Below, one piece after another: positions 1 to 64,000 of a DNA stretch of 64,000 nucleotides (within the stretch, counting starts at the first letter, position 1; every line of letters begins with the position of its first letter). Position numbers and translations under genes: made by a program. The notes beneath the pieces were generated by a model that made no database searches, had not been told where the DNA came from, and saw nothing but the letters and a program-made list of their open reading frames with translations. The stretch comes from Stenocarpella maydis (Eukaryota > Ascomycota > Sordariomycetes > Diaporthales > Diaporthaceae). The stretch is from assembly GCA_002270565.1 (NCBI GenBank), contig NQMI01000151.1:26110-90109 (forward strand), in the 5' to 3' direction.

Positions 1-1070
1 ATTTGTTTTATTTTAAAATTAATTTGAAAATCTTAATAAAATTAATAATAAAGTTATGATTATATAATATTACTATATTTATATGTAATATAAAACTAAT
101 TATATAATATTATATAAATATTTCTTTTTAGTTATAAGTTATAATAAATAATATTTAGACTTTTATTTTTATTTAAATCTTAATAAATATAAATATATAA
201 ATATATAAATATATAAATTTAAATATTAATATATATATTTATATATTTATATGAAAATATATTTATATAAAAATATATTTATATAAAAATATATAACTTT
301 TTATTATACTTTTCTTTTAATAATAATAATATAATAAGCTTTTCTATATATTAAAAGAAGAATTAAGCTTATTTTTATTTATATTAAGATTTTAAAGTAA
401 TCTTATATAATATATTATTAATGCTTCATTTGAAATAAACTTATAATATTTTAAATATTAGATATAAGGCTAATAAAGTATTATTTAAGAGATATAAAGT
501 ATTTATATTTATGTTTTTAAAACTTATAGTAAGTTACTTTTAAAATATAACTAATATATAAAATATACTTAATATATAAAATATATTATAAAGTTTATAA
601 GTTTTAGCTTTATATATGAGTTGTTAATTATTTTATAAATATAAGTTATATATATATTATTATTTTTTGAATAATTATCTTTAAAGATAAGTTTATTATT
701 ATAAGAGAAATCTTATAGATATTAATTAATAAGTATATAGTTTAGAAGTTATAATTAGAGTTAGTATAGTTGGGTAACTAGTATATAATAGGTTAGTCCT
801 TTTAAATAAGTCCTTTGCTTAGTTCTTTAGCACTAGTGGGAATTAACCTTACGCCCTTATGCGTAGCTATTATATGTATACAAACCTAAGTGCTAAACTG
901 CTGCGGTATAGTGCCTTGCCTAATAGCTATAATAGTAATAATTCCTTGATACTAATAGAGGAAGGTTCTTATATTTTTATGGTGGGAAATTGATATTGGC
1001 AATACTGGCATAGTAGTAGCGTAGGTTGTTTAGAATGGGGGGGTGGTTGGAATGGGGGTCCACGATGTTA
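1..1070. repeat. AT-rich, RIP-like block edge
   Basis: Nearly pure A/T sequence to about position 760, with AT microsatellite runs such as 181-225, followed by a transitional stretch to 1070. No coding frame survives. The composition matches the large block at 7790-44180 and is what RIP-mutated transposon DNA looks like in ascomycetes. I recognise no specific element inside it, apart from the terminal motif annotated at 1037-1070. Confidence 0.75.
1037..1070 (+). repeat. Pogo-like transposon terminal sequence (right end)
   Basis: The 22 bp at 1049-1070 match 44162-44183 with a single G/C difference. In both places a G-rich stretch precedes them and a TA dinucleotide follows at the switch from AT-rich to GC-balanced DNA. 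The 44183 copy lies just upstream of a pogo-type transposase relic, so this one is probably the right terminal repeat of a related element inserted at TA. No partner end is visible in the first kilobase, which the window truncates. Confidence 0.5.
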
Positions 1071-1423
1071 GCTGCTGGTCTGAATGTTTAAAACCTTCTC
1101 CGGTGAAGGAGCTGCTCACTGGCTAGTACCTGTTGCTACTAGATGCCCTTTACCAAATCAAATTGCTCGCTATCCAGCTACGCCCAAGCTCCTGAAGTTC
1201 CCACGAATTTGACTGTGGGAGAAAAGGTGCGGTCATGGCAATGTGCGTTGCCTTACCATGGTCCGCCGACTTTCCACATGCATACAAAAATCACAAAATG
1301 CAGGAGATCAGGTTGAGCAACCCCGATTTATTAGCGATTGGCTGCGTTGAGGGAATGTCCTTTTGATTTTCGGGGACTCGATGATGGGGCCTCGAAGGTC
1401 TCGGAGTCATATAATTCTCAAAA
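1071..1423. other. Intergenic boundary, no gene seen
   Basis: GC-balanced sequence immediately after the AT-rich block. I see no supported gene, RNA or repeat. It would be the downstream region of the small minus-strand gene that follows. Confidence 0.5.
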
Positions 1424-1669
1424 TCAAATTTCTGTTTCCAGGCTTGAATCAGCGAACAACTCTTACACTGCCCTGCACCGCCAGTACTTACCACTGCAAG
1501 TGCAGTCTGTGCGGGTAGCTGCGTCCAACGTGGGAAAGCCAACGCAGAGCAGGCCTCGACCGCAGACCTGTCTTGATGAACCACAGGCGTCCTTGGTGCA
1601 AGGGCCAGCAAACTGCGCGGTCGCAGCAACTGCCAAGGTGAAGAGGGCTACGATGGTTGAAGTCTGCAT
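1424..1669 (-). CDS. Putative small secreted cysteine-rich protein
   Basis: The ATG at 1669 opens a reading frame whose first 18 residues (Met-Gln-Thr then a hydrophobic Ala/Val/Leu stretch ending in Ala-Thr-Ala) form a convincing signal peptide. The mature part is rich in cysteine, at residues 24, 29, 36, 42, 56 and 58. Read without splicing, the frame continues to 1463 (68 aa, with a seventh Cys). A GTAAGT donor at 1491 and an acceptor ending at 1432, with a CTGAT-type branch motif upstream, suggest a 60-nt intron. Splicing would end the protein at about 61 residues with an even six cysteines, which would suit three disulfides. No family is recognised. Position beside an AT-rich block is typical of fungal candidate effectors, but that is inference. 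It could also be a chance frame. Confidence 0.45.
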
Positions 1670-3273
1670 TTTGGAGATTAAGAGTTGACAGAAGCTGGTA
1701 GAGTGCTGACAGACGTGTTGGTATGGACGAGTGCTCGGGTACTAATGACGGTTGGGATATAGGTCGGGCTGACTGAAAAGTGTACCAGCCCATGCGGACG
1801 ACCGTGATATTCCTGGGGCCTGCATACTTTATAGCAAAATATTTATACAATCAATCCATGGATGGTTTGTCTATAGTTAGATGTGATGAAGTCATGATAT
1901 GGACCAGATAGCACGTACTTGAGTACGGACTCAAATTTCTATTCCTGTCGTTTCATGCGGGTCGCGGCAACTTGCAAGTGAGGCTTGGCCTTGCACAATC
2001 TGGCATTGATCGTCAATGTTTGCCGATGTAATCAAAGCCTTGGCCGTCTTGACGCGACTCAAGAGCCAGCCAAGGCAGGTATTTTCTACTTAATAGGTTC
2101 CGGGCAGCGCCGGGTCCTTCGGGAGACAAGCCTGGCGGCCTATAAGAGCCAGAGTGCCCAAGACATTCGAGTGCAGCCAAGCTGCTTAGCCGCAGGGCTC
2201 CAGCTGTTTGTATAAAATCCCGCAGAGCTTGACCGACGAAGCATGCGGGCTGTTTCACTTTGCGTGGCATGTTCCTTGTGCTTATCACCAAGTCACGTCT
2301 GACGGCAGTTGTCTCCGTCAATGATGAAAAGGGGGTCACATTGGGGAGGCACCCAATGTATTCTGATGGCACAACGCAACTGCATCGCCACTTGAGCCGA
2401 GGATCCATATCGATCATGGACAGTAAACAATCGGTATTACATCGTGGCCAACCGGGAGGGCCGATTGACCCCATTAGTAACTCCCTAAGACACCACACTC
2501 GCGCGACGCCGAGGGCTTGTCCACAGCTACGGGCGGGCGGTTTGAGGCGGTGAACATTCTCTTGATTCTACCCGCAGTAGCCAAATGGGTAGAGGTTGTG
2601 AGGCAGGCATCATGAAGAGCCACCCAAGCGCGATATGCACGATCCTTGCGAATGATGGACAAAAGGGCATATATACGCTCCAGCGCCTAGCTATCCAAAT
2701 ATTAGACTTGAACGCCAGGTGCAAGCATATGTGATGCTCTGATGCCCGACAGTAGAATACATAGGTATACGAGAGGATGTCATTATACCTACCCAAGTAT
2801 TATAAGCAGGCTTAATACTAACTTGTGTGTATATATACTATACTACTGGCGTGTTTGACGCGGGTTATTTATTAACAGGACTTCAGTTGCGTCCATGGCT
2901 CTTGGCTCATGGCCAGACAAATAGATGCCTGACAAACCTCAGAGCGGATCTGTCTAGGCGGGACCCTGGCTTGAAACGCAGGCACACGCATTGGGCAGCT
3001 GTGCAAGGGCGACGAAACCTTTGGCTCCGGAACGCGCTGCGCTTCTTCTCGTCGCTTTCGGGCTCCCAAGGCCCCCAGGCTCCCTGGCTGGCAGCAGCCG
3101 AGGTCGTCTTGACGAGAGCGCCCTAACCCTGAGATTGCACCACGCGACGCCAACCTGGAACGTGTCCTCATCCTCACAGCGCTGCTCATGATCATGCCCT
3201 GAGCCATCACTCACTCGTCTCTCACACTCGCCGTCCAACACAGCCACCACCCGTATGGTGATTCTCGCCCGTC
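1670..3273. other. Intergenic, no supported gene
   Basis: 1.6 kb of mixed composition. Several short frames exist on both strands, but none shows a conserved motif, signal peptide or plausible codon pattern. The last 150 bases are pyrimidine- and CAC-rich and probably hold the promoter and 5' leader of the Mpv17-like gene. Confidence 0.5.
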
Positions 3274-3927
3274 ATGGGACCGCTCATGACAACTGCCGTC
3301 CGCGCCCTCTTCCTCAAAGCCGGTGCCAACGTCACCGCCCAGCTGGCCTCGCGCTGGCACTCCCAGGACCCCATACCCCCGCCTATCGACCGCCAGCGCA
3401 TCGTCGAGTTTGCCATTTACGGCTTCTTCCAGGCACAGCTGGGCTACTGCTGGCACATCTTCCTCGAGCGCCTGTTTCCCGGCCGCTACCCTCTCCCGGC
3501 CGACTCGCCCGCTCCCCCAAAGCCAGAGAAAAAGGACGACGACGAGGAGCGCCGTATGAGCAGCGAGGGCTCCTCTGCCAAGTTCCTCGAGTCCCTGAGG
3601 GCCACACGCACCGGGGTCAGATGGCCCTGCATTGTCGCAAAGCTAGTTCTCGACCAGACAGTCGGCATGGTTACCTTCCTCACCATCTTCCTCGTCTGGA
3701 CCAACTGGTTTCGCGTCGACACCTTCGCCGAGATAGTCGCTATTTGGAGGGCGAAGCTGTTTGTCGTCCTCTCAACCGGTTGGATGATTTGGCCCTGGGT
3801 AATGCTGTTTAACTTTGCCTTTGTCCCGGTAGAGAAACGCCAATTTGTCTCGGTCTGCGTTGGCTTCTGCTGGAACGTGATACTGAGTCTCCTTACCCAC
3901 CCTGACCCACCTCACTCACATCACTGA
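3274..3927 (+). CDS. Mpv17/PMP22-family membrane protein
   Basis: Single-exon frame of 217 aa belonging to the Mpv17/PMP22 family of four-helix organelle membrane proteins (mitochondrial inner membrane or peroxisome). The N-terminal half has the family's start (Pro-Leu, Thr-Thr-Ala near residues 3-7), then Asp-Arg-Gln-Arg followed by a hydrophobic helix and Gly-Tyr-Cys-Trp-His. Residues 79-105 are a charged, Asp/Glu/Lys-rich insertion absent from short members. The C-terminal half carries the signature: Trp-Pro-Trp, Asn-Phe-Ala-Phe-Val-Pro, Arg, then Cys-Trp-Asn and Leu-Ser (about 178-210). Length is close to the family norm of roughly 180-250. The ATG at 3274 is used because homology begins right after it; a few residues from an upstream exon could be missing. 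Whether it acts in mitochondria or peroxisomes cannot be told from sequence. Confidence 0.85.
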   Translation: MGPLMTTAVRALFLKAGANVTAQLASRWHSQDPIPPPIDRQRIVEFAIYGFFQAQLGYCWHIFLERLFPGRYPLPADSPAPPKPEKKDDDEERRMSSEGSSAKFLESLRATRTGVRWPCIVAKLVLDQTVGMVTFLTIFLVWTNWFRVDTFAEIVAIWRAKLFVVLSTGWMIWPWVMLFNFAFVPVEKRQFVSVCVGFCWNVILSLLTHPDPPHSHH

Positions 3928-5261
3928 GGTCGGATGGTGGGCGAGAGGAATAATATCTCGTACCTTGAGCCCCGGAAGGAGTAACATAAACTTCCATCCT
4001 TCGCGTCAATCCCGCTCAAAGTTCCAATTGGCAGGGCTATGCCCTACTCGATGAGAGTGCCTGAGAAGGGACACACGCCTCGACTCCGCGAGCCGCGATT
4101 GATCCGGGCTACGTGCCCAAGCGACCACTTCGGTCCGTGGAGCCGCCTCGGCGGCTTCATGGATTCTGATGACTAGCCCCGGCTTCCACCCACCACATGG
4201 TCGCTCACGGCGATGAAACTCAGCTGTCATGGTTGCAGCACTTCTCGGAGGGCACTCGTTGAGGTGAGCGATTCTCCGATTGCTGGGCAGACCCGATGCC
4301 GCTCGATTGATTGACTCCCATTGAAGGAGGCAAGAGGATGTACTGACGAGTGGGACATCAAAATGGATACCTCTACATGCCCGCGGGCTCGATTTAGGAC
4401 GGTCTCGCCGAAGTGCAGTAACCTTGAAGTTACATGATTCAGGCCTAGTCTGATTCTGTAGTGACCAAGCAAAGAGCAAGTATGGCCATGTATATCAAAC
4501 TCTATAAGCCTGCAGGAACGGAGAGAGCCATGACCATACCATGTGACAGTGCTTTCGTCCATCGGAGCCCTGCGTGGGAGCCCGCCTCCGTCTGGCTCAG
4601 GGCAATGACACGGGCTGGAGAGCAGACATTCAGGGAATAGCGATACGTCAGGACGTTCAGACGCGGTCGAATGCCAGCTTTACGAAGTCTTGTAAAGGCA
4701 CAGGACACAAGACGGATCTGATTAACAGTGACTGCGTGCAGTCACATAAAGTCATAGAGAGGGAAGGACACCATGATTCCCCTGCCCTCCCTGAGCAACC
4801 AAACGACATGCCATTGCTTTCTTTGGCACGTATGATCCAAAGGGTATGCACCTCTTGTGGAAGCGAGGAGAGAAGTTGGCCAATCAAAACCATGTCTACG
4901 TATCTACAGTCACTCGACAAGAGTTCCTTTTTGTGATTCACAAGTACTTGATCATCACTCGAGGCGTGGTTTGGTATTGTATCCACTACTCAGCCCTAGG
5001 ATTATATTTCTCTGGCCTCCCCCCTCCGCCCTCCCAAAACAATGGGAAAAGAAAATTATCAACCCCTCCATCTTGAAACACCATTTCAATACCGCCGAAC
5101 CTAATTTTGCCCTTCTCCTATGAGACATCTTCGCTGCTGTTTAACTCTTAAATTTCCCTTAATATCCTCCTCGCTGTTTTCAGCATCCACACAGCTAGTA
5201 TCCATATCTTAACTTGACTAAATTCTCACCAGTCGCCCATGACTACACCACAGGGTTCAAG
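3928..5261. other. Intergenic, no supported gene
   Basis: 1.3 kb between the Mpv17-like gene and PRM1. I find no coding signal. The stretch at 5015-5040 just upstream of PRM1 is C/T-rich, as is common in promoters of filamentous fungi, and the leader after it is A/T- and C/T-rich. Confidence 0.5.
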
Positions 5262-7585
5262 ATGTCCTTCCCCAGAGAAGCAGAACCTGAGCACGCATTG
5301 CAACGGATGGAATGTCCGGCTGTACCCCCTTCACTTAAACATGAGTCCTGCGAGGTGGACCAGAGAAAGTCTGCTGCTGCTCAGCCGTTAGTCCAGCCGC
5401 ACTACAACCCCAGGGCAATCACCCCTTGGCTTGGCCTCCGATCCCGGCTTTCTCAGGTTCCCATAAATCGCTGGACGGTTTTACTCATTCTTGTGCTGGC
5501 CCGACTTCTGATTTCTCTAGACAGCCTGAACATAAACCTGATCACCGCCAAGTCGCGCGCTGAGGCCGCTTGCGCCAAGGCCGAGGAGGTTGGCAGGTCT
5601 ATGGCATCCATGCCTCACTACCTCTCGACAGGCGTCAACCGCATGGCTGCCAGCGGGATTACCGAGGCGGTCGGGGGCCTGGTTGAGATCCTCTTGATGA
5701 TCCTCACCGGAGTCCAGCAGCTCATCATGTTTTTCATCGAGGTCAAGGTTGGTCTCATTTTGTGTTTCTCGACCGCTATTGCTCGGGCAGTCCTCGAGGT
5801 TGGCGAATTCGCTATAGATGGCGCCACTGAAGCTTTGAATGAGGCTATCAAGACTATTTCAGGTGATCTCAATTCTGTAGCTGGCAGCATTACTGGTGAT
5901 CTAGATCATCTGAGGAACGAGTTGGATGGAAATTTGGTCTTGAGACCGTTGGCATATCTAATCCCAGACATGAGTGGCATTGAGGACAACCTCAAAAAGC
6001 TAGACGATGTCTCAATCAATACCGACTCAATTCTCGAGGGAATGAGAGATATCGAAAACAAGATCAGCTATGACCATGTCAAAAATATCGCGAAAGAAGC
6101 GATTGCGATTCCTTTCGATAGTACGTACCGTTCTTCTCCTTTCATCGCCCCCCGAGTATCACGTTTTAGAAGTCCTCGGAATGCGCCCCTTTGGGCCCCA
6201 CAGCAGGTGATTAACGTCCTTCAGTGGTTAAGCGTCTGCTCAACGAGAGTTATGGTAACTGGGAATTCGACCCCTCGGTCTTCCCCATACCGGCAGAGGA
6301 AACCCTATCGGTCTGTTCCAACAGCGATCTTGAGGAAGTATTCGATGTCCTGTTCAAGACCGCCGCGAATGCGAAGATTATCGCTATCGTGGCGTTCATT
6401 GGCCTTGCTGTCCTCGCCTGTGCCATCATGGCATGGTGGGAACTCAAGCGGTTCAACCGGCAGCTCCACAAGTCAGCAACACTCATCGACCGCGAGCCCA
6501 TGGACATCGTCTATGTCACCGGCCGACCTTTTACAGCCGGCATAGGAGTCTGGATCTCGGAGAAACTTTTTGGAAATAACCAACGCGAGCTCATGAATAG
6601 CGTCGATGCCGCCGGCCAACCCTTCACGGCTGACATGGGAATCCGGCCTTCGGAGAAGCTCTCGGTGAATCGCAAACGCGAGCAGTTCCTCATCCGGTGG
6701 GTTATTGCGTACACAACAACATATCCCGCGCTCTTTGTTCTGGCCCTCGCCGTGGCTGGGGCTTTTTCATGCCTCTCCCAATGGATCATCCTCAGGGCCA
6801 TCCAACAGGAGGTCCCAGCTCTCACGGCCACGGTCGGTGTCTTTGCTGGCGATGTCGCAGACTTGATGGAACAGGCTTCCACCCAATGGGCTAACGAGTC
6901 CAACAATGTCATTCTCAAATTCGAAGGTGAACTGAACGACAAGATGTTTTGCCATGTGAGGAACGCCACCTACGCGGCCAACGACACCATTGGCAAGTTT
7001 GACGACTCCATGCATGAGGCACTAAACACAGCATTCGGGGATGTTCCTCCACTGGAGAGGTTTCTAAGCGATATTATTGATTGCCTCATTGGCAACCAGC
7101 TCGAATCAGTACAAGAAGGTTTGACGTGGGTGAACGAGAAAGCTCACGTCACGCTCCCGCTCTTCCCCAAGGATGTTTTCTCTGTGGGCGTCAATGTTAC
7201 CCCCACCGGAAATTCCAGCGCCACAAATCTCCCACCCACGCCAAACTCATCCGTGACTGACAAGATCATGGATGTATTGAACAGCGTGGTTGACACACTC
7301 TGGACCAGCATCATCCAGGAGATGGTGACATCAATAGCTCTGATTCTTATTTACCTGGCTTATGTCTTCTTCGCTGTCGCCCAGGCGGCAGTTCGCATGG
7401 CGCTGGGGGACAGGTATGTGATGGATCTTGGAGCAAGGCCCTGTTCGACATGGAGTGCATAAGTTAATGCTGTAGTTAGCAGGGACCACGACAACGGAGA
7501 CGGGGAACAGCGACAGCCTGATGTCAGTGACAGCCACGATCTGGGGTGTCCAGACCCACGGATTTCAGGGCTAAGCGACGAGTAA
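5262..7585 (+). CDS. PRM1: Plasma membrane fusion protein PRM1
   Basis: Three exons: 5262-6120, 6225-7413 and 7483-7585, giving 716 aa. Intron 1 (104 nt, GTACGT donor) and intron 2 (69 nt, GTATGT donor, TTAGCAG acceptor) both restore frame. The product is Prm1, the multi-pass membrane protein that helps plasma membranes merge during mating or hyphal fusion. Recognisable landmarks are PAVPPSL and GLRSRLSQVPINRW near the N terminus with the first membrane helix, MASMPHYLSTGVN, VKRLLNES at the second exon, and a long hydrophobic stretch containing CLSQWIIL. The ATG at 5262 (MSFPRE) is chosen because family members start this way and the upstream in-frame extension has no ATG. The third exon gives a short polar tail rich in Asp and Gly. 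Oddity: residues 379-409 are followed by a diverged copy (410-440); see findings. The gene ends about 200 bp before the AT-rich block. Confidence 0.9.
6500..6685 (+). repeat. 93-bp tandem duplication inside PRM1
   Basis: 6500-6592 and 6593-6685 align without gaps. Shared blocks include GCCGGCC followed by a Pro-Phe-Thr codon run, TCGGAGAA and a CGCGAG near each end. The two copies encode 31 residues each, sharing PFTA, SEKL and a basic end. The copies have diverged at many codon positions, so the duplication is not a recent assembly artefact. Confidence 0.75.
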
Positions 7586-8321
7586 GCAGCGCCGGGCACA
7601 CCACTTGCAGTCAGAACGTGGACGGAGCGGCGAGATGAGGATTCATCTGCAGACCACATTGTGCAACATCCCCCCAGCCAGTCACCAGCTTGAGATGAGC
7701 TCCGCTGTGGGTAATTTGAGGAATACGCGCCCGGCCTGCAATCTCAGCACGTATAGGTCAAGCACAGCGAGAATTATTGTATATCTTTAAGTACATTTAA
7801 GTAGATTTAGGCGGTTGCGTTTGAGTTTGCGCTGTTATATATTTATTAGGCCTGGTCCTCTGGTAGTCCGTGGCAAATGTGGCTCTGCTCCGTGCTATAT
7901 TGGCTTCTGCCGAGGCCTCGACTCTTTTTATGGATTCCTACCTGTTGATTCATTGTTCGCATATATGCATAGCTTGATCACTCTATAGATTGCCAGGAGA
8001 ATATTGTTCAGAATTATAATATTAGAGGTACGTTATTAGATTTTACTAGAAATATAACCATATGCTAATCAGCAGATAGTCAATAATAAATGAATAGTCT
8101 TAAGAAAACTAGTTATTTAACTAATACAGACTAATTACTTAACTTATAAAAGTACTATAAAATTAAAAAATAATATTATAACCTAGTTCTATTCTTTAAG
8201 TTTTTCTTAAATAAAATAAATAATAATTACGCCTAAAGAATAAAAAATAATTAGTTTAAATTAAGATATTTAGTTTATAATATATTTCTTTAAAATAATT
8301 ATTTACTTACTTTGCTAATGC
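7586..8321. other. Transition from gene island to AT-rich block
   Basis: 7586-7790 is GC-balanced and is probably PRM1 3' sequence. From about 7790 the sequence turns AT-rich and by 8100 is almost only A/T with scattered stop codons in all frames. No gene or recognisable element is seen before the LTR at 8322. Confidence 0.6.
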
Positions 8322-8470
8322 TAATTTTATAGGGTGGAACCCTAGGTGTTGGCGCAGTCCGGCTCCCTCCGGACCAACTAGGGATTCCGCACATAAGAGC
8401 GCGGATTCCAGACTTGCAGGATTTTCCTTCTACTTTTTCTTTCCTTATTAAACCTAGCTTAGCTGCAGCT
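8322..8470 (+). repeat. Left LTR of the gypsy relic
   Basis: Shares with 12556-12690 the ordered blocks AACCCTAGGTGTTGGCGC/AACCTTAGGTGTTAGCAT, CCGGCTCCCTCC, TAAGAG, GGATTCC, and AAACCTAGCTTAG. Most differences are transitions, plus a few small indels. The 3' boundary is uncertain by some tens of bases. Confidence 0.8.
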
Positions 8471-11400
8471 AATATATAGTATTAGCTTATATATACCCGT
8501 TATATTAGGTTTAATCTCCTATAGTTTCTTTATGATTTTCTAGTGAATTAGAACTTCAGATAAAATATTAGGAAACATACTTTAGCAAGGTGCTAGAGAT
8601 AGTAGCAAGGCAGGACCTTTAAGAGCCGCTTATATTCTAGCAGAAAACAAGTTTATGCATATAATAACCAACCAGCTAGAGTTTAGTTAAGCTATCCTTA
8701 TAGCGCTATAAAACTAGGGCGTCTTAGAGGATATTATAAGGCAGGCAGCCTAGAACGCTACTTAGGTAGCCATAGGGATAATATAAGAAACCATATAGGA
8801 GATGCAGAATGCTGCTCGCAAGTTAGTCCCCCAACCAGCGCTATAGCTAGCGCCCTAATACTCGCTATACCCTCAACCTGATGCTACCCTAGTAATTAAT
8901 ACCCCTACAACCCTAGAGACCGGCCTTATTTATATGGAAGGCACCCCTGGCCCTTATAACTCTAGCAGGCTCTAATCTATCCCTAATATGATATTTAACT
9001 ACAGCCTTATAGGGCCCTAGTATAAGGCTCTAGCCTAGCCGGCCTAAAATGGAAAGCTAAATAGATATACTAATTTTCAAGCCTCCTTAGTCTTAAAATT
9101 ATAAGTAGATAGGCTAGCAGGCTATATTAGTAGTAGCTAAAAGGCCTAGTATAGGATATATTAGTACCTAAGTACTAAAGCTAGGTTTAAGATATACATT
9201 TTTTAAGAAAACAGGGGAATTAATAAGGGTTTTAATCCTAAGAAGTTAATTACTTATATAAATTATACTTTCTCCTTGATTATTTATAAGAAAAAAGGGC
9301 AGGATAATCTTATAAAGCTTAAATAAAAAGATAGCTAGCCTTTTAGGGAGTTTATTATAAACTTTAAGAGTGCTCTTATAAGAGTAAGGAGGTATACTTA
9401 GGATAATAAGTCCCAGGTAGTATAGCTATATTAGGGTATATCTAAAGCCCTAAAGAATAAGCTAATTACTATTATACTATTAATAGAGTTTAAGAAGTAT
9501 ATAGTAGCTATCTAATAGATTATTTGGAAGTTTCAGTAGACTAGGAAATTTAAGGCGCTATATTAGAAACTCTATTATAATAAATAGGTATCTTATATAG
9601 TATTAAGTATAGTCCCTATATTAGCCTAGTTAGGTTCCGCCTTAAGTAACTAAGGGTAGTTAGGCTATCTAGCGGTAGATGCAGATAGTGATATTGCTAT
9701 GTATATAAACTACTTCTTAAAGAGGGCCTCCTAAAAGGAGAGGGATGGGAATTACCCTATAAAGGGAGGATAGCAGTAGCGCGCTAAATAGGTCTTTAAA
9801 GAGGAGAGAGAGAGCTATTTTCAGAATAGGCTATATATATATTATAATATATTAGGGCACTCTATATGCTAATACTTATATATATTACTCTAGAATCCAG
9901 CTTAGATTAAAGGGGATTTAAAAATAAGAATTAGTACCACCTAGGTAACTTAGCCCTAGCTGTTTAAAAAATAAGTTAGGGAGTTTAAGTTATTAAAATT
10001 AGAAAAAGAGTAGCTTTAGGGTAAAGTTAGGTCCTAGGGCATTAGGAAGCTACTTAATTATCTTTAGTTATAGAAGTTAAAGAAATAGAATTTACCTATA
10101 TTTATATAACTATTAATAAGGTAAACTAAGATATTACTCTAATTAATAAAGATTGCAAGTACTTTATTATAATTAATAAGGAAATTACTTCATAGATAGG
10201 TATTCCCGCTCTTCCTATAGAGTCAAGAAAGATAGAGAGAGTAGTAGAAGGTATAGTATAGGCTATAGCTATAGGAATTGCAAAGTTTGGGTTAGAAGTT
10301 ATAGGCTATTATAAGAGTATTATTGCCTATATAATTCCCAGCCTCTATTTCTTAGTAATATTAAGCAAGCTATAGCTTATTATTAACTAAGTATATTTTA
10401 TACTATATAAGATAAGACTTTAGTATAAAAGGGTGGAAACTTAAGTCCCTTATATAAGCTAATAAATGCTTTTAAATAAGATTAAGGAATTTAAGAAAGT
10501 AAGATTAGTATTAGGATTTACTCTTCTCTTATATACATGGAGAATTAAGTAAACTTATAAGAAAGCTATAATAGAGCTAGCAGTTTTCACTATTATAATA
10601 AAAGATATTAATAAAGCGCTAAGTATAAAGAAGCTCAAGATAGAGGAGGAGCTTTACAAGAAGATTCCTTTAGAATTCTATAACTTACTATTACTTTTTA
10701 TAAAAAAGGAAGTAAACAAGCTAAACCCTTATAAACTTAGTATAGATTATAAGACTAATCTTAAGAAGAATAAATAAAAAAGAGAGATTTCTATACTATT
10801 TAGATTGCTTTATAATATATTTTAAAAGGAGTTACTAGTCTTAAAGAAGATACTCTAAGACCTGTTAGATAAGGGTTTTATTTAAGTTAGCAATAGTAAG
10901 GCTAGGGCTCTAGTAATCTTTGCTTAAAAGCTGGGGGGGAGCTATAGTTTTATTACAAATACTGTACCCTAAATGCTATTACTAAGGTAGATTAGTACCC
11001 TCTACTTTTGATTATAAAAACCTTGCGCAACCTTATAAAAGCTAAGTAGTTTATAAAGGTGGATATAGTTTAGGCATTCTGTAAGGTTAGAGTTAGGGAA
11101 GGCAATTAATATAAGAAAGCTTTCTATACAAGGTATGAGCTTTTTAAATGGGTTGTTATGCCTTTCAGCTTAATAGGGGCGTTAGTAACATTTCAGAGGT
11201 ATATTAACTCCATCCTCTAGGACCTTTTGGATAAGTGCTGCTCTATATATATGGATGATGTCCTTATATATACGGACGGAACCCGAGAAAAAGCGCAGGG
11301 AACCTGCTAGAGGGAAGAGCAGAGGGAAGAGCAGAGGGCAGACCGCATGGGGCTAAAGGATAGCTCCTGCAGTAGAGGGAGTAAAGGGAGAGAAGGATTC

Positions 11401-12555
11401 TTTAAGCAACATAATCATTTAGTAGGACTCCATACAGATAGGACTAGAAATTATATTAAAGAGGAGGGGCTTAAATTCCTAAAGAGAGTTATAAGATATC
11501 CATTAGTATAAAACCTATTTTAAAAGAGGACATAAAGGACTCCTATAAAAACTAATAACTAATACTAGAAATCTATTTACTTCCCATTAAAAACTGATAT
11601 ATTTAAGGGAGTCTACTAATAAAGTCCTAATTATTTGCGTTTACATATAGAACAATAGGGCTAGAGAAGGCAGCTAAAGTATATTTACTAGGAAACCATT
11701 AGTAAGAGTGCAAAAGCCAATAATATTACCATAGGGATTACGTATAGAGAGAAAATATAAACATCCTTATATATAAGTATAGTATAATAGGCAATATAAA
11801 CCTTCTTAAAACCTATATTTTACTTTAGTTAGCAAAAACTAAAGATAAGGGTATAGAAACTATATAGATTAAGCTAAAAATACCTTATAAATCTGGTTAG
11901 CAGAAAGCTCCTTCTTTATATAAAGGTAGTCTTAATACTTTATAAGAAGGGTAGGCATAGCATTATAGGGTTGCTATATAATTAATAGAATCTAATTGAA
12001 TTAGTACAGAAGTTACATACCCTAATCTAGAAGTAGGGATAGTAAGAATTTCAGACTTTGTTACTTATATTAGTACAGAACTTACAATTAGCGCTAGTAG
12101 AAATATAATAGAAGTACTTATACTTATTTTCACCCTAAAAAGTTAGGAAATTAAGTAATAATAATTAGAAATTATAAACTTACTTACTACTATAGTTTGG
12201 GCAGGAAAGTCACAGTTATATTAGGAGGTATTTTAAATAAGGCTGAAATTTAGGTTTCCAAGGAGATTTTTGCAGACTTTTGGCGATTAAGGCTGAAAAT
12301 TACAAACTATTAATTAAGAGGGGAATACTTATTAGTTTAATTTAGTTATTATTAGAAAGCCGGGGAAGAAATATAAAAGCTAGGAAATTCAAGGGTTTAA
12401 ATACTTAAGACCTCTAATTAAATTAGGTTAGAGGCTACCTCTACTTAAATTAGAATAGAGGCAGGCCCCTAATTACTTCTAGTTAATAATCTATTCAGAT
12501 TAGAATCCAATCTAATTCAATTAGTAGTTATATAATTAGTTTTAAAGGAAGGGGA

Positions 12556-12690
12556 TAATATTATAGGGTAGAACCTTAGGTGTTAGCATAATCCGGCTCC
12601 CTCCAGACCCACTAGTCCGCATATAAGAGTATGGATTCCGGACTTACAGGATTCTACTTTCTTTCCTATAAACCTAGCTTAGACAGCATA
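12556..12690 (+). repeat. Right LTR of the gypsy relic
   Basis: Partner of the repeat at 8322, in the same orientation, directly after a purine-rich tract. The end is placed after the shared AAACCTAGCTTAG block. Confidence 0.8.
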
Positions 12691-13626
12691 TACATGCTTA
12701 TAGCACCTCCAAGCTAATATAAACACTATTTTATAACAAGCTTAATTCTTATTATAACTAAAAGCCCTGAGAGCTAATATTATTAAGTAACTAAGAACTA
12801 TTACTTTATAAAAAACATATAAAATTATATATTTTTAATATTAAGAAATATAAATAGTATAAATTATAGAATTTAAAGCCAAATACATATTTTGAAGATA
12901 TTATATTCTTTATATTATTAATCTAGCTTTAGGTTGTTTAATAGCTTAAATAACTAATTAATATATCTCTTATATTTTTATATTTTAGGTAAAACGCGAA
13001 AATAATATGAAATATAGATATAAAAAAAAAAAAAAAGTACTAACTTAAACAGGTAGCTGGGTTATTAGTTCTTAAAGCACTTATAAAACTTAAACTAGGC
13101 TAAATATATTAATTTAGTGAATTTAATATATAAATAATTATTTCTTTTTTAAGGATTAAATATTTTTAGAGCTATAATTTCGACTTTATAGCTTATATAA
13201 GCAATTTAATTCTAAAAAATACTGAAAGTATAGTATTAGCGATTTTTTAATTAAATTATTATTTTATAAGTTAGTAGTAGGGTTAGTAAATATTCATATA
13301 GGAAATTAAAGTAGCTACTTTCTCTTTAAAAACCTCTAAAGAAATAATATAAGTACTTATAAGCAAAAAAGTTTCTTTATTTTTATTATATAAAAGCATA
13401 TTATATATATATATATAATATATTTACGTAAGTAGAATATAGTATAGATAATTAAGATTTACTTTATCCTCTATTTTTTTTTTTTTTTAAAAAAAATATT
13501 ATATATAAATAAAGTATAATATTTAAGCTAATTAAAATTTTAATATTTTTTTTTTTTATTTATGTAGATAAGTTAAAAATATAAGTTTATTATTATGTTT
13601 TTATTTTAGAAACTTATATAGTATAT
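12691..13626. other. AT-rich spacer, nothing recognised
   Basis: Almost only A/T with homopolymer runs (for example 13022-13035 and 13480-13492). No coding remnant or repeat that I can name. The level of decay is heavier than in the LTR elements on either side. Confidence 0.55.
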
Positions 13627-13956
13627 TGTTCCGGGGTCTGAGGAACCAGTGCGTCGGAGTCTGGAGGAAAACTAGCCTAGCTGCAAGCTATAGAAGGGCT
13701 CTCTGGTGCTTGAGAAAGCCTTGCACTGAATCAATCTTTTTATAACTTAAATTTATATCTGTTAAATATTTTTATATGATTCTTTCTTTACTCTTCTTTT
13801 GCTCCCTCTTTGCACCCTTTATGCCTCTTTAACTCTCTATGCGTTAGGGCGCTCTCTTGCCTTTTAGCTCTCTGAGTAGGCTTGATTAGGGCTCTGGTAG
13901 AATGTGTGCCTTTTTATGGATGGTTTTTATCTCTTGCTCCCTCTAGTCCATTTTAC
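13627..13956 (+). repeat. Left LTR of the 9.6-kb element
   Basis: Begins TGTTCCGGGGTCTG and aligns with 22847-23243 through GGAGGAAAACTAGCC, AATCAATCTTTTTATA, GGGCTCTGG and GTGTGCCTTTTT. It is more AT-shifted and shorter than its partner. It ends near 13956, where the partner ends TTTTCA. Confidence 0.85.
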
Positions 13957-14929
13957 TATATTGCCCTATGGATAAAATGTTTCTTTACTTTATCCTACCC
14001 ATTTATTATAGGTGTACTACTTAGGAGAAAGCTTTAACTTCTAATACTAAATCAAATTAGGCTATACACCCTCTACTTTAATAGGGAATTTGCTATATAT
14101 AAGGCTGTCTCCGAGCTTATAGTAAACTGGGGTAGGCGGAGCGAGGCTGGTCTGATCTCTATATTAAGCTGACTCTATTACCTTAGCTATATCTTGGACC
14201 TCCTCTTGGAATATTTAATTTGGTAGTAAGTATAGAGCCTCTAACCTAGCTATATGTCTTGGGAAAAGCTATTAAGGGATTTATATCTTTAGGCCTTAGA
14301 AACTTATTCTGATTAGATTTAATAGCATCTAATTAAGGCTTATTTTCTTGGAAGGGATATAAAGGAGTAGTGCTAAAAGGGGTTGGTGGATTCTAATCGC
14401 CTGCTTTACCTAAACTCTCTTGCCCTTAAATATAATACTTAAAGGTTAGGTATGCTAATTCCTTAATATAGGTAAGCTGGGTATTATAGAGCCCCAGTTT
14501 ATTTAATTAAGCCCCTCTTTAGTTTTCCTTTTTAAGTTATTTATATAACCTCTAGTTATTCTAATGAATATTATATCTGAGGTATCGTCTTAATATTACA
14601 TGATATAGGGTTTGGGCGGTAGTAGCGCTGGACTTTATATGCTTCTGTAGGGAACCTGAGGAGATTCCTGCCCTACTAATTGCTGTCCTTCTGATTAGTA
14701 AGCTTGGAGCTTCTGCTATTATTGGCACCCCTTGCAGTTAGGATGGCTAGCATTAGTAGCATAAGGGTATTCTAAATATTTATATTGTTCTCTCCTCTAG
14801 TTGCTTATAGTTGAGTAGCTCCTGCCTGCTACTATAATAAGACTTTATAGTATTTAATGCAACCTTCTATATTAATACTATTTATTCTAATTATACCTGG
14901 TTATTTTTATATGCGTTTTAGTAAACTTT

Positions 14930-15270
14930 GAATAGTACTTAATACCTTGGCTTTTTCTGGATATACTTGGTAAAGAGAAATATTTAATAACTTTAAATAG
15001 TATTTATATCTTGCCTCTTTAGAAAGCAGCTCTAGTATAGAGAAACATTTGACTTTACTATTATTGCGAGGGACTAATTAGGACGTATTCACTCTTATAT
15101 GCATCTTAGTGGACCCTAAATAGTACTTATACTTTTGCCTTCTCTTAAGACCCCTGGTATAGAGAAATATCTAATACCTTCGGATAGTACTTATATTAAG
15201 CCTTCTTTTGAGAATATAAAGATATAGAGAAACATTTGCCTTTATTATTACCATAAGGGATAGATTAGGA
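14930..15270 (+). repeat. Degenerate tandem repeats in the element's 5' internal region
   Basis: A motif of the form GTATAGAGAAA(T/C)AT followed by AATAGTACTTATA-like sequence recurs at least four times at irregular spacing of roughly 60-120 bp. It is non-coding as far as I can see and may be a 5' leader repeat array of the LTR element. Confidence 0.5.
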
Positions 15271-15543
15271 CTTATATCCTCTATTTATCTAATAAAGGAT
15301 ATTCATTCTGCTCTCCTATTCACTAGAGGTTCTCCCTTTAGGGGAAGGGAGTAGGATATAGATAAGGTAAGGGGGCTCTCATTAAGGAAAGGTCTACCTT
15401 TAGGATACTAGTCTCTTTAGGAACCTACCCCTACCCTATTTAGGACCTCTAATTAGGAGCGTTATACTCTTATGCTACCTATTTAGGCAGCTTCTTAGTT
15501 TATTATACTTTTAATGCCTTTTAGAAATACTGCCCTTTAGGCC

Positions 15544-16113
15544 NNNNNNNNNNNNNNNNNNNNNNNNNNNNNNNNNNNNNNNNNNNNNNNNNNNNNNNNN
15601 NNNNNNNNNNNNNNNNNNNNNNNNNNNNNNNNNNNNNNNNNNNNNNNNNNNNNNNNNNNNNNNNNNNNNNNNNNNNNNNNNNNNNNNNNNNNNNNNNNNN
15701 NNNNNNNNNNNNNNNNNNNNNNNNNNNNNNNNNNNNNNNNNNNNNNNNNNNNNNNNNNNNNNNNNNNNNNNNNNNNNNNNNNNNNNNNNNNNNNNNNNNN
15801 NNNNNNNNNNNNNNNNNNNNNNNNNNNNNNNNNNNNNNNNNNNNNNNNNNNNNNNNNNNNNNNNNNNNNNNNNNNNNNNNNNNNNNNNNNNNNNNNNNNN
15901 NNNNNNNNNNNNNNNNNNNNNNNNNNNNNNNNNNNNNNNNNNNNNNNNNNNNNNNNNNNNNNNNNNNNNNNNNNNNNNNNNNNNNNNNNNNNNNNNNNNN
16001 NNNNNNNNNNNNNNNNNNNNNNNNNNNNNNNNNNNNNNNNNNNNNNNNNNNNNNNNNNNNNNNNNNNNNNNNNNNNNNNNNNNNNNNNNNNNNNNNNNNN
16101 NNNNNNNNNNNNN
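15544..16113. other. Assembly gap (570 Ns)
   Basis: A run of Ns inside the 9.6-kb LTR element. Its length may be an estimate, and sequence of the element is missing here. Confidence 0.95.
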
Positions 16114-16689
16114 CTAGTCTTATAACTTACTATCCTCCTCTTATTTAGCTTATAAAGATACCTTACCTATAGCCTTAATTTGCCTTAAGGATTATAGAAT
16201 TATTAATATAAACCCCCTCTTATTCTAATTAGCTGGGATATAAGATTATTTAGAAGAGTATCTGGTTTAATAAAAACTCTTTAGTAAATAACTTAGCCTA
16301 TAAGTTTGCTTAAATAAAGATTAAGTTTATAATTAAGAATAACCTTATAAAAAGCCTGCAGCTTATATTAAATAAACTTAATACAAATTATATATATATT
16401 AATAAGGTACTTAGTTATAATTAAAGCTAGGTTTGGTTGGGACTTGATAGCTTTAGTATAATTATATTCTTAAACTTATTAGAAGCTAATTATAATTAGA
16501 ATCATAGTTTTACTAATAGATAATCTAAAGATTATAAGTAGAATATATTTAAGCTAGCGTATTAATGAAATACTAAGGTTAGAAAGTGCTATAGATATAG
16601 TACTTCCTCTAATTATAGGGCCTACTAATGCTTTAAATTGCTGAAATTTATTAAGCTTGGCTTAGTCTGGTTTCTTAGGTAGGAAAGTA

Positions 16690-18030
16690 ACTTGGTGTTC
16701 CTTAGTTCTTAAGAGGATATCTCTAAAGGCAGGTCTAACTAGCTTAATCCTATAGTTCTAGCTTTCTATAGGGATGTAGAATATTATAGTATTGCTAGAG
16801 GCTATCTGGAATTTTTACTTTTAAAAGGAAGGATAAACTTACCTTGTATTTAGAGATATTAGTTTCTAATTGCTAACCGCTCTAAACTTAAGGGCGATAT
16901 ATCTCTTAAGGAATTAAAGAAGATTTAGGACTCTGATTTCGGAACTAAAGTAAATTCCCTCTTTATAATATTAATTCCTGGGCCTAAACTAGTATTTATT
17001 AGTAATAAGACCTAATATATAGAAACGTTAGTGCCCTTGATTGATGTAAATACTATTAAAAGGAAGTAAATAAATTGGGATAACCCTGATTAGGATGTTA
17101 ATAATGTAATATTTAATATTAGGTTAGACTTAAAGCTGGTTGTTAACTTAAACCTAAGATTATAGATGATTTCTAATAAAGAGGAGGTAGTGCTAGAAAT
17201 ATAGCAAGAGACTTCTACTATAGTTGGGGAGGGAAGAAGTAAAATAAAGGGTAATCTGATTGGTCTGAGTAAGATTGAAAAATCAACTAAAGCTAAGCCC
17301 AAATAAGGACCCCTAAACCCCCAGCTCCCTAAAGCTAAGGCTATAGATACTATCCATACTACCTTAATTAAAATACTAATTTTAAATATTCGTATGCTTA
17401 GTAAAATTAATGCTATTATAATTAGAGAGCTCCTTACTTATAGGGATAATACCTTCCTTAATAAGTAGCCTTTTGAGCTNACCTTACTATTCCTTAGCTC
17501 TTAAGAGGATATTTATAAAGGCAGGTCTAATTAGCTTAATCTTATAGCTATAGCTTTTTATAGGGATATAGAATATTATAGCATTAAGAAGTTTGCTAAA
17601 GGCTATCTGGAATTTTTGCTTTAAAAAGGAAGGATGAGCTTACCTTATGTTTAGAGATATTAGTCTCTAATTACTAATCACCCCAAACTTAAGGGCAATA
17701 TATCTCTTGGGGAACTAAAGAATAATTTCTAATAAAGAAGAGGTAGTACTAGAAATCCAGCAAGAGACTTCTACTATAGCTAGGGATGAGAAAAGTAAAA
17801 CAAAGAGTAATCTAATAGATCCAAGTAAGACTGAAAAGTTAACTAAAGCTAAGCCCAAATAAGGACCCCTAATCCCCCAGACCCCTAAAGCTAAGGCGAT
17901 AAATGCTATCCTTACTACCTTAATTAAAATACTAATTTCAGATATTCTCGCGCTTAATAAGACTAATGCTATTCTAATTAGAGAGCTCCTTACTTATAGG
18001 GATAATACCTCTCTTAATGAGTGGCCTTTT
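16690..18030 (+). repeat. Tandem duplication of an internal segment, junction at a single N
   Basis: 16690-17479 and 17481-~18030 are the same sequence in direct orientation. Both contain CTTAAGAGGATAT, AAAGGCAGGTCTAA and GGCTATCTGGAATTTTT. Both end with the GAGAGCTCCTTACTTATAGG block and GCCTTTT(G/A)AGCT. The second copy lacks about 200 bp in the middle. The junction falls on a lone N at 17480. It may be a real duplication or two diverged copies joined by the assembler. Confidence 0.7.
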
Positions 18031-18199
18031 AAGCTAGTCCTAGATAGAGATATACCTTAAGCTATAAGTCTAGGACTTAGTATAGTCTCTACTTCATCCA
18101 AAATTGGATATAAGCAATACTTAAGCTCTAATTAGATATATATCATTAGGTATAAGGTAAATTCAATATTATCTTAAACTGCTAATATAGTGAACTATA

Positions 18200-18540
18200 G
18201 TTACTATGGATCTGCCTACCTAAACATTAGGATTGCTTTAGAGAGCTATAAGATCCTCCCAGCCCTGCTAGATATAGGTACTAAGATAAATCTTCCTTTA
18301 TCTTATTACTGCTAGAATAAGTTATCCTATACTCCACTCTAAGATATAAACTCTATAGTTTATAATGAAACGTTACTTATATTAATTAAAGTAACTAAGG
18401 AGTGAGTATATATTAGCTATAATAGGATAAGGGCTATTTTCTTTATTATAGATAATAAAATATATAACACCACCTATAATATCCTTTTAGGGATGCCTTT
18501 ATTTTTAAATATAAATTTAACTTTTAAGCAATTAAGGGGG
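18200..18540 (+). pseudogene. Retropepsin-like aspartic protease fragment
   Basis: Plus-strand translation shows LPALLDIGTKINL followed about 70 residues later by NILLGMPLFL. These correspond to the LLDTGA active-site strand and the ILLGxxFL flap-side strand of retroviral-type aspartic proteases in LTR retrotransposons. The catalytic Asp is kept but the following Thr is now Ile, and stop codons interrupt the frame. It is non-functional as it stands. Confidence 0.65.
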
Positions 18541-19322
18541 TTCCTTTTTACACATATTACTCTTAACGGGTTGCAAGTAATATATAGGCTGGGGAGGAGG
18601 AACCAGAAGCCCCTTTAGGTAGCTGCTATTAAAGTAGTCTTTTATTCAGATAGGTATGCACCCTAGAGACCTGCAACCCGATTCTAGCCGGACCTAGAAA
18701 AGGGGGTAGATCCCTATTAACAGGATCTATCCCCTAATGCACCTAAAGAAATTCATCTATAAGAGGGGAATTTAGGAGCTAATAGTGCCTTTTCTTTAGG
18801 AGGACAACCCTCCTGAAAGTTAACAAACCAGGAGGAAGCTATTAGAGGTAGCCAGATATAATGTCTTCCTAGACACACTAGACAACACACTCCATCCCAC
18901 CACCCCTAATCAGGATAATAACAATTAGTACCAAGACTGGTCTCTTTCTAGCCGGATGGTCCCCTAAGTGCAGGCATACTTAGATATAGATAGCTTATAT
19001 AATTCAGACTTATTAGATTCAGCTAATCAAACTCAAAGGATAATACTACATATAGACATTCCACTTATCAACCCTAATAACCCCAAGCTAAAGGAATATG
19101 AATTCTAGAATAAGATATAAAAAGGTTAAGACATAAAAAAAGTTAAGATATAAAAAAAAAAGTTAAGACAACATTATGTCTCTAATCAGACAAGTATACT
19201 TCTCTTGGGACTACATGCAAGACAAAAATCATTAGTTCTTGATTTACTGCTAAAAGAAGTATTAGCAACCTGAAAAACTGGATCTACCCCTGCCTTACCT
19301 AACCCTTCTAATTACCTTATGA
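18541..19322. other. Internal element sequence, not recognised
   Basis: Moderately GC-balanced transposon interior between the protease fragment and the minus-strand frame. It includes a short tandem of AAGTTAAGAYATAAAAA units at about 19120-19170. I cannot assign a domain. Confidence 0.4.
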
Positions 19323-20230
19323 TTATAACTGGAGATCTGTAGGCTTATACTTGAACTTCCTAAGCATACGTTTGGTGATCTCACCCATAGCATCCGTGCA
19401 AGTTTCCTTATATCTTATTTTAGTAGCTGCTTTAATATACTTGCTTAGTAAGAGCTCTAAAGGAGGTATATTTAGAGGCTTATTAATTAGATTGGGATGT
19501 ATATTAGTGATATAGTTATAATTGCTCTTGGAAATCTTTAGCATCTTAAAATCATAAAGGTAACCCTTAATATAGTAGATATAATTAGTACAAGCGTTAT
19601 CTTAAAATCCTTAGAGCAATTAGCACTTAAAGAAAGGGATTATAATGGGGATAATGCCTTAGAGAGTTATTTGGTTGCAGTTAGCCCCTATCTGCTGTAT
19701 ATAATAGTTGCATGAGTTCATATTATAACAACTAAAGAAGGCAATAAGGAGAGCCGGGCCCCAACGAAGGTCATTCCCCTAGCATAGTTGAGATATATAC
19801 TTCTTATAAGGGCTACTATTTATATGCTTAATAAAAACGTTGTTTGGACCTCCTTTAATTAGAGTGCTAAGGCGAGACTGCAGGTACTCATAAGTCTCTA
19901 GGGCTTTTAGGAAGGGAAAGAATAGTTTAAGCAGCTTAGATTTATATATTAAGGAGAGGGTCTATAGGATATAAAGACCCTTGCCTCTACCCTTAATATT
20001 ATATATCTTAATATTTATTATAAAGGCCTTATAAAGCGGTAATTTATAGACCTGGTTTTATAAGAGGATTGCGTTTAGCTAGAAGTAAGTGTAGATGCCC
20101 TCTTTATGAATAGGAGGAGGATTGTATGTTTTAAAGACCCTGATGATAGGAGGTGATTACTCCTTACCCTTTCCCTTCTCTTCTTAGCTTAATTAAGGAG
20201 GAGAAGATATAATAATGGTAAAGCTCATTT
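19323..20230 (-). pseudogene. Degenerate minus-strand ORF of unknown family inside the LTR element
   Basis: One minus-strand frame is readable from about 20230 to a stop at 19323 (about 300 codons), interrupted only by a handful of TAG/TAA/TGA codons. The last 73 codons are open. Readable landmarks include KGRGKGLYILYTLSLIYKS, GGPNNVFIKHINSSP, WGPALLIAFF, YNMNSCNYYIQQIGANC, DFKMLKISKSNYNYI and INKPLNIPPLELLLSKYI. The pattern (few stops, coherent residues, opposite strand to the LTR element) argues for a once real protein carried antisense within the element. I do not recognise the family and propose no function. Confidence 0.5.
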
Positions 20231-20689
20231 AATTAGAGAGGCTTAATAGTTTAATGATGAGATTAATGATTAATAGTTAATAATGCTGTTGGGGGGAAGT
20301 TGAAGAAAAGGATTAGTGGGGGAAAAGCGACTTTAAATATGAAAAGTTGGAGAGGGGAGCTCTTATTAGAAGCATTTAAAGCAGTAAAGGTTGCTGCCTG
20401 ATAGAAAAGGGAAGGAAGTTAAGTGATTTACTAGCTTGAGTGATTCACCCATCTTGAGGCTCCCCTTCTAATAAAAGCCCACCTTTCTGCCATAACCTCC
20501 AACCCAACTACTTCTTCTATAACCACTATACCTCGGCTAATCTCTAATTAGCGCAGTATAACTTGTATCATTAAGACTTAAAAGCTGCTGCAACTATCAA
20601 CCTCTACCCTTAAAACTCATTACCTCCCCTCCGTTACCTAATTTCTCCTTGCCTTAGCACCCTTTTCCCCGGTCTGATTGATTAGAAAG

Positions 20690-22800
20690 ATGTCTTCCTT
20701 AAGCTAGCAAACGATAAAGAAAGGTGAGGGAAAGAAGAAGGGATCCCCATTGATCTAGTTTATAGCTATTAATAGTCTAAAAGGCCAAGTTAGCCCTATG
20801 AATGATCCCAATGCCCCTGTGCCTACTATTGAGTACCCAGACCCTTCTGATTAGGTTGGCCTTAAAGCACGACTTTTAGTGTTGCCCTTCATTATGAATT
20901 TTGATGATATTGACCCTGCGTGGTAGCTGAGATTTCCCAACCCATATAATGTCCGTAATTAAGGAAACTGGGATCGCGGAGCTAGTACAGACTTAATAAA
21001 AGACCCGTTTGAAACTAGAATCCTTAATAATAGGTTGGCACTCTCTTAAGCTTTTAATATATTAGACCTTTTGGTGTAACCATTGTTTTTTTAGAATTAA
21101 AAATGGGGGCATAGTGATTATATATAGCGGGTGGTGGATATATATTTCAAGGGCGTTAATCCCTATCCTTAGTTTAGAGACCCCCCTAGGCAGAAGAACC
21201 TATTTAGCACTTACTATAGCGACTTCTTTATAACCCTTTATGATGTAGAAGGTCTCCTGGCTCAAGAGGTGTGCCTGTATACTGATTATATTCTGGGGCT
21301 TATTAATTGGTAGCTAATTGATTTTAGCGACCTGGTCTTTGTGGTGCCCATAACCTATGATGTTAATGGAGAACCCCCTAGATTATAGAGATACCACTTA
21401 CTAAAGGACAGCTAGAGGTTTATTATCCAAGTTATATATACTTTAGGCTATTGGGTATTGAGCATCTTTAATAGGGATACCAAATAACTTGGTATAATCA
21501 ATATTTATCCTAATTAGAGAACTCATAATAGGATGTACCCCTGTATAAGGGACTGCGTTATATACTTCCTTACCCTTGGGCTACCTAAAGGATTCTTAAA
21601 ATAGGTATGTATAGCGGTTTAAGTAAAGGTTATGCTGCAGCTAGGATTAACTGCCTGTGGACTCCTTATAGCTACCTATGTTGCCTTTTTCTTCTGAGAA
21701 AATTGTGGAAAGAATGGCTGGGAGTTTGGAGACTGGATTAAGATTAGGCTGCTTAAATCCGCCCCTCCTGGCTTGCCTGCTAAGAAAGCCTTAGCTTTTA
21801 TTTGGGGTTTTACTATCTGATTGGAAATTAATGGATCTGGGCGTTTAATTAGGGGCGTTTAGAATACTCCAGTTATTAGCTATAATAAGTATAAGAGGCT
21901 TATAGTAGGAAAGAATGTTATATACTCTTAAGCCAATATTTTAGGGATGAATAAGGGGGAGACCAAGTATTGCGTTATACCCGGTATAAGATTAGAATTG
22001 GGATAAAATCTGCTGGGCTTCCTTATAGTGAGATTTAATAAGGCTGATCTTTTAAGGCCTACTAATATCCAGACTTCTAGGTTGAGTAAAACTCCTATTG
22101 CCCCTAATAGCTTAAAGAACCAGCTACCTATCCTGACATTTAAGACACCTGGTGCAGCTATAAAGGATCTGATTACAATATCTGGGCTTGGACTTTATAA
22201 GGACCTATCTAAGATACCTAAGCTTCTACCTTAGGCAGATAGGGCATGGACATATGGAGAAGATAGTCTTGGGATATTAAGTGAAGTAAGAACTGCTCTA
22301 TAGATGCCTAATCGGAGTAGGGCTGGAATGCTATAGGGTAACCCTATTAAACTTCTCTTATAGCAGATATTGGAGGCAAGCATTAGGAATATATCCCTAG
22401 GAGGAAATATAAATATGGGTGGGATAACCCTTAAGCGATTGGGTATCTTAAGGTCTTTATTATTATCTTTATTCTCTATTCCAGCTATACCGCCACTATA
22501 TTGCCCATCACTCGCTATAATAAGAACTATGATGATTTAGGAGTATAACTGGAATGCAAGTAAGTGGGTAGGGACTAAGGAAGCGAATTACTGGGTTCCC
22601 ATACCGGCAATTAGTGATAGCTATTAATCCTGGGCTCACAAAAAGGTGGCTAAGTAAGAGGAGAAGGATTGCAGACCGAGCGTGCTACAGCAGAATAAGA
22701 GTAGGGATAAGCGGGCTAGGAATTAAGAGCTATAAAGGGTCTAATAGAGCTGAATTCGGGTGGCTTGTTTAATTAGAGGAGGAAAGTAATTTTAGTTGTT
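20690..22800 (+). pseudogene. ~700-codon RIP-broken ORF, possibly with a Ulp1/C48-like segment
   Basis: A single plus-strand frame from an ATG at 20690 reads coherently for about 700 codons with some thirty stops, nearly all TAG/TAA at positions that suit Gln or Trp. That one frame survives all this indicates point mutation without frameshifts, as RIP causes. The stretch GYWVLSIFNRDTK, followed by a hydrophobic strand and RDCVIYFLTLGLPKGF (about 21440-21600), recalls the His-Trp and Cys regions of Ulp1/adenain-type cysteine proteases, with Tyr where His would stand (a His-to-Tyr change is a C-to-T transition). This assignment is tentative. The open stretch 22028-22234 is simply a piece of this frame with no stops. 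Confidence 0.5.
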
Positions 22801-22846
22801 TCGGGCGGACTATTGCTTGTTTTTTATAATGGTCTGGAGAGGGGTG

Positions 22847-23243
22847 TGTTCCGGGGTTTAGGGGAACCGGCATGTTTCGGAATCTGGAGGAAAACTAGCC
22901 TTAGCATCCCCCCCCCCCTCCAAGACTATAAGAAGGGGCCTTCCTGCGTTGCTTTTGAGAAATTTCTAGTCCTAGAGAATCAATCTTTTTATACCCTGTG
23001 AATTTGTATCTGTCAGATATATACGTGTGTACTGTGAAACTATTTCTTGTGCCCTCTTTTTCTGCCTCTCCTTTTTGGCACCCTTTATTCCCCTTATAAC
23101 TCTCCTATCGCGTCAGGGGCTCCTCTTCTTGCCTTCCACGCTCCTCTTGGGGTGGTTGCTTGATCAGGGCTCTGGCAGAACGTGTGCCTTTTTGTGTGTG
23201 TGGAGGTTTTGTCCTCTCGCTCTCCCCTCTGGGCCCGTTTTCA
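22847..23243 (+). repeat. Right LTR of the 9.6-kb element
   Basis: 397 bp starting TGTTCCGGGG and ending TTTTCA, matching the left LTR in order and orientation. It is much closer to normal base composition than the left LTR and keeps a 10-base C run near 22909. Short open frames here (22813-23001, 23027-23278) are only LTR sequence. Confidence 0.85.
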
Positions 23244-23600
23244 ATAGTACCTATCTATTCCTTATTTTCTTTAACTAGTAATCCTTAAGGTGGTTTATAG
23301 GTATAACTGGTAGTTAAGGCATTAGCTTGGGAGGAGTAACTGGTATTATTGTATTTTCTCTTAAGGGTATAACTAGTAATAGTTGTTAGCTGTTAGTGCT
23401 ACTACTGGTTTCCTATTAGTTGCTTTTATTGTTTTAGCTATAGTAAGAGCTGGGGTTTATTATATGATTTCATTATAGCATTAGTTTATTATGGTTCCTT
23501 ATATATAGGGCTTCTGGCTGGGTTCCTGGTTTCTGGAGGTTAGCCTGCGGATTGTATATAGTAGCGCTAGAGTTTATTATAGTAGTATATTAGGTTTATT
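23244..23600 (-). repeat. 3' LTR region of the minus-strand gypsy element
   Basis: Aligns with 30745-31190: both contain GGTATAACTGGTA, GAGCTGGGGTTTATTATAT (variant GCTGGGGTTTATTATATAG) and GGTTCCTGG/TATTCCTGGTTTCT. It directly abuts the right LTR of the preceding element at 23243. Exact ends are not resolved. Confidence 0.55.
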
Positions 23601-26600
23601 ACTGGTTCCTATATATTCGTGCTTAAATTATAGCCTTTCTATTTAATAAGGTATCCTGTTATACCTTAGTATTATTTGGAATCTATAATTATTTCTACTT
23701 TATATTCTTTATTATATTTATTAATACTCTTAATATATATCTTAAGCTTTATATTTTTATATATTAGTTCTAAAAGTAAAATATAAAAAACTAGGTATTA
23801 TCTTATTCTCTAAGGAAATAAAAGCGTATAGTTAGTATCTAATAGTTTCCTTAAAATTCTAAAGGGGCTGATTTTCTTATAGTTAAGTTTATTGCTAGGC
23901 TGCTTAGTTTTAATGTTTTATTATATAAGGTAAACTTTATCTCCCTTTTTGAGAATTAGTCCCTTAATTCTTTTTTAGTTTATATATTTTATTATTTATT
24001 TCTATATAAAATAAAGTTCTTCCTAAATATCTCATTAGATTTATCTAACCTATATTGCTTTTTATTCTGCTAGTATAGTATCTAGCAGTAACTTATAGTA
24101 GGTTTGAGGCTCATATCCATAGAGTATAAAGAAAGGTAACTGTTTAGTTATGCTGGAGGTTGCGCTATTATAGGTAAATTATGCTAGTAGTAGTAATTTA
24201 ACTTAGTTATTTTATAACTAGTTAATACAGTATTAAAGATATTATTTTATAATCTAGTTAATTTATTCTATCTATTTATCTGTTTGTAAATATATTATTA
24301 TTAAGACTTTATATTTACTCTAAGTTATTTTATTAATATCTTTTAGAAGTTTAATACAAAGAGCTTATTTCTATTTAAGATGATTTTATATAATATTCCA
24401 TAATTACTTATAATAATTTATAAAAATATATATATAAGTTCGTCTACTATACCAGCTTTCTTATATAATATAAAGTATATATACTTGCTTAGTCTATAAA
24501 CTCCTAGTAGGATGCTATTATATAGTACTCTAGTTAAGGGTTCTTATAAGAGGGATAGCTTAATAATAAAGTCTAAACTAATAAATAACCATATAGTCAT
24601 AGGTACTAATAGGAGTTTCAATAATCCATATGGTATATATCTGGAAGCCTTATTTTATTGCATGAGTTGCATTTATTAATAATGCTTTTGACCTTTTCCC
24701 TAAGGTTGAGGATCTAGTGGTTCTGCTAAATCCTTTTAGTAATTGCTATAATTCCTTAATAGCTATATACTAGTGCTTTATATATTTCTTAGATTAGCTT
24801 ATTTTATTCCTTTAGATTTATAAAAGTCCTTTAGGTTTAAAAGTAGATTCTAATTATAGCATTAAGTTCTTAATTAAGGATAAGGCTTCCATCCTTCTAA
24901 GTTTTAAATATTATCCATTCCATAGGTAAATCTTTATCCTAATAGTTTGGTCTCCTTTTAAGTGCATCTACTCTGGCGTTCTTAACTCCATCTATATGAA
25001 TAACTTTAATATTACATTATAATAAGAACTCTATATATTTAATTTATTACTTATTACGAGTCTTAATTATTATAAAGGTTATAAGATTCTTATAATCTAT
25101 ATAGAGCTTAATCTATTTTTAACTCTAATAAAGTAGTATTACTATTCTTAAAATGCATATACTATTACTATAAATTCCTTATTAGGTATAGTATACTAGG
25201 TCTCTAGTTTACTAGATTTCTTGCTAAAGTTTATAACAATATATATTCTACCTTAATTATCTTTCTAGGTAAGTTCTCTACCTATAGCATTATTTAAGGT
25301 ATCTATATATACTTTAAATTCTTTTTTAGAGTCTGTTTCTTTTAGTATAAGGTCTTTTATAACTTTATCCTTAAATATTTAAAAGATTTGTTACTTTATT
25401 TCTATCCATTTAAATATAAGGTCCTTCTTGATAAGGTTTATAAGGGGTTTTATAATATTACTATATTATATAATAAATTATCTATAGAAGTTAATATATC
25501 TAAGGAATGCTCTAATATTCTTAATATTAGTTAGTATTAGCTATGTTTTAATTACTTTAACTTTACCTTCTTATATTTTAATCTTTTCTAATTTAATTAT
25601 ATATCTAAGGTAGTTAACTTTCTAAGAGTACTATTTATATTTTTTCTAGTTCTATAAGAAGGTTTATATTTTAAAGCGTTTATAATACTTTCTTAATATA
25701 TTTCTCATAATCTTTAAGGTTTTCTAAGAAGATAAGAATATTATTAAGGTAGATAATAATAAAGATATTTAGGTATTTATATAAAGTATAGTTAATTACG
25801 TTTTAAAATAAAGCTAGTATATTAATTAATTTAAAGAATACAACCATTATTTTATAATACCTATAGTATATTCTAAATGCTATTCTTTATTCTCCTTCCA
25901 TTTCAATTTAAATAAAATTATATTTATATTTTAGATTAAGTATTATAAACTATTTTATTCCACTAAGTTAATCTCTAAGTTCCTTAATAAGTTATAAGGG
26001 ATATTAGTTTTTAATTATAATATTATTAAGTTACCAATAGTTAATATATAGTTATAGTTTACTATTCCTTTTTAGTATAAAGAAGATTAGATATCCTGCT
26101 AATAATTATAATAGTCTAATAATTTCTTTCTTAAGGTTCTTATAAAGGTACTCCTTAAATACCTTAAGTTATTCTTTATTAAGTCTATAAATAGGTTTAA
26201 ACTATAGTATAATCTCTAGTTATAAGGGTATCTTATAATCCCATTATATATATTAAATCAATATTATATTAAGTTTCTCTTAGAATACTTTCTTAAACTA
26301 ATAATATTCTCCTAGTATTTATATTAGTCTATTTATATTTATTTTTATCTCTTTTTTTAAGTAGAGGAAGTATTACTATATCTGTTGCTAGTATATAATT
26401 TATTAACTAGTTAGTTAAGGCTTCTAAGGATTAGTTTATAGTAGACTAAGGTTTTGCTTCTAAGAGTAATAATCTCTCAATTAACTTTAGCCTTTTTATA
26501 AGATACTTAAGAGGTTTAATCCTTCTTTATTCTTCCTAAGCTAGGTCTCCTGCCTGCTTATAAAGATATTTATAAGTCCATTAAAGTACATTATCTATTT

Positions 26601-29179
26601 GTTATCCTTAGTAATATAACTCCTTCTTATGCTATTAACTATAACTTTCTTCTAAAGAATAGTATTATCTTAAAAGATCTAGCTAGTAATTCAATTAATT
26701 TAGAAATTTATAATATATAGCTATAAAGGTCTTAAGATTAGTTTATAATATATTATATTTATTATATCTAGAGTTATAAAAGTAGTATATCTTTAGATTA
26801 AGATAAGTAGATAATTAATCTTTATATTAAATACTTTATTTTTATATCCTATTTTTATGTTTTTTATAGTATTAAGTTTATAGGAGTCTTTCTTCTAATG
26901 CTATAAGATTTAATCTTTATTAATAATACTTAGTAATATAAAGTTACCCTAAGCGCTATTATTTAATAGTATACTATATATTTTTTTATTAATTCTTACT
27001 TTTAAAATAATATATATATATAGCTTTTATAAGTTATATATAAGGATTAGTAGTTTATAATTAATTATTATCTCTCTATGGGTAATTATTATTTTTTCTT
27101 TGTTTTTATTATTTATATATTAAGTATTATTATTACTAGTTATATCATTATTCTATCTCCTTATGCTAAAGGAGGAGTTTCTCATTCAGGTAGATAGGGC
27201 ATCTAGTTGATTTAGATGCCTATACTCTACTAAGTCCTTATAAACATCTAAGTAGTAGCTCCCTATTAAGTTTAGTGATTATATAGGCCTTAGTTTTATT
27301 ATAGCTAGCAACCTCCTAATGCTTAAATTTAAAATTCTTATATATTCTTATAATAGCTTTTAAATAGAATCTTTCAGGGAAGAAAGATTAGCTAGCTTTC
27401 TTCTAAAAGTAAATATAGTAAATATACTAGATATATAAGATTTATAAGATCTCTATATGCTTAGGGTACTATAGCTAGAGACAGGCCTTATCTCTAGTTT
27501 CTTTAATAGGAGGCTGGTATAGTTCTTTTATAGCCTATGCTAGAAGTACTCCTGTAATAGTAATCCTGGTTATGCTAGTATTAGGCATAATAGGTTAGCA
27601 CTTTCCTAGGCATTCCTTAGGATTTTCATTAAGTTTTTTATATTCATTATTATCTTATATAGGGTCTTTATTATTTATTTAACTATTATTTCTAGTACTG
27701 AAGTAGTTTAAGTTATTATTATTTATTATTATTCTATATAGTAGTTCTTATCTTCATATTACTAATTATCTTTTTTATTAAGGTTGTTTAGGGAACTATT
27801 TAGAGGCTTCTTTCTCTAAAAGATATATTAAGTACTAGTTATTAAAGTAAGAGGTTTAGTTAAGGGCTTTATACTTAGGGCTAGCATCTACTGCTTTTTT
27901 AAGAATAATTAATAGGTTATTTGGATCCTTAGGTTTACTCTTATTAGGGTGAATTAAATATTCCATATAGAGGTTGAGTTAATAAATATAAAGGGACTTA
28001 TCTTTAGGTATATTAGGCATTTCTTATTAAATAAATAGCTATATTATTTAGGTTATTTATAGTATATAGTTATATTAACCTATTATTATCCTTTTGGAAT
28101 AGGTCTTTATAGTTGTTCTCTGGGTTGGCAGCATTCTTTAGAGAAGTATTCTTATTTTGTATAATTATAGTACTTCTGGTTATTATTAGGGCATCATTAT
28201 ACTACGTTAAGTTCCATAGGTTCTAAACGGGTATTATAGGTAGTTCCTTGTTATTATTACTAATTGCTATAGAAGTTACTCTTATAGTAGTATTTCTTCC
28301 TATTATTAGGTTAGTATTAGGGCTTTTATTAATTTCTAGGATTCTTATGCTAATGCTCTTATTATTATTTAAATAGTTAGCCATTAATATATATAGCTAT
28401 AGTAATATATTTTATGAATTTATTAGGCCTATTTACTTTAGAAGGCTTATCTTTAATATCTTCTTTAAGTCCTTTATAGAACTAGCTTATGGGTGCTTTA
28501 TTATCCTAACTAATATAGGTAGTAAGTTACTTAAAGTAGGCAGCATATTTAGAAGCTAAGCCTTACTATCTAAGTTATATAAGCTATTATTTAATGGTTT
28601 ATTTCTCATCTAGGTTGCTAAAGGCATCTTTTAAGGCCTGCTTAAAGTTATTATACTTCCTAAAGATAGTTTTAGTATTATTATCTTAGTTTATTTTACC
28701 ATTCTTTAAGTAATTCCTAAAAGTAAGTTTAAATTAAGTAAGAGCATTTCCCTTAAGCTAATATCCAGTAAAAATAATCTTATTATAATCAGTCCTAAAC
28801 TAAAGTTCATAATATTAGAAATAAGCATAATATTAAGTAAGGAATCCCTAGAGGGTTCCTTTATCTCCCTTATAGGGGCTAGGCTTATCCATCTTATAAG
28901 CCTTAGCTTACTAAATTATATAGAAATGGTTGATTTCTTGCTGGAGGAGTCTAATCTATAAAGCTATTTCCTAGGTACGTATAGCCTGGGCCTGTCCGTT
29001 ATTGGAGGAGGTAGTTAATATTATATCTTTATATCGCTTAAATTTTTATATATATAGGTATTCTAAATAAGAGTTATTAAAATATTATAATTATACTAAA
29101 CCTTTATAGGATTTAATAGGTAACCTATAGGGTTTATATTAGTAAAGCGGTATAAAGGCAGCTAATAATTGAGTTATAA

Positions 29180-29910
29180 TATATAAAGATATTATTTATA
29201 AATAGGGTATAATTAGAAGCTATAAGGTTATTTAGTTAGTAAGACTAAATACTTAAATTAATAACTAAAGAGTCTATTCTATAAGAGCTATCTATTATAG
29301 TAATAACTATATTTATATATATATATTAACTCTTTATCTATCTTTAGTAATTGACCATATAGATTGCTTATTAACTTGCGCGGTCTAGCCTTATAGTTAA
29401 CTACATTGCTTATTAGTTCTATTAGTCTACCCTAGTTAGTGGGTCCCTAACCCTAACCCTGGTTATCTGAGGCATTACTATTGGCTCGGGCGGGAAAATG
29501 CTTCTGGGTATAATGATCAGAGGGTTTTCCGAGCGTGTTTAGACCCAAAAGATTAAGGGTTTATGTTTGGAATACGTTATTAGGCGGTAGTTAAGCAATA
29601 TTATTAACTGATAATAATTACTAGCTATAAGGCTATCTAATGCTAGGATTGAATACTTAAAATTAATGACTGAATAGTCTATTCTATGAAAACTATCTAT
29701 TATAGTAATAACCATATCTATATATATGTTCTAACTCTTTAGTAGCTCGCAGGCTTACATACCGAGCCATCAAGCTATTGCATGAGGCTTAATACTTCAT
29801 CCTTCAAGCGGGCTCGTATAGCTTGCAATTAAGCATTGCAAGCCAGACCCTAACCCTAATAAGGTAGCATTATTAATTGGATCAGGTGGGACAACCTTTT
29901 TGGGAGCTAT
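29180..29910. repeat. ~404-bp tandem repeat with telomere-like CCCTAACCC motifs
   Basis: Two direct copies are offset by about 404 bp: the AGCTATAAGG block at about 29218 recurs at 29623, and TATCTATTATAGTAATAAC at about 29299 at about 29702. Each copy contains a telomere-like run, CCCTAACCCTAACCCT at 29445-29460 and CCCTAACCCTAA at 29848-29859. The copies differ mostly by transitions. They lie between the gag of the minus-strand gypsy element and the plus-strand frame at 30060, possibly in its 5' leader. Confidence 0.6.
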
Positions 29911-30059
29911 TTCCTATCCTGCGGGGTTATTTTCTGCAGTAGTTAGCCGCTAATACATATTAGCTTATAATATTATCTCCCTCCTTACTTCTTTTATCCT
30001 TAAAAATGCTTTATAAGTTATTTTCATTTATTAGTACCTCCGTTTATATTTTTCTAATC

Positions 30060-30720
30060 CATTATGTTATCTAGAGTTAAGGATTCCCAGGTTTTTAAAT
30101 CATCTTATTATTCTAGGAAGGTTGAGTAATATGATTCCTTATTATTTATCATTCTGCAGAATGCTATTACTATATAACCTTATTCCTCTTATAAGGTGTA
30201 GGGTATTGAGAGCTATAAGGTCTCAGAGAAGGCTTCCAGTTATTATACTGAGTGCATTTAATAGCAGCGGTTAAAGTGTGATATCCTGGAACTAAATAAC
30301 TTTAAGGACCTTTTATATATCTCAGCTTAGCACTAAAAACTAGAGAATAAGATTAAAGAGTTAGAGGAGAAGCTCCTTTATTTATATAAGTAGAAATATA
30401 TATAGTATAAGAAGAATCTCAGGCTATCCATTAGGGTTTAGTAAATTTAGATGAGTTAGATTATATGGAAAAGGAAGAAGCTGATGCTAAGTAGAGGCAG
30501 ATTACTAAGTAGTCCGCTAAGGTGGTTTACTAAAGTTCTACTAAAAAGGCTAGTAGGATAATAGCGTAGGAGGTATAGCTATATTCTAAGGGCGAAGTAG
30601 GAGTTTTTAATTAGAGTTTCTTAATGAATAATGGTATTAATTAGTCTGAATTTATAGGTACTAGTAATAAGGGTAGTGAAGGAAATATGCCTATGAGTGG
30701 CTTGTCTTAGTGCCTAATTC
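30060..30720 (+). pseudogene. Degenerate coiled-coil ORF antisense to the gypsy element
   Basis: The plus strand reads coherently from about 30066 to 30440 in one frame. It shows SEKASSYYTECI, LKCDILELNNFKDLL and KLENKIKELEEKLLYLYK, a heptad-type Glu/Lys/Leu coiled coil followed by a basic stretch. Stops are RIP-like. It lies between the gypsy gag and the LTR at 30745, opposite in orientation to gag-pol. My impression is that similar coiled-coil frames accompany fungal gypsy elements, but I cannot verify that here. Function unknown. Confidence 0.5.
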
Positions 30721-30744
30721 TTGTTATTAGGAATGGAACTTATT

Positions 30745-31468
30745 TGATTATTATCTTAACTAGTCCTAATTCCTAGCCGGTTTTTTTCTTAGTCTACTAG
30801 TTATACTGTATTATTCTAATCTTATTTTCTTATAACTAGTATTTGCTAGGGTATAGGGTGCGGATATTAGCATTTGTTTAGATAGGTTTTAGGTATAACT
30901 GGTATTTGGGTTATTAGTAGGATAGGGCAACTGGTATTAGTATGCTTTTCTAAGGGGTTAACTGGTTGCTAGCTTCTAGTTATTCTCATTATAACTAGTC
31001 TCTTGTTGGTTATTTCCCTTGTTTCAGCTGTAAAAGCTGGGGTTTATTATATAGTTTTATTATAATGCTGATTTATTGTGGTTCATTATTTATGTGGTTT
31101 TCAGGCCGTATTCCTGGTTTCTAGGGCTATTTTATAGTAGTCCGCGTATAGTACTTTTTGAGTTCATTATAATAGTAGGTTAGGTTTTAGGCTGGTTCTT
31201 ATATATTTTCGCTAGAGTTATAGCCTTTCCACTTAATAAGGTATTCCATTGTCCCTTGGTGCTACCTTGTCCATAATGTCCTCTACTTTATATTCCTTAT
31301 TATATTTATTAAGTGTTTTAATCTATATTTTAAGTTCTATATTTTTAGGTGCTGGTTCTAAGAGTAAGATATAAAAGACTAAGTGATATTTTATTCCTTT
31401 GGGTAGTAAGAGTTTGTAGTTGGTATCTGAAAGTTTTCTTAAAATTTTAAAGGGGCTGATTTTCTTAT
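30745..31468 (-). mobile_element. Second gypsy fragment: LTR plus pol C terminus, cut by the copia LTR
   Basis: 30745-31468 matches 23244-23890 through the LTR and into the integrase/chromodomain end (minus strand: GPFKILRKLSDTNYKLLLPK, KYHLVFYILLLEPAPKN). Pol C-terminal sequence above the LTR cannot belong to the 5' end of the element at 23244. It is therefore the 3' end of another copy, and the LTR at 30745-31150 serves both. The match stops exactly at 31468, where the copia LTR begins. Confidence 0.65.
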
Positions 31469-31673
31469 TGTTGGAATAGCACTTAGGATCGCACATCAGT
31501 ATGGGGACGAGGTGGCTTAGTCAGCCACCTAGGTACCGCACGGAGGCCTTAAGCCCCTACCGTATGCTTCCCCTCCCTCATTTCAGAACCTAGATAGATT
31601 ATCAAATAATAGAACCAGTTCGATAACCACTATACATATATACCAACAGCCATATAACAAAGGCCATTCAATA
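31469..31673 (+). repeat. Left copia LTR
   Basis: Starts TGTTGGAATAG, ends CATTCAATA. By my alignment it differs from the right LTR at 20 of 205 positions, all transitions, with no indels. Confidence 0.9.
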
Positions 31674-34600
31674 CTAATTAGTAATTACTTAGCGCAATTA
31701 TAGATTAGCAAGAGTGAAGAGATAAGCCCCCATATAACTCCCTAGCTATACTGCTAAATGAGGATCGGGAAGTTGAATAGCTAGAGTTATATACTTATGC
31801 TAAGAGCCTAGGGATCTCCTTAACTAAGCCGCGGCACAGCATGAGAAAGGAGGTCACCTAGAAGACAATCTCTATCTATCTTATATGAATCACACCTATT
31901 ACTATTGAATGAGAATCAGGAGATAGTATAAGAGGTAATCTATATAAGTAAGATAGAAGGAGTATATGCAACTATATAATAAAATACGTTAACCCATATA
32001 AATTAATATAGAAACTATTAAGATATTAGCTATATTAAATAACCCTAAAGAGAATATTCCCAGACCTTCTAGCTAGAATATAGAAAGACTACCTCCTATA
32101 ATTATATATAAAGAAATAGCTAAAGGGAGTATAATACTAATCTTAAGGTGGTAATAATAAATAGACCTATAATTCTAAAATAAGGATAAGATCAACCTAG
32201 AAAAACCACCCTTAAAGATACACCTTACTATATACTTCACATAAGTCCTAATAGAGGATACCCAACTATAACTACACGGGAATCTACTCCTAAACTCTCT
32301 AATTGAAAACTTTAAGGGGTAGACTACCCACTAATTTAATTAGGTTCCTTATACATTTAAGAAAGAGCTACTTTACTTAATTAGCAAAGAGGGAATATAA
32401 ATACTAGGAGGATCCTATTTAGTAAGGATTATATAACTTATTAAGGCTAGAAAGGCAAGCTATAAGCAGCTATAGCAAACTTAATAAACCCTATCTAGCC
32501 CCATATAAGCCACAATATTACTAGCTAGATAGTAATTAATATAACCCATATAAGCAACTATTAAGCTATATAAATAATAGTAATAATCCCATTTACATAA
32601 AGCCCCTCAAACTACATAAGTATAAACAGCAGAAACTTATCTTATATAATAGATACCTCCTAGTGCAAGATATATACAAGAGGTAGGCAATTTCCCACAG
32701 CAGCCAGACACTATACTCACCACACAATCCATCTATATAGATAGTGCTCCATATAACCTACCTCTAACCCAAATAGTCTATAATAGGCCAATTAACCCCC
32801 AAGCTATAGCCAACTTCTATAAGGGATGAAGGAAGAAATATAACTATACAGGGAGGCCATACAACCTATTATACAATAAAGCATGAATCTTTATAGAGTA
32901 CTATAGAAGATTGCAAATCTAAGAGGATTAATACTATATAGTCTTCCTAAATATACTCCTAAATTATGCAGAGAACTTTTACCTTTATTATATAAGCCTG
33001 GATAAGATATAAAAGGAAATATATGATCTAATGGATATATACTTTAATATAAATACTAATTATAGCTAGTATTAGGTAAATTGAATAATTATATTCTTTA
33101 TATAAGTTAAAAGGGAGAATCTAGAGAAAACACTCCTAGAAGTACTAGAGGTACTTCTTAATAAANAGGGATATGCTTTCTTTAACCTTAGTTATATAGA
33201 GGCTAGAGCCTTCCTTACTAAACCTCAGCTATAGTAACTTTATAAGTGCTTTAGCCATCCCTATATGGAGAAACTATATAGACTTCTCAGAAGTATAAGG
33301 CATAATGATATTAAGGAAGCCATTTTAGAGAGAATTAAGAAATTCTACTACCACTACTAGATATATAATCTAGCCCTAAAATGATTCAAATTCTCTATTA
33401 AGGATAAAAGCTACTTTAATTATAAAGTAGTAATTAATATTATATAACTTAGAGAAAAGAATGCTCTATATATAATTAATATAGATATAAACTTCTAAGC
33501 AGTAATATTCCTTAGATCTATATCTATATAAGATACCTAAGATATACCCTATAAATGCTAGATTTATACCTATATTAGCCTACCTAACTATATTATATAT
33601 AACTTAGGGATAAACTTTATATTAGAGGAGTTCCATATAAATATAAAGATTATAGGGATCTTGTATAAAGAGATACTAGTAGAAGCACACTAGGCTGTAT
33701 GGAAAGTTAAGTAGTTATATAAACCTTTAAAAAGGGTATATAAAATCCTTTATATAGAGATTAATAAAGCTATAAATAATAAGATAATCCTATAAATAGT
33801 AATTAAGGCCCTAAATAATATAGCTGGGCTAAGTGGACTTATATTAACCCTTCTAGTATTTAGTACCTACCCTTAAGTCTTATATAAATCTCTACTATCT
33901 CCAGATATTACCTAAAGGGCAAGAGCTATACAAAAGGCTATAAAGATACTTTAAACTATTCATATAGAAATCAAGGTTAGCCATATAATTAACACTAGGA
34001 ATGGACTAGATACCTATACTATACTATCCTTACCCCTCTAAAGTGAAATCCTTATTTAAAGAGAAAATAAAGGCTGGAGAGGACTATATAAGCTAGAAGC
34101 TATCCATAGGTATATTATAATAATTAGTATAGTAAATAGACCTATATAATTCCAGGCTATATATACCAAACCATACCTTTATATAGCTGAACCAGCTATA
34201 TGGGACAACCTGGATATACAAGAAGCCATCACCATACAACAGCCAACCTAAGCCAAGAAGAGAGGCAGGCCTAGGAAGGAAGCTACCCAGGTGCAGCCGA
34301 ATCAGCACGGCAGACCCAAGAGAGCAACCGTACAATATACATATCTATCAACTATATAACTACCAGCAACTACTTTCTTAACCCAAAAAGAAAGAGACTC
34401 ATATAACCTAGCTATTAAGCTAAGGGAAGATAACATTATTACCAGCCTAGGTAAGCCATTTAAAGAATCTAATGCCCTTAAGATTAATGCTCTAGTTAGT
34501 AAAGATATATTTAAATTTATAAAGTATAACCTAAAGATATATAGATATCTAAGAATCTTTAATATATAAATGGTATAAGAAGTTAAGAATAAGTTAACTA

Positions 34601-36114
34601 AGCTAATTAAGAAATTAAGGCTAGTTATATAGGGCTTTAGGGATAAAGAGAAACATATAATACTAATATAAGCCCTAACTATCTAGAGGATAAGCTAGAG
34701 ACTAATTCTAGCCCTAGGGCCAATACTCATTCAATCATACGGATGCTAAGGCAAACTGCGGGATATTACACAAGCCTATACCCAAGCTAAAGATATACTA
34801 ACCCATATAATTATTATATAACTACCCCTAGAGCTTAGGGACAGATACCCCCCAGACACAATCCTTATCATTAGGAAACCACTATACAGCCTAGCCGAGG
34901 CAGGCCTGCATTAGTATAAAACCTACCACACCCACCATACAGAGGCCCTAAAAATGAAGATCTCTATATACAACCCATACCTCCTATTTACTACTAATAG
35001 GCTATATAACTTTAGTATCTCAAGGATGCAGATAGATAATACCTTCTTCTTTATAATACTAATATTCTCTAAAAGGGAGGAAGATAAGCTAAGAAAAAAA
35101 AAGTTCCATATAAAGCTGAAGGAAGTTCTAATACCTAAAAAGCCAGTAGAATTCAATAATGGAAGGATTAAGTTAGATAAAGAGAATATCTTATTTATAT
35201 AAAAAGGATAAGCTGCATGATTGGAACTAATTAACCCCTATATGGATGATGCAGCCTAGCAGTATGTTGCCTAGAGAGCCTAAGGGGCATATATTGCCTC
35301 AATCTACCAACCAGAGTTATTATATAATCTTTCTATAGCCGCACAAATCAGAGATCCTAAAGAGAAAGATATAAAAGCCTTAAATATATAAATTAAGTAG
35401 CAGAAGGAGAACCCTAATAGGGGGATTAAATTTATACTACTTAATTTAAGCTATATAAAGCTCTATATCTTTATAAATAGATCCTTTACTAATAATAAGG
35501 ACCTTAGCTTATAGCTAGAATTTATTATTATTATAGTAATGGAAGAAGACTATATAGAGACTAACTTTAAGATCTATAGAAATATTATCTATTAAAGCTT
35601 AATAAAGTATAAGTAAGTTATATAAAGCATACTAGTAAGCAAGCTATATAGAATGATAATAAGGTTTAATAGTAGTATAGCACTTAATATAACAATTAAC
35701 TGAATCTTTAACTATCTAGAGGTACCAAGAATACTAGTAGTAATCTATATAGACTTATAATCACTATATAAATGCCTAGTAAAGCTTAATATAACTAATG
35801 AGAAGAAGCTAATAATTGATATTATATCGCTAAGAGAAGCATATAAGAGGAAGGAGATATTAGAAGTATAATGGATTAATGAGAAGAATAACCTAGTAGA
35901 TACTTATATAAAGAAAGTTCTAAATGGAGCACTAGAGCGGCTGATTATAATAAACACCCTAAGGATCAGAGTTAAGGCGTATATTAAGCGCCTGGATGGG
36001 AAGAAGTAGGTAGTCTGTACAAAAAGGGGGAGGAATTAGAGAGGAGGTCTGAATGTATAAAGGATAGGCTATAGAAAATAGGGGGTCTGTATGGAAGAAA
36101 ATGTTAAGGATCTG

Positions 36115-36345
36115 GACCTATATAGAAGTTAGAACTAAGCTAGAATAGAGCTAGAATTAAGCTAAAATAAAGTTAGAACTAAGATAAAACTAAGATAAAA
36201 CTAAGTTAGAATAAAGCTAGAATTAAAATAAAACTAAGCTGGAATTAAAATAGAACTAAGCTAGAATGGAGCTAAAATTAAGCTAGAATTAAGCTAGAAT
36301 GGAGCTGGAATTAAGCTAGAATTAATATAGGCAGATAGATCTTGG
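36115..36345 (+). repeat. 11-bp minisatellite
   Basis: About twenty imperfect copies of AAGCTAGAATT and variants (AAGATAAAACT, AAGCTGGAATT) in tandem, just after the copia RNase H frame ends. Variation between copies is mostly G/A and C/T. Confidence 0.75.
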
Positions 36346-36679
36346 ATCTATATGAAGCTGGAAGTAAGCTGGATTAATGGATTTTTAACTTATATGAAGC
36401 TAAATAATACCTGAATAGAGGAGGATAGGCCCTATATGGAGCTAGATATAACCTAGATACCTAAGGATAGGACCTTAATAGATAAAAATAGGACTTAAAT
36501 GGACCTTAATATGGCCTAAATATAGCAAGATAGGACTTAAATGAAGCTAGATAGGGTCTAAAAAGACTAAGATAAGCTTTAGATAAAGATAAATAAAGCT
36601 AAGATATATAAAGATAAGTTACTAAGAACCTATACTAATACCTAAATTATAATTTATATAATTAAAAAGTAGTAAGAAG

Positions 36680-37193
36680 GGAGTTTAAATTTCATAATAT
36701 ACAGTATAGAAATTATATCATATAACTTAATCCTTTATTCCACTATATAGAATGCCAACCTTCTGAAAATCACCATATAACCTAGAACTACCTACTCTAC
36801 TATATAGCTAAAGGCGCGAGAATCAATAATAGGCTTAGCCTCCTCCACCTTAATCTCCTGCTTAATATCCTTTATAGTTATAGGATTCCAGGAGGACCCC
36901 TTACTATTATCACCCAAATTACCAACCTACTAATTTCCACACCCTATATAACTAGCATCAGCCTTATACTTCTTATAGTAGGGATACTTCCGAGCTAGTA
37001 ACTGCTAGATACAGGTTGCACAAGCACCCCCCTAGAAGCCTGGAATTTATACATAATTCTTAAATTTATAAGTCTTAGGCTTACACTTTAAGCATTTCTC
37101 ATTAACCTGCTTACTATACAACTGGATTAGAATCACATAAAAGTAGCTTAAATAATAAAGGAGGTTAGCAATAATATTAGCTTTAAATATATT
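36680..37193 (-). other. Unrecognised minus-strand coding remnant before the gap
   Basis: The minus strand reads QVNEKCLKCKPKTYKFKNYV and, a little further on, GGACATC and ARKYPYYKKYKAD, with a Cys-x2-Cys arrangement that may be a small zinc-binding motif. It is opposite to copia pol and interrupted by stops. It could be an antisense frame or a nested insertion. Not identified. Confidence 0.35.
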
Positions 37194-37576
37194 NNNNNNN
37201 NNNNNNNNNNNNNNNNNNNNNNNNNNNNNNNNNNNNNNNNNNNNNNNNNNNNNNNNNNNNNNNNNNNNNNNNNNNNNNNNNNNNNNNNNNNNNNNNNNNN
37301 NNNNNNNNNNNNNNNNNNNNNNNNNNNNNNNNNNNNNNNNNNNNNNNNNNNNNNNNNNNNNNNNNNNNNNNNNNNNNNNNNNNNNNNNNNNNNNNNNNNN
37401 NNNNNNNNNNNNNNNNNNNNNNNNNNNNNNNNNNNNNNNNNNNNNNNNNNNNNNNNNNNNNNNNNNNNNNNNNNNNNNNNNNNNNNNNNNNNNNNNNNNN
37501 NNNNNNNNNNNNNNNNNNNNNNNNNNNNNNNNNNNNNNNNNNNNNNNNNNNNNNNNNNNNNNNNNNNNNNNNNNNN
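37194..37576. other. Assembly gap (383 Ns)
   Basis: A run of Ns near the 3' end of the copia element, followed by a GA microsatellite at about 37618-37640, which may have caused the assembly break. Confidence 0.95.
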
Positions 37577-38010
37577 AGGTATATGGGTGTTATATAATAA
37601 AGAAAGGAAGAAGGGAAGAAAGAGAGAGAGAGAGAGAAAGAGGTTTTATATTAGGGAGGAAGCATATAGCACTAGCATCCCTAGCTGGTAATAAGTTAGT
37701 TATATAAATAAGTAACTTATGAAAGAGATATCTTACTAAGGATATACTTCTTTTGCTCCTTCTATATATATAAAGAGCTATAAAGTAAGGATAATGAGGG
37801 AAGTATAGGTGGTTAGAAGTAAAAGAGATATCAGATAACAACTAATATTAGTTAAGTGGTTAGAGGTTGCAAGCAATATATGAAGTGAAAAGTAGTACAA
37901 CCTGTAGGAGGAGAGGAGGGGGATTTCACTAAGAAGGAAGGTATATAAGCAGTTTAACCTACTTAAAGGCTGAAAGGAAGATATATAATTATAAAAGAAA
38001 AGATCCCTAG

Positions 38011-38215
38011 TGTTGGAATAGTACTTAGGATTACACATTAGTATGGGGATAAGGTGGCTTAGTCAGCTACCTAGGTACCGCACGGAGGCCTTAAGCCCCT
38101 ACTGTGTGCTTCTCCTCCCTCGTTTCAGAACCTAGATAGATTATTGAATAACAGAACCAGTTCGATAACCACTGTACATATGTACCAATAGCCATATGGC
38201 AAAGGCCATTCAACA
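38011..38215 (+). repeat. Right copia LTR
   Basis: Starts TGTTGGAATAG and ends CATTCAACA, so the TGTTG...CAACA terminal inversion is intact here. Preceded by AAAAGAAAAGA, a plausible polypurine tract. Confidence 0.9.
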
Positions 38216-38339
38216 AGTAGATATATTAATATCTCTTCTATTTAAAAGAAGAAAAGATGGAAATAAATATAAATACTAAGAGAATATTATAAATTTAGGA
38301 AAGTATTTTAAGAAAACCCTAATATACTATTACTATAAT

Positions 38340-39120
38340 ATATATAATAGGAGTATTAAATACCCTTAAAATTGGAAACTATACTATATTTTAAACCTAT
38401 TTATAGACTTAATAAGGAATAACTTAAGGTACTTAAGGACTATCTTAATAATAACCTTAAGAAAGGATTTATTAGACCTGTATAATTACTAATAGGATAC
38501 CTAATCCTCTTCATACCTAGAAAAAGAGTAAACTATAGCTATATATTAATTATTAGTAACTTGGTAATATTATAATTAAGAATTAATACCCCCTTCTTCT
38601 TACTAAGAAACTTAAAGATTAATTGAGAGAAATAAAATAGTTTATAGTACTTAAGCTAAAGTATAAATATAACTTTATCTAACTTAAAGAAGGAGAAGAA
38701 TGAAAGATAGCATTTAAAATATATTATAAATATTATAAAACAATAGTTATACGTTTTAAATTAACTAATATACTAGCTTTATTTTAAGAAATAAATAATT
38801 ATACTTTATATAAATACCTTAATATTTTTATCATTACCTACCTTAGTAGTATTCTTAACTTATCAAAGAACCTTAAATTTATAAGAATTATATGAAGTAC
38901 GTACTATAAAAGCTTTAAGATATAAACCCTCTTATAAAACTAGAGAAATATAAATAGTACTTTTGGAAAGTTAACTACCTTAAATATATAATTAAATTAG
39001 GAAGAATTAAGATATAAAAGGGTAAAGTTGAAGTAATTAGGAAATAGCTAACAGTAACTAATATTAAGGATATTAGAGCATTCCTCAGATATATTAACGT
39101 CTATAAATAATTTATTATAA
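38340..39120 (+). mobile_element. Ty3/gypsy reverse transcriptase fragment
   Basis: The plus strand reads NKEXLKVLKDYLNNNLKKGFIRP and the following RT region, then an RT/connection end resembling the one in the minus-strand gypsy element but in the opposite orientation and independently decayed. No LTR is visible on either side, so it is a fragment. Frames are broken by many stops. Confidence 0.65.
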
Positions 39121-40580
39121 ATTCCATGAGGATCCGGTGGGATACTAGACCTGAACCAGCAGAATGCCTTATGAAGATAAATAAGGCGCTGAATGCCAGA
39201 ATGTATTAAGGTGGAAGGATATGTGGACTGTAGCTAGTTGGCAATAACCCCTTTCTCTACCTAAATACCATATAAGGGATTACGATAATTGCGTAAGAAC
39301 AGCTATGTGCTGACTTGCTTAGCAAAAGTATACTTAATGGCAATTAACTAACTAATATAATTTAATTAGTAGAATACTTAACGCAAATACAATGCTGCCC
39401 CATATAAAGAAAGAATCACTACTTCCTAGCACCCTGAGCCCTGGATGGAAGTTAACAAGTACCTTAAGATACAAAAAGGGATTATATAGTACTAATAACT
39501 AGTAAAACTTTAGATACCTATTAACTAGTTACCTGTGTCTTATCCTAAGGAGCTGCATAGTTGGCTAGTATATAGTTCAAATCTATCCTAAGGGCGAGAC
39601 CTTGTAGCTAAGATTTTTATAGTGGTGCCTATGTACTAAGGGTTTAGGTGATGAGGGTTACTACTATCCTACGGGCACTTAAGTTGCTAGCTATGTGTAT
39701 TAAGCATTCCCAGTCAAGATTTTGCGGTCTTAACTCCTGCTTAATGTGTGTTTTATATACTTACTAAGAGCGGTATCGGATATTGCATGTTCTACTATGT
39801 ATTTTGTTAATAAGTTGGCTCTAATATGCTATTTATTACCGTCTGCTATAATCCCTACCTGACCTAACTATTACCTTATCTATACCTACCAACTCTTGCT
39901 ATTGGCTTCTGATGGAGAGGGCTTTACTGAGTGTTCTTCCCTTAAATGGCCTTGGGTGAAGAGGGCTTTTATAGATCGAGTTGTTGTTAAAACTTGTTAT
40001 TGATGTCTGCTGTTGGATTGGTAGCTGATCTGGACTATACTTAATTTAGTTAATTGTTAATACTTGGTAAAGAGAAAGAAGGGGTCCGGAAGGCTGGATA
40101 GTTGTTATTCTAGTTCCAGGGAGTCCGGGTAATTGTTGTTCTAGCTTTAGGTAAATCTTTGTTGAACTTATGGCCTATAGGTAAAGGAAGCATGAGTCCT
40201 TATTGTGCATTTCTTTTGAAACCCTTAAGTACTAAAAATAATAAATGGGCAGTATATGTTGATGGAAGCAGATATTTTGTATAGGGAAAGCACTATATTA
40301 TGCTAGACCGTATAATTACGGGCTCCTAGCTTCTAGAGGAAGCAGGGACCGCTATAATATACCAGGCCTCTTTAGGTGCCTATATTTGATGGGCACTTGG
40401 TATAACGGTATATTTGATGAACTTGGCAAAGGGGCTGCTATGACTAAAAGCAATGGTAATATAGGGATTCTGATAATGAATACGGCAATTCTTTTATTCT
40501 TATTATAATAGCGAGAGCGTGGGTTTAACCCTATGCCTGGGATTTTTTTTACTATGATTTTTAAAAGAAAAGACTACCAG
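39121..40580 (+). other. Transposon interior, possible RNase H end, mostly unidentified
   Basis: At about 39310-39400 the plus strand reads LCADLLSKSILNGN, which recalls the ADLLTK-type end of copia RNase H. The rest to 40560 is unrecognised, moderately AT-rich sequence with repeated AACTAGTTA-like motifs. The stretch AAAAGAAAAGA at 40564-40574 looks like the polypurine tract of the LTR that follows. Confidence 0.4.
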
Positions 40581-40795
40581 TGTGGCAATAGTAGTGTGCA
40601 ACAGCACATTGGTGGGCTATTGCTACAGCCACCGTACTGTAGCCAGAGGGCGTAGTTGCTTACTAAGCAACTACCACCCACTATATAGACCCGAGATAGC
40701 TGGCGGGCTACGCCCACTGCACCCACTACTCGAAAGACAGAGAGAAATACAAGAACAACACCCCACTCGTATTGCAATACGTGACCCATCCAACA
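40581..40795 (+). repeat. Copia-like LTR (3' or solo)
   Basis: Starts TGTGGCAATAGTAG and ends ATCCAACA, about 215 bp. It resembles the copia LTR at 38011 in its first bases, its length and its CAACA end. Both are preceded by AAAAGAAAAGA. It is much less AT-shifted than its surroundings. No matching left LTR and no target duplication are seen. The open frames across it (40574-40789 and 40582-40863) are not genes. Confidence 0.5.
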
Positions 40796-40800
40796 CTATA

Positions 40801-42729
40801 AGTCAGCCTACCATTTCACGCACCACCCCCTTCACACACACCCGACTTTTTAACCTCCCCTAGAAGCACCCTCAACTTTAACACTTATTTACTTAACGAG
40901 TAATAAAGCTATTCATAATCAGATAAGTAGTCCTTATCACCTAAGTCCTACACTATAATACAGTCCATTTCCTCAACCTCATCATTATCCCCTAACTCAT
41001 TATTATTAAATGTTGCCTAAGGCTCTTTCTTAATAAGTCCCATAGCAGCCCTCTCCCTCACGATAGCCATAATACCTACAAACTTCGAATTTAGGTCTAA
41101 TAATACCCTTCTCTTCTTCTTAGGTCTCTAATGCTCCAAAGCAGCCATAAGGACTATATTCTCCTCCTCAGCAATTACTACATGGGCAGCTAACTCATTA
41201 AGGCCCTTACAGACCTTCTGGAAGAGCAAGCAAATAGTAGGCAACTTAAAGATATCACTAACGCTACATAACTCCAATTCAATTAATTAGATATAATAAG
41301 AGGAATGTGGCGTTTTTAAATCGATTACAGCTAAATCTAAGTTAATTAGAGTGCTTATTAGCCCAGTATCATAACTATTACCTGTAGTATTATTATTTTA
41401 AGCTACTAGTTGCAATCTCTTCACCTTTACTCAATCTCAGGGGAAGATTCCTATAGTTATTCATGCCTTCTTAATAGTAGTTAGTCTGAAGACACTATTT
41501 CAAGCCTTAGAATAGGTGCAAAGAAAGAATTCTTTAGAGGATTCCTTAGTGCCATATATAGTAGCTAGCAGGGTAAGATTCTAATAATACCTCCTCTTCA
41601 AAAGTGAGAATACACCAACATTAAGGGGCTATAATACATGTAAAGTATGGGGGGGAAGAAATATAAGCTAGATCTTTAATTTAAAACAGTGCCATATAAA
41701 ATCATTAGTTATATGTAAGTAGTAGCCATCAAGAAGGAGGACCCTCTACTGCTCGGGATTAGAGGGCCAGGTAATAGGCTTAAACATCATTATTAGCCAC
41801 AATAGAGTGAGTTGATTATTTATCCAGCCTATCTCTAAGTGCGTGAATAGCTAGCCCTTAAAATTATTAAGTTCTTAAGTAGGAAACCATTATTATTATA
41901 TGGATTTTCCCTTAAAGATAACAAGGGGAGGGATCACCTTGCCCGCCCTACTAATGCACTCTATTGAGGTGGACTACGTACGCAAGAGGGCTGTTTTTTT
42001 GATAATAGAATTAACTGCTAAGGAGCCAATAACTAAGCCATTAATACCATCACCTTCTTAAAAGCCAACTTCATCAGCATTATGCTAGTATTCAAAAAAG
42101 ATATTACTAATCTCGGGCAACTCTGGGCGGTTAAAAAAGATATCAATATTTTCATAAGTAGCGCCATTAATACAGCAATATTTAATATATATAGCATTGA
42201 ATATTTTTATAAATAGATTCCTTATTAAAAAATAATACAGCCAGTTCTTTCCTATTAATTATTACTCTATAGGATTAGGGATATTATTATTAGTAATGTG
42301 AGTAATGAGGTAGCAGAGGGCCATATGTATAGGGAGATGGCTCAGACGGCCCTATAGAAGGGCCTAGTAAGCTAAAATTAACTCTTATATTGGAAATAGC
42401 TTCTAGCAAGACAAATTATACTCTTTATAAGTTGGTATGCCTTGAAGACAATAACGTAGGCTGTACCAAGAGATATAGTGGTCTTTAGACGCTTATCGTT
42501 AAGATAACCCGTTCAACTAGTCGGTTATAGCAGCCAGATATCGTGATAGAGGAATATAAGATATACTAGAACATAGAGAGGAAGATGAGGAATCAAACAG
42601 TATAATTAATAAGAAGATTGAATTTATATAGAAGTTGCAATGTAAATATTTAGCTAAGGGCGAATCAAGAAGGGGTGTCTGAAACCAGGTGTATGTGAAG
42701 GGGGTGGTGCGTGAAACGGTAGGCTGACT
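40801..42729 (-). mobile_element. Pogo/Fot1-type DNA transposon with TIRs and TA target duplication
   Basis: Terminal inverted repeats of about 43 bp: 40801-40843 begins AGTCAGCCTACC, and 42687-42729 is its reverse complement with about three transition differences. TA dinucleotides flank both ends (40799-40800, 42730-42731), the target duplication of Tc1/mariner/pogo elements. Length 1929 bp suits the Fot1 group. The minus strand encodes a DDE transposase. Readable parts are NGATYENIDIFFNRPELPEIS, HNADEVGF (first Asp), KVIPPLVIFKGKSI, RVLLLDGYYLHITNDFIW (second Asp), LIFLPP and PLNVGVFSLLKRRYY. Its C-terminal tail is basic, then acidic. RIP-type stops disable it. Confidence 0.85.
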
Positions 42730-42816
42730 TAGACCTCAATTCGCATAACTGCTTAGGGGTCTTAAAAATAGGCTTACAGACCTAGGGAAAAGACCGTAGT
42801 GTGCCGTTCTCATTAA

Positions 42817-44181
42817 TAAAGCTATTCCCAGCACTAGAATTATCAGAATCATCTTCCCTCTAGCGGTTTTCAAGGATATAGTTGCTAGAGAGCCCCCTAA
42901 CCCTATTGACCAACCACAGCCCCGTTACTCTCCACCTAGAACAAATATTCAAAGCCGTTAGTGCCTCCTCTCAAGCCTTATAATAGTAATAGAGGAATCA
43001 CCAATTAGCCATAACTAAAGAGGAATTATATACCTTAAGAAGGTATAATTATTTCTAAAACGCCCTCTTTAGCGGGCTAAATATAGCTATATTAAGGGGC
43101 TATAAAACATATATTATATAAGCTAGCAAAAAGATAATATATGTTTTATTCGAGAAGCACTCCCATATAAAATCAAGCATTATATAGGTATAGTGCCCAT
43201 TAATAACTAATAATTGCCACTTGTTAGGGTCCCTTGGCTTTATTTAAGGAATGAAGACTCTCCTCACCCACTTAAGGGCAATTTTTTCCTCTATCCATCC
43301 CTTCTTCATAGACGTAAATTGCCAGCCCTCAAAATCTTCAAGGGCTATAGGAAACCACTGCTACTAAATGCTCTTCCCTTTAAATATAATTAATAGGTCA
43401 AGTCACTTACCCAGAGCATTAACACACTCAAGGAAGGAGGTCCACGCTTGAGAATTATAATCCAATTAGGAAATAGGGCTACCCTTTAAATAGCCAAAGA
43501 TAAGGGCTTCCTCCAAGCAACCCTCCATAAGCCCCCCCTCATCAGCATTCCAGCGGTTGCCTAATTTAATAGACTTAATAATAGGCAGCTAGAGGAGGTT
43601 AAACCAAGCCCTAATATTCTTCCTTATAGCTGCTCGAATCCTTAAGGCTTCAACACGCTAATTCTTCCTTAATTAAAGCTCCGGATAATAAAAGAGAAAG
43701 CCCCAAAGCCATTACTTTGCAAGGGGAGGGTGGTCTTCACTTAAGAAGGCCAGCCGGGCTGCTAGACCCTGCAAATCAAATCAACTAAGGCCAACCCCCA
43801 ATTAGCTCTAGTTAATAATAAATAGAGCCAATATACTCTCTTAATAGTCAGAAAGAAGTCTCTAATAGCGGGAAGCCTCACGATAGCTTATGCCGCCCTT
43901 AAGGCGATCACAAAGAGTAGTCTTGGGAATATATCACGCCTTAAAGGCCCCTTATAGGGACATTCCGTTACTAATCGCATTAACTACAGTTTGCAGCTCA
44001 TCTTCTGTATATGGCTTCATAATAGTCTAATTAAGTTGGTGAAGAAGTTTGGTATCTGGGAAAAAATCCCTCGTTAAGGAATTAAAGTTTTTATATAGGG
44101 GGTCGCCAGACGCGTATACCGCATCACGCGAATGTGGGGCGGTCGGAATCAGGGGGGGTGCGGAATGGGGGTCCACCATGT
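42817..44181 (-). mobile_element. Pogo/Fot1-type transposase relic, left end missing
   Basis: The minus-strand ATG at 44017 begins MKPYTEDELQTVVNAIS, the psq-type helix-turn-helix that opens pogo/Fot1 transposases, followed by IPKTTLCDRLKG. Later come RWNADEGGLMEG, LIIFKGKSIQQQWFP, WQLLVINGHYTY, LAYIIYVLxPLNIAIFSPLKRAF and a tail ending NRxREDDSDNSSAG near 42830. The order and spacing match the family. The right end is the 22-bp terminal motif at 44162-44183 next to TA. No left terminal repeat is found before the TA-flanked element at 40801-42729, so this copy is truncated or was interrupted. Several RIP-type stops are present. Confidence 0.8.
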
Positions 44182-44404
44182 TACACAAAGACTCCGTTCG
44201 TAGGCTTGAGGCCGGAAATGAGGTGTTCTGGTGAATGCTATAAGTGGCTTTGATAGCGAAGAACACAATCTGGCCCTCTTTTGTACCCCATGAAATACTA
44301 TTGATTCCCAACATTGTGCCGACAACATTGGATCCTAGGGCGTGGATCATCTCCTTACCTTGCATGAACGGGCTTCAGTCGCCCTCTCCTCCCAGGGACC
44401 CTTC

Positions 44405-45120
44405 TTATCTCCCTCCAACAGCACCCAGATCCTTCTCCATCCCGACAAAGCACAAATCCTCCGCCAAGCCCATCCCTACGAACCGCGCCCGCGGGAATGC
44501 GGACGTCTCCCCCGTCCTCTCGAACCCGCAGCGCCCGTACCAAAGAATAAGCTCCTCCCGCGTCGACAACGCGTTGAGGCCCAGCCTGGTGACTCCCCAC
44601 GTGCGCTGGCAGTAGTCTTCGGCGTGCGCGAGGACCTGCAGCATTGAGAGTCAGCATTCGGAGAACCATAAGAGGAGTTGTATTTAGATATAGGGTGGGT
44701 CGGGCCATAGCGTGGCCATGGCATTTGAGACATAGGCTCCAGGAGAGAGTTTCTTATCCCAAAGCGGGTTTAAAAATGACTCCAGAAGCTGCTTACACGG
44801 CGGCCGAGGCCCCCTCGCTGGCGCTTGATATCCACCGCAAGCATGGACAGCCATGCAAGGTCGGGTTCGCGTCTGGAGGCCTCGACTGAGGCCACAATGG
44901 CGCCGGTAACGAGGTCTGTGACGATGAGAACCATGTGGTCCGGCTTGATCATGTTGACGAGGACCTCTTCGATGCTGATATGAAACTGCGATGCGAGCTC
45001 TGTGCTCCCTGTCCACCTCTCTCTGATGTCCTCGGTGCGGAAGGCGGACTGGATTAGTCCTTGTATTTGAGCCGCATCGTCGGGTGTGGCGACGCGAAAC
45101 TGTAGGTTTTTGTCTACCAT
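44405..45120 (-). CDS. GNAT-family N-acetyltransferase
   Basis: Two exons, 44797-45120 and 44405-44635, give 184 aa. The intron (44636-44796, 161 nt) starts GTAAGC and ends CTGCAG. The first exon opens with a typical GNAT N terminus (QFRVATPDDAAQIQGLIQSAF). The second completes acetyl-CoA-binding motif A across the splice (LAVDIKRQRGGLGRRVL), followed by the alpha-helix AHAEDYC, then LGLNALSTREELILWYGRCGFERTG, the standard motif-B region with Trp-Tyr-x-x-x-Gly-Phe. The substrate cannot be inferred: GNATs acetylate amines of many kinds. The ATG at 45120 is the only sensible start. It is the first gene after the AT-rich block, about 220 bp from the transposon end. Its intron belongs to the shared intron family in the findings. 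Confidence 0.85.
44636..44796 (-). repeat. Introner-like element, copy 1 (GNAT intron)
   Basis: In the sense direction it starts GTAAGCAGCTTCTGG, has TTTTTAAACCCGC, CTCAAATGCCATGGCCA and CTAAATACAACTCCTCTTATGG, then a branch site GAATGCTGACTC and CTGCAG. The same ordered blocks occur in the introns at 52520-52686, 54578-54743 and 54263-54441. Confidence 0.75.
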
Positions 45121-46564
45121 GTTGCCGCGCCTTTCTCGGTGGCCGATAGGGATGAGTTGAAAAAGAAAACAGTAGCCCCTTGCTACGACGACTTCATGAA
45201 ATGCTCAAATACATAACCAAGTGGAGACAATCTCCACGATCGTTCGTTAAAAGGCTCAACTATGGAGCTCCGGATTAGAAGGGCGCCCTTGACATGACGA
45301 AGACTAGGCCAACCGAATGAAGGGCGCCATTGACACAGTATTGAAATACGAAAGGAGTCTAGCCTTTGATAGAAATCCGTACCTGGAAGGAATTTATCAA
45401 AGCCTCTCGCGAGGTCCAAATTTAAACCCAACGCTCATCTGCGTGTCAGGCTCTTAAATGACAATAGTGTACCGTGCACCCCACAGGATCTGATACCGCC
45501 AACTTGAGAACCTGCGCGGCAATGTTCGAGCACGGGGGTAAAACGCTAGAATTTATCATATTTGCACAAGACGTCAGTATACTTGTCAGTCCCGAGAATG
45601 AAAATATCAAGTGTCCAAGGTATTTTACTAGTAGCGTTATCGCGAGTCTAATGACATGATTGTATTAGTGACAGGCTATCGTATTTTGAAAATTATTGTT
45701 ATCGGTGTTGTACTTCTTATCAAACACTGGGTCTCTAAGCGTTTACGACTATACGGAGGGGTCGCCGCAGCTCCTTTTTTTTTATTTTTGTTTTTTTGAA
45801 GGCGGTTGTGACCGGATTAAAAATGAAACCAGGTATTTTAGCAGCATCAATTGATGCCTTGACTTCGACTGCCTCAAGCCGGATGAGCGCAGCGTTGGGG
45901 ACAGTCTTCAGTGGATTGCTAGAGGGCCTGGACTCAGTCATTGCGGATGGTTAACCAAGCTTACTTAGGTACGCAAGGGACAGCAAGCAATATAGCTCGA
46001 GATTTTCAATCACACTGCTGTAGAACCAAGGGCCACACTCCCCTTGTGCCATTGGCCAGATACATGCTGTGGATAAGGAGTATTGTGTAGTTGAACAATA
46101 CATCTTCTTAACGCTACGTCTCTCATACGATTGATCAAGATTCCAAGACATTGCAAATGTGAATGCATTTTCTGTTCAATCCTTCCCAACTACAATTGAG
46201 ATACAGGATAAACACGACAATGCCTTAACAGAGCGTGATCAACTGTAAAACCTCGCTCGCTTCCAAGAAAAGGTCATGAATCTAATACATCATGAAAGCC
46301 ATATCCCCGACCCTGAAACCATGCAAGCGTTCAAAACATCCGAGGTGAAATCCCTTCTTTTTATTCCTTCTTGTTCATTTCAATTTCCAGCCTCCGAGAA
46401 AAGAAACGGAAAGGGCCTCCTGGGCCTTCCCCCCTACCCTTGAAACAGGGAACATGATCTTTGCGAAGTCAGAAGAGAAGCAGTCCAGATACCAAATCAA
46501 GCACAAGAAATGAAGACCGCCTTGACCGTTTACCGCCCTACCGTACATCCGTGTGACTGCGGCC
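45121..46564. other. Intergenic, no supported gene
   Basis: 1.4 kb. Short frames on both strands lack recognisable features. A T-rich run at 45772-45796 and an AT-rich stretch at 45600-45720 are the only notable composition changes. 46170-46560 is probably the 3' region of the cell-wall gene. Confidence 0.5.
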
Positions 46565-48708
46565 CTACAGCCTGGAAACACCGGTGGGGCAAACACCGTC
46601 AACGGCGCACACAGTCCGGGTGACAGTTACGGCAGAGCACTGGCCGCCAGTTCCGCCGCCGCCACCTGTGGCGGTGACGAAGACGGTCTGCGTGACCTGT
46701 GGGGTCGTCTCGGGCGCAGGGACGACGACGGTGGTTGTGAGCTGGCCGGTCGAGGTGGACAAGGCCTGGTTGCCGCCGACGGTGACAGTCACGACACTCT
46801 GGGTGGGCAGGACTGTCTTGACGGTTGACGAGGGCCGCTCCGGGCTGACCTCGGTCGTCGCGGAGGCCTTGCCGCTGACGGGGACGACCACGCTACTTGT
46901 CAGTAGGCCCGTTGAGGTCGAGGCGGACTTGCCGCCTCCCTCGACGGTGATGGTCACGACGCTCACTGTGGGGACGACGGTCTGCACGGTGGAGGAGGCG
47001 GGGGAGACTGAAACGAAGCCCCCGCCGTTTCCACCGGATCCCCCGCCGTTCTGTCCGCCTCCGTTCTGGGCCGAGCCACCGCCAATGGCGAGCGCACTCG
47101 TGACTGGGACAACCGAAGAGATCATGGTGGGGACGCCACTGATGGTGGTCCGGATTGTAGTGGGGACGGAGATGACAGTCACCCGGGTGGACGTGGAGCC
47201 AGATGATCCCTCGCCACTACCAGGCACTCCGTTGCTGCTGGGAGGGAGCTTGGTGGTAACCTGTACCGTGGAAGAAGACAGAGAAGGAGTTCCGCTGACG
47301 GTAACAGTGACAACGGTCGGGACGTTGACCACGGTGCTGCTGGACCCGGAGCCGGATCCGCCAGTCGGGGTGGGGATGAAGACTGACTCGGTTCCACTCG
47401 CTGGTGGTAAACAATTGTCAGCTCCTATACATGCCAAGGGTATATGCATCCGGTACAAGAATGGTGGTATTTTCGATTGGCAATAGGGCCTGGCGGATAA
47501 CATATAGCTATCACTAATGTTAAAAGACACTTACCGGTCACTGTGGTGATAGCAGAAGAGAAGCTTGATGCGATGGAGGAAGACAGCGAGGAGGCTGCGG
47601 TGACGGGGCAGATGGTTGTGTACTGGGCAATGGTATCGGTGATGACGACGGTAGAGACAGCTCCGGAAGGCAGAGCGGATATGGCGCTGCTTTCGGACGC
47701 CGCGGGGCAGCTGGTGACAGTCGGGGCGCAAGAGATGACGGTGCGGATAGCCGTTGCCTCAACGGTAAGTGTCGTCACAGGGACAGAAGCGTTTGCGAAC
47801 GGCGCGGGTGGGCCGCTGGCCACTGGCGAGTTGCTGCTCAAGCCACCGGACGGGGCGGCGGCACCGCCTGCTACTGGAAAGCCGGTGGTCTTGGGAGGCA
47901 GCGGAGGGAGACGGGTGGCAGAACCGTTGGAGGGGGCGCTGAGAGTTCCAGACGGCGCTGTGGCATTGGCCGGGGGTGGTACGGGCTTGGGCCCGCCAGG
48001 TTGGGCACTGCCCGGCACCTGGGCGCCACCAGTAGTTCCGTTGCCGCCCGGAAGGCTCACGGAGGGCAGGGGAGGAAGGCCGGAGGCTGGTCCGGACGGC
48101 CGTGGGGGGAGTCCAGATGGGCCACCGGTGCCTGTGACAGGCGAGTTTGAAGAGAGTGAACTGCCGGAAGAAGACGAGGGAGGCTCTGCAGGAGCTAGCA
48201 CGCCTCCACCACCAGTCCCATTCAGAGTGGGCAGGGGAGGCAGCCCCGAGGCGGGGCGGGATGGCGCCGGAGGGGCTCCGGACCCAGAAGCCCCGGCACC
48301 GGTGACGGGGGAGTTTGAGCTCAGGGCCGAGCCAGGCGCGGACAAGGAGGGTTGGGGAGGCGGCAGGGACGGTGCGGCTCCGGTTGCATTTGCGGACGGG
48401 ACCGGCGGCGGAAGACCCGAGCCGGACGAGGCGGTGACATATACGGTGTTGACCGAGACGGGTGAGACCTCGCTGGTGGTCCGGCCGGGGCAGTCCGTGA
48501 CATCAGGCGCGCAGGACGTCACCGTGTAGATGTTGGTTGTGTAAACAACCTCGGTGGTAAACTTCCCGCCAGCAGCAGGGGGGTTGGCGGCAGACCCGTT
48601 TATAGGGAATGGCGACACAGCCGGAGCAGGGGGTATATTCTGCCTATGCAGCAGACCTCCCATGGCGCCCTGCGAGAAGAGCACCGCCACGGCGTTGCGA
48701 TACATCAT
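46565..48708 (-). CDS. Repetitive Pro/Ser/Thr-rich cell-surface protein
   Basis: Two exons, 47535-48708 and 46565-47400, join across a 134-nt intron (GTAAGT donor, CCACCAG acceptor) to give 669 aa. The ATG pair at 48703-48708 is used; the frame continues upstream but without ATG. A modest N-terminal hydrophobic stretch (NAVAVLFSQGAMGGLL) could be a signal peptide. The first exon has two fungal wall-type modules with the Thr-x-x-SCAP-x-VT-x-CP pattern (about residues 47-90 and 320-380). Between them are Pro-rich repeats, three times marked by LSSNSPV. The second exon carries beta-rich Ser/Thr/Val repeats of the type TV-x-PT-x-SVVT-x-TV followed by STSTG-x-LT. No hydrophobic GPI tail is visible, so it is either wall-bound or released. 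The exact C terminus may involve another exon. Ligand and role are unknown. Confidence 0.75.
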
Positions 48709-51708
48709 GATATGCTTGTGTTTCTGCTGGAATCTGTGGTGGTCGAAGATGCTGAGTGGATCCTGCCCAGGGATCAAAAGAGTGTTGTCAATGAAGAATG
48801 AGTGAGTGAAGTGTCAAGACACTTAGAGAATGTATGGTCAGCAAGATCAACTGGCTTTGAGAGGGGCAAAGAAAAAGAATGAAAAGCACCGAATGCTGCT
48901 GTGAACCTGAAGCCAAGCTTGGAATGTCCAAACCATATCCCCGAGACAGCGAAACATGCTGCCTTCTTATACCAAATCTTCATCAATAGACACCAACACT
49001 ACGGCAGCATCTCTCAGCGCCCCCTCTTCTCATCCTCATCTCCGGTGATGTCTTCACCCAACACGGCATTGGCTTCTGTCTGGGCGATCCGATACGGTGT
49101 TGCCAGGGAGGGTCCATGCACAATGGCATCGGTGGCTGTATGGTCCAAGTGATTCCTCTTGTTTGTGACGCAACACACTCCCTCATTGGGCCCACAGTCG
49201 TCGTGTGAACTTTTTCACCTGAGCCTTCAGCTTTTATGCATACAAGGTAGAATCCATATACTTGGGACGGAGAGCACGGCCTAAGTGGAGTACAAGCACA
49301 TGCTACCTGGTAGTATACCTGCGCGGTTGGGAGAGGACGGGCCTCGCACTCGAGGCCGGCGGCGTAGTTGAGGGGGCCCGAAGTGCTCAAGGTCCAGCCA
49401 GGATACGTACAGGACCAGGGTTGTTGGCCCCTATTGCCCACTAAAACCAAGTATATACCCGATCGATCTGCAAGATAGAGTGTGGTCCGACCGGGGTCCC
49501 GCTGTTCATCTCCCGTGGTGGCCGTCTGGGTACAAGTCTCCCGGCGGCAGTCGAGCGCATAAAAGACAGGGCCACCGCAGTCTCAACGAACATCTTGGCA
49601 GCCACCCTTAATCCCGAGTCAGGGGCAGGAAACAGCTGCAAACATGGACGCAACGGTCGATTATGTCAATTCCGAGAGAGGAGTGGGCCTAAACAGACGT
49701 CGACGGGGACGGATTAGACAGGTCAGGACCCATCAGCTTCGGAGGTTAACGCCTGTCATGTAGGCCATACATGAGGAGGGGTTCGCACTGCCTACACAGT
49801 ATATCTGCTCTCATGAGACCGAGTCTCCCCTGAATCACGGCACTGCTGGAGGTGGTGGCCTGACGATCCAGCGGGATTGTCCCGGGCAGATTTTGTGCAG
49901 GGTCTTCTATCCCAACTTGCCAGGCTCGGAGATTTTATTGGTTCCATTCGTCAGTCTCGTCAAGCCTCCCAGGTGTTCGGATGAGGAACGAACCTCGCCC
50001 CTTTGCCCCTGAGCCGCCCCATCCCAGCCTTCTCCCACCGGTGCAAACCTTTCCCACGGCGGGGGCAGTCATGTTTCAGGTCTAGAACAGTTCGTTTCCC
50101 TTGGGCACGTTTATGCCCGCCCCCCGCCTCCCCCCGGGAGGCCGGCTGAACTTGGCTGGAGCTCCGCCGAATCCGGATTCCTATGCGTTGCACCACAATC
50201 ATAGCGATCGTTACTACGAGCTCATGGGGGAGACCGAGTGGCCGCGGCCACCTAGGAACCAGCCATCGGCGGTGTCGTCATGCCGCGGCTGCACTGCATA
50301 GATTAATTAGGCTCCCCTAGAGCCACAGCACTGCACCAGTACGTAGGTGCATGCCGAAATTACCACAGGGGCTTCGCCGTGATGATGCTACAGAACCGTA
50401 GCTGATTGTGAATCGGATTGATTGAGCTCCTTACACAGCCTCTCTCCGTCGTACCTTGTGACAGACACATGCCACAGTGACTGCAGGCGTCTCTGCGTGG
50501 TCCATTTGAGCTTGGGAAGCAAGAGGGGGGTTGGATGCCACAACGACCTCGGGACATAATCTCACCCTGCTCATATTTGACTCTCCATCGCCATAATAAG
50601 TCCGAGGTATTCTTGCCATATTCCACGCCGGGCTCCAGAGCTTACCGACGATTCCCCGTATGGATTGCCCCTTTCTTCGCCCACGGCGCCATGATTGCGC
50701 GTCATGAGTAATGGCCTGATTGAGACGCAGTAAGAGGCACCGAGTCAGGATAGAACTCCTCACCTGTCGATCCTCCCGAGAGCGGAAAGCAACGCCACTA
50801 TGTAGGTAAGCAAAATGTGGAGAAAATCACCAGAGAGAAAGACGGGCAAGCCGGAGCCGCTGCGGCCATTTATGCTCTCGAAACTAGCAGCTTGACGCTT
50901 TTGGACTATAACGGGGGCCTCTCTACGTGGATTATCACAGCAGAAATCGTATGGGTATAGAATAAACGGAGTGAATAATGACACGCAGGGCTGAGCAGCA
51001 TAGATATAGCAAGGAAGCAGTATGTTGGATACTAAGAATACAACTGTACTTGGAGAAACCCCCTCCCCCTTTCTTTCCTTCATTCCTTCAGAGCCGGAAC
51101 TTCTTATAGACAAATCCCTCGCATCGTCGCGGCTTCCCCGAAGCGCTGAAGCAGCGTCCTCCACGATAAGGTGGCTATTGAAGTTATAATGCTGAATAAG
51201 TGACGCTGTGGTATGGTGGTCCCCGGCAGATACAAGACACCAGCCAGCGGTGGTGACGAACAATTCCACCTGGGCGTTATGCCGGACAAGATTATTTAAC
51301 TGTTTATCAGACCTCTAGCAAAGAGACTCCTTGTCTCCGAACTGAGGGATTTGGTACCTAGGTACTTATGGAATACTGCCCATTCTTATATATAAATAAG
51401 CACTTAGAAAACATATAATACCTAGTTGTATACCGCTAATTATCTATAAGAGTCAATGTAAGTTAATAGTTTTTATAAGTATTTGGTGGTATGTATTATA
51501 CATTTATTATTAGCGCGTTTTCTGGAGTTAGTAGAGATGCAAGCCCGGGCCGTTAGTGCTAATTATTTATTCAGGGTGTGGTCGGAGTTCCGGTTCCGCT
51601 AGTTAGGCATTTCCCGGTTCCACAACGTCGGACCTCATCTATGCCATGTGGCCTGCGCTTCTCCTGCCCACGGAGTGCACTCATCACTGGTGCCTTCTCT
51701 GAGATTTC
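48709..51708. other. 3.0-kb intergenic region, no supported gene
   Basis: I find no gene with recognisable domains on either strand. Short frames at 48983-49450 (minus), 50101-50301 (plus) and 50760-51269 (minus) lack conserved motifs. A short AT-rich patch at 51380-51510 has the base pattern of decayed transposon DNA but no identifiable element. No tRNA seen. Confidence 0.5.
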
Positions 51709-53264
51709 ATGAATACAGGAAGGGCCATAATGGACCTAAATCAAGATTGGGTCTTCGTGTCGCACGATGCCGACGAAGAAGAACCGCTTTATCTCAGCGA
51801 TATCAGCTCCTACGTCGATAGAATTGCCGGGTCGCTGTGGCCAGTGAACAAGACGATCCACGATAACCCAGAGCTAGGATACGAGGAGCATATTGCGCAC
51901 GATACCCTCGTCCGATTCATGAGGTCTCAAGGAGGCTGGAAAGTGACCCCATCGGCCTATGGTCTTGAGACAGCATGGGTAGCGGTGCACGACAGCGGCC
52001 ATAAAGGACCGGTGGTCTCCTTTAACGTCGAGATGGGTATGGAGACTCGCGCGAGATACCAGCTTTGCTAACTCATGAGAGCTAATATCGTGGTACCAGA
52101 TGCTCTTATAGGCATTGGCCACGCCTGCGGACACAATCTTATCGCGACCGCCTCGCTGGCAGCCGGTCTCGCAGTAGCAGAGCTGATGCGGCAGCACTCT
52201 TTGCCCGGGAAGGTTATCCTCTTCGGCACACCCGCCGAAGAGGGCGGAGGCGGCAAGATCAAGCTCATCCAATCTGGTGCCTACAAGGACCATGGCGTCC
52301 ATATAAACCTGATATCGCACCCCGGAATTACCAATGATTGCGCCCTGATGCGGACAACAGCATACACGCGCTTCAAGGTCGAATACTTCGGCCGCGAAGC
52401 CCACGCCGCGGCGAACCCATGGCTCGGTATCAATGCCCTCGACGCTTTGATCACTGCGTATAACTCGATATCAGTGCTGAGGCAGCAGACTATGCCGGGC
52501 GATATCATCCAGGGTCACAGTAAGCAGCTTCCAGGGACATTTTCAACCCGCATAGGAATGATGATCTCCTTGTTTGAGCCCATATATTGAAGTCTACGGG
52601 CTTCCTGTGGCTTACTCCACCTGTTTCCCAATGAAACTTCTCCTTCGGTCCTTTGATCTTTGAATGCTAACTCCCTGATGCTGCAGTCACGGATGGCGGC
52701 GCGGCGCCGAATATCATCCACGCCTACGCTGCGGGCGTGTTCGTGGTGAGAGCAGGCACGCGCTCCCGGCTGAAGCAGCTCAAGAAGAAGGTCGACGGGT
52801 GTTTTGAAGCGGGTTCCACAGCCACGGGCGCGAGGCTCAAAATGACAGAGGAGCAGGCGTATGCGGATCATGTCCCGAATCGTGTGTTGGCAAGGATTTA
52901 CACACGATACTTTAATTTCCTGGTTCCTGAGAAAGATGATCCTTACGAGCCTCCAACATCTAGAATACCAGTTGACCAGGATATCGACCAGGCGAGAGGA
53001 GTGACGAGGGCCAGTACGGACCAGGGTGATGTCAGCTACCAGATGCCCAGCTTGAGTGTCGGTTTCTCAATCGTGCCCGGACCAAGGGGACAGGGCCCTC
53101 ACAACCCCGAGTTTGCGGGATCTGCTGGAACAAGAGACGCATTTGAGAGATGTTTGAGGGTTGGGAAAGCATTGGCCGGGACGGCTTTGGCTGTGGTGAC
53201 TGAGAAGGAATTGCTCAAGGAGGTACAATCTGCGTGGGAGAAGGACATGGAACAATACAATTAA
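51709..53264 (+). CDS. M20-family amidohydrolase/peptidase (PM20D2/AbgB-like)
   Basis: Three exons: 51709-52036, 52100-52519 and 52687-53264, 441 aa. The stop codon seen after the first exon lies in a 63-nt intron (donor GTATGG, branch TTTGCTAACTC, acceptor ACCAG). Splicing gives SFNVEMDALIGIGHACGHN, the M20 metal-binding Asp and His-x-Cys-Gly-His region. The next block, FGTPAEEGGGG, holds the catalytic and metal-binding Glu pair; GREAHAAANPWLGINALDA is the dimerisation-domain start; ASTDQGDVSYQMPSL and GPHNPEFA are C-terminal landmarks. The family hydrolyses amide bonds of small N-acyl or dipeptide substrates in the cytosol with two zinc ions. The length fits. Met-8 (51730) is an alternative start. 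The second intron (167 nt) belongs to the introner-like family in the findings. Substrate unknown. Confidence 0.9.
52520..52686 (+). repeat. Introner-like element, copy 2 (M20 intron 2)
   Basis: Starts GTAAGCAGCTTCCAGGG, then ATTTTCAACCCGC, a centre with TTTGAGCCCATAT, AATGAAACTTCTCCTTCGG, branch GAATGCTAACTCCC, end GATGCTGCAG. Almost the same first 12 and last 20 bases as the GNAT intron, although that gene is on the other strand 8 kb away. Confidence 0.75.
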
Positions 53265-54046
53265 GAAGGCTACAATCGTGGCTTCTATTGGGTACATGAT
53301 TGCTGGAAATGCTGACTACAATCGTTTGCGATCATCATCCATACTGGAAAAGCTGCGTTTTAGCTGCATCATTCCGACTGATCCCCGCCCCCTGTAATAT
53401 AGGTAGGTGTACCGTTCCCACGTCGGCGCCTAGAGCATCTTAACATTGAACAACAGCGCGTGCGACATCCCTGATAACAGTCAAGTCAAGTGGCTTCTTT
53501 CCCGTTCCAGGGATCAGCATGCTGCTGCCCGCGAAGTTAACAGGGATGCCTGCGCTGGGAGTTCCTCCGCGAAGTAGCTTGTGGCGGCTCAGGAGCCAGT
53601 GATAGCAACACGCGCAATGAACGACTATGGGTTAAGATGGAATGTAAGCAACACGTGACGATGCCGGTACTCTTTTGTAAGTCTCGAGCCAATATATCAA
53701 GAATCCAATGTCTTCTCGTCCTCAAGGACTGCCAGAACTGCATATTTTATATTTGACCGAAGGTTCTATTATCAGCAGCTGTGGGTCGAGCTCAGCGGAG
53801 CCTACTAATGGCGACAGAGGAGCAGACCTGGCGTTCATGGAAGAGTGTAAGCATGCAGATCACTCCCTCATCAGTCCACAGCGAGCGCTATTCACCAGAC
53901 GAGAGACTCAAGCAAGCCAGTTGTCTGCGCCATGAATACTCTAGAATTTAAGTGCGGATATCGATCAGAAATACCCGCCAGAGACTATCACCAGTCTCCG
54001 ACATCCGGTGTATACCTGACTGTCGTCATGAAGAACCCCCTTTGAA
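53265..54046. other. Intergenic between convergent genes, no supported gene
   Basis: About 780 bp between the ends of the M20 gene (plus) and the OBAP gene (minus). One short plus frame (53708-53935) has no recognisable feature. Confidence 0.5.
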
Positions 54047-55199
54047 CTAAGTTTGTTTCCATGTTGCATCAGCATCAGGATGAATCTCAGGCTCTTTGAT
54101 ATACTCCCGAATCTCCTTCTTCCTCCTCCAGTCCGCGCCACCGAACCTGGAGTCCCTCTCACTCGCCACGGTCTCAAAGTCCGGCATCTGCTCAGCCTTG
54201 GTGAAGCTCGTCATCAACTTCGGCTCGCCCAGTGGGATCTTGTGTCCCCTGTCCACCTGCCACTGCAGAATTACGGGTTAGCTTTTCAAAAACTCTGGAA
54301 GAGGTTTCATTTGAATACAGCACGGAACAGGCGAAAGTTTGGCCATGGGTTTTGAGACACGAGCTCCGGAATAGGTTCCAGCAAAGAAACTATTACTCCC
54401 AGCCGGGTTGAAAACAATAAGCACGCCCAGAAGGTGCTTACCAGGTGGTAGACTTTGCCGTAGAGCTCGACCACGTCCTCCATCTCAGCGGACTCGGCCT
54501 GCTCCCACGCGGCAGTGGGCACGAGGATTGAGGGCTGGGGCATAATGAGCATTCCAGACTTGACCTCAAAGACGTGGCTAGTGCAGTATTCAGAGTCAGC
54601 TTTCTAAGAGCCAAGGAAGAAGTTTGTTCAAATATAGCATGGAACAGGCCACTGTGTGTGTGGCCATGGCTTTTAGATAAAGGCTTAGGGTACGAGATTG
54701 ACATTCCCATGGTAGGTAAAAGGAAATATCGATAGAAGCTCACCTGTGCCACAGCTTGCGCTCCTCGGCGTCCAGGGTCTCGTACAGCCTTGGGGTGATC
54801 ATGTACTCGATGCCAATGAGGCGGGCGCCCGGGTTGGGGCTGTCGTAGAGGATGCACTGGCGGACATCTATGGGAATGTGGTGAGTGGCCTGCCTGCGCC
54901 TGTTGCACCACACCATGGCGCGTGATACATACCTTCTGTCAAGTGACTGCAGTAGTGATTCGCCTCGACGAAGCGCTTGGGGTCGTCGGCGTACACATGG
55001 AAGGCATTCAAGTGTGCACAGATGCTTTTGACTGGCATGAAATCCTGCCAGGTAGTGTCAGCATCCGTAAATGCGATGATTTATTCTGGCCTGCATTGGA
55101 GGGCATCGCGCTTACCTGAGTCATGGCTGCGCCGGCCTCCAGCACCTTGCTCTTGGTGGTGCGCTCATCACCAGCTACGTTTTGCTGCGACTCTGCCAT
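54047..55199 (-). CDS. DUF1264 / oil-body-associated-protein-like protein
   Basis: Five exons: 55116-55199, 54933-55044, 54744-54867, 54442-54577 and 54047-54262, giving 223 aa. All junctions keep frame with GT-AG ends. The assembled protein shows the DUF1264 pattern in order: [31 protein letters not shown], then [61 protein letters not shown] and PLGEPKLM. In plants this family (OBAP) associates with lipid bodies; the role in fungi is not established. The C terminus is a charged, Arg/Lys-rich extension. The two short introns are ordinary (71 and 65 nt); the other two (166 and 179 nt) belong to the introner-like family. The ATG at 55199 (MAESQQN) is the first in frame. Confidence 0.85.
54263..54441 (-). 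repeat. Introner-like element, copy 4 (OBAP intron 4)
   Basis: 179 nt. Sense start GTAAGCACCTTCTGGG; then TTTTCAACCCGG, TCTCAAAACCCATGGCCA, GCCTGTTCCGTGCTGTATTC, AAACCTCTTCC, branch AAAAGCTAACCC and TTCTGCAG. Closest to copy 3 in its middle and to copy 1 in its CTCAAA/CATGGCCA block. Confidence 0.75.
54578..54743 (-). repeat. Introner-like element, copy 3 (OBAP intron 3)
   Basis: 166 nt. Sense start GTGAGCTTCTATCG; then AAAAGCCATGGCCAC, GCCTGTTCCATGCTATATT, AAACTTCTTCCTTGG, branch GAAAGCTGACTCTGAAT and CACTAG. It has a diverged 5' third, but the rest aligns with the other three copies in order. Confidence 0.75.
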
Positions 55200-55893
55200 G
55201 CTGCAGGAAGCCCCTGAGCTGTTTCGCAGTTGCTTCAGGGTGTCGGTCAAGTTGAAGGTTCTACAGCACTTGGGCTGACAACAGGTTTGCTTTATGCTGG
55301 AAATGTTTGGTCTACTGGCTGTCATGATGATGCGCACCTGAGCGAGGGCGCACATTGAGGTTTTGCATGTTGGGGTGCGGCTGGTTGGTGCCAAAGTTAC
55401 GTCAGTGGACGTCATCGCCAGTGCAACCGTTTTAACAAACGTCCTCGAGCACTCCGCAGAAATCGGCGGCAGAGTTTGGGTTTTTGCAAAGAGTGGAAAT
55501 AAAATTGCACGAGGCGGAGCATTGATACTACCTAGGTAGATAGGTTTCTATGCCTGAGTCCTGGTCATTTCTCCCTGCACTACCCCCATCGCTCAGCCCC
55601 ATACAAGCACTAATACATTTACACCCCATAGTTAATCATTTTTTGAGATAATTACATGCTATATCATTTTGTGACTGGACGACTCTTTATACTGCTTGGG
55701 AATTCCAACCTGCTGGTTGGAAATTCTGGTCTTTTGGTCAATCTGGCTATTAGATCAATCATAATACGTTGCCAAGCAGTACGTATTATGTGTCAGTCCC
55801 GTTACAATTAGGTGATGAAGTGTTATGAAGGAAATAGCAAGCATCGTTTTTCTTTTTCTCTTTCAAGGGTTACGTCCTGACATGCCCAGATGG
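55200..55893. other. Intergenic, no supported gene
   Basis: Upstream of the OBAP gene and downstream of the methyltransferase gene. A palindrome-like stretch at 55695-55730 (TTCCAACCTGCTGGTTGGAA) is the only structure I noticed. Confidence 0.5.
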
Positions 55894-56889
55894 TCAAGCC
55901 CTCTTTTTCACCATCAGCAATACTCCAGCCTGCCTGCGCTGGAGAAGCTCTTTCCCCTTCTCAACACCGGCGTCGTGCAACAGTCGCTCCACCTCTCGGC
56001 GCATTCTTCGAACCACATCGTTCTCTGATCCAGCCAACTCCGGGTTGGCTTGTCGCCATCTCGTGACACGGCTGGCGGTCCCAAGCATCTTCTCCAGCAT
56101 ATCCATATCGAAATTGGTGGGCTTGTTCTCAAGTAAGGATTCATCGCTGCCTTCAACGCCCCACTCCTTCCTATAAAAAGTGCTTTCATCGAAGTCCGGC
56201 ACGGGAGGGCTGACCGTCCACGGGAGCCCAATTGTTGAGTATAAATCTCGAACCAGTAGATTCCCCGGCTCGTAGAAATGCAAGAGACTCTCCTCCTCGA
56301 TCCTTCTCATCGCCGCCTCAATGGCAGCCGCATTTGGGACAGAGGGCTGAAGGCTGCTGGGTTTCGAGCACCATATTGCCACCGTTCCGCCCGGTCTGAG
56401 CACGCGAGCTGCAGACACCCAGAACCGGGGCATGTCGAACCACTCCAAGACGAAGTGTAATGTTAGAGCGAGAATCCATCTATAATGTAGTTGGTTACAA
56501 CCTACATGAGCGCAGGTGGCTGCGGTTATAAGATCTACGCCGCCATCTGGGACGAGGGCAGGGTTGATATCCTCGGCTGTTGACACCTCAAATCTAACGT
56601 TGCTTTTCGTCTGTTCCTTGCTCAGGAAGGCCCGTGCAGTGTTGATCATACCCTCCGAAGGGTCGAGGCCCATTGTCTTGTCGAAGTTCCGCGCGATGGC
56701 GAAGGTCGCCGTCCCAGGGCCGCAGCCTAAGTCCAATGCCTTTTCAAGCTTACCGCCAGTAAATGTATGGTGGGTGATGATGATATCGTAGAGAGCCTGG
56801 CTGTATTTAGGGCGATACTGGGCGTAGTTTCGCCCTTCATCCTCGGTGTACGACCGGAATGTCTTTTCCGCATCTGCCTGGCTAGCCAT
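55894..56889 (-). CDS. SAM-dependent methyltransferase, trans-aconitate methyltransferase-like
   Basis: Two exons, 56506-56889 and 55894-56442, give 310 aa. The ATG at 56889 (MASQADAEKTF) fits family members; the frame continues upstream only through a Lys/Arg-rich, ATG-less stretch. Motif I (LDLGCGPGTATF, about residues 52-63) and an acidic residue at GLDPSEGM bind S-adenosylmethionine. VDLITAATCAH joins WFDMPRFW across the intron, and VLRPGGTVAIW is motif III. The layout matches class I methyltransferases of the yeast Tmt1 type, which methylate trans-aconitate and related acids in the cytosol. The actual substrate is not shown by sequence. The 63-nt intron (GTAGGT donor, CTAAC branch, GGAG acceptor) is a multiple of three and has no stop, so the unspliced message would also be open (331 aa). 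Confidence 0.8.
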   Translation of the reverse strand: MASQADAEKTFRSYTEDEGRNYAQYRPKYSQALYDIIITHHTFTGGKLEKALDLGCGPGTATFAIARNFDKTMGLDPSEGMINTARAFLSKEQTKSNVRFEVSTAEDINPALVPDGGVDLITAATCAHVGCNQLHYRWILALTLHFVLEWFDMPRFWVSAARVLRPGGTVAIWCSKPSSLQPSVPNAAAIEAAMRRIEEESLLHFYEPGNLLVRDLYSTIGLPWTVSPPVPDFDESTFYRKEWGVEGSDESLLENKPTNFDMDMLEKMLGTASRVTRWRQANPELAGSENDVVRRMRREVERLLHDAGVEKGKELLQRRQAGVLLMVKKRA

Positions 56890-57883
56890 CTTCTCTTCCT
56901 TTCTTTTTCTTCTTTTCTTCTTGGTGATACGCGGGAGAAGTACGGGCGATGAAGGGCATGACTCGGAAATGATGAAAGGCCGCACACAGAGGAAAGGAAA
57001 TGGTTCACATGTCTAGGAAGTGTGACTCGCTTAAAGATGCGGTGCCATCAGAAGCGGAGTTCAGACGAAATATAAAATTTAGCTGACGTACTGCAAGCTC
57101 TGCGAACACGCCAATCAAGGACATCCTCTGTGTCAACTTAAAAACCTACTCAACAGCGTCCGCTTGGTTGCTCTGGTTCATCCGGGGAGCATCACAAAAC
57201 CAGATCTGTCCACCACTATGCTCCGGGGGACGGCAGTAGACTTTGTATCATGTAATGTGCGGTCTTTGTCGAGCCTCCGTCGTGCAACATGTTGCTGGCA
57301 ATTCTCACTCGTCGGTTTTGGGTTTTGTTGCCCATGCAAACCTGCCTCCATCAGCCTCGTTTTTCTCTTGTGTGTGCCTGCTTGGTGATGCCCCGTGGCA
57401 GGCACTTGAGCGACAAGTTTATCTCCTTGGCCAGGGCTTGATAAAACTCTGCTGGTCCCGAGAGAATCGCTCCCACTGGCTGTGCAGGGGATGCCGTTGT
57501 GACCCGGGCGAAACGCTCGACGTGATCATTACACAGGGTGCATCACCGGTAAATGGACCCGCTGGAATCATGGTTGCCCTTGCTTGCTGGCAGGAAATGT
57601 ATTATTATGCCTCACTAGGGCTGCAGAATCTCTGGGGCCCTGTGATAAGTAACAAGTGACGATAGCACCAATAAGCGTCCCTCTCCTCTAACACCATGCC
57701 AAACCGGGATATATGGATGAATCTTCAAAGAGAAGTGCCAAAGTTTCCCCCCGCGTATGACCAAATCCTCCGTGGTTCGCCTAGTCTCTGGGTAGTAGTG
57801 TCTTGAAGCTCTGCGATCGATACTAATCGCGTGTGCCACGGCTGATTTGGTGCGATGCCCCAGCTTCGCGCGAACATGCCCCG
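56890..57883. other. Intergenic, no supported gene
   Basis: About 1 kb between two minus-strand genes. 56890-56935 is C/T-rich on the plus strand, i.e. A/G-rich just upstream of the methyltransferase start. Other short frames are without features. Confidence 0.5.
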
Positions 57884-60738
57884 TCACGACCGATAGGTCC
57901 TGCCTCGCCGACCCCAGCGCGTGTACTTCGAACTCAGCGTCACAGGGCAAGCAGAAACAACCGATTCAGATCCCTGACGCGCCACACCTGGCTCCTCCGC
58001 AGCCACCTCGAGTGGGTTTGCCACTGTCAAATTGTCCGACGCGACAAGAGCCAGTCGGACCGAAGAGTCTGAGGGTTGTGCCGTGCGTGCTTTGCTGGTC
58101 CCTGTAGCCGACAGCGGATCCGTGGCTGCGCTTGAAAATCCCGTCTTGTGGATAGAACAAATGCCTTGCATGGTACTGCTCGCATCCGCCACCAGATATA
58201 TAAGCTCACGGCCATCAGGATGAACTACTGGCAACTGTGTGTTTTCAAGACCTGCCACGCCGAAGGCCGTGCGGCCGGCTACCAAGTGGGTATAGGTAGC
58301 CATCTTGGCAGAGTTTGGCAAGCCTCGTCGTCCACCAGGAGAGTCGTGTCCGGCGACGTCAGGGAGCGAATCCGGGTCTGTGGCCTGTTGAGCCGTTCCG
58401 TCTGAGCTCCAAACGCTTAGGGCCCAGGGGCCACCGCACACAGTGGAGTTGGTGAGATCGCCTGTACAAGTGACATTGCAGTGGTCAGGAGAGAGTATTC
58501 CTGACCCAAGCAGCGCATGACCGCAGAAACACTCGGCGCCATGCTCAGTTCCAGCTATGTTGAAGCCTTGTTCCCGACAGAAGCTGACGCACTGTTCGTT
58601 TGTCATTCCTTCAGGCGAATGCAAGACCTCGGCCTCTCTCAACACTCTAGTGGGATGGTCGGAGTAATAACCCGCATATAAGTACCCATTAGCCACGGCG
58701 AAGGGCGTGGGAATCACAACAGACGACGAGGTCGACGTGCCTGTGAGCAGAGTCGAACTAATGGTGTCTCCAGGGTGTGGTACACAGAACCATCCGCTCT
58801 CGCAGTGGTAGCAGGGCCATCCATAGCCACAAGGAGCCTGTAGCGCAGGTGTCTGTACTGGAGGACAAAACCATCCGTCAAGACAACCATCACACGTATA
58901 CCCCTGATCTGGGCAGGGCCCTTCGGCACCTACATCGGGTCCAGAAGGACCGGCTCCAGCACCAGACACTGAAGAACCTGGTACTGGCTCTCCTAAAACA
59001 CCGGTCGAGAGCGCGAGGGGACATTGAGTCACGGTACTCATTTGTACAGTTCTTGACGTGATTACTGCCGTTATCGTCTGAACGTGATAGATTGTGATCT
59101 CTGCGGCTTGGCTGGACGGAGCACTCAGTGATAGTGGCACTGGAATAGGTCAGCACCTCGGCTGGCCAGGGGTTTGGCTAGGAACTCACTGGCTGGTGGC
59201 GCAACAGTTGTAGGCGCGTCTGTGGCTGTCAGGGAAAGTTGCGATATTTGGCTGAAGAGCGACGAGAGACCAGACAGCGCAGAACTCGCAGCAGGGTCGA
59301 CGCTAGAGGCACCATTTGTCGAGGCCGTCGACAACGACGAACCCAAGGATGACAGAACGGAAGCAAGTGGTAGTCGCGAAATGGATGAGGCGGGCGTGGC
59401 GGTAGGGGGTAACGTCTCTCCCATTGTGATAGAGGTTGAGGCGGCTGCTCCGGTATTTCCAGCAGCGGGGGTTACCGAGCCGACTGAGGCGCACGGAACG
59501 TTGAAGATGATGGCCGTTCCGCTGACAATGTCCGACACCTGACATAGGAGCCCGCTTACGTCGTCCTGGAGACTCGATAATGCCCCTTGCACGGGACTTT
59601 GAAGCACAGGCGGAAGAACGCCAAGAACGTGGCCCTGCACTGCGGCAGCTAGGGTTGCTACTTGTGGTCCTGCGTTGATCATGGCCGACGCCAGCTCTTT
59701 CTTCATGGTGGCGAGGGATCCTGTCAAGACCCCAACGAGGTCCGGGTCCGCGACGAGGACTGATTCCACCTGGTTGACAGCAGAGAGGGCAGCAGCGGGA
59801 AGGCCAGTGGCAATGTCGGGAGCAGCATTGAGCAGAGACCCAACCTGATCGGCGACACCGGCAGCGACGTCTGGGACACTGCCCAAAACCTCCGTCGCAG
59901 CATCGAGGGCCCCCGCGATTTGTCCCCCGACATTGTTGGTAAGCTCCAGGCCGGCAGCCACTGCCGAGGGCAGGCCGTCCAGCACCGAAGAGACCTGACC
60001 CTGGAGTTCATCGAGAGCCGCGCTCGGATGAGCGAGGATGGAGGCTGGGTCGGCAGCAATCGATGCAGCCGGGGCAACGAGATCAGCAGACAACTGGCCC
60101 AGGATTCCACCACCCGAGCTGTCGTCATCAGAAGACGGCCCGAGGGCACTGTCAAGAGCTGATGCGACACCATCAAGTACGTCAAACGCAGGCAGAAGCC
60201 CTGCGGAACCTGTTGGAACGACCGACACGGGAGCGACCTGCGACAAGGCGCTTAGCAACCCTCCCAGGGCTCCACCATCACCGCCGGTGCTGGTGGGAAC
60301 TGCAGCCGGCGCACCGGTAAGGATGGAAACCACCGAGCTGAAGAGGTTATCAGGATCAACCGGTGGCGTGGGAAGGACTGGAACTGGGACCATGACAGGA
60401 CTCCCACCGACGACCGATGCGACGATGGAGTTGAGGGGAGGCAGAGGGTTGCTCAGCCCCGGGATACCAAGCCGCTCAGGGAGGTTGGTGGCCGATATAT
60501 TGACCTCAGCTGCCGGATCGTCATGGGCCAAGCCATCTTCTGGTGGCCCGCTAGAGAAAGGGCCTTGTTCAGACCCCCAGGCACGCTTGATGACTGATTC
60601 GACTCGTCCAGGCTGCTTGGCCAGAGGCAGAGATGGGAAGACGTTGAGGCTGGAGCCGAGGGCGATGCTGCAGAGAAGGTTCAAATAAGCAAGACCTGCT
60701 AGGGCCAGGGGCCGTGATAAGAGGGAGGACGGCGGCAT
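57884..60738 (-). CDS. WSC-domain secreted/cell-wall protein
   Basis: Two exons, 59190-60738 and 57884-59139, join over a 50-nt intron (GTGAGT donor, TTCCAG acceptor) to give 934 aa. The ATG at 60738 starts a clear signal peptide (SRPLALAGLAYLNLLCSIALG). Residues about 60-450 are Ala/Leu/Ser/Val/Pro-rich and probably form long amphipathic helices; a Ser/Thr-rich stretch follows. Near 592-636 are two copies of a cysteine motif ending GWFCPP or GWFCVP. A WSC domain covers about 669-762: GYLYAGYYSD, MTNEQCVSFCREQGF, AGTEHGAECFCG, CNVTCTGD and CGGPWALSVW with eight conserved cysteines. WSC domains bind wall glucans or act as mechanosensor ectodomains. No membrane helix or GPI tail is visible at the C terminus (it ends in a basic stretch), so a secreted or wall-bound protein is more likely than a Wsc1-type sensor. 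Confidence 0.85.
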
Positions 60739-61668
60739 CTTGGGAGCAGACGTTGGTCGATCAAGCCAATGGCACGAAGCGGGCGGCCTGAGTGAAGAGA
60801 TAGGCGGGACAAGCAGTAACAACGGGATAGGGACCGACTGGCAAAAATGGCGGGTGGTTCCAAAATCAAGGTCCAAAAAGGGGAGGGAGTTGTTTGTGTT
60901 GTTGATGCTGCTGCAACTCCCGGTGGTTGATGACAGCGAAGAGAATGGCGAGGAATGGCAAGGCAGAGAAGCGGAGAGAAGAGCTGGAGCAGAAGGGGGG
61001 CAGCTCTTATAGTCAGTTCTCTGAGCCTGCGCGACGAAGCTTGCTCCTGCCGCTGCCGCTGCCGCTGCCGCTGCCACCATCACTGCCTTCCCAAGGTGCC
61101 ATGGTACTTCCGTCCGTGGTCACATACGTACGGGCAGGGCGGAAGGAAATACCCGCCGCCCAGGACGGCAGCCCTGAGCGGTGACGAGGATGGGCATAAC
61201 AAACCCACCTACCTACCTAGGGTACTTGTTTATCTGGCGGCTTGTTAAGAATACCTGGGTATGCCATGCCATATGTGCAAAGCGCATCATCTGATAGCCT
61301 CCAGACGTCTGGATTCCACTACAAGCTCAATCGGTCTCAGCTTATGCATGCAAGAGCTGGTTTGGGATGGGGTTTGCAGGTACAAAAGAGACTGACAACC
61401 AGGCTTCATGGCTCCCTTTATAACTCGTCCGCCCAGGACCATACTTGTCTCTTGCGGAGACGTTGCTAACAAGACGTACCATCGCCCTTGGCAACCAGGT
61501 TCAGCGACAGAGGAGCACAGTGACACAGGACGCGGGATGCGTTTAGAATAATTTCATGATTTTGCACCGGGCCAGAATCTTCCTTTTGCTTGTGTGGACT
61601 GGTTGTCGCAACGAGCCCGAGTCCACACGCAATTCACCATACGCCGATCCGTAGACCATCCATCACAC
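60739..61668. other. Intergenic, no supported gene; GCCGCT microsatellite
   Basis: Region between the WSC gene (start side) and RPS2 (end side). A (CCGCTG)n run at about 61048-61075 adds a poly-Ala stretch to the upstream extension of the WSC frame but lies outside the likely CDS. CCTA repeats at 61204-61219. No gene seen. Confidence 0.55.
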
Positions 61669-62683
61669 CTAATATCTCTTGTCCGACCGCAGGGTATCCG
61701 CGAACTCCTCCAGAGGGCTCCTGATGAGCTTCGTCTCCTTCCACAGGTTGGGCGTCAGGAATCCGTACGTGTTTGAGATGGCGGCGAAGGTGGCCTTGAG
61801 GGTGTTCTCGAGCGTCTTGGTCGAGCCGGCGGAAGACGTGTAGGCGTCCTCGATACCGGCGAGCTGGAGGAGGCGCTTGACAGCTGGGGAGGCGACAAGG
61901 GAGGTACCTCGGGGAGCGGGAATGAGCTTCGGGTGAATGTCAGCAGGCGCACAACCGGAAGACGAAGGCGAGGCAGCACACCAGCGGAGAGTTGATGGCC
62001 CCTGGGCATGAGGTTACTTACACGGACGGTGACGGAGCCGCACTTTCCAGACTCCTTGACGGGGATGGAGTGGGGCTGACCGAGGTTGGCACCCCAGTAT
62101 CCTCGTCGCACGGGGATGACGCTCAGCTTGGCGATGATAATGGCGGCACGGATAGCGGTGGCGACCTCCTTGGAGGTCTTGATACCGAGACCGACGTGGC
62201 CCTCGGAGTCACCAATGATGACGATGGCCTTGAATCGGGTACGCTGACCGGCGCGGGTCTGCTTCTGGACGGGCTTGATCTGTAGGCGTGGGGAAGACGA
62301 GAGTCAGCCAGCCGTCGGTTTGTGGGCAGCCACAGGTACGACGAGGTAGAGGTACCAGGTGCATGATTGATCAGGCAGTTAAGGGGGGGACAAAAAGAAG
62401 GGGGGGACGCAATCAGGCGTACCTTCATGACCTCGTCCTTGAGCTTGGGCAGGAAGAAGTCGACGATCTGGTACTCCTTGATGGGCAGGGAGTGCAGGTA
62501 GATCTCCTCCATGCTCTTGATCTTGCCGGCCTTTACGAGACGGCCCAGCTTGGTGACGGGCTGCCACTCCTTCTCCTCGCTCTTGCCGCCGCGACGGCCA
62601 CGGCCACGGCCACGACCACGACCACGTTCGCCGCGACCACGTTCGCCGAAACCACCGCCACGGGCACCGCCTCGGTCAGCCAT
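61669..62683 (-). CDS. RPS2: 40S ribosomal protein uS5 (RPS2)
   Basis: Three exons, 62423-62683, 62022-62279 and 61669-61926, encode 258 aa. Introns of 143 and 95 nt are in phase 0. The N terminus is the eukaryotic RGG-type tail ([15 protein letters not shown]), followed by [17 protein letters not shown] and [19 protein letters not shown]. The uS5 core shows [47 protein letters not shown] and [17 protein letters not shown]. The end, [16 protein letters not shown], is typical. Length agrees with fungal uS5 (about 260). The protein sits at the mRNA entry of the small subunit and helps decoding accuracy. It is a single-copy housekeeping gene and a good landmark for synteny. The GC-rich repeated CCACGGCCACGA run at 62594-62640 is just the coding sequence for the RG repeats. 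Confidence 0.97.
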
Positions 62684-63577
62684 GGCTTTCTGCAGGTGTG
62701 TTCTGGATTACTTGAGGGGGGGATATGGCTGTCGAAGCTTCGTTTCGGCGTCGAGGTCGAACCGGGTGCGGTGAGGGTGAGGATGAGGTGAGTGTAGGCA
62801 ATTGTCTTTGCAGGTTGCCAGGGTAGGAGCGGCTCTGTGCACTCAACCCAGAGAGCAAAAATTGCAACCCACCGAAGTTGCGAACTTTTGCGTGGGCCCT
62901 AGACGCACGGGCCCATGCAGCCGTCAATCCGTGCTGACGGTCTGTACCAGCTGGCAGTCTGCACCTGCGAACCGGCCCCGCTCCGCCAAGCCTGGTCGCT
63001 CGGGCTGGGGTGCTTGCTGCAGGGGTTCCCCGCATTCTGTGGCATCAATTGATGGACAAGAATGTGGGGATGAACTGTCCGTCGGCTCGGGACCTGTGCT
63101 ACGTATCTACTACGCTAAGTACTGTACCTTGTGGATATGCGCTGCAACGTCACAGGCAGACCGCGATGGCCCTTAACGCATGCAAGAGCACTAATGCATG
63201 GTGCTACATTCAACCCGGGTTCATAAAAACCAAGTAACTTCGGCTTGTTCGAAATCCTCGCTATCAGGACCGTACCAGCTGTTAACTACCTGGGTACTTA
63301 ACAGGTTATAAGATTTCTGCTGTAAAGAGGGTATTGTATGCTTGGCGTACCTGGCGCCAATGGGATGCGATCACACCCTTCCTTGACCGCTTACCTGCGG
63401 TTTGGCTCGAATACGAGAGCTTACGGTGGATACTTAAAGGACCCCTCGTGTGCTCCTGGTCCCCTTCCCTCCTCGCAAGAGGCGTGCGATCTCTGCCTGT
63501 TGTGAGCAAGCCATTCTCTTAGCCACGGGATGGTCAGCGAGCAGCAAGAGGCCGAAGACGACGACGACAACAACAAC
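62684..63577. promoter_or_regulatory. Divergent intergenic region between RPS2 and the GH43 gene
   Basis: About 0.9 kb between two divergently transcribed genes, so it must contain both promoters. I do not see a TATA box or named operator. The first 150 bp upstream of RPS2 are rich in TCG/GAGG. No further gene is supported. Confidence 0.45.
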
Positions 63578-64000
63578 ATGCACATGATGCGTTCTCCCTT
63601 TCCGCCGGCCCTCGCGGCCTTGTCCCTTGTCCACGGCCAGTCCTTTGATCCCAACAAGGCTGGTCCTCAGAGCTGGGACCCGGCCTCGGTGGGCACCAAC
63701 ACTACTGTAATTGTTCCCTCCAGCCAGCCCCATCTGTAACACTTCGCTGACGCAGCACCAAATGGCCTAGACTAATACAACATACAACAATCCCATATTT
63801 ACCTCGAACGTGGGGGATCCCTACAGTAATCTGCCCTCCCCCCCCCTCCCCACCACCCCATCACCTGGCACTGACACGACTTTCAAGTGACGAGGTACTC
63901 CGCCAACGGCGAAGAATGGTACTTGTTCACATACAGCACAAATGACAACATCATACTCCGGCGCTCCAAATCTCTGACGGACAATTGGGACAACCAGGAG
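63578..64000 (+). CDS. Secreted GH43-family glycosidase, 5' part only
   Basis: Exons 63578-63716, 63771-63825 and 63888-64000 are in the window and the gene continues beyond it. Introns are 54 nt (GTAATT, CCTAG) and 62 nt (GTAATC, TTCAAG). The start region has Met at 63578, 63584 and 63587 followed by a hydrophobic stretch ending LVHGQSF, a likely signal peptide. A further in-frame ATG at 63530 would add an acidic tail and is less likely. The spliced protein reads TYNNPIFTSNVGDPYMTRYS, with the first-blade Asn-Pro and Asp-Pro-Tyr (likely catalytic Asp), then EWYLFTYSTNDNIILRRSKSLTDNW. This is the start of the five-bladed propeller of GH43-type arabinanases or arabinofuranosidases acting on plant cell-wall arabinan outside the cell. 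The exact activity cannot be read from this part. Confidence 0.7.

Follow-up and report, generated by a model that had tools for sequence, protein, structure and literature searches.

Four introns in a 64,000-nucleotide stretch of Stenocarpella maydis DNA (the window) belong to a family of spliceosomal introns, about 160 nt long, which we interpret, with a probability of roughly 0.95, as introner-like elements (ILEs), that is, introns which multiply as units. Their host, which protein identity places with Diaporthe, is a Sordariomycete and not a Dothideomycete. The interpretation is based on the splice-site ends of the copies, their sense placement in genes checked for protein domains, the lack of a target-site duplication (TSD) and a consensus with paired ends. 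It had been put forward in the initial annotation and is supported by many homologous copies that take up whole introns of genes with unrelated products. The full statement, ILE identity together with reinsertion at the RNA level, is in our judgement likely as a whole; for the RNA route of spread as such the odds are about even.

Four homologous introns in the window

All four introns have GT...AG ends, run in the same sense as their genes and measure 161, 167, 166 and 179 nt (Table 1), as had been annotated. Their proposed homology is confirmed by all six pairwise comparisons, which scored above 1000 dinucleotide-preserving shuffles (0/1000 matched any observed score, local or global) with 67–71% identity over ungapped columns (n = 6); antisense comparisons of the four were no better than shuffles. 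A covariance model was trained on 75 copies, which included three of the window introns but not OBAP intron 3. It scored the four at 78–167 bits and the next match in the 64 kb window at 6.7 bits (E 2.8), in agreement with the claim that the other introns of the window do not share the sequence blocks of the four. They are the sole clear family members within the window.

In the predicted spliced products, the GNAT and DUF1264 domains span the ILE junctions (Pfam), and the M20 product shows a gap-free alignment across its junction with a Diaporthe eres protein. OBAP is the name given in the initial annotation; the corresponding Pfam family is DUF1264. OBAP intron 3 falls next to subfamily B, with low support (0.56), and the predicted fold of OBAP intron 4 has no end pairing. 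A group II intron was set aside, as an Rfam search of window positions 44000–55500 returned no match up to E 1 to group II introns or other curated RNAs.

Table 1. Family introns in the window, with the exons and the ordinary intron of their host genes.
Feature	Position	Strand
GNAT exon 1 (start codon up to ILE)	44797..45120	-
ILE copy, GNAT gene, 161 nt, GTAAGC...CTGCAG, young lineage	44636..44796	-
GNAT exon 2 (through stop)	44405..44635	-
M20 peptidase gene exon 1	51730..52036	+
M20 intron 1, ordinary, outside family	52037..52099	+
M20 exon 2	52100..52519	+
ILE copy, M20 intron 2, 167 nt, older lineage	52520..52686	+
M20 exon 3	52687..53264	+
OBAP exon preceding intron 3 (part read; gene extends upstream)	54744..54868	-
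ILE copy, OBAP (DUF1264) intron 3, 166 nt, GTGAGC...CACTAG	54578..54743	-
OBAP exon separating two ILEs	54442..54577	-
ILE copy, OBAP intron 4, 179 nt, older lineage	54263..54441	-
OBAP final exon	54047..54262	-

Copies, host genes and insertion sites across the genome

Many further copies had been anticipated for each intron. Searches of the 53.5 Mb genome returned them for the GNAT intron and OBAP intron 3, but only two matches each for M20 intron 2 and OBAP intron 4 (three of these four partial), which we therefore regard as members of older or rarer lineages. With the GNAT intron as query, 40 of 79 candidates were scored and 39 non-self matches obtained, of which 33 span the entire 1–161; OBAP intron 3 gave 38, mainly over the second half of the intron. 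That the family is genome-wide, as predicted, is also evident from its end patterns: the 5′ pattern occurs at 114 sites versus 2 in the control, the 3′ pattern at 143 versus 3, and both ends exactly at 45 versus 0, with a length of 156–171 nt in 58 of 64 end-paired sites. Calibration within three mismatches recovered 15 of 29 rows (5′) and 20 of 29 (3′), or 20/34 and 24/34 before five loosely name-matched rows were removed; 114 and 143 thus scale to ~220 and ~207, and we estimate the family at ~200 copies. Counting subfamily B by its 5′ end at three mismatches yielded 53 sites versus 63 in the control; 16 of the 53 had at most two mismatches, a split made for the genome count and not for the control.

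A profile search over 260 kb of the genome, chosen for its matches, identified 87 copies, 77 of them full-length with GT...AG ends. Among these 77 copies the median pairwise identity is 73%, the median to the best partner 84%, and the best pair in the 260 kb reaches only 95.7%, so that no copy is demonstrably very recent. The 77 copies used for target bases are the 87 minus ten (five of subfamily B, C261, C243:197314, C111 and two C110 copies) and differ slightly from the 77 used for identity and TSD; the 75 aligned copies are the latter set without C111 and C304:176417. One C110 copy lacks the first 8 nt and has no evident host frame. Close pairs in the same orientation are found four times within 1.5 kb (0.54 expected for a uniform genome), one being the OBAP pair of the window. 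For comparison, motif and frame were used to predict 55 ordinary-like introns at family-bearing loci; their median length is 82 nt, shorter than the ~160 nt of the family.

Open frames discriminate weakly in GC-rich DNA, and Pfam domains across the junction were adopted for this reason. Twenty predicted spliced products were picked by eye among the 32 longest of 60; 18 of these hand-picked products carry a domain across the junction, representing 17 different families, and two are without a family. Together with GNAT and OBAP, these families bear out the claim that the hosts are unrelated, and genic and sense placement is shown for the copies in 22 genes in which a Pfam domain, or comparable evidence, covers the junction. 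Frames remained open over 129 + 129 nt in 58/77 spliced copies versus 42–45/77 when the boundary was shifted out of frame, and in 61/80 copies in sense versus 44/80 in antisense. A heuristic frame call assigned phases 0, 1 and 2 to 30, 36 and 11 copies; the codon-matched expectation rests on the same call.

Paralogs, used in place of orthologous sites in relatives, give a mixed picture. An M20 paralog in the same genome reads through the ILE site, with one TGA inside its match, and its alignment breaks at M20 intron 1 too. Among aldo/keto reductase paralogs, the best (C268) contains three stops within its match, and the matches of others start at residues 108–111, so that an intron may lie near that spot in them.

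No TSD was detected among the 77 copies (lowest p 0.25 over 16 positions; best exon–exon z 2.2 of 36), and base frequencies at flanking exon positions −8 to +8 revealed no similarity past a target preference. This preference concerns the base following the insertion point, which is T in 40/77 and C in 2/77.

The near-terminal stem and a proposed route of spread

A hairpin had been predicted and is present: in 64/75 copies, versus 43/300 shuffles, the 25 nt at one end can pair with the 25 nt at the other over at least 8 bp, whereas ordinary-like introns reach this in 7/22 (100–200 nt) and 12/38 (up to 120 nt). The mean folding z of the copies is −1.8. The stem, taken from single-sequence folds and a gap-filtered, RIBOSUM-scored consensus, comprises 27 pairs, 88.4% paired versus 37–50% when slid. 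It stems from an imperfect inverted repeat that begins 4 nt inside the element (base 5 inward), with the 5′ arm just inside the donor; the 3′ arm covers CTGAC, the likely branch-site element, together with the sequence leading up to CAG. RNAalifold under default settings found no consensus structure in the full alignment of 75 copies; in the gap-filtered alignment it produced no structure for the whole set or for the 30 most diverged copies, and only a few pairs for the remaining 45. Cells with changes on both sides were in excess (27 versus 15.0 in shuffles, 0/500) and the covariation score was exceeded by 9/500 shuffles, while doubly changed pairs (8 versus 8.0) and further pair types (40 versus 39.5) showed no excess. 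Covariation is thus only partial and does not establish that the stem is maintained once a copy has inserted.

We propose that the intron would be transcribed with its host gene and then excised, and that the near-terminal stem may keep both ends of the excised RNA together. This RNA could then enter the opened coding strand of a second transcribed gene by reverse splicing, and would subsequently be copied into DNA. The expected outcome is a seamless new intron, functional in the sense direction only, which would later decay to an ordinary intron.

The main competitor is a non-autonomous DNA transposon, or MITE-like introner, in which a transposase recognises inverted-repeat ends and terminal splice signals turn genic sense insertions into introns. 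Inverted repeats close to both ends would fit, as would a partly palindromic target preference, with A|T across the site in 22/77 copies versus 14.0 in permutations (p 0.0003) and CATG in 12 versus 8.4 (p 0.05). However, the palindromic signal is missing in the 40 best-scoring copies (p 0.19–0.51) and stems from the other 37. The repeat is imperfect and starts inside the element, no position shows a TSD, and the 18 domain-bearing products of the 20 hand-picked ones place the element in sense; we consider this explanation unlikely. A similarly doubtful proposal is that of an ascomycete introner lineage that chooses a short, partly palindromic site around CA|TG in place of the AG|G proto-splice site and whose mobility depends on a near-terminal, branch-site-masking stem. 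If true, it would imply a dedicated machinery for insertion that works on an intermediate with paired ends, rather than plain spliceosomal reverse splicing.

Less probable still is that these canonical introns derive from a [D1,2] stwintron by missplicing or cropping, as in Hypoxylaceae. Fungal class and a similar end-to-end symmetry are shared with that system as far as it is described in the available text of PMC8469720 and PMC12403724, but GTAAGC lies directly at the exon in copies of the family and the consensus, inspected by eye, contains no internal AG|T donor. Since G precedes the donor in only 22/77 copies, they are as a class not GGU-type. Old ordinary introns whose likeness is due to gene conversion or common constraint, or which duplication of genes or segments has spread without mobility, would account for a C110 copy that is present twice in an inverted duplication, but hardly for hosts from 17 Pfam families, exon flanks that are alike only in the target preference, or sites that are read through in some paralogs. 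Moreover, of the 55 ordinary-like introns a single one matches the family profile, at E 0.51 with E up to 10 allowed, and we give this explanation almost no credence.

Novelty and comparison with known systems

The origin of new spliceosomal introns is a long-standing question, and the family extends self-multiplying introns to Diaporthales. Copying of introns is a known route to new ones, for which Diaporthales is apparently a new setting: the literature searched, whose coverage leaves out most subscription journals, held no introner report for Diaporthe or Diaporthales, and the word introner is absent from the accessible text of PMC5639578. Within a single genome the family has lineages that differ in age, together with a target preference that can be measured and a defined stem between its ends. 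Public protein data exist for at least six named species of Diaporthe, which should make it possible to compare filled with empty sites and to separate the models of reverse splicing and DNA transposition.

With the ILEs of Dothideomycetes (Zymoseptoria, Fulvia, Dothistroma), in so far as the consulted portion of Collemare et al. (2015; PMC4457414) describes them, the family shares a length above that of ordinary introns, a large number of similar copies spread over unrelated genes, families that differ in age, seamless insertion, a symmetrical or stable structure and genes with two copies. It differs in belonging to Sordariomycetes, order Diaporthales, and in its fewer copies and lower identity, the comparison being one of descriptions and not of sequences. 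The target preference of Dothideomycete ILEs is AG/GY, attributed in the part of PMC8469720 at hand to van der Burgt et al. (2012), whereas T follows the insertion point here and C is rare.

DNA-type introners of algae and other eukaryotes, going by the sections of Gozashti et al. (2022; PMC9860276) at our disposal, likewise multiply in bulk, and the near-terminal inverted repeats resemble those of families with terminal inverted repeats; in contrast to these, our family lacks a TSD and its repeats are imperfect. Sister stwintrons and type-2 cropped sister introns of Hypoxylaceae and Xylariaceae, as presented in excerpts of PMC8469720 and PMC12403724, also occur in Sordariomycetes, have (near-)terminal inverted repeats able to pair the ends of the excised RNA, show no TSD, function on the coding strand only and are missing from some paralogs. 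Unlike these, the family consists of canonical introns, has more copies and forms a stem that differs in sequence and takes in the likely branch-site element with its 3′ arm, while the stwintron repeat lies after that element. Hypoxylon stwintrons show no exon-border pattern in the same accounts, whereas the family described here has a target preference.

Four homologous introns in the window

The initial annotation placed four homologous introns in the window: a GNAT gene and an M20 peptidase gene hold one each, and a gene termed OBAP (Pfam family DUF1264) holds two. All four lie at the stated positions. They share 67–71% identity over ungapped columns of the sense strand in all six pairs; none of 1000 dinucleotide shuffles reached any of the pairwise scores, and antisense comparison of the four scored no higher than shuffles. 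A covariance model of these introner-like elements (ILEs), built from 75 copies including three window introns but not OBAP intron 3, singled out the four as the sole convincing members in the 64 kb (78–167 bits; next match 6.7 bits). An Rfam search of window 44000–55500, up to E 1, returned zero matches. The protein predicted from the spliced M20 gene shares 88% identity with one of Diaporthe eres (Sordariomycetes, Diaporthales), with no gap across the ILE junction; its six best named matches are all from Diaporthe, with two unnamed ones ranking among them. Elsewhere in the window, an AT-rich block could be RIP-mutated repeats, and a GC-rich stretch looks by eye like a minus-strand gene for a repetitive protein.

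Locations of ILEs and other features (C, contigs of the same genome; L, loci extracted around matches)
Feature	Location	Remarks
GNAT intron	window 44636–44796	
M20 intron 2	window 52520–52686	
OBAP intron 3	window 54578–54743	
OBAP intron 4	window 54263–54441	
AT-rich long block	window 8001–44000	GC 0.23–0.39 (4-kb steps); flanks 0.44–0.58
GC-rich stretch	window ~46530–48700	internal repeats (by eye)
Copy without first 8 nt	L012: 1441–1601; C110: 34297–34447	no evident host frame
Further ILE pair	L056 (C89)	≤1.5 kb apart, same orientation
Further ILE pair	L035 (C218)	≤1.5 kb apart, same orientation
Further ILE pair	L033 (C167)	≤1.5 kb apart, same orientation

Copies and lineages across the genome

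As had been anticipated, the GNAT intron has further copies in the genome (53.5 Mb, 312 contigs), at no fewer than 39 places (40 scored among 79 candidates), and 33 of the 39 matches cover the full 1–161 at 79–86% identity. OBAP intron 3 as query gave 38 more matches, M20 intron 2 and OBAP intron 4 two each. The 5′ end pattern (≤3 mismatches) occurs at 114 sites versus 2 in the control, the 3′ pattern at 143 versus 3, and both ends exactly at 45 versus 0. Among the first 100 sites listed per end, 64 were paired, 58 of them spanning 156–171 nt. Merging the listed sites with the window copies gives at least 139 on 80 contigs, a count that may hold a few chance sites and leaves out copies detected by similarity alone. 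Scaled by the share of copies found with OBAP intron 3 that match the end patterns (20/34 and 24/34; 15/29 and 20/29 without five loosely name-matched rows), the copy number is very roughly 200 to 220. In four pairs of copies, the window's own OBAP introns among them, the two members are no more than 1.5 kb apart and share one orientation; 0.54 pairs would be expected in a uniform genome, and more if genes are the only targets.

A profile search of 260 kb (the extracted loci and the window, hence enriched for matches) yielded 87 matches, 86 distinct, of which 77 are full-length GT...AG copies. Of the GNAT-type matches among those listed, 26/30 run exactly from GT to AG; since the GNAT query itself stops at the intron ends, the end of similarity must be shown by the flanks, where base frequencies from −8 to +8 revealed no conservation besides the target preference. 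The family consensus starts GTAAGCAGCTTC and ends GCTGACTCTCAATGCTGCAG. Pairwise identity has a median of 73% (best-partner median 84%, best pair 95.7%). Rooted at its midpoint, the tree can only suggest in which order the bursts came; it places the GNAT copy in a bushy young clade, M20 intron 2 and OBAP intron 4 on older branches, and OBAP intron 3 (support 0.56) beside a distinct subfamily B (support 0.99; L028, L030, L016, L023, L007). Subfamily B has different ends (e.g. GTCAGCTTC...GCTGGACCAG), and the exon before its donor ends in AG in all five copies. In 3/5 the donor reads GTCAGC and is thereby exactly reverse-complementary to GCTGAC, the branch-site stretch, and in folds of three copies the donor pairs with that stretch or near it.

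The copy on C110 lacking its first 8 nt is present twice, in inverted orientation with identical flanks. At L091, the intron right after the ILE in the same gene starts GTAAGTAACTTCCGGAGGC, ends TTGCAG and looks by eye like a shrunken ILE.

Near-terminal stem, insertion sites and splicing

The hairpin proposed for the family is present, as the ends pair in single-sequence folds; default RNAalifold gave no consensus structure. In the single-sequence folds GCAGC pairs with GCTGC and GGAGTCA with a TGACTC stretch, within which lies CTGAC, presumably the branch-site motif, and further pairs extend to about position 39. At least 8 pairs between the first and last 25 nt were found in 64/75 copies versus 43/300 shuffles; ordinary-like introns gave 7/22 (100–200 nt) and 12/38 (up to 120 nt). 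On the alignment, 88.4% of stem cells are paired versus 37–50% when the stem is slid, and 27 cells are changed on both sides versus 15.0 ± 3.2 in shuffles; pairs changed on both sides and further pair types in the stem stayed at shuffle level. We read the stem as a feature of the family's progenitor that decaying copies need not have kept. Among window copies, M20 intron 2 (15 end pairs) and the GNAT intron (12) retain it; OBAP intron 3 has 7 end pairs and OBAP intron 4 has 0.

No target-site duplication was detected at any position tested. The base after the insertion in 77 copies is T 40, A 19, G 16 and C 2 (codon-position expectation 16.8, 17.9, 21.6 and 20.7), with C following 9/38 short ordinary-like introns versus 2/77 ILEs (Fisher p 0.0007). 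Genome-wide, T follows 26/45 exact 3′ ends (25/44 with the duplicated C110 copy counted once). Upstream, C is favoured at −2 (38/77; expected 25.4) and A at −1 (27/77; expected 15.1). Taken over all copies, there is a suggestive signal of target symmetry (A|T or CA|TG), which is absent among the 40 best-scoring ones.

Intron behaviour is indicated by Pfam domains of 17 families (including sugar transporter, peroxidase, GH43, CoA-ligase, aldo/keto reductase and pectate lyase) that cross the splice junction in 18/20 predicted spliced products, hand-picked among the 32 longest of 60, the window's M20 included, and thus not a random sample; the other two had no Pfam match. GNAT and DUF1264 domains likewise span their own ILE junctions. 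Predicted splicing leaves an open frame over 129+129 nt in 58/77 copies (42–45/77 with the boundary shifted out of frame), and by strand in 61/80 sense versus 44/80 antisense; such counting by itself is weak evidence of splicing.

Intron gain, mechanism and known introners

An M20 paralog on C297 aligns in one piece over residues 100–432 (67% identity, one TGA counted inside), crossing the ILE site at residues 242–243 and breaking at intron 1; the alignment of a second paralog stops short of the site. Aldo/keto reductase paralogs on C156, C86, C262 and C10 (33–38% identity) continue across the ILE position in stop-free pieces spanning at least residues 3–194. The best-scoring paralog, on C268, has three stops within its match, and in several others the match begins or breaks at residues 108–111, so those paralogs may have an intron near the ILE position. 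Gain in the host gene is one reading of the uninterrupted paralogs; ILE loss from them is a possible alternative.

As to how copies arise, excised intron RNA with paired ends would be reinserted into transcribed DNA. Such reinsertion fits the feature set, namely sense orientation in the tested genes, coincidence of intron and element ends, lack of duplication and paired-end RNA. The main rival is DNA transposition. According to PMC8469720, on Hypoxylon, plain reverse splicing leaves the symmetry unexplained.

Self-copying introns as a kind are already known; searches of an open-access library found no earlier introner report for Diaporthe. Gozashti et al. (PMC9860276) count Pezizomycotina as one of the introner groups and state that ascomycete families lack TIRs and TSDs. 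As far as could be seen, what is new is the host order Diaporthales, a stem that covers the likely branch site, and the preference for certain target bases. A largely similar feature set, bearing on mechanism, is described for Hypoxylon in PMC8469720.
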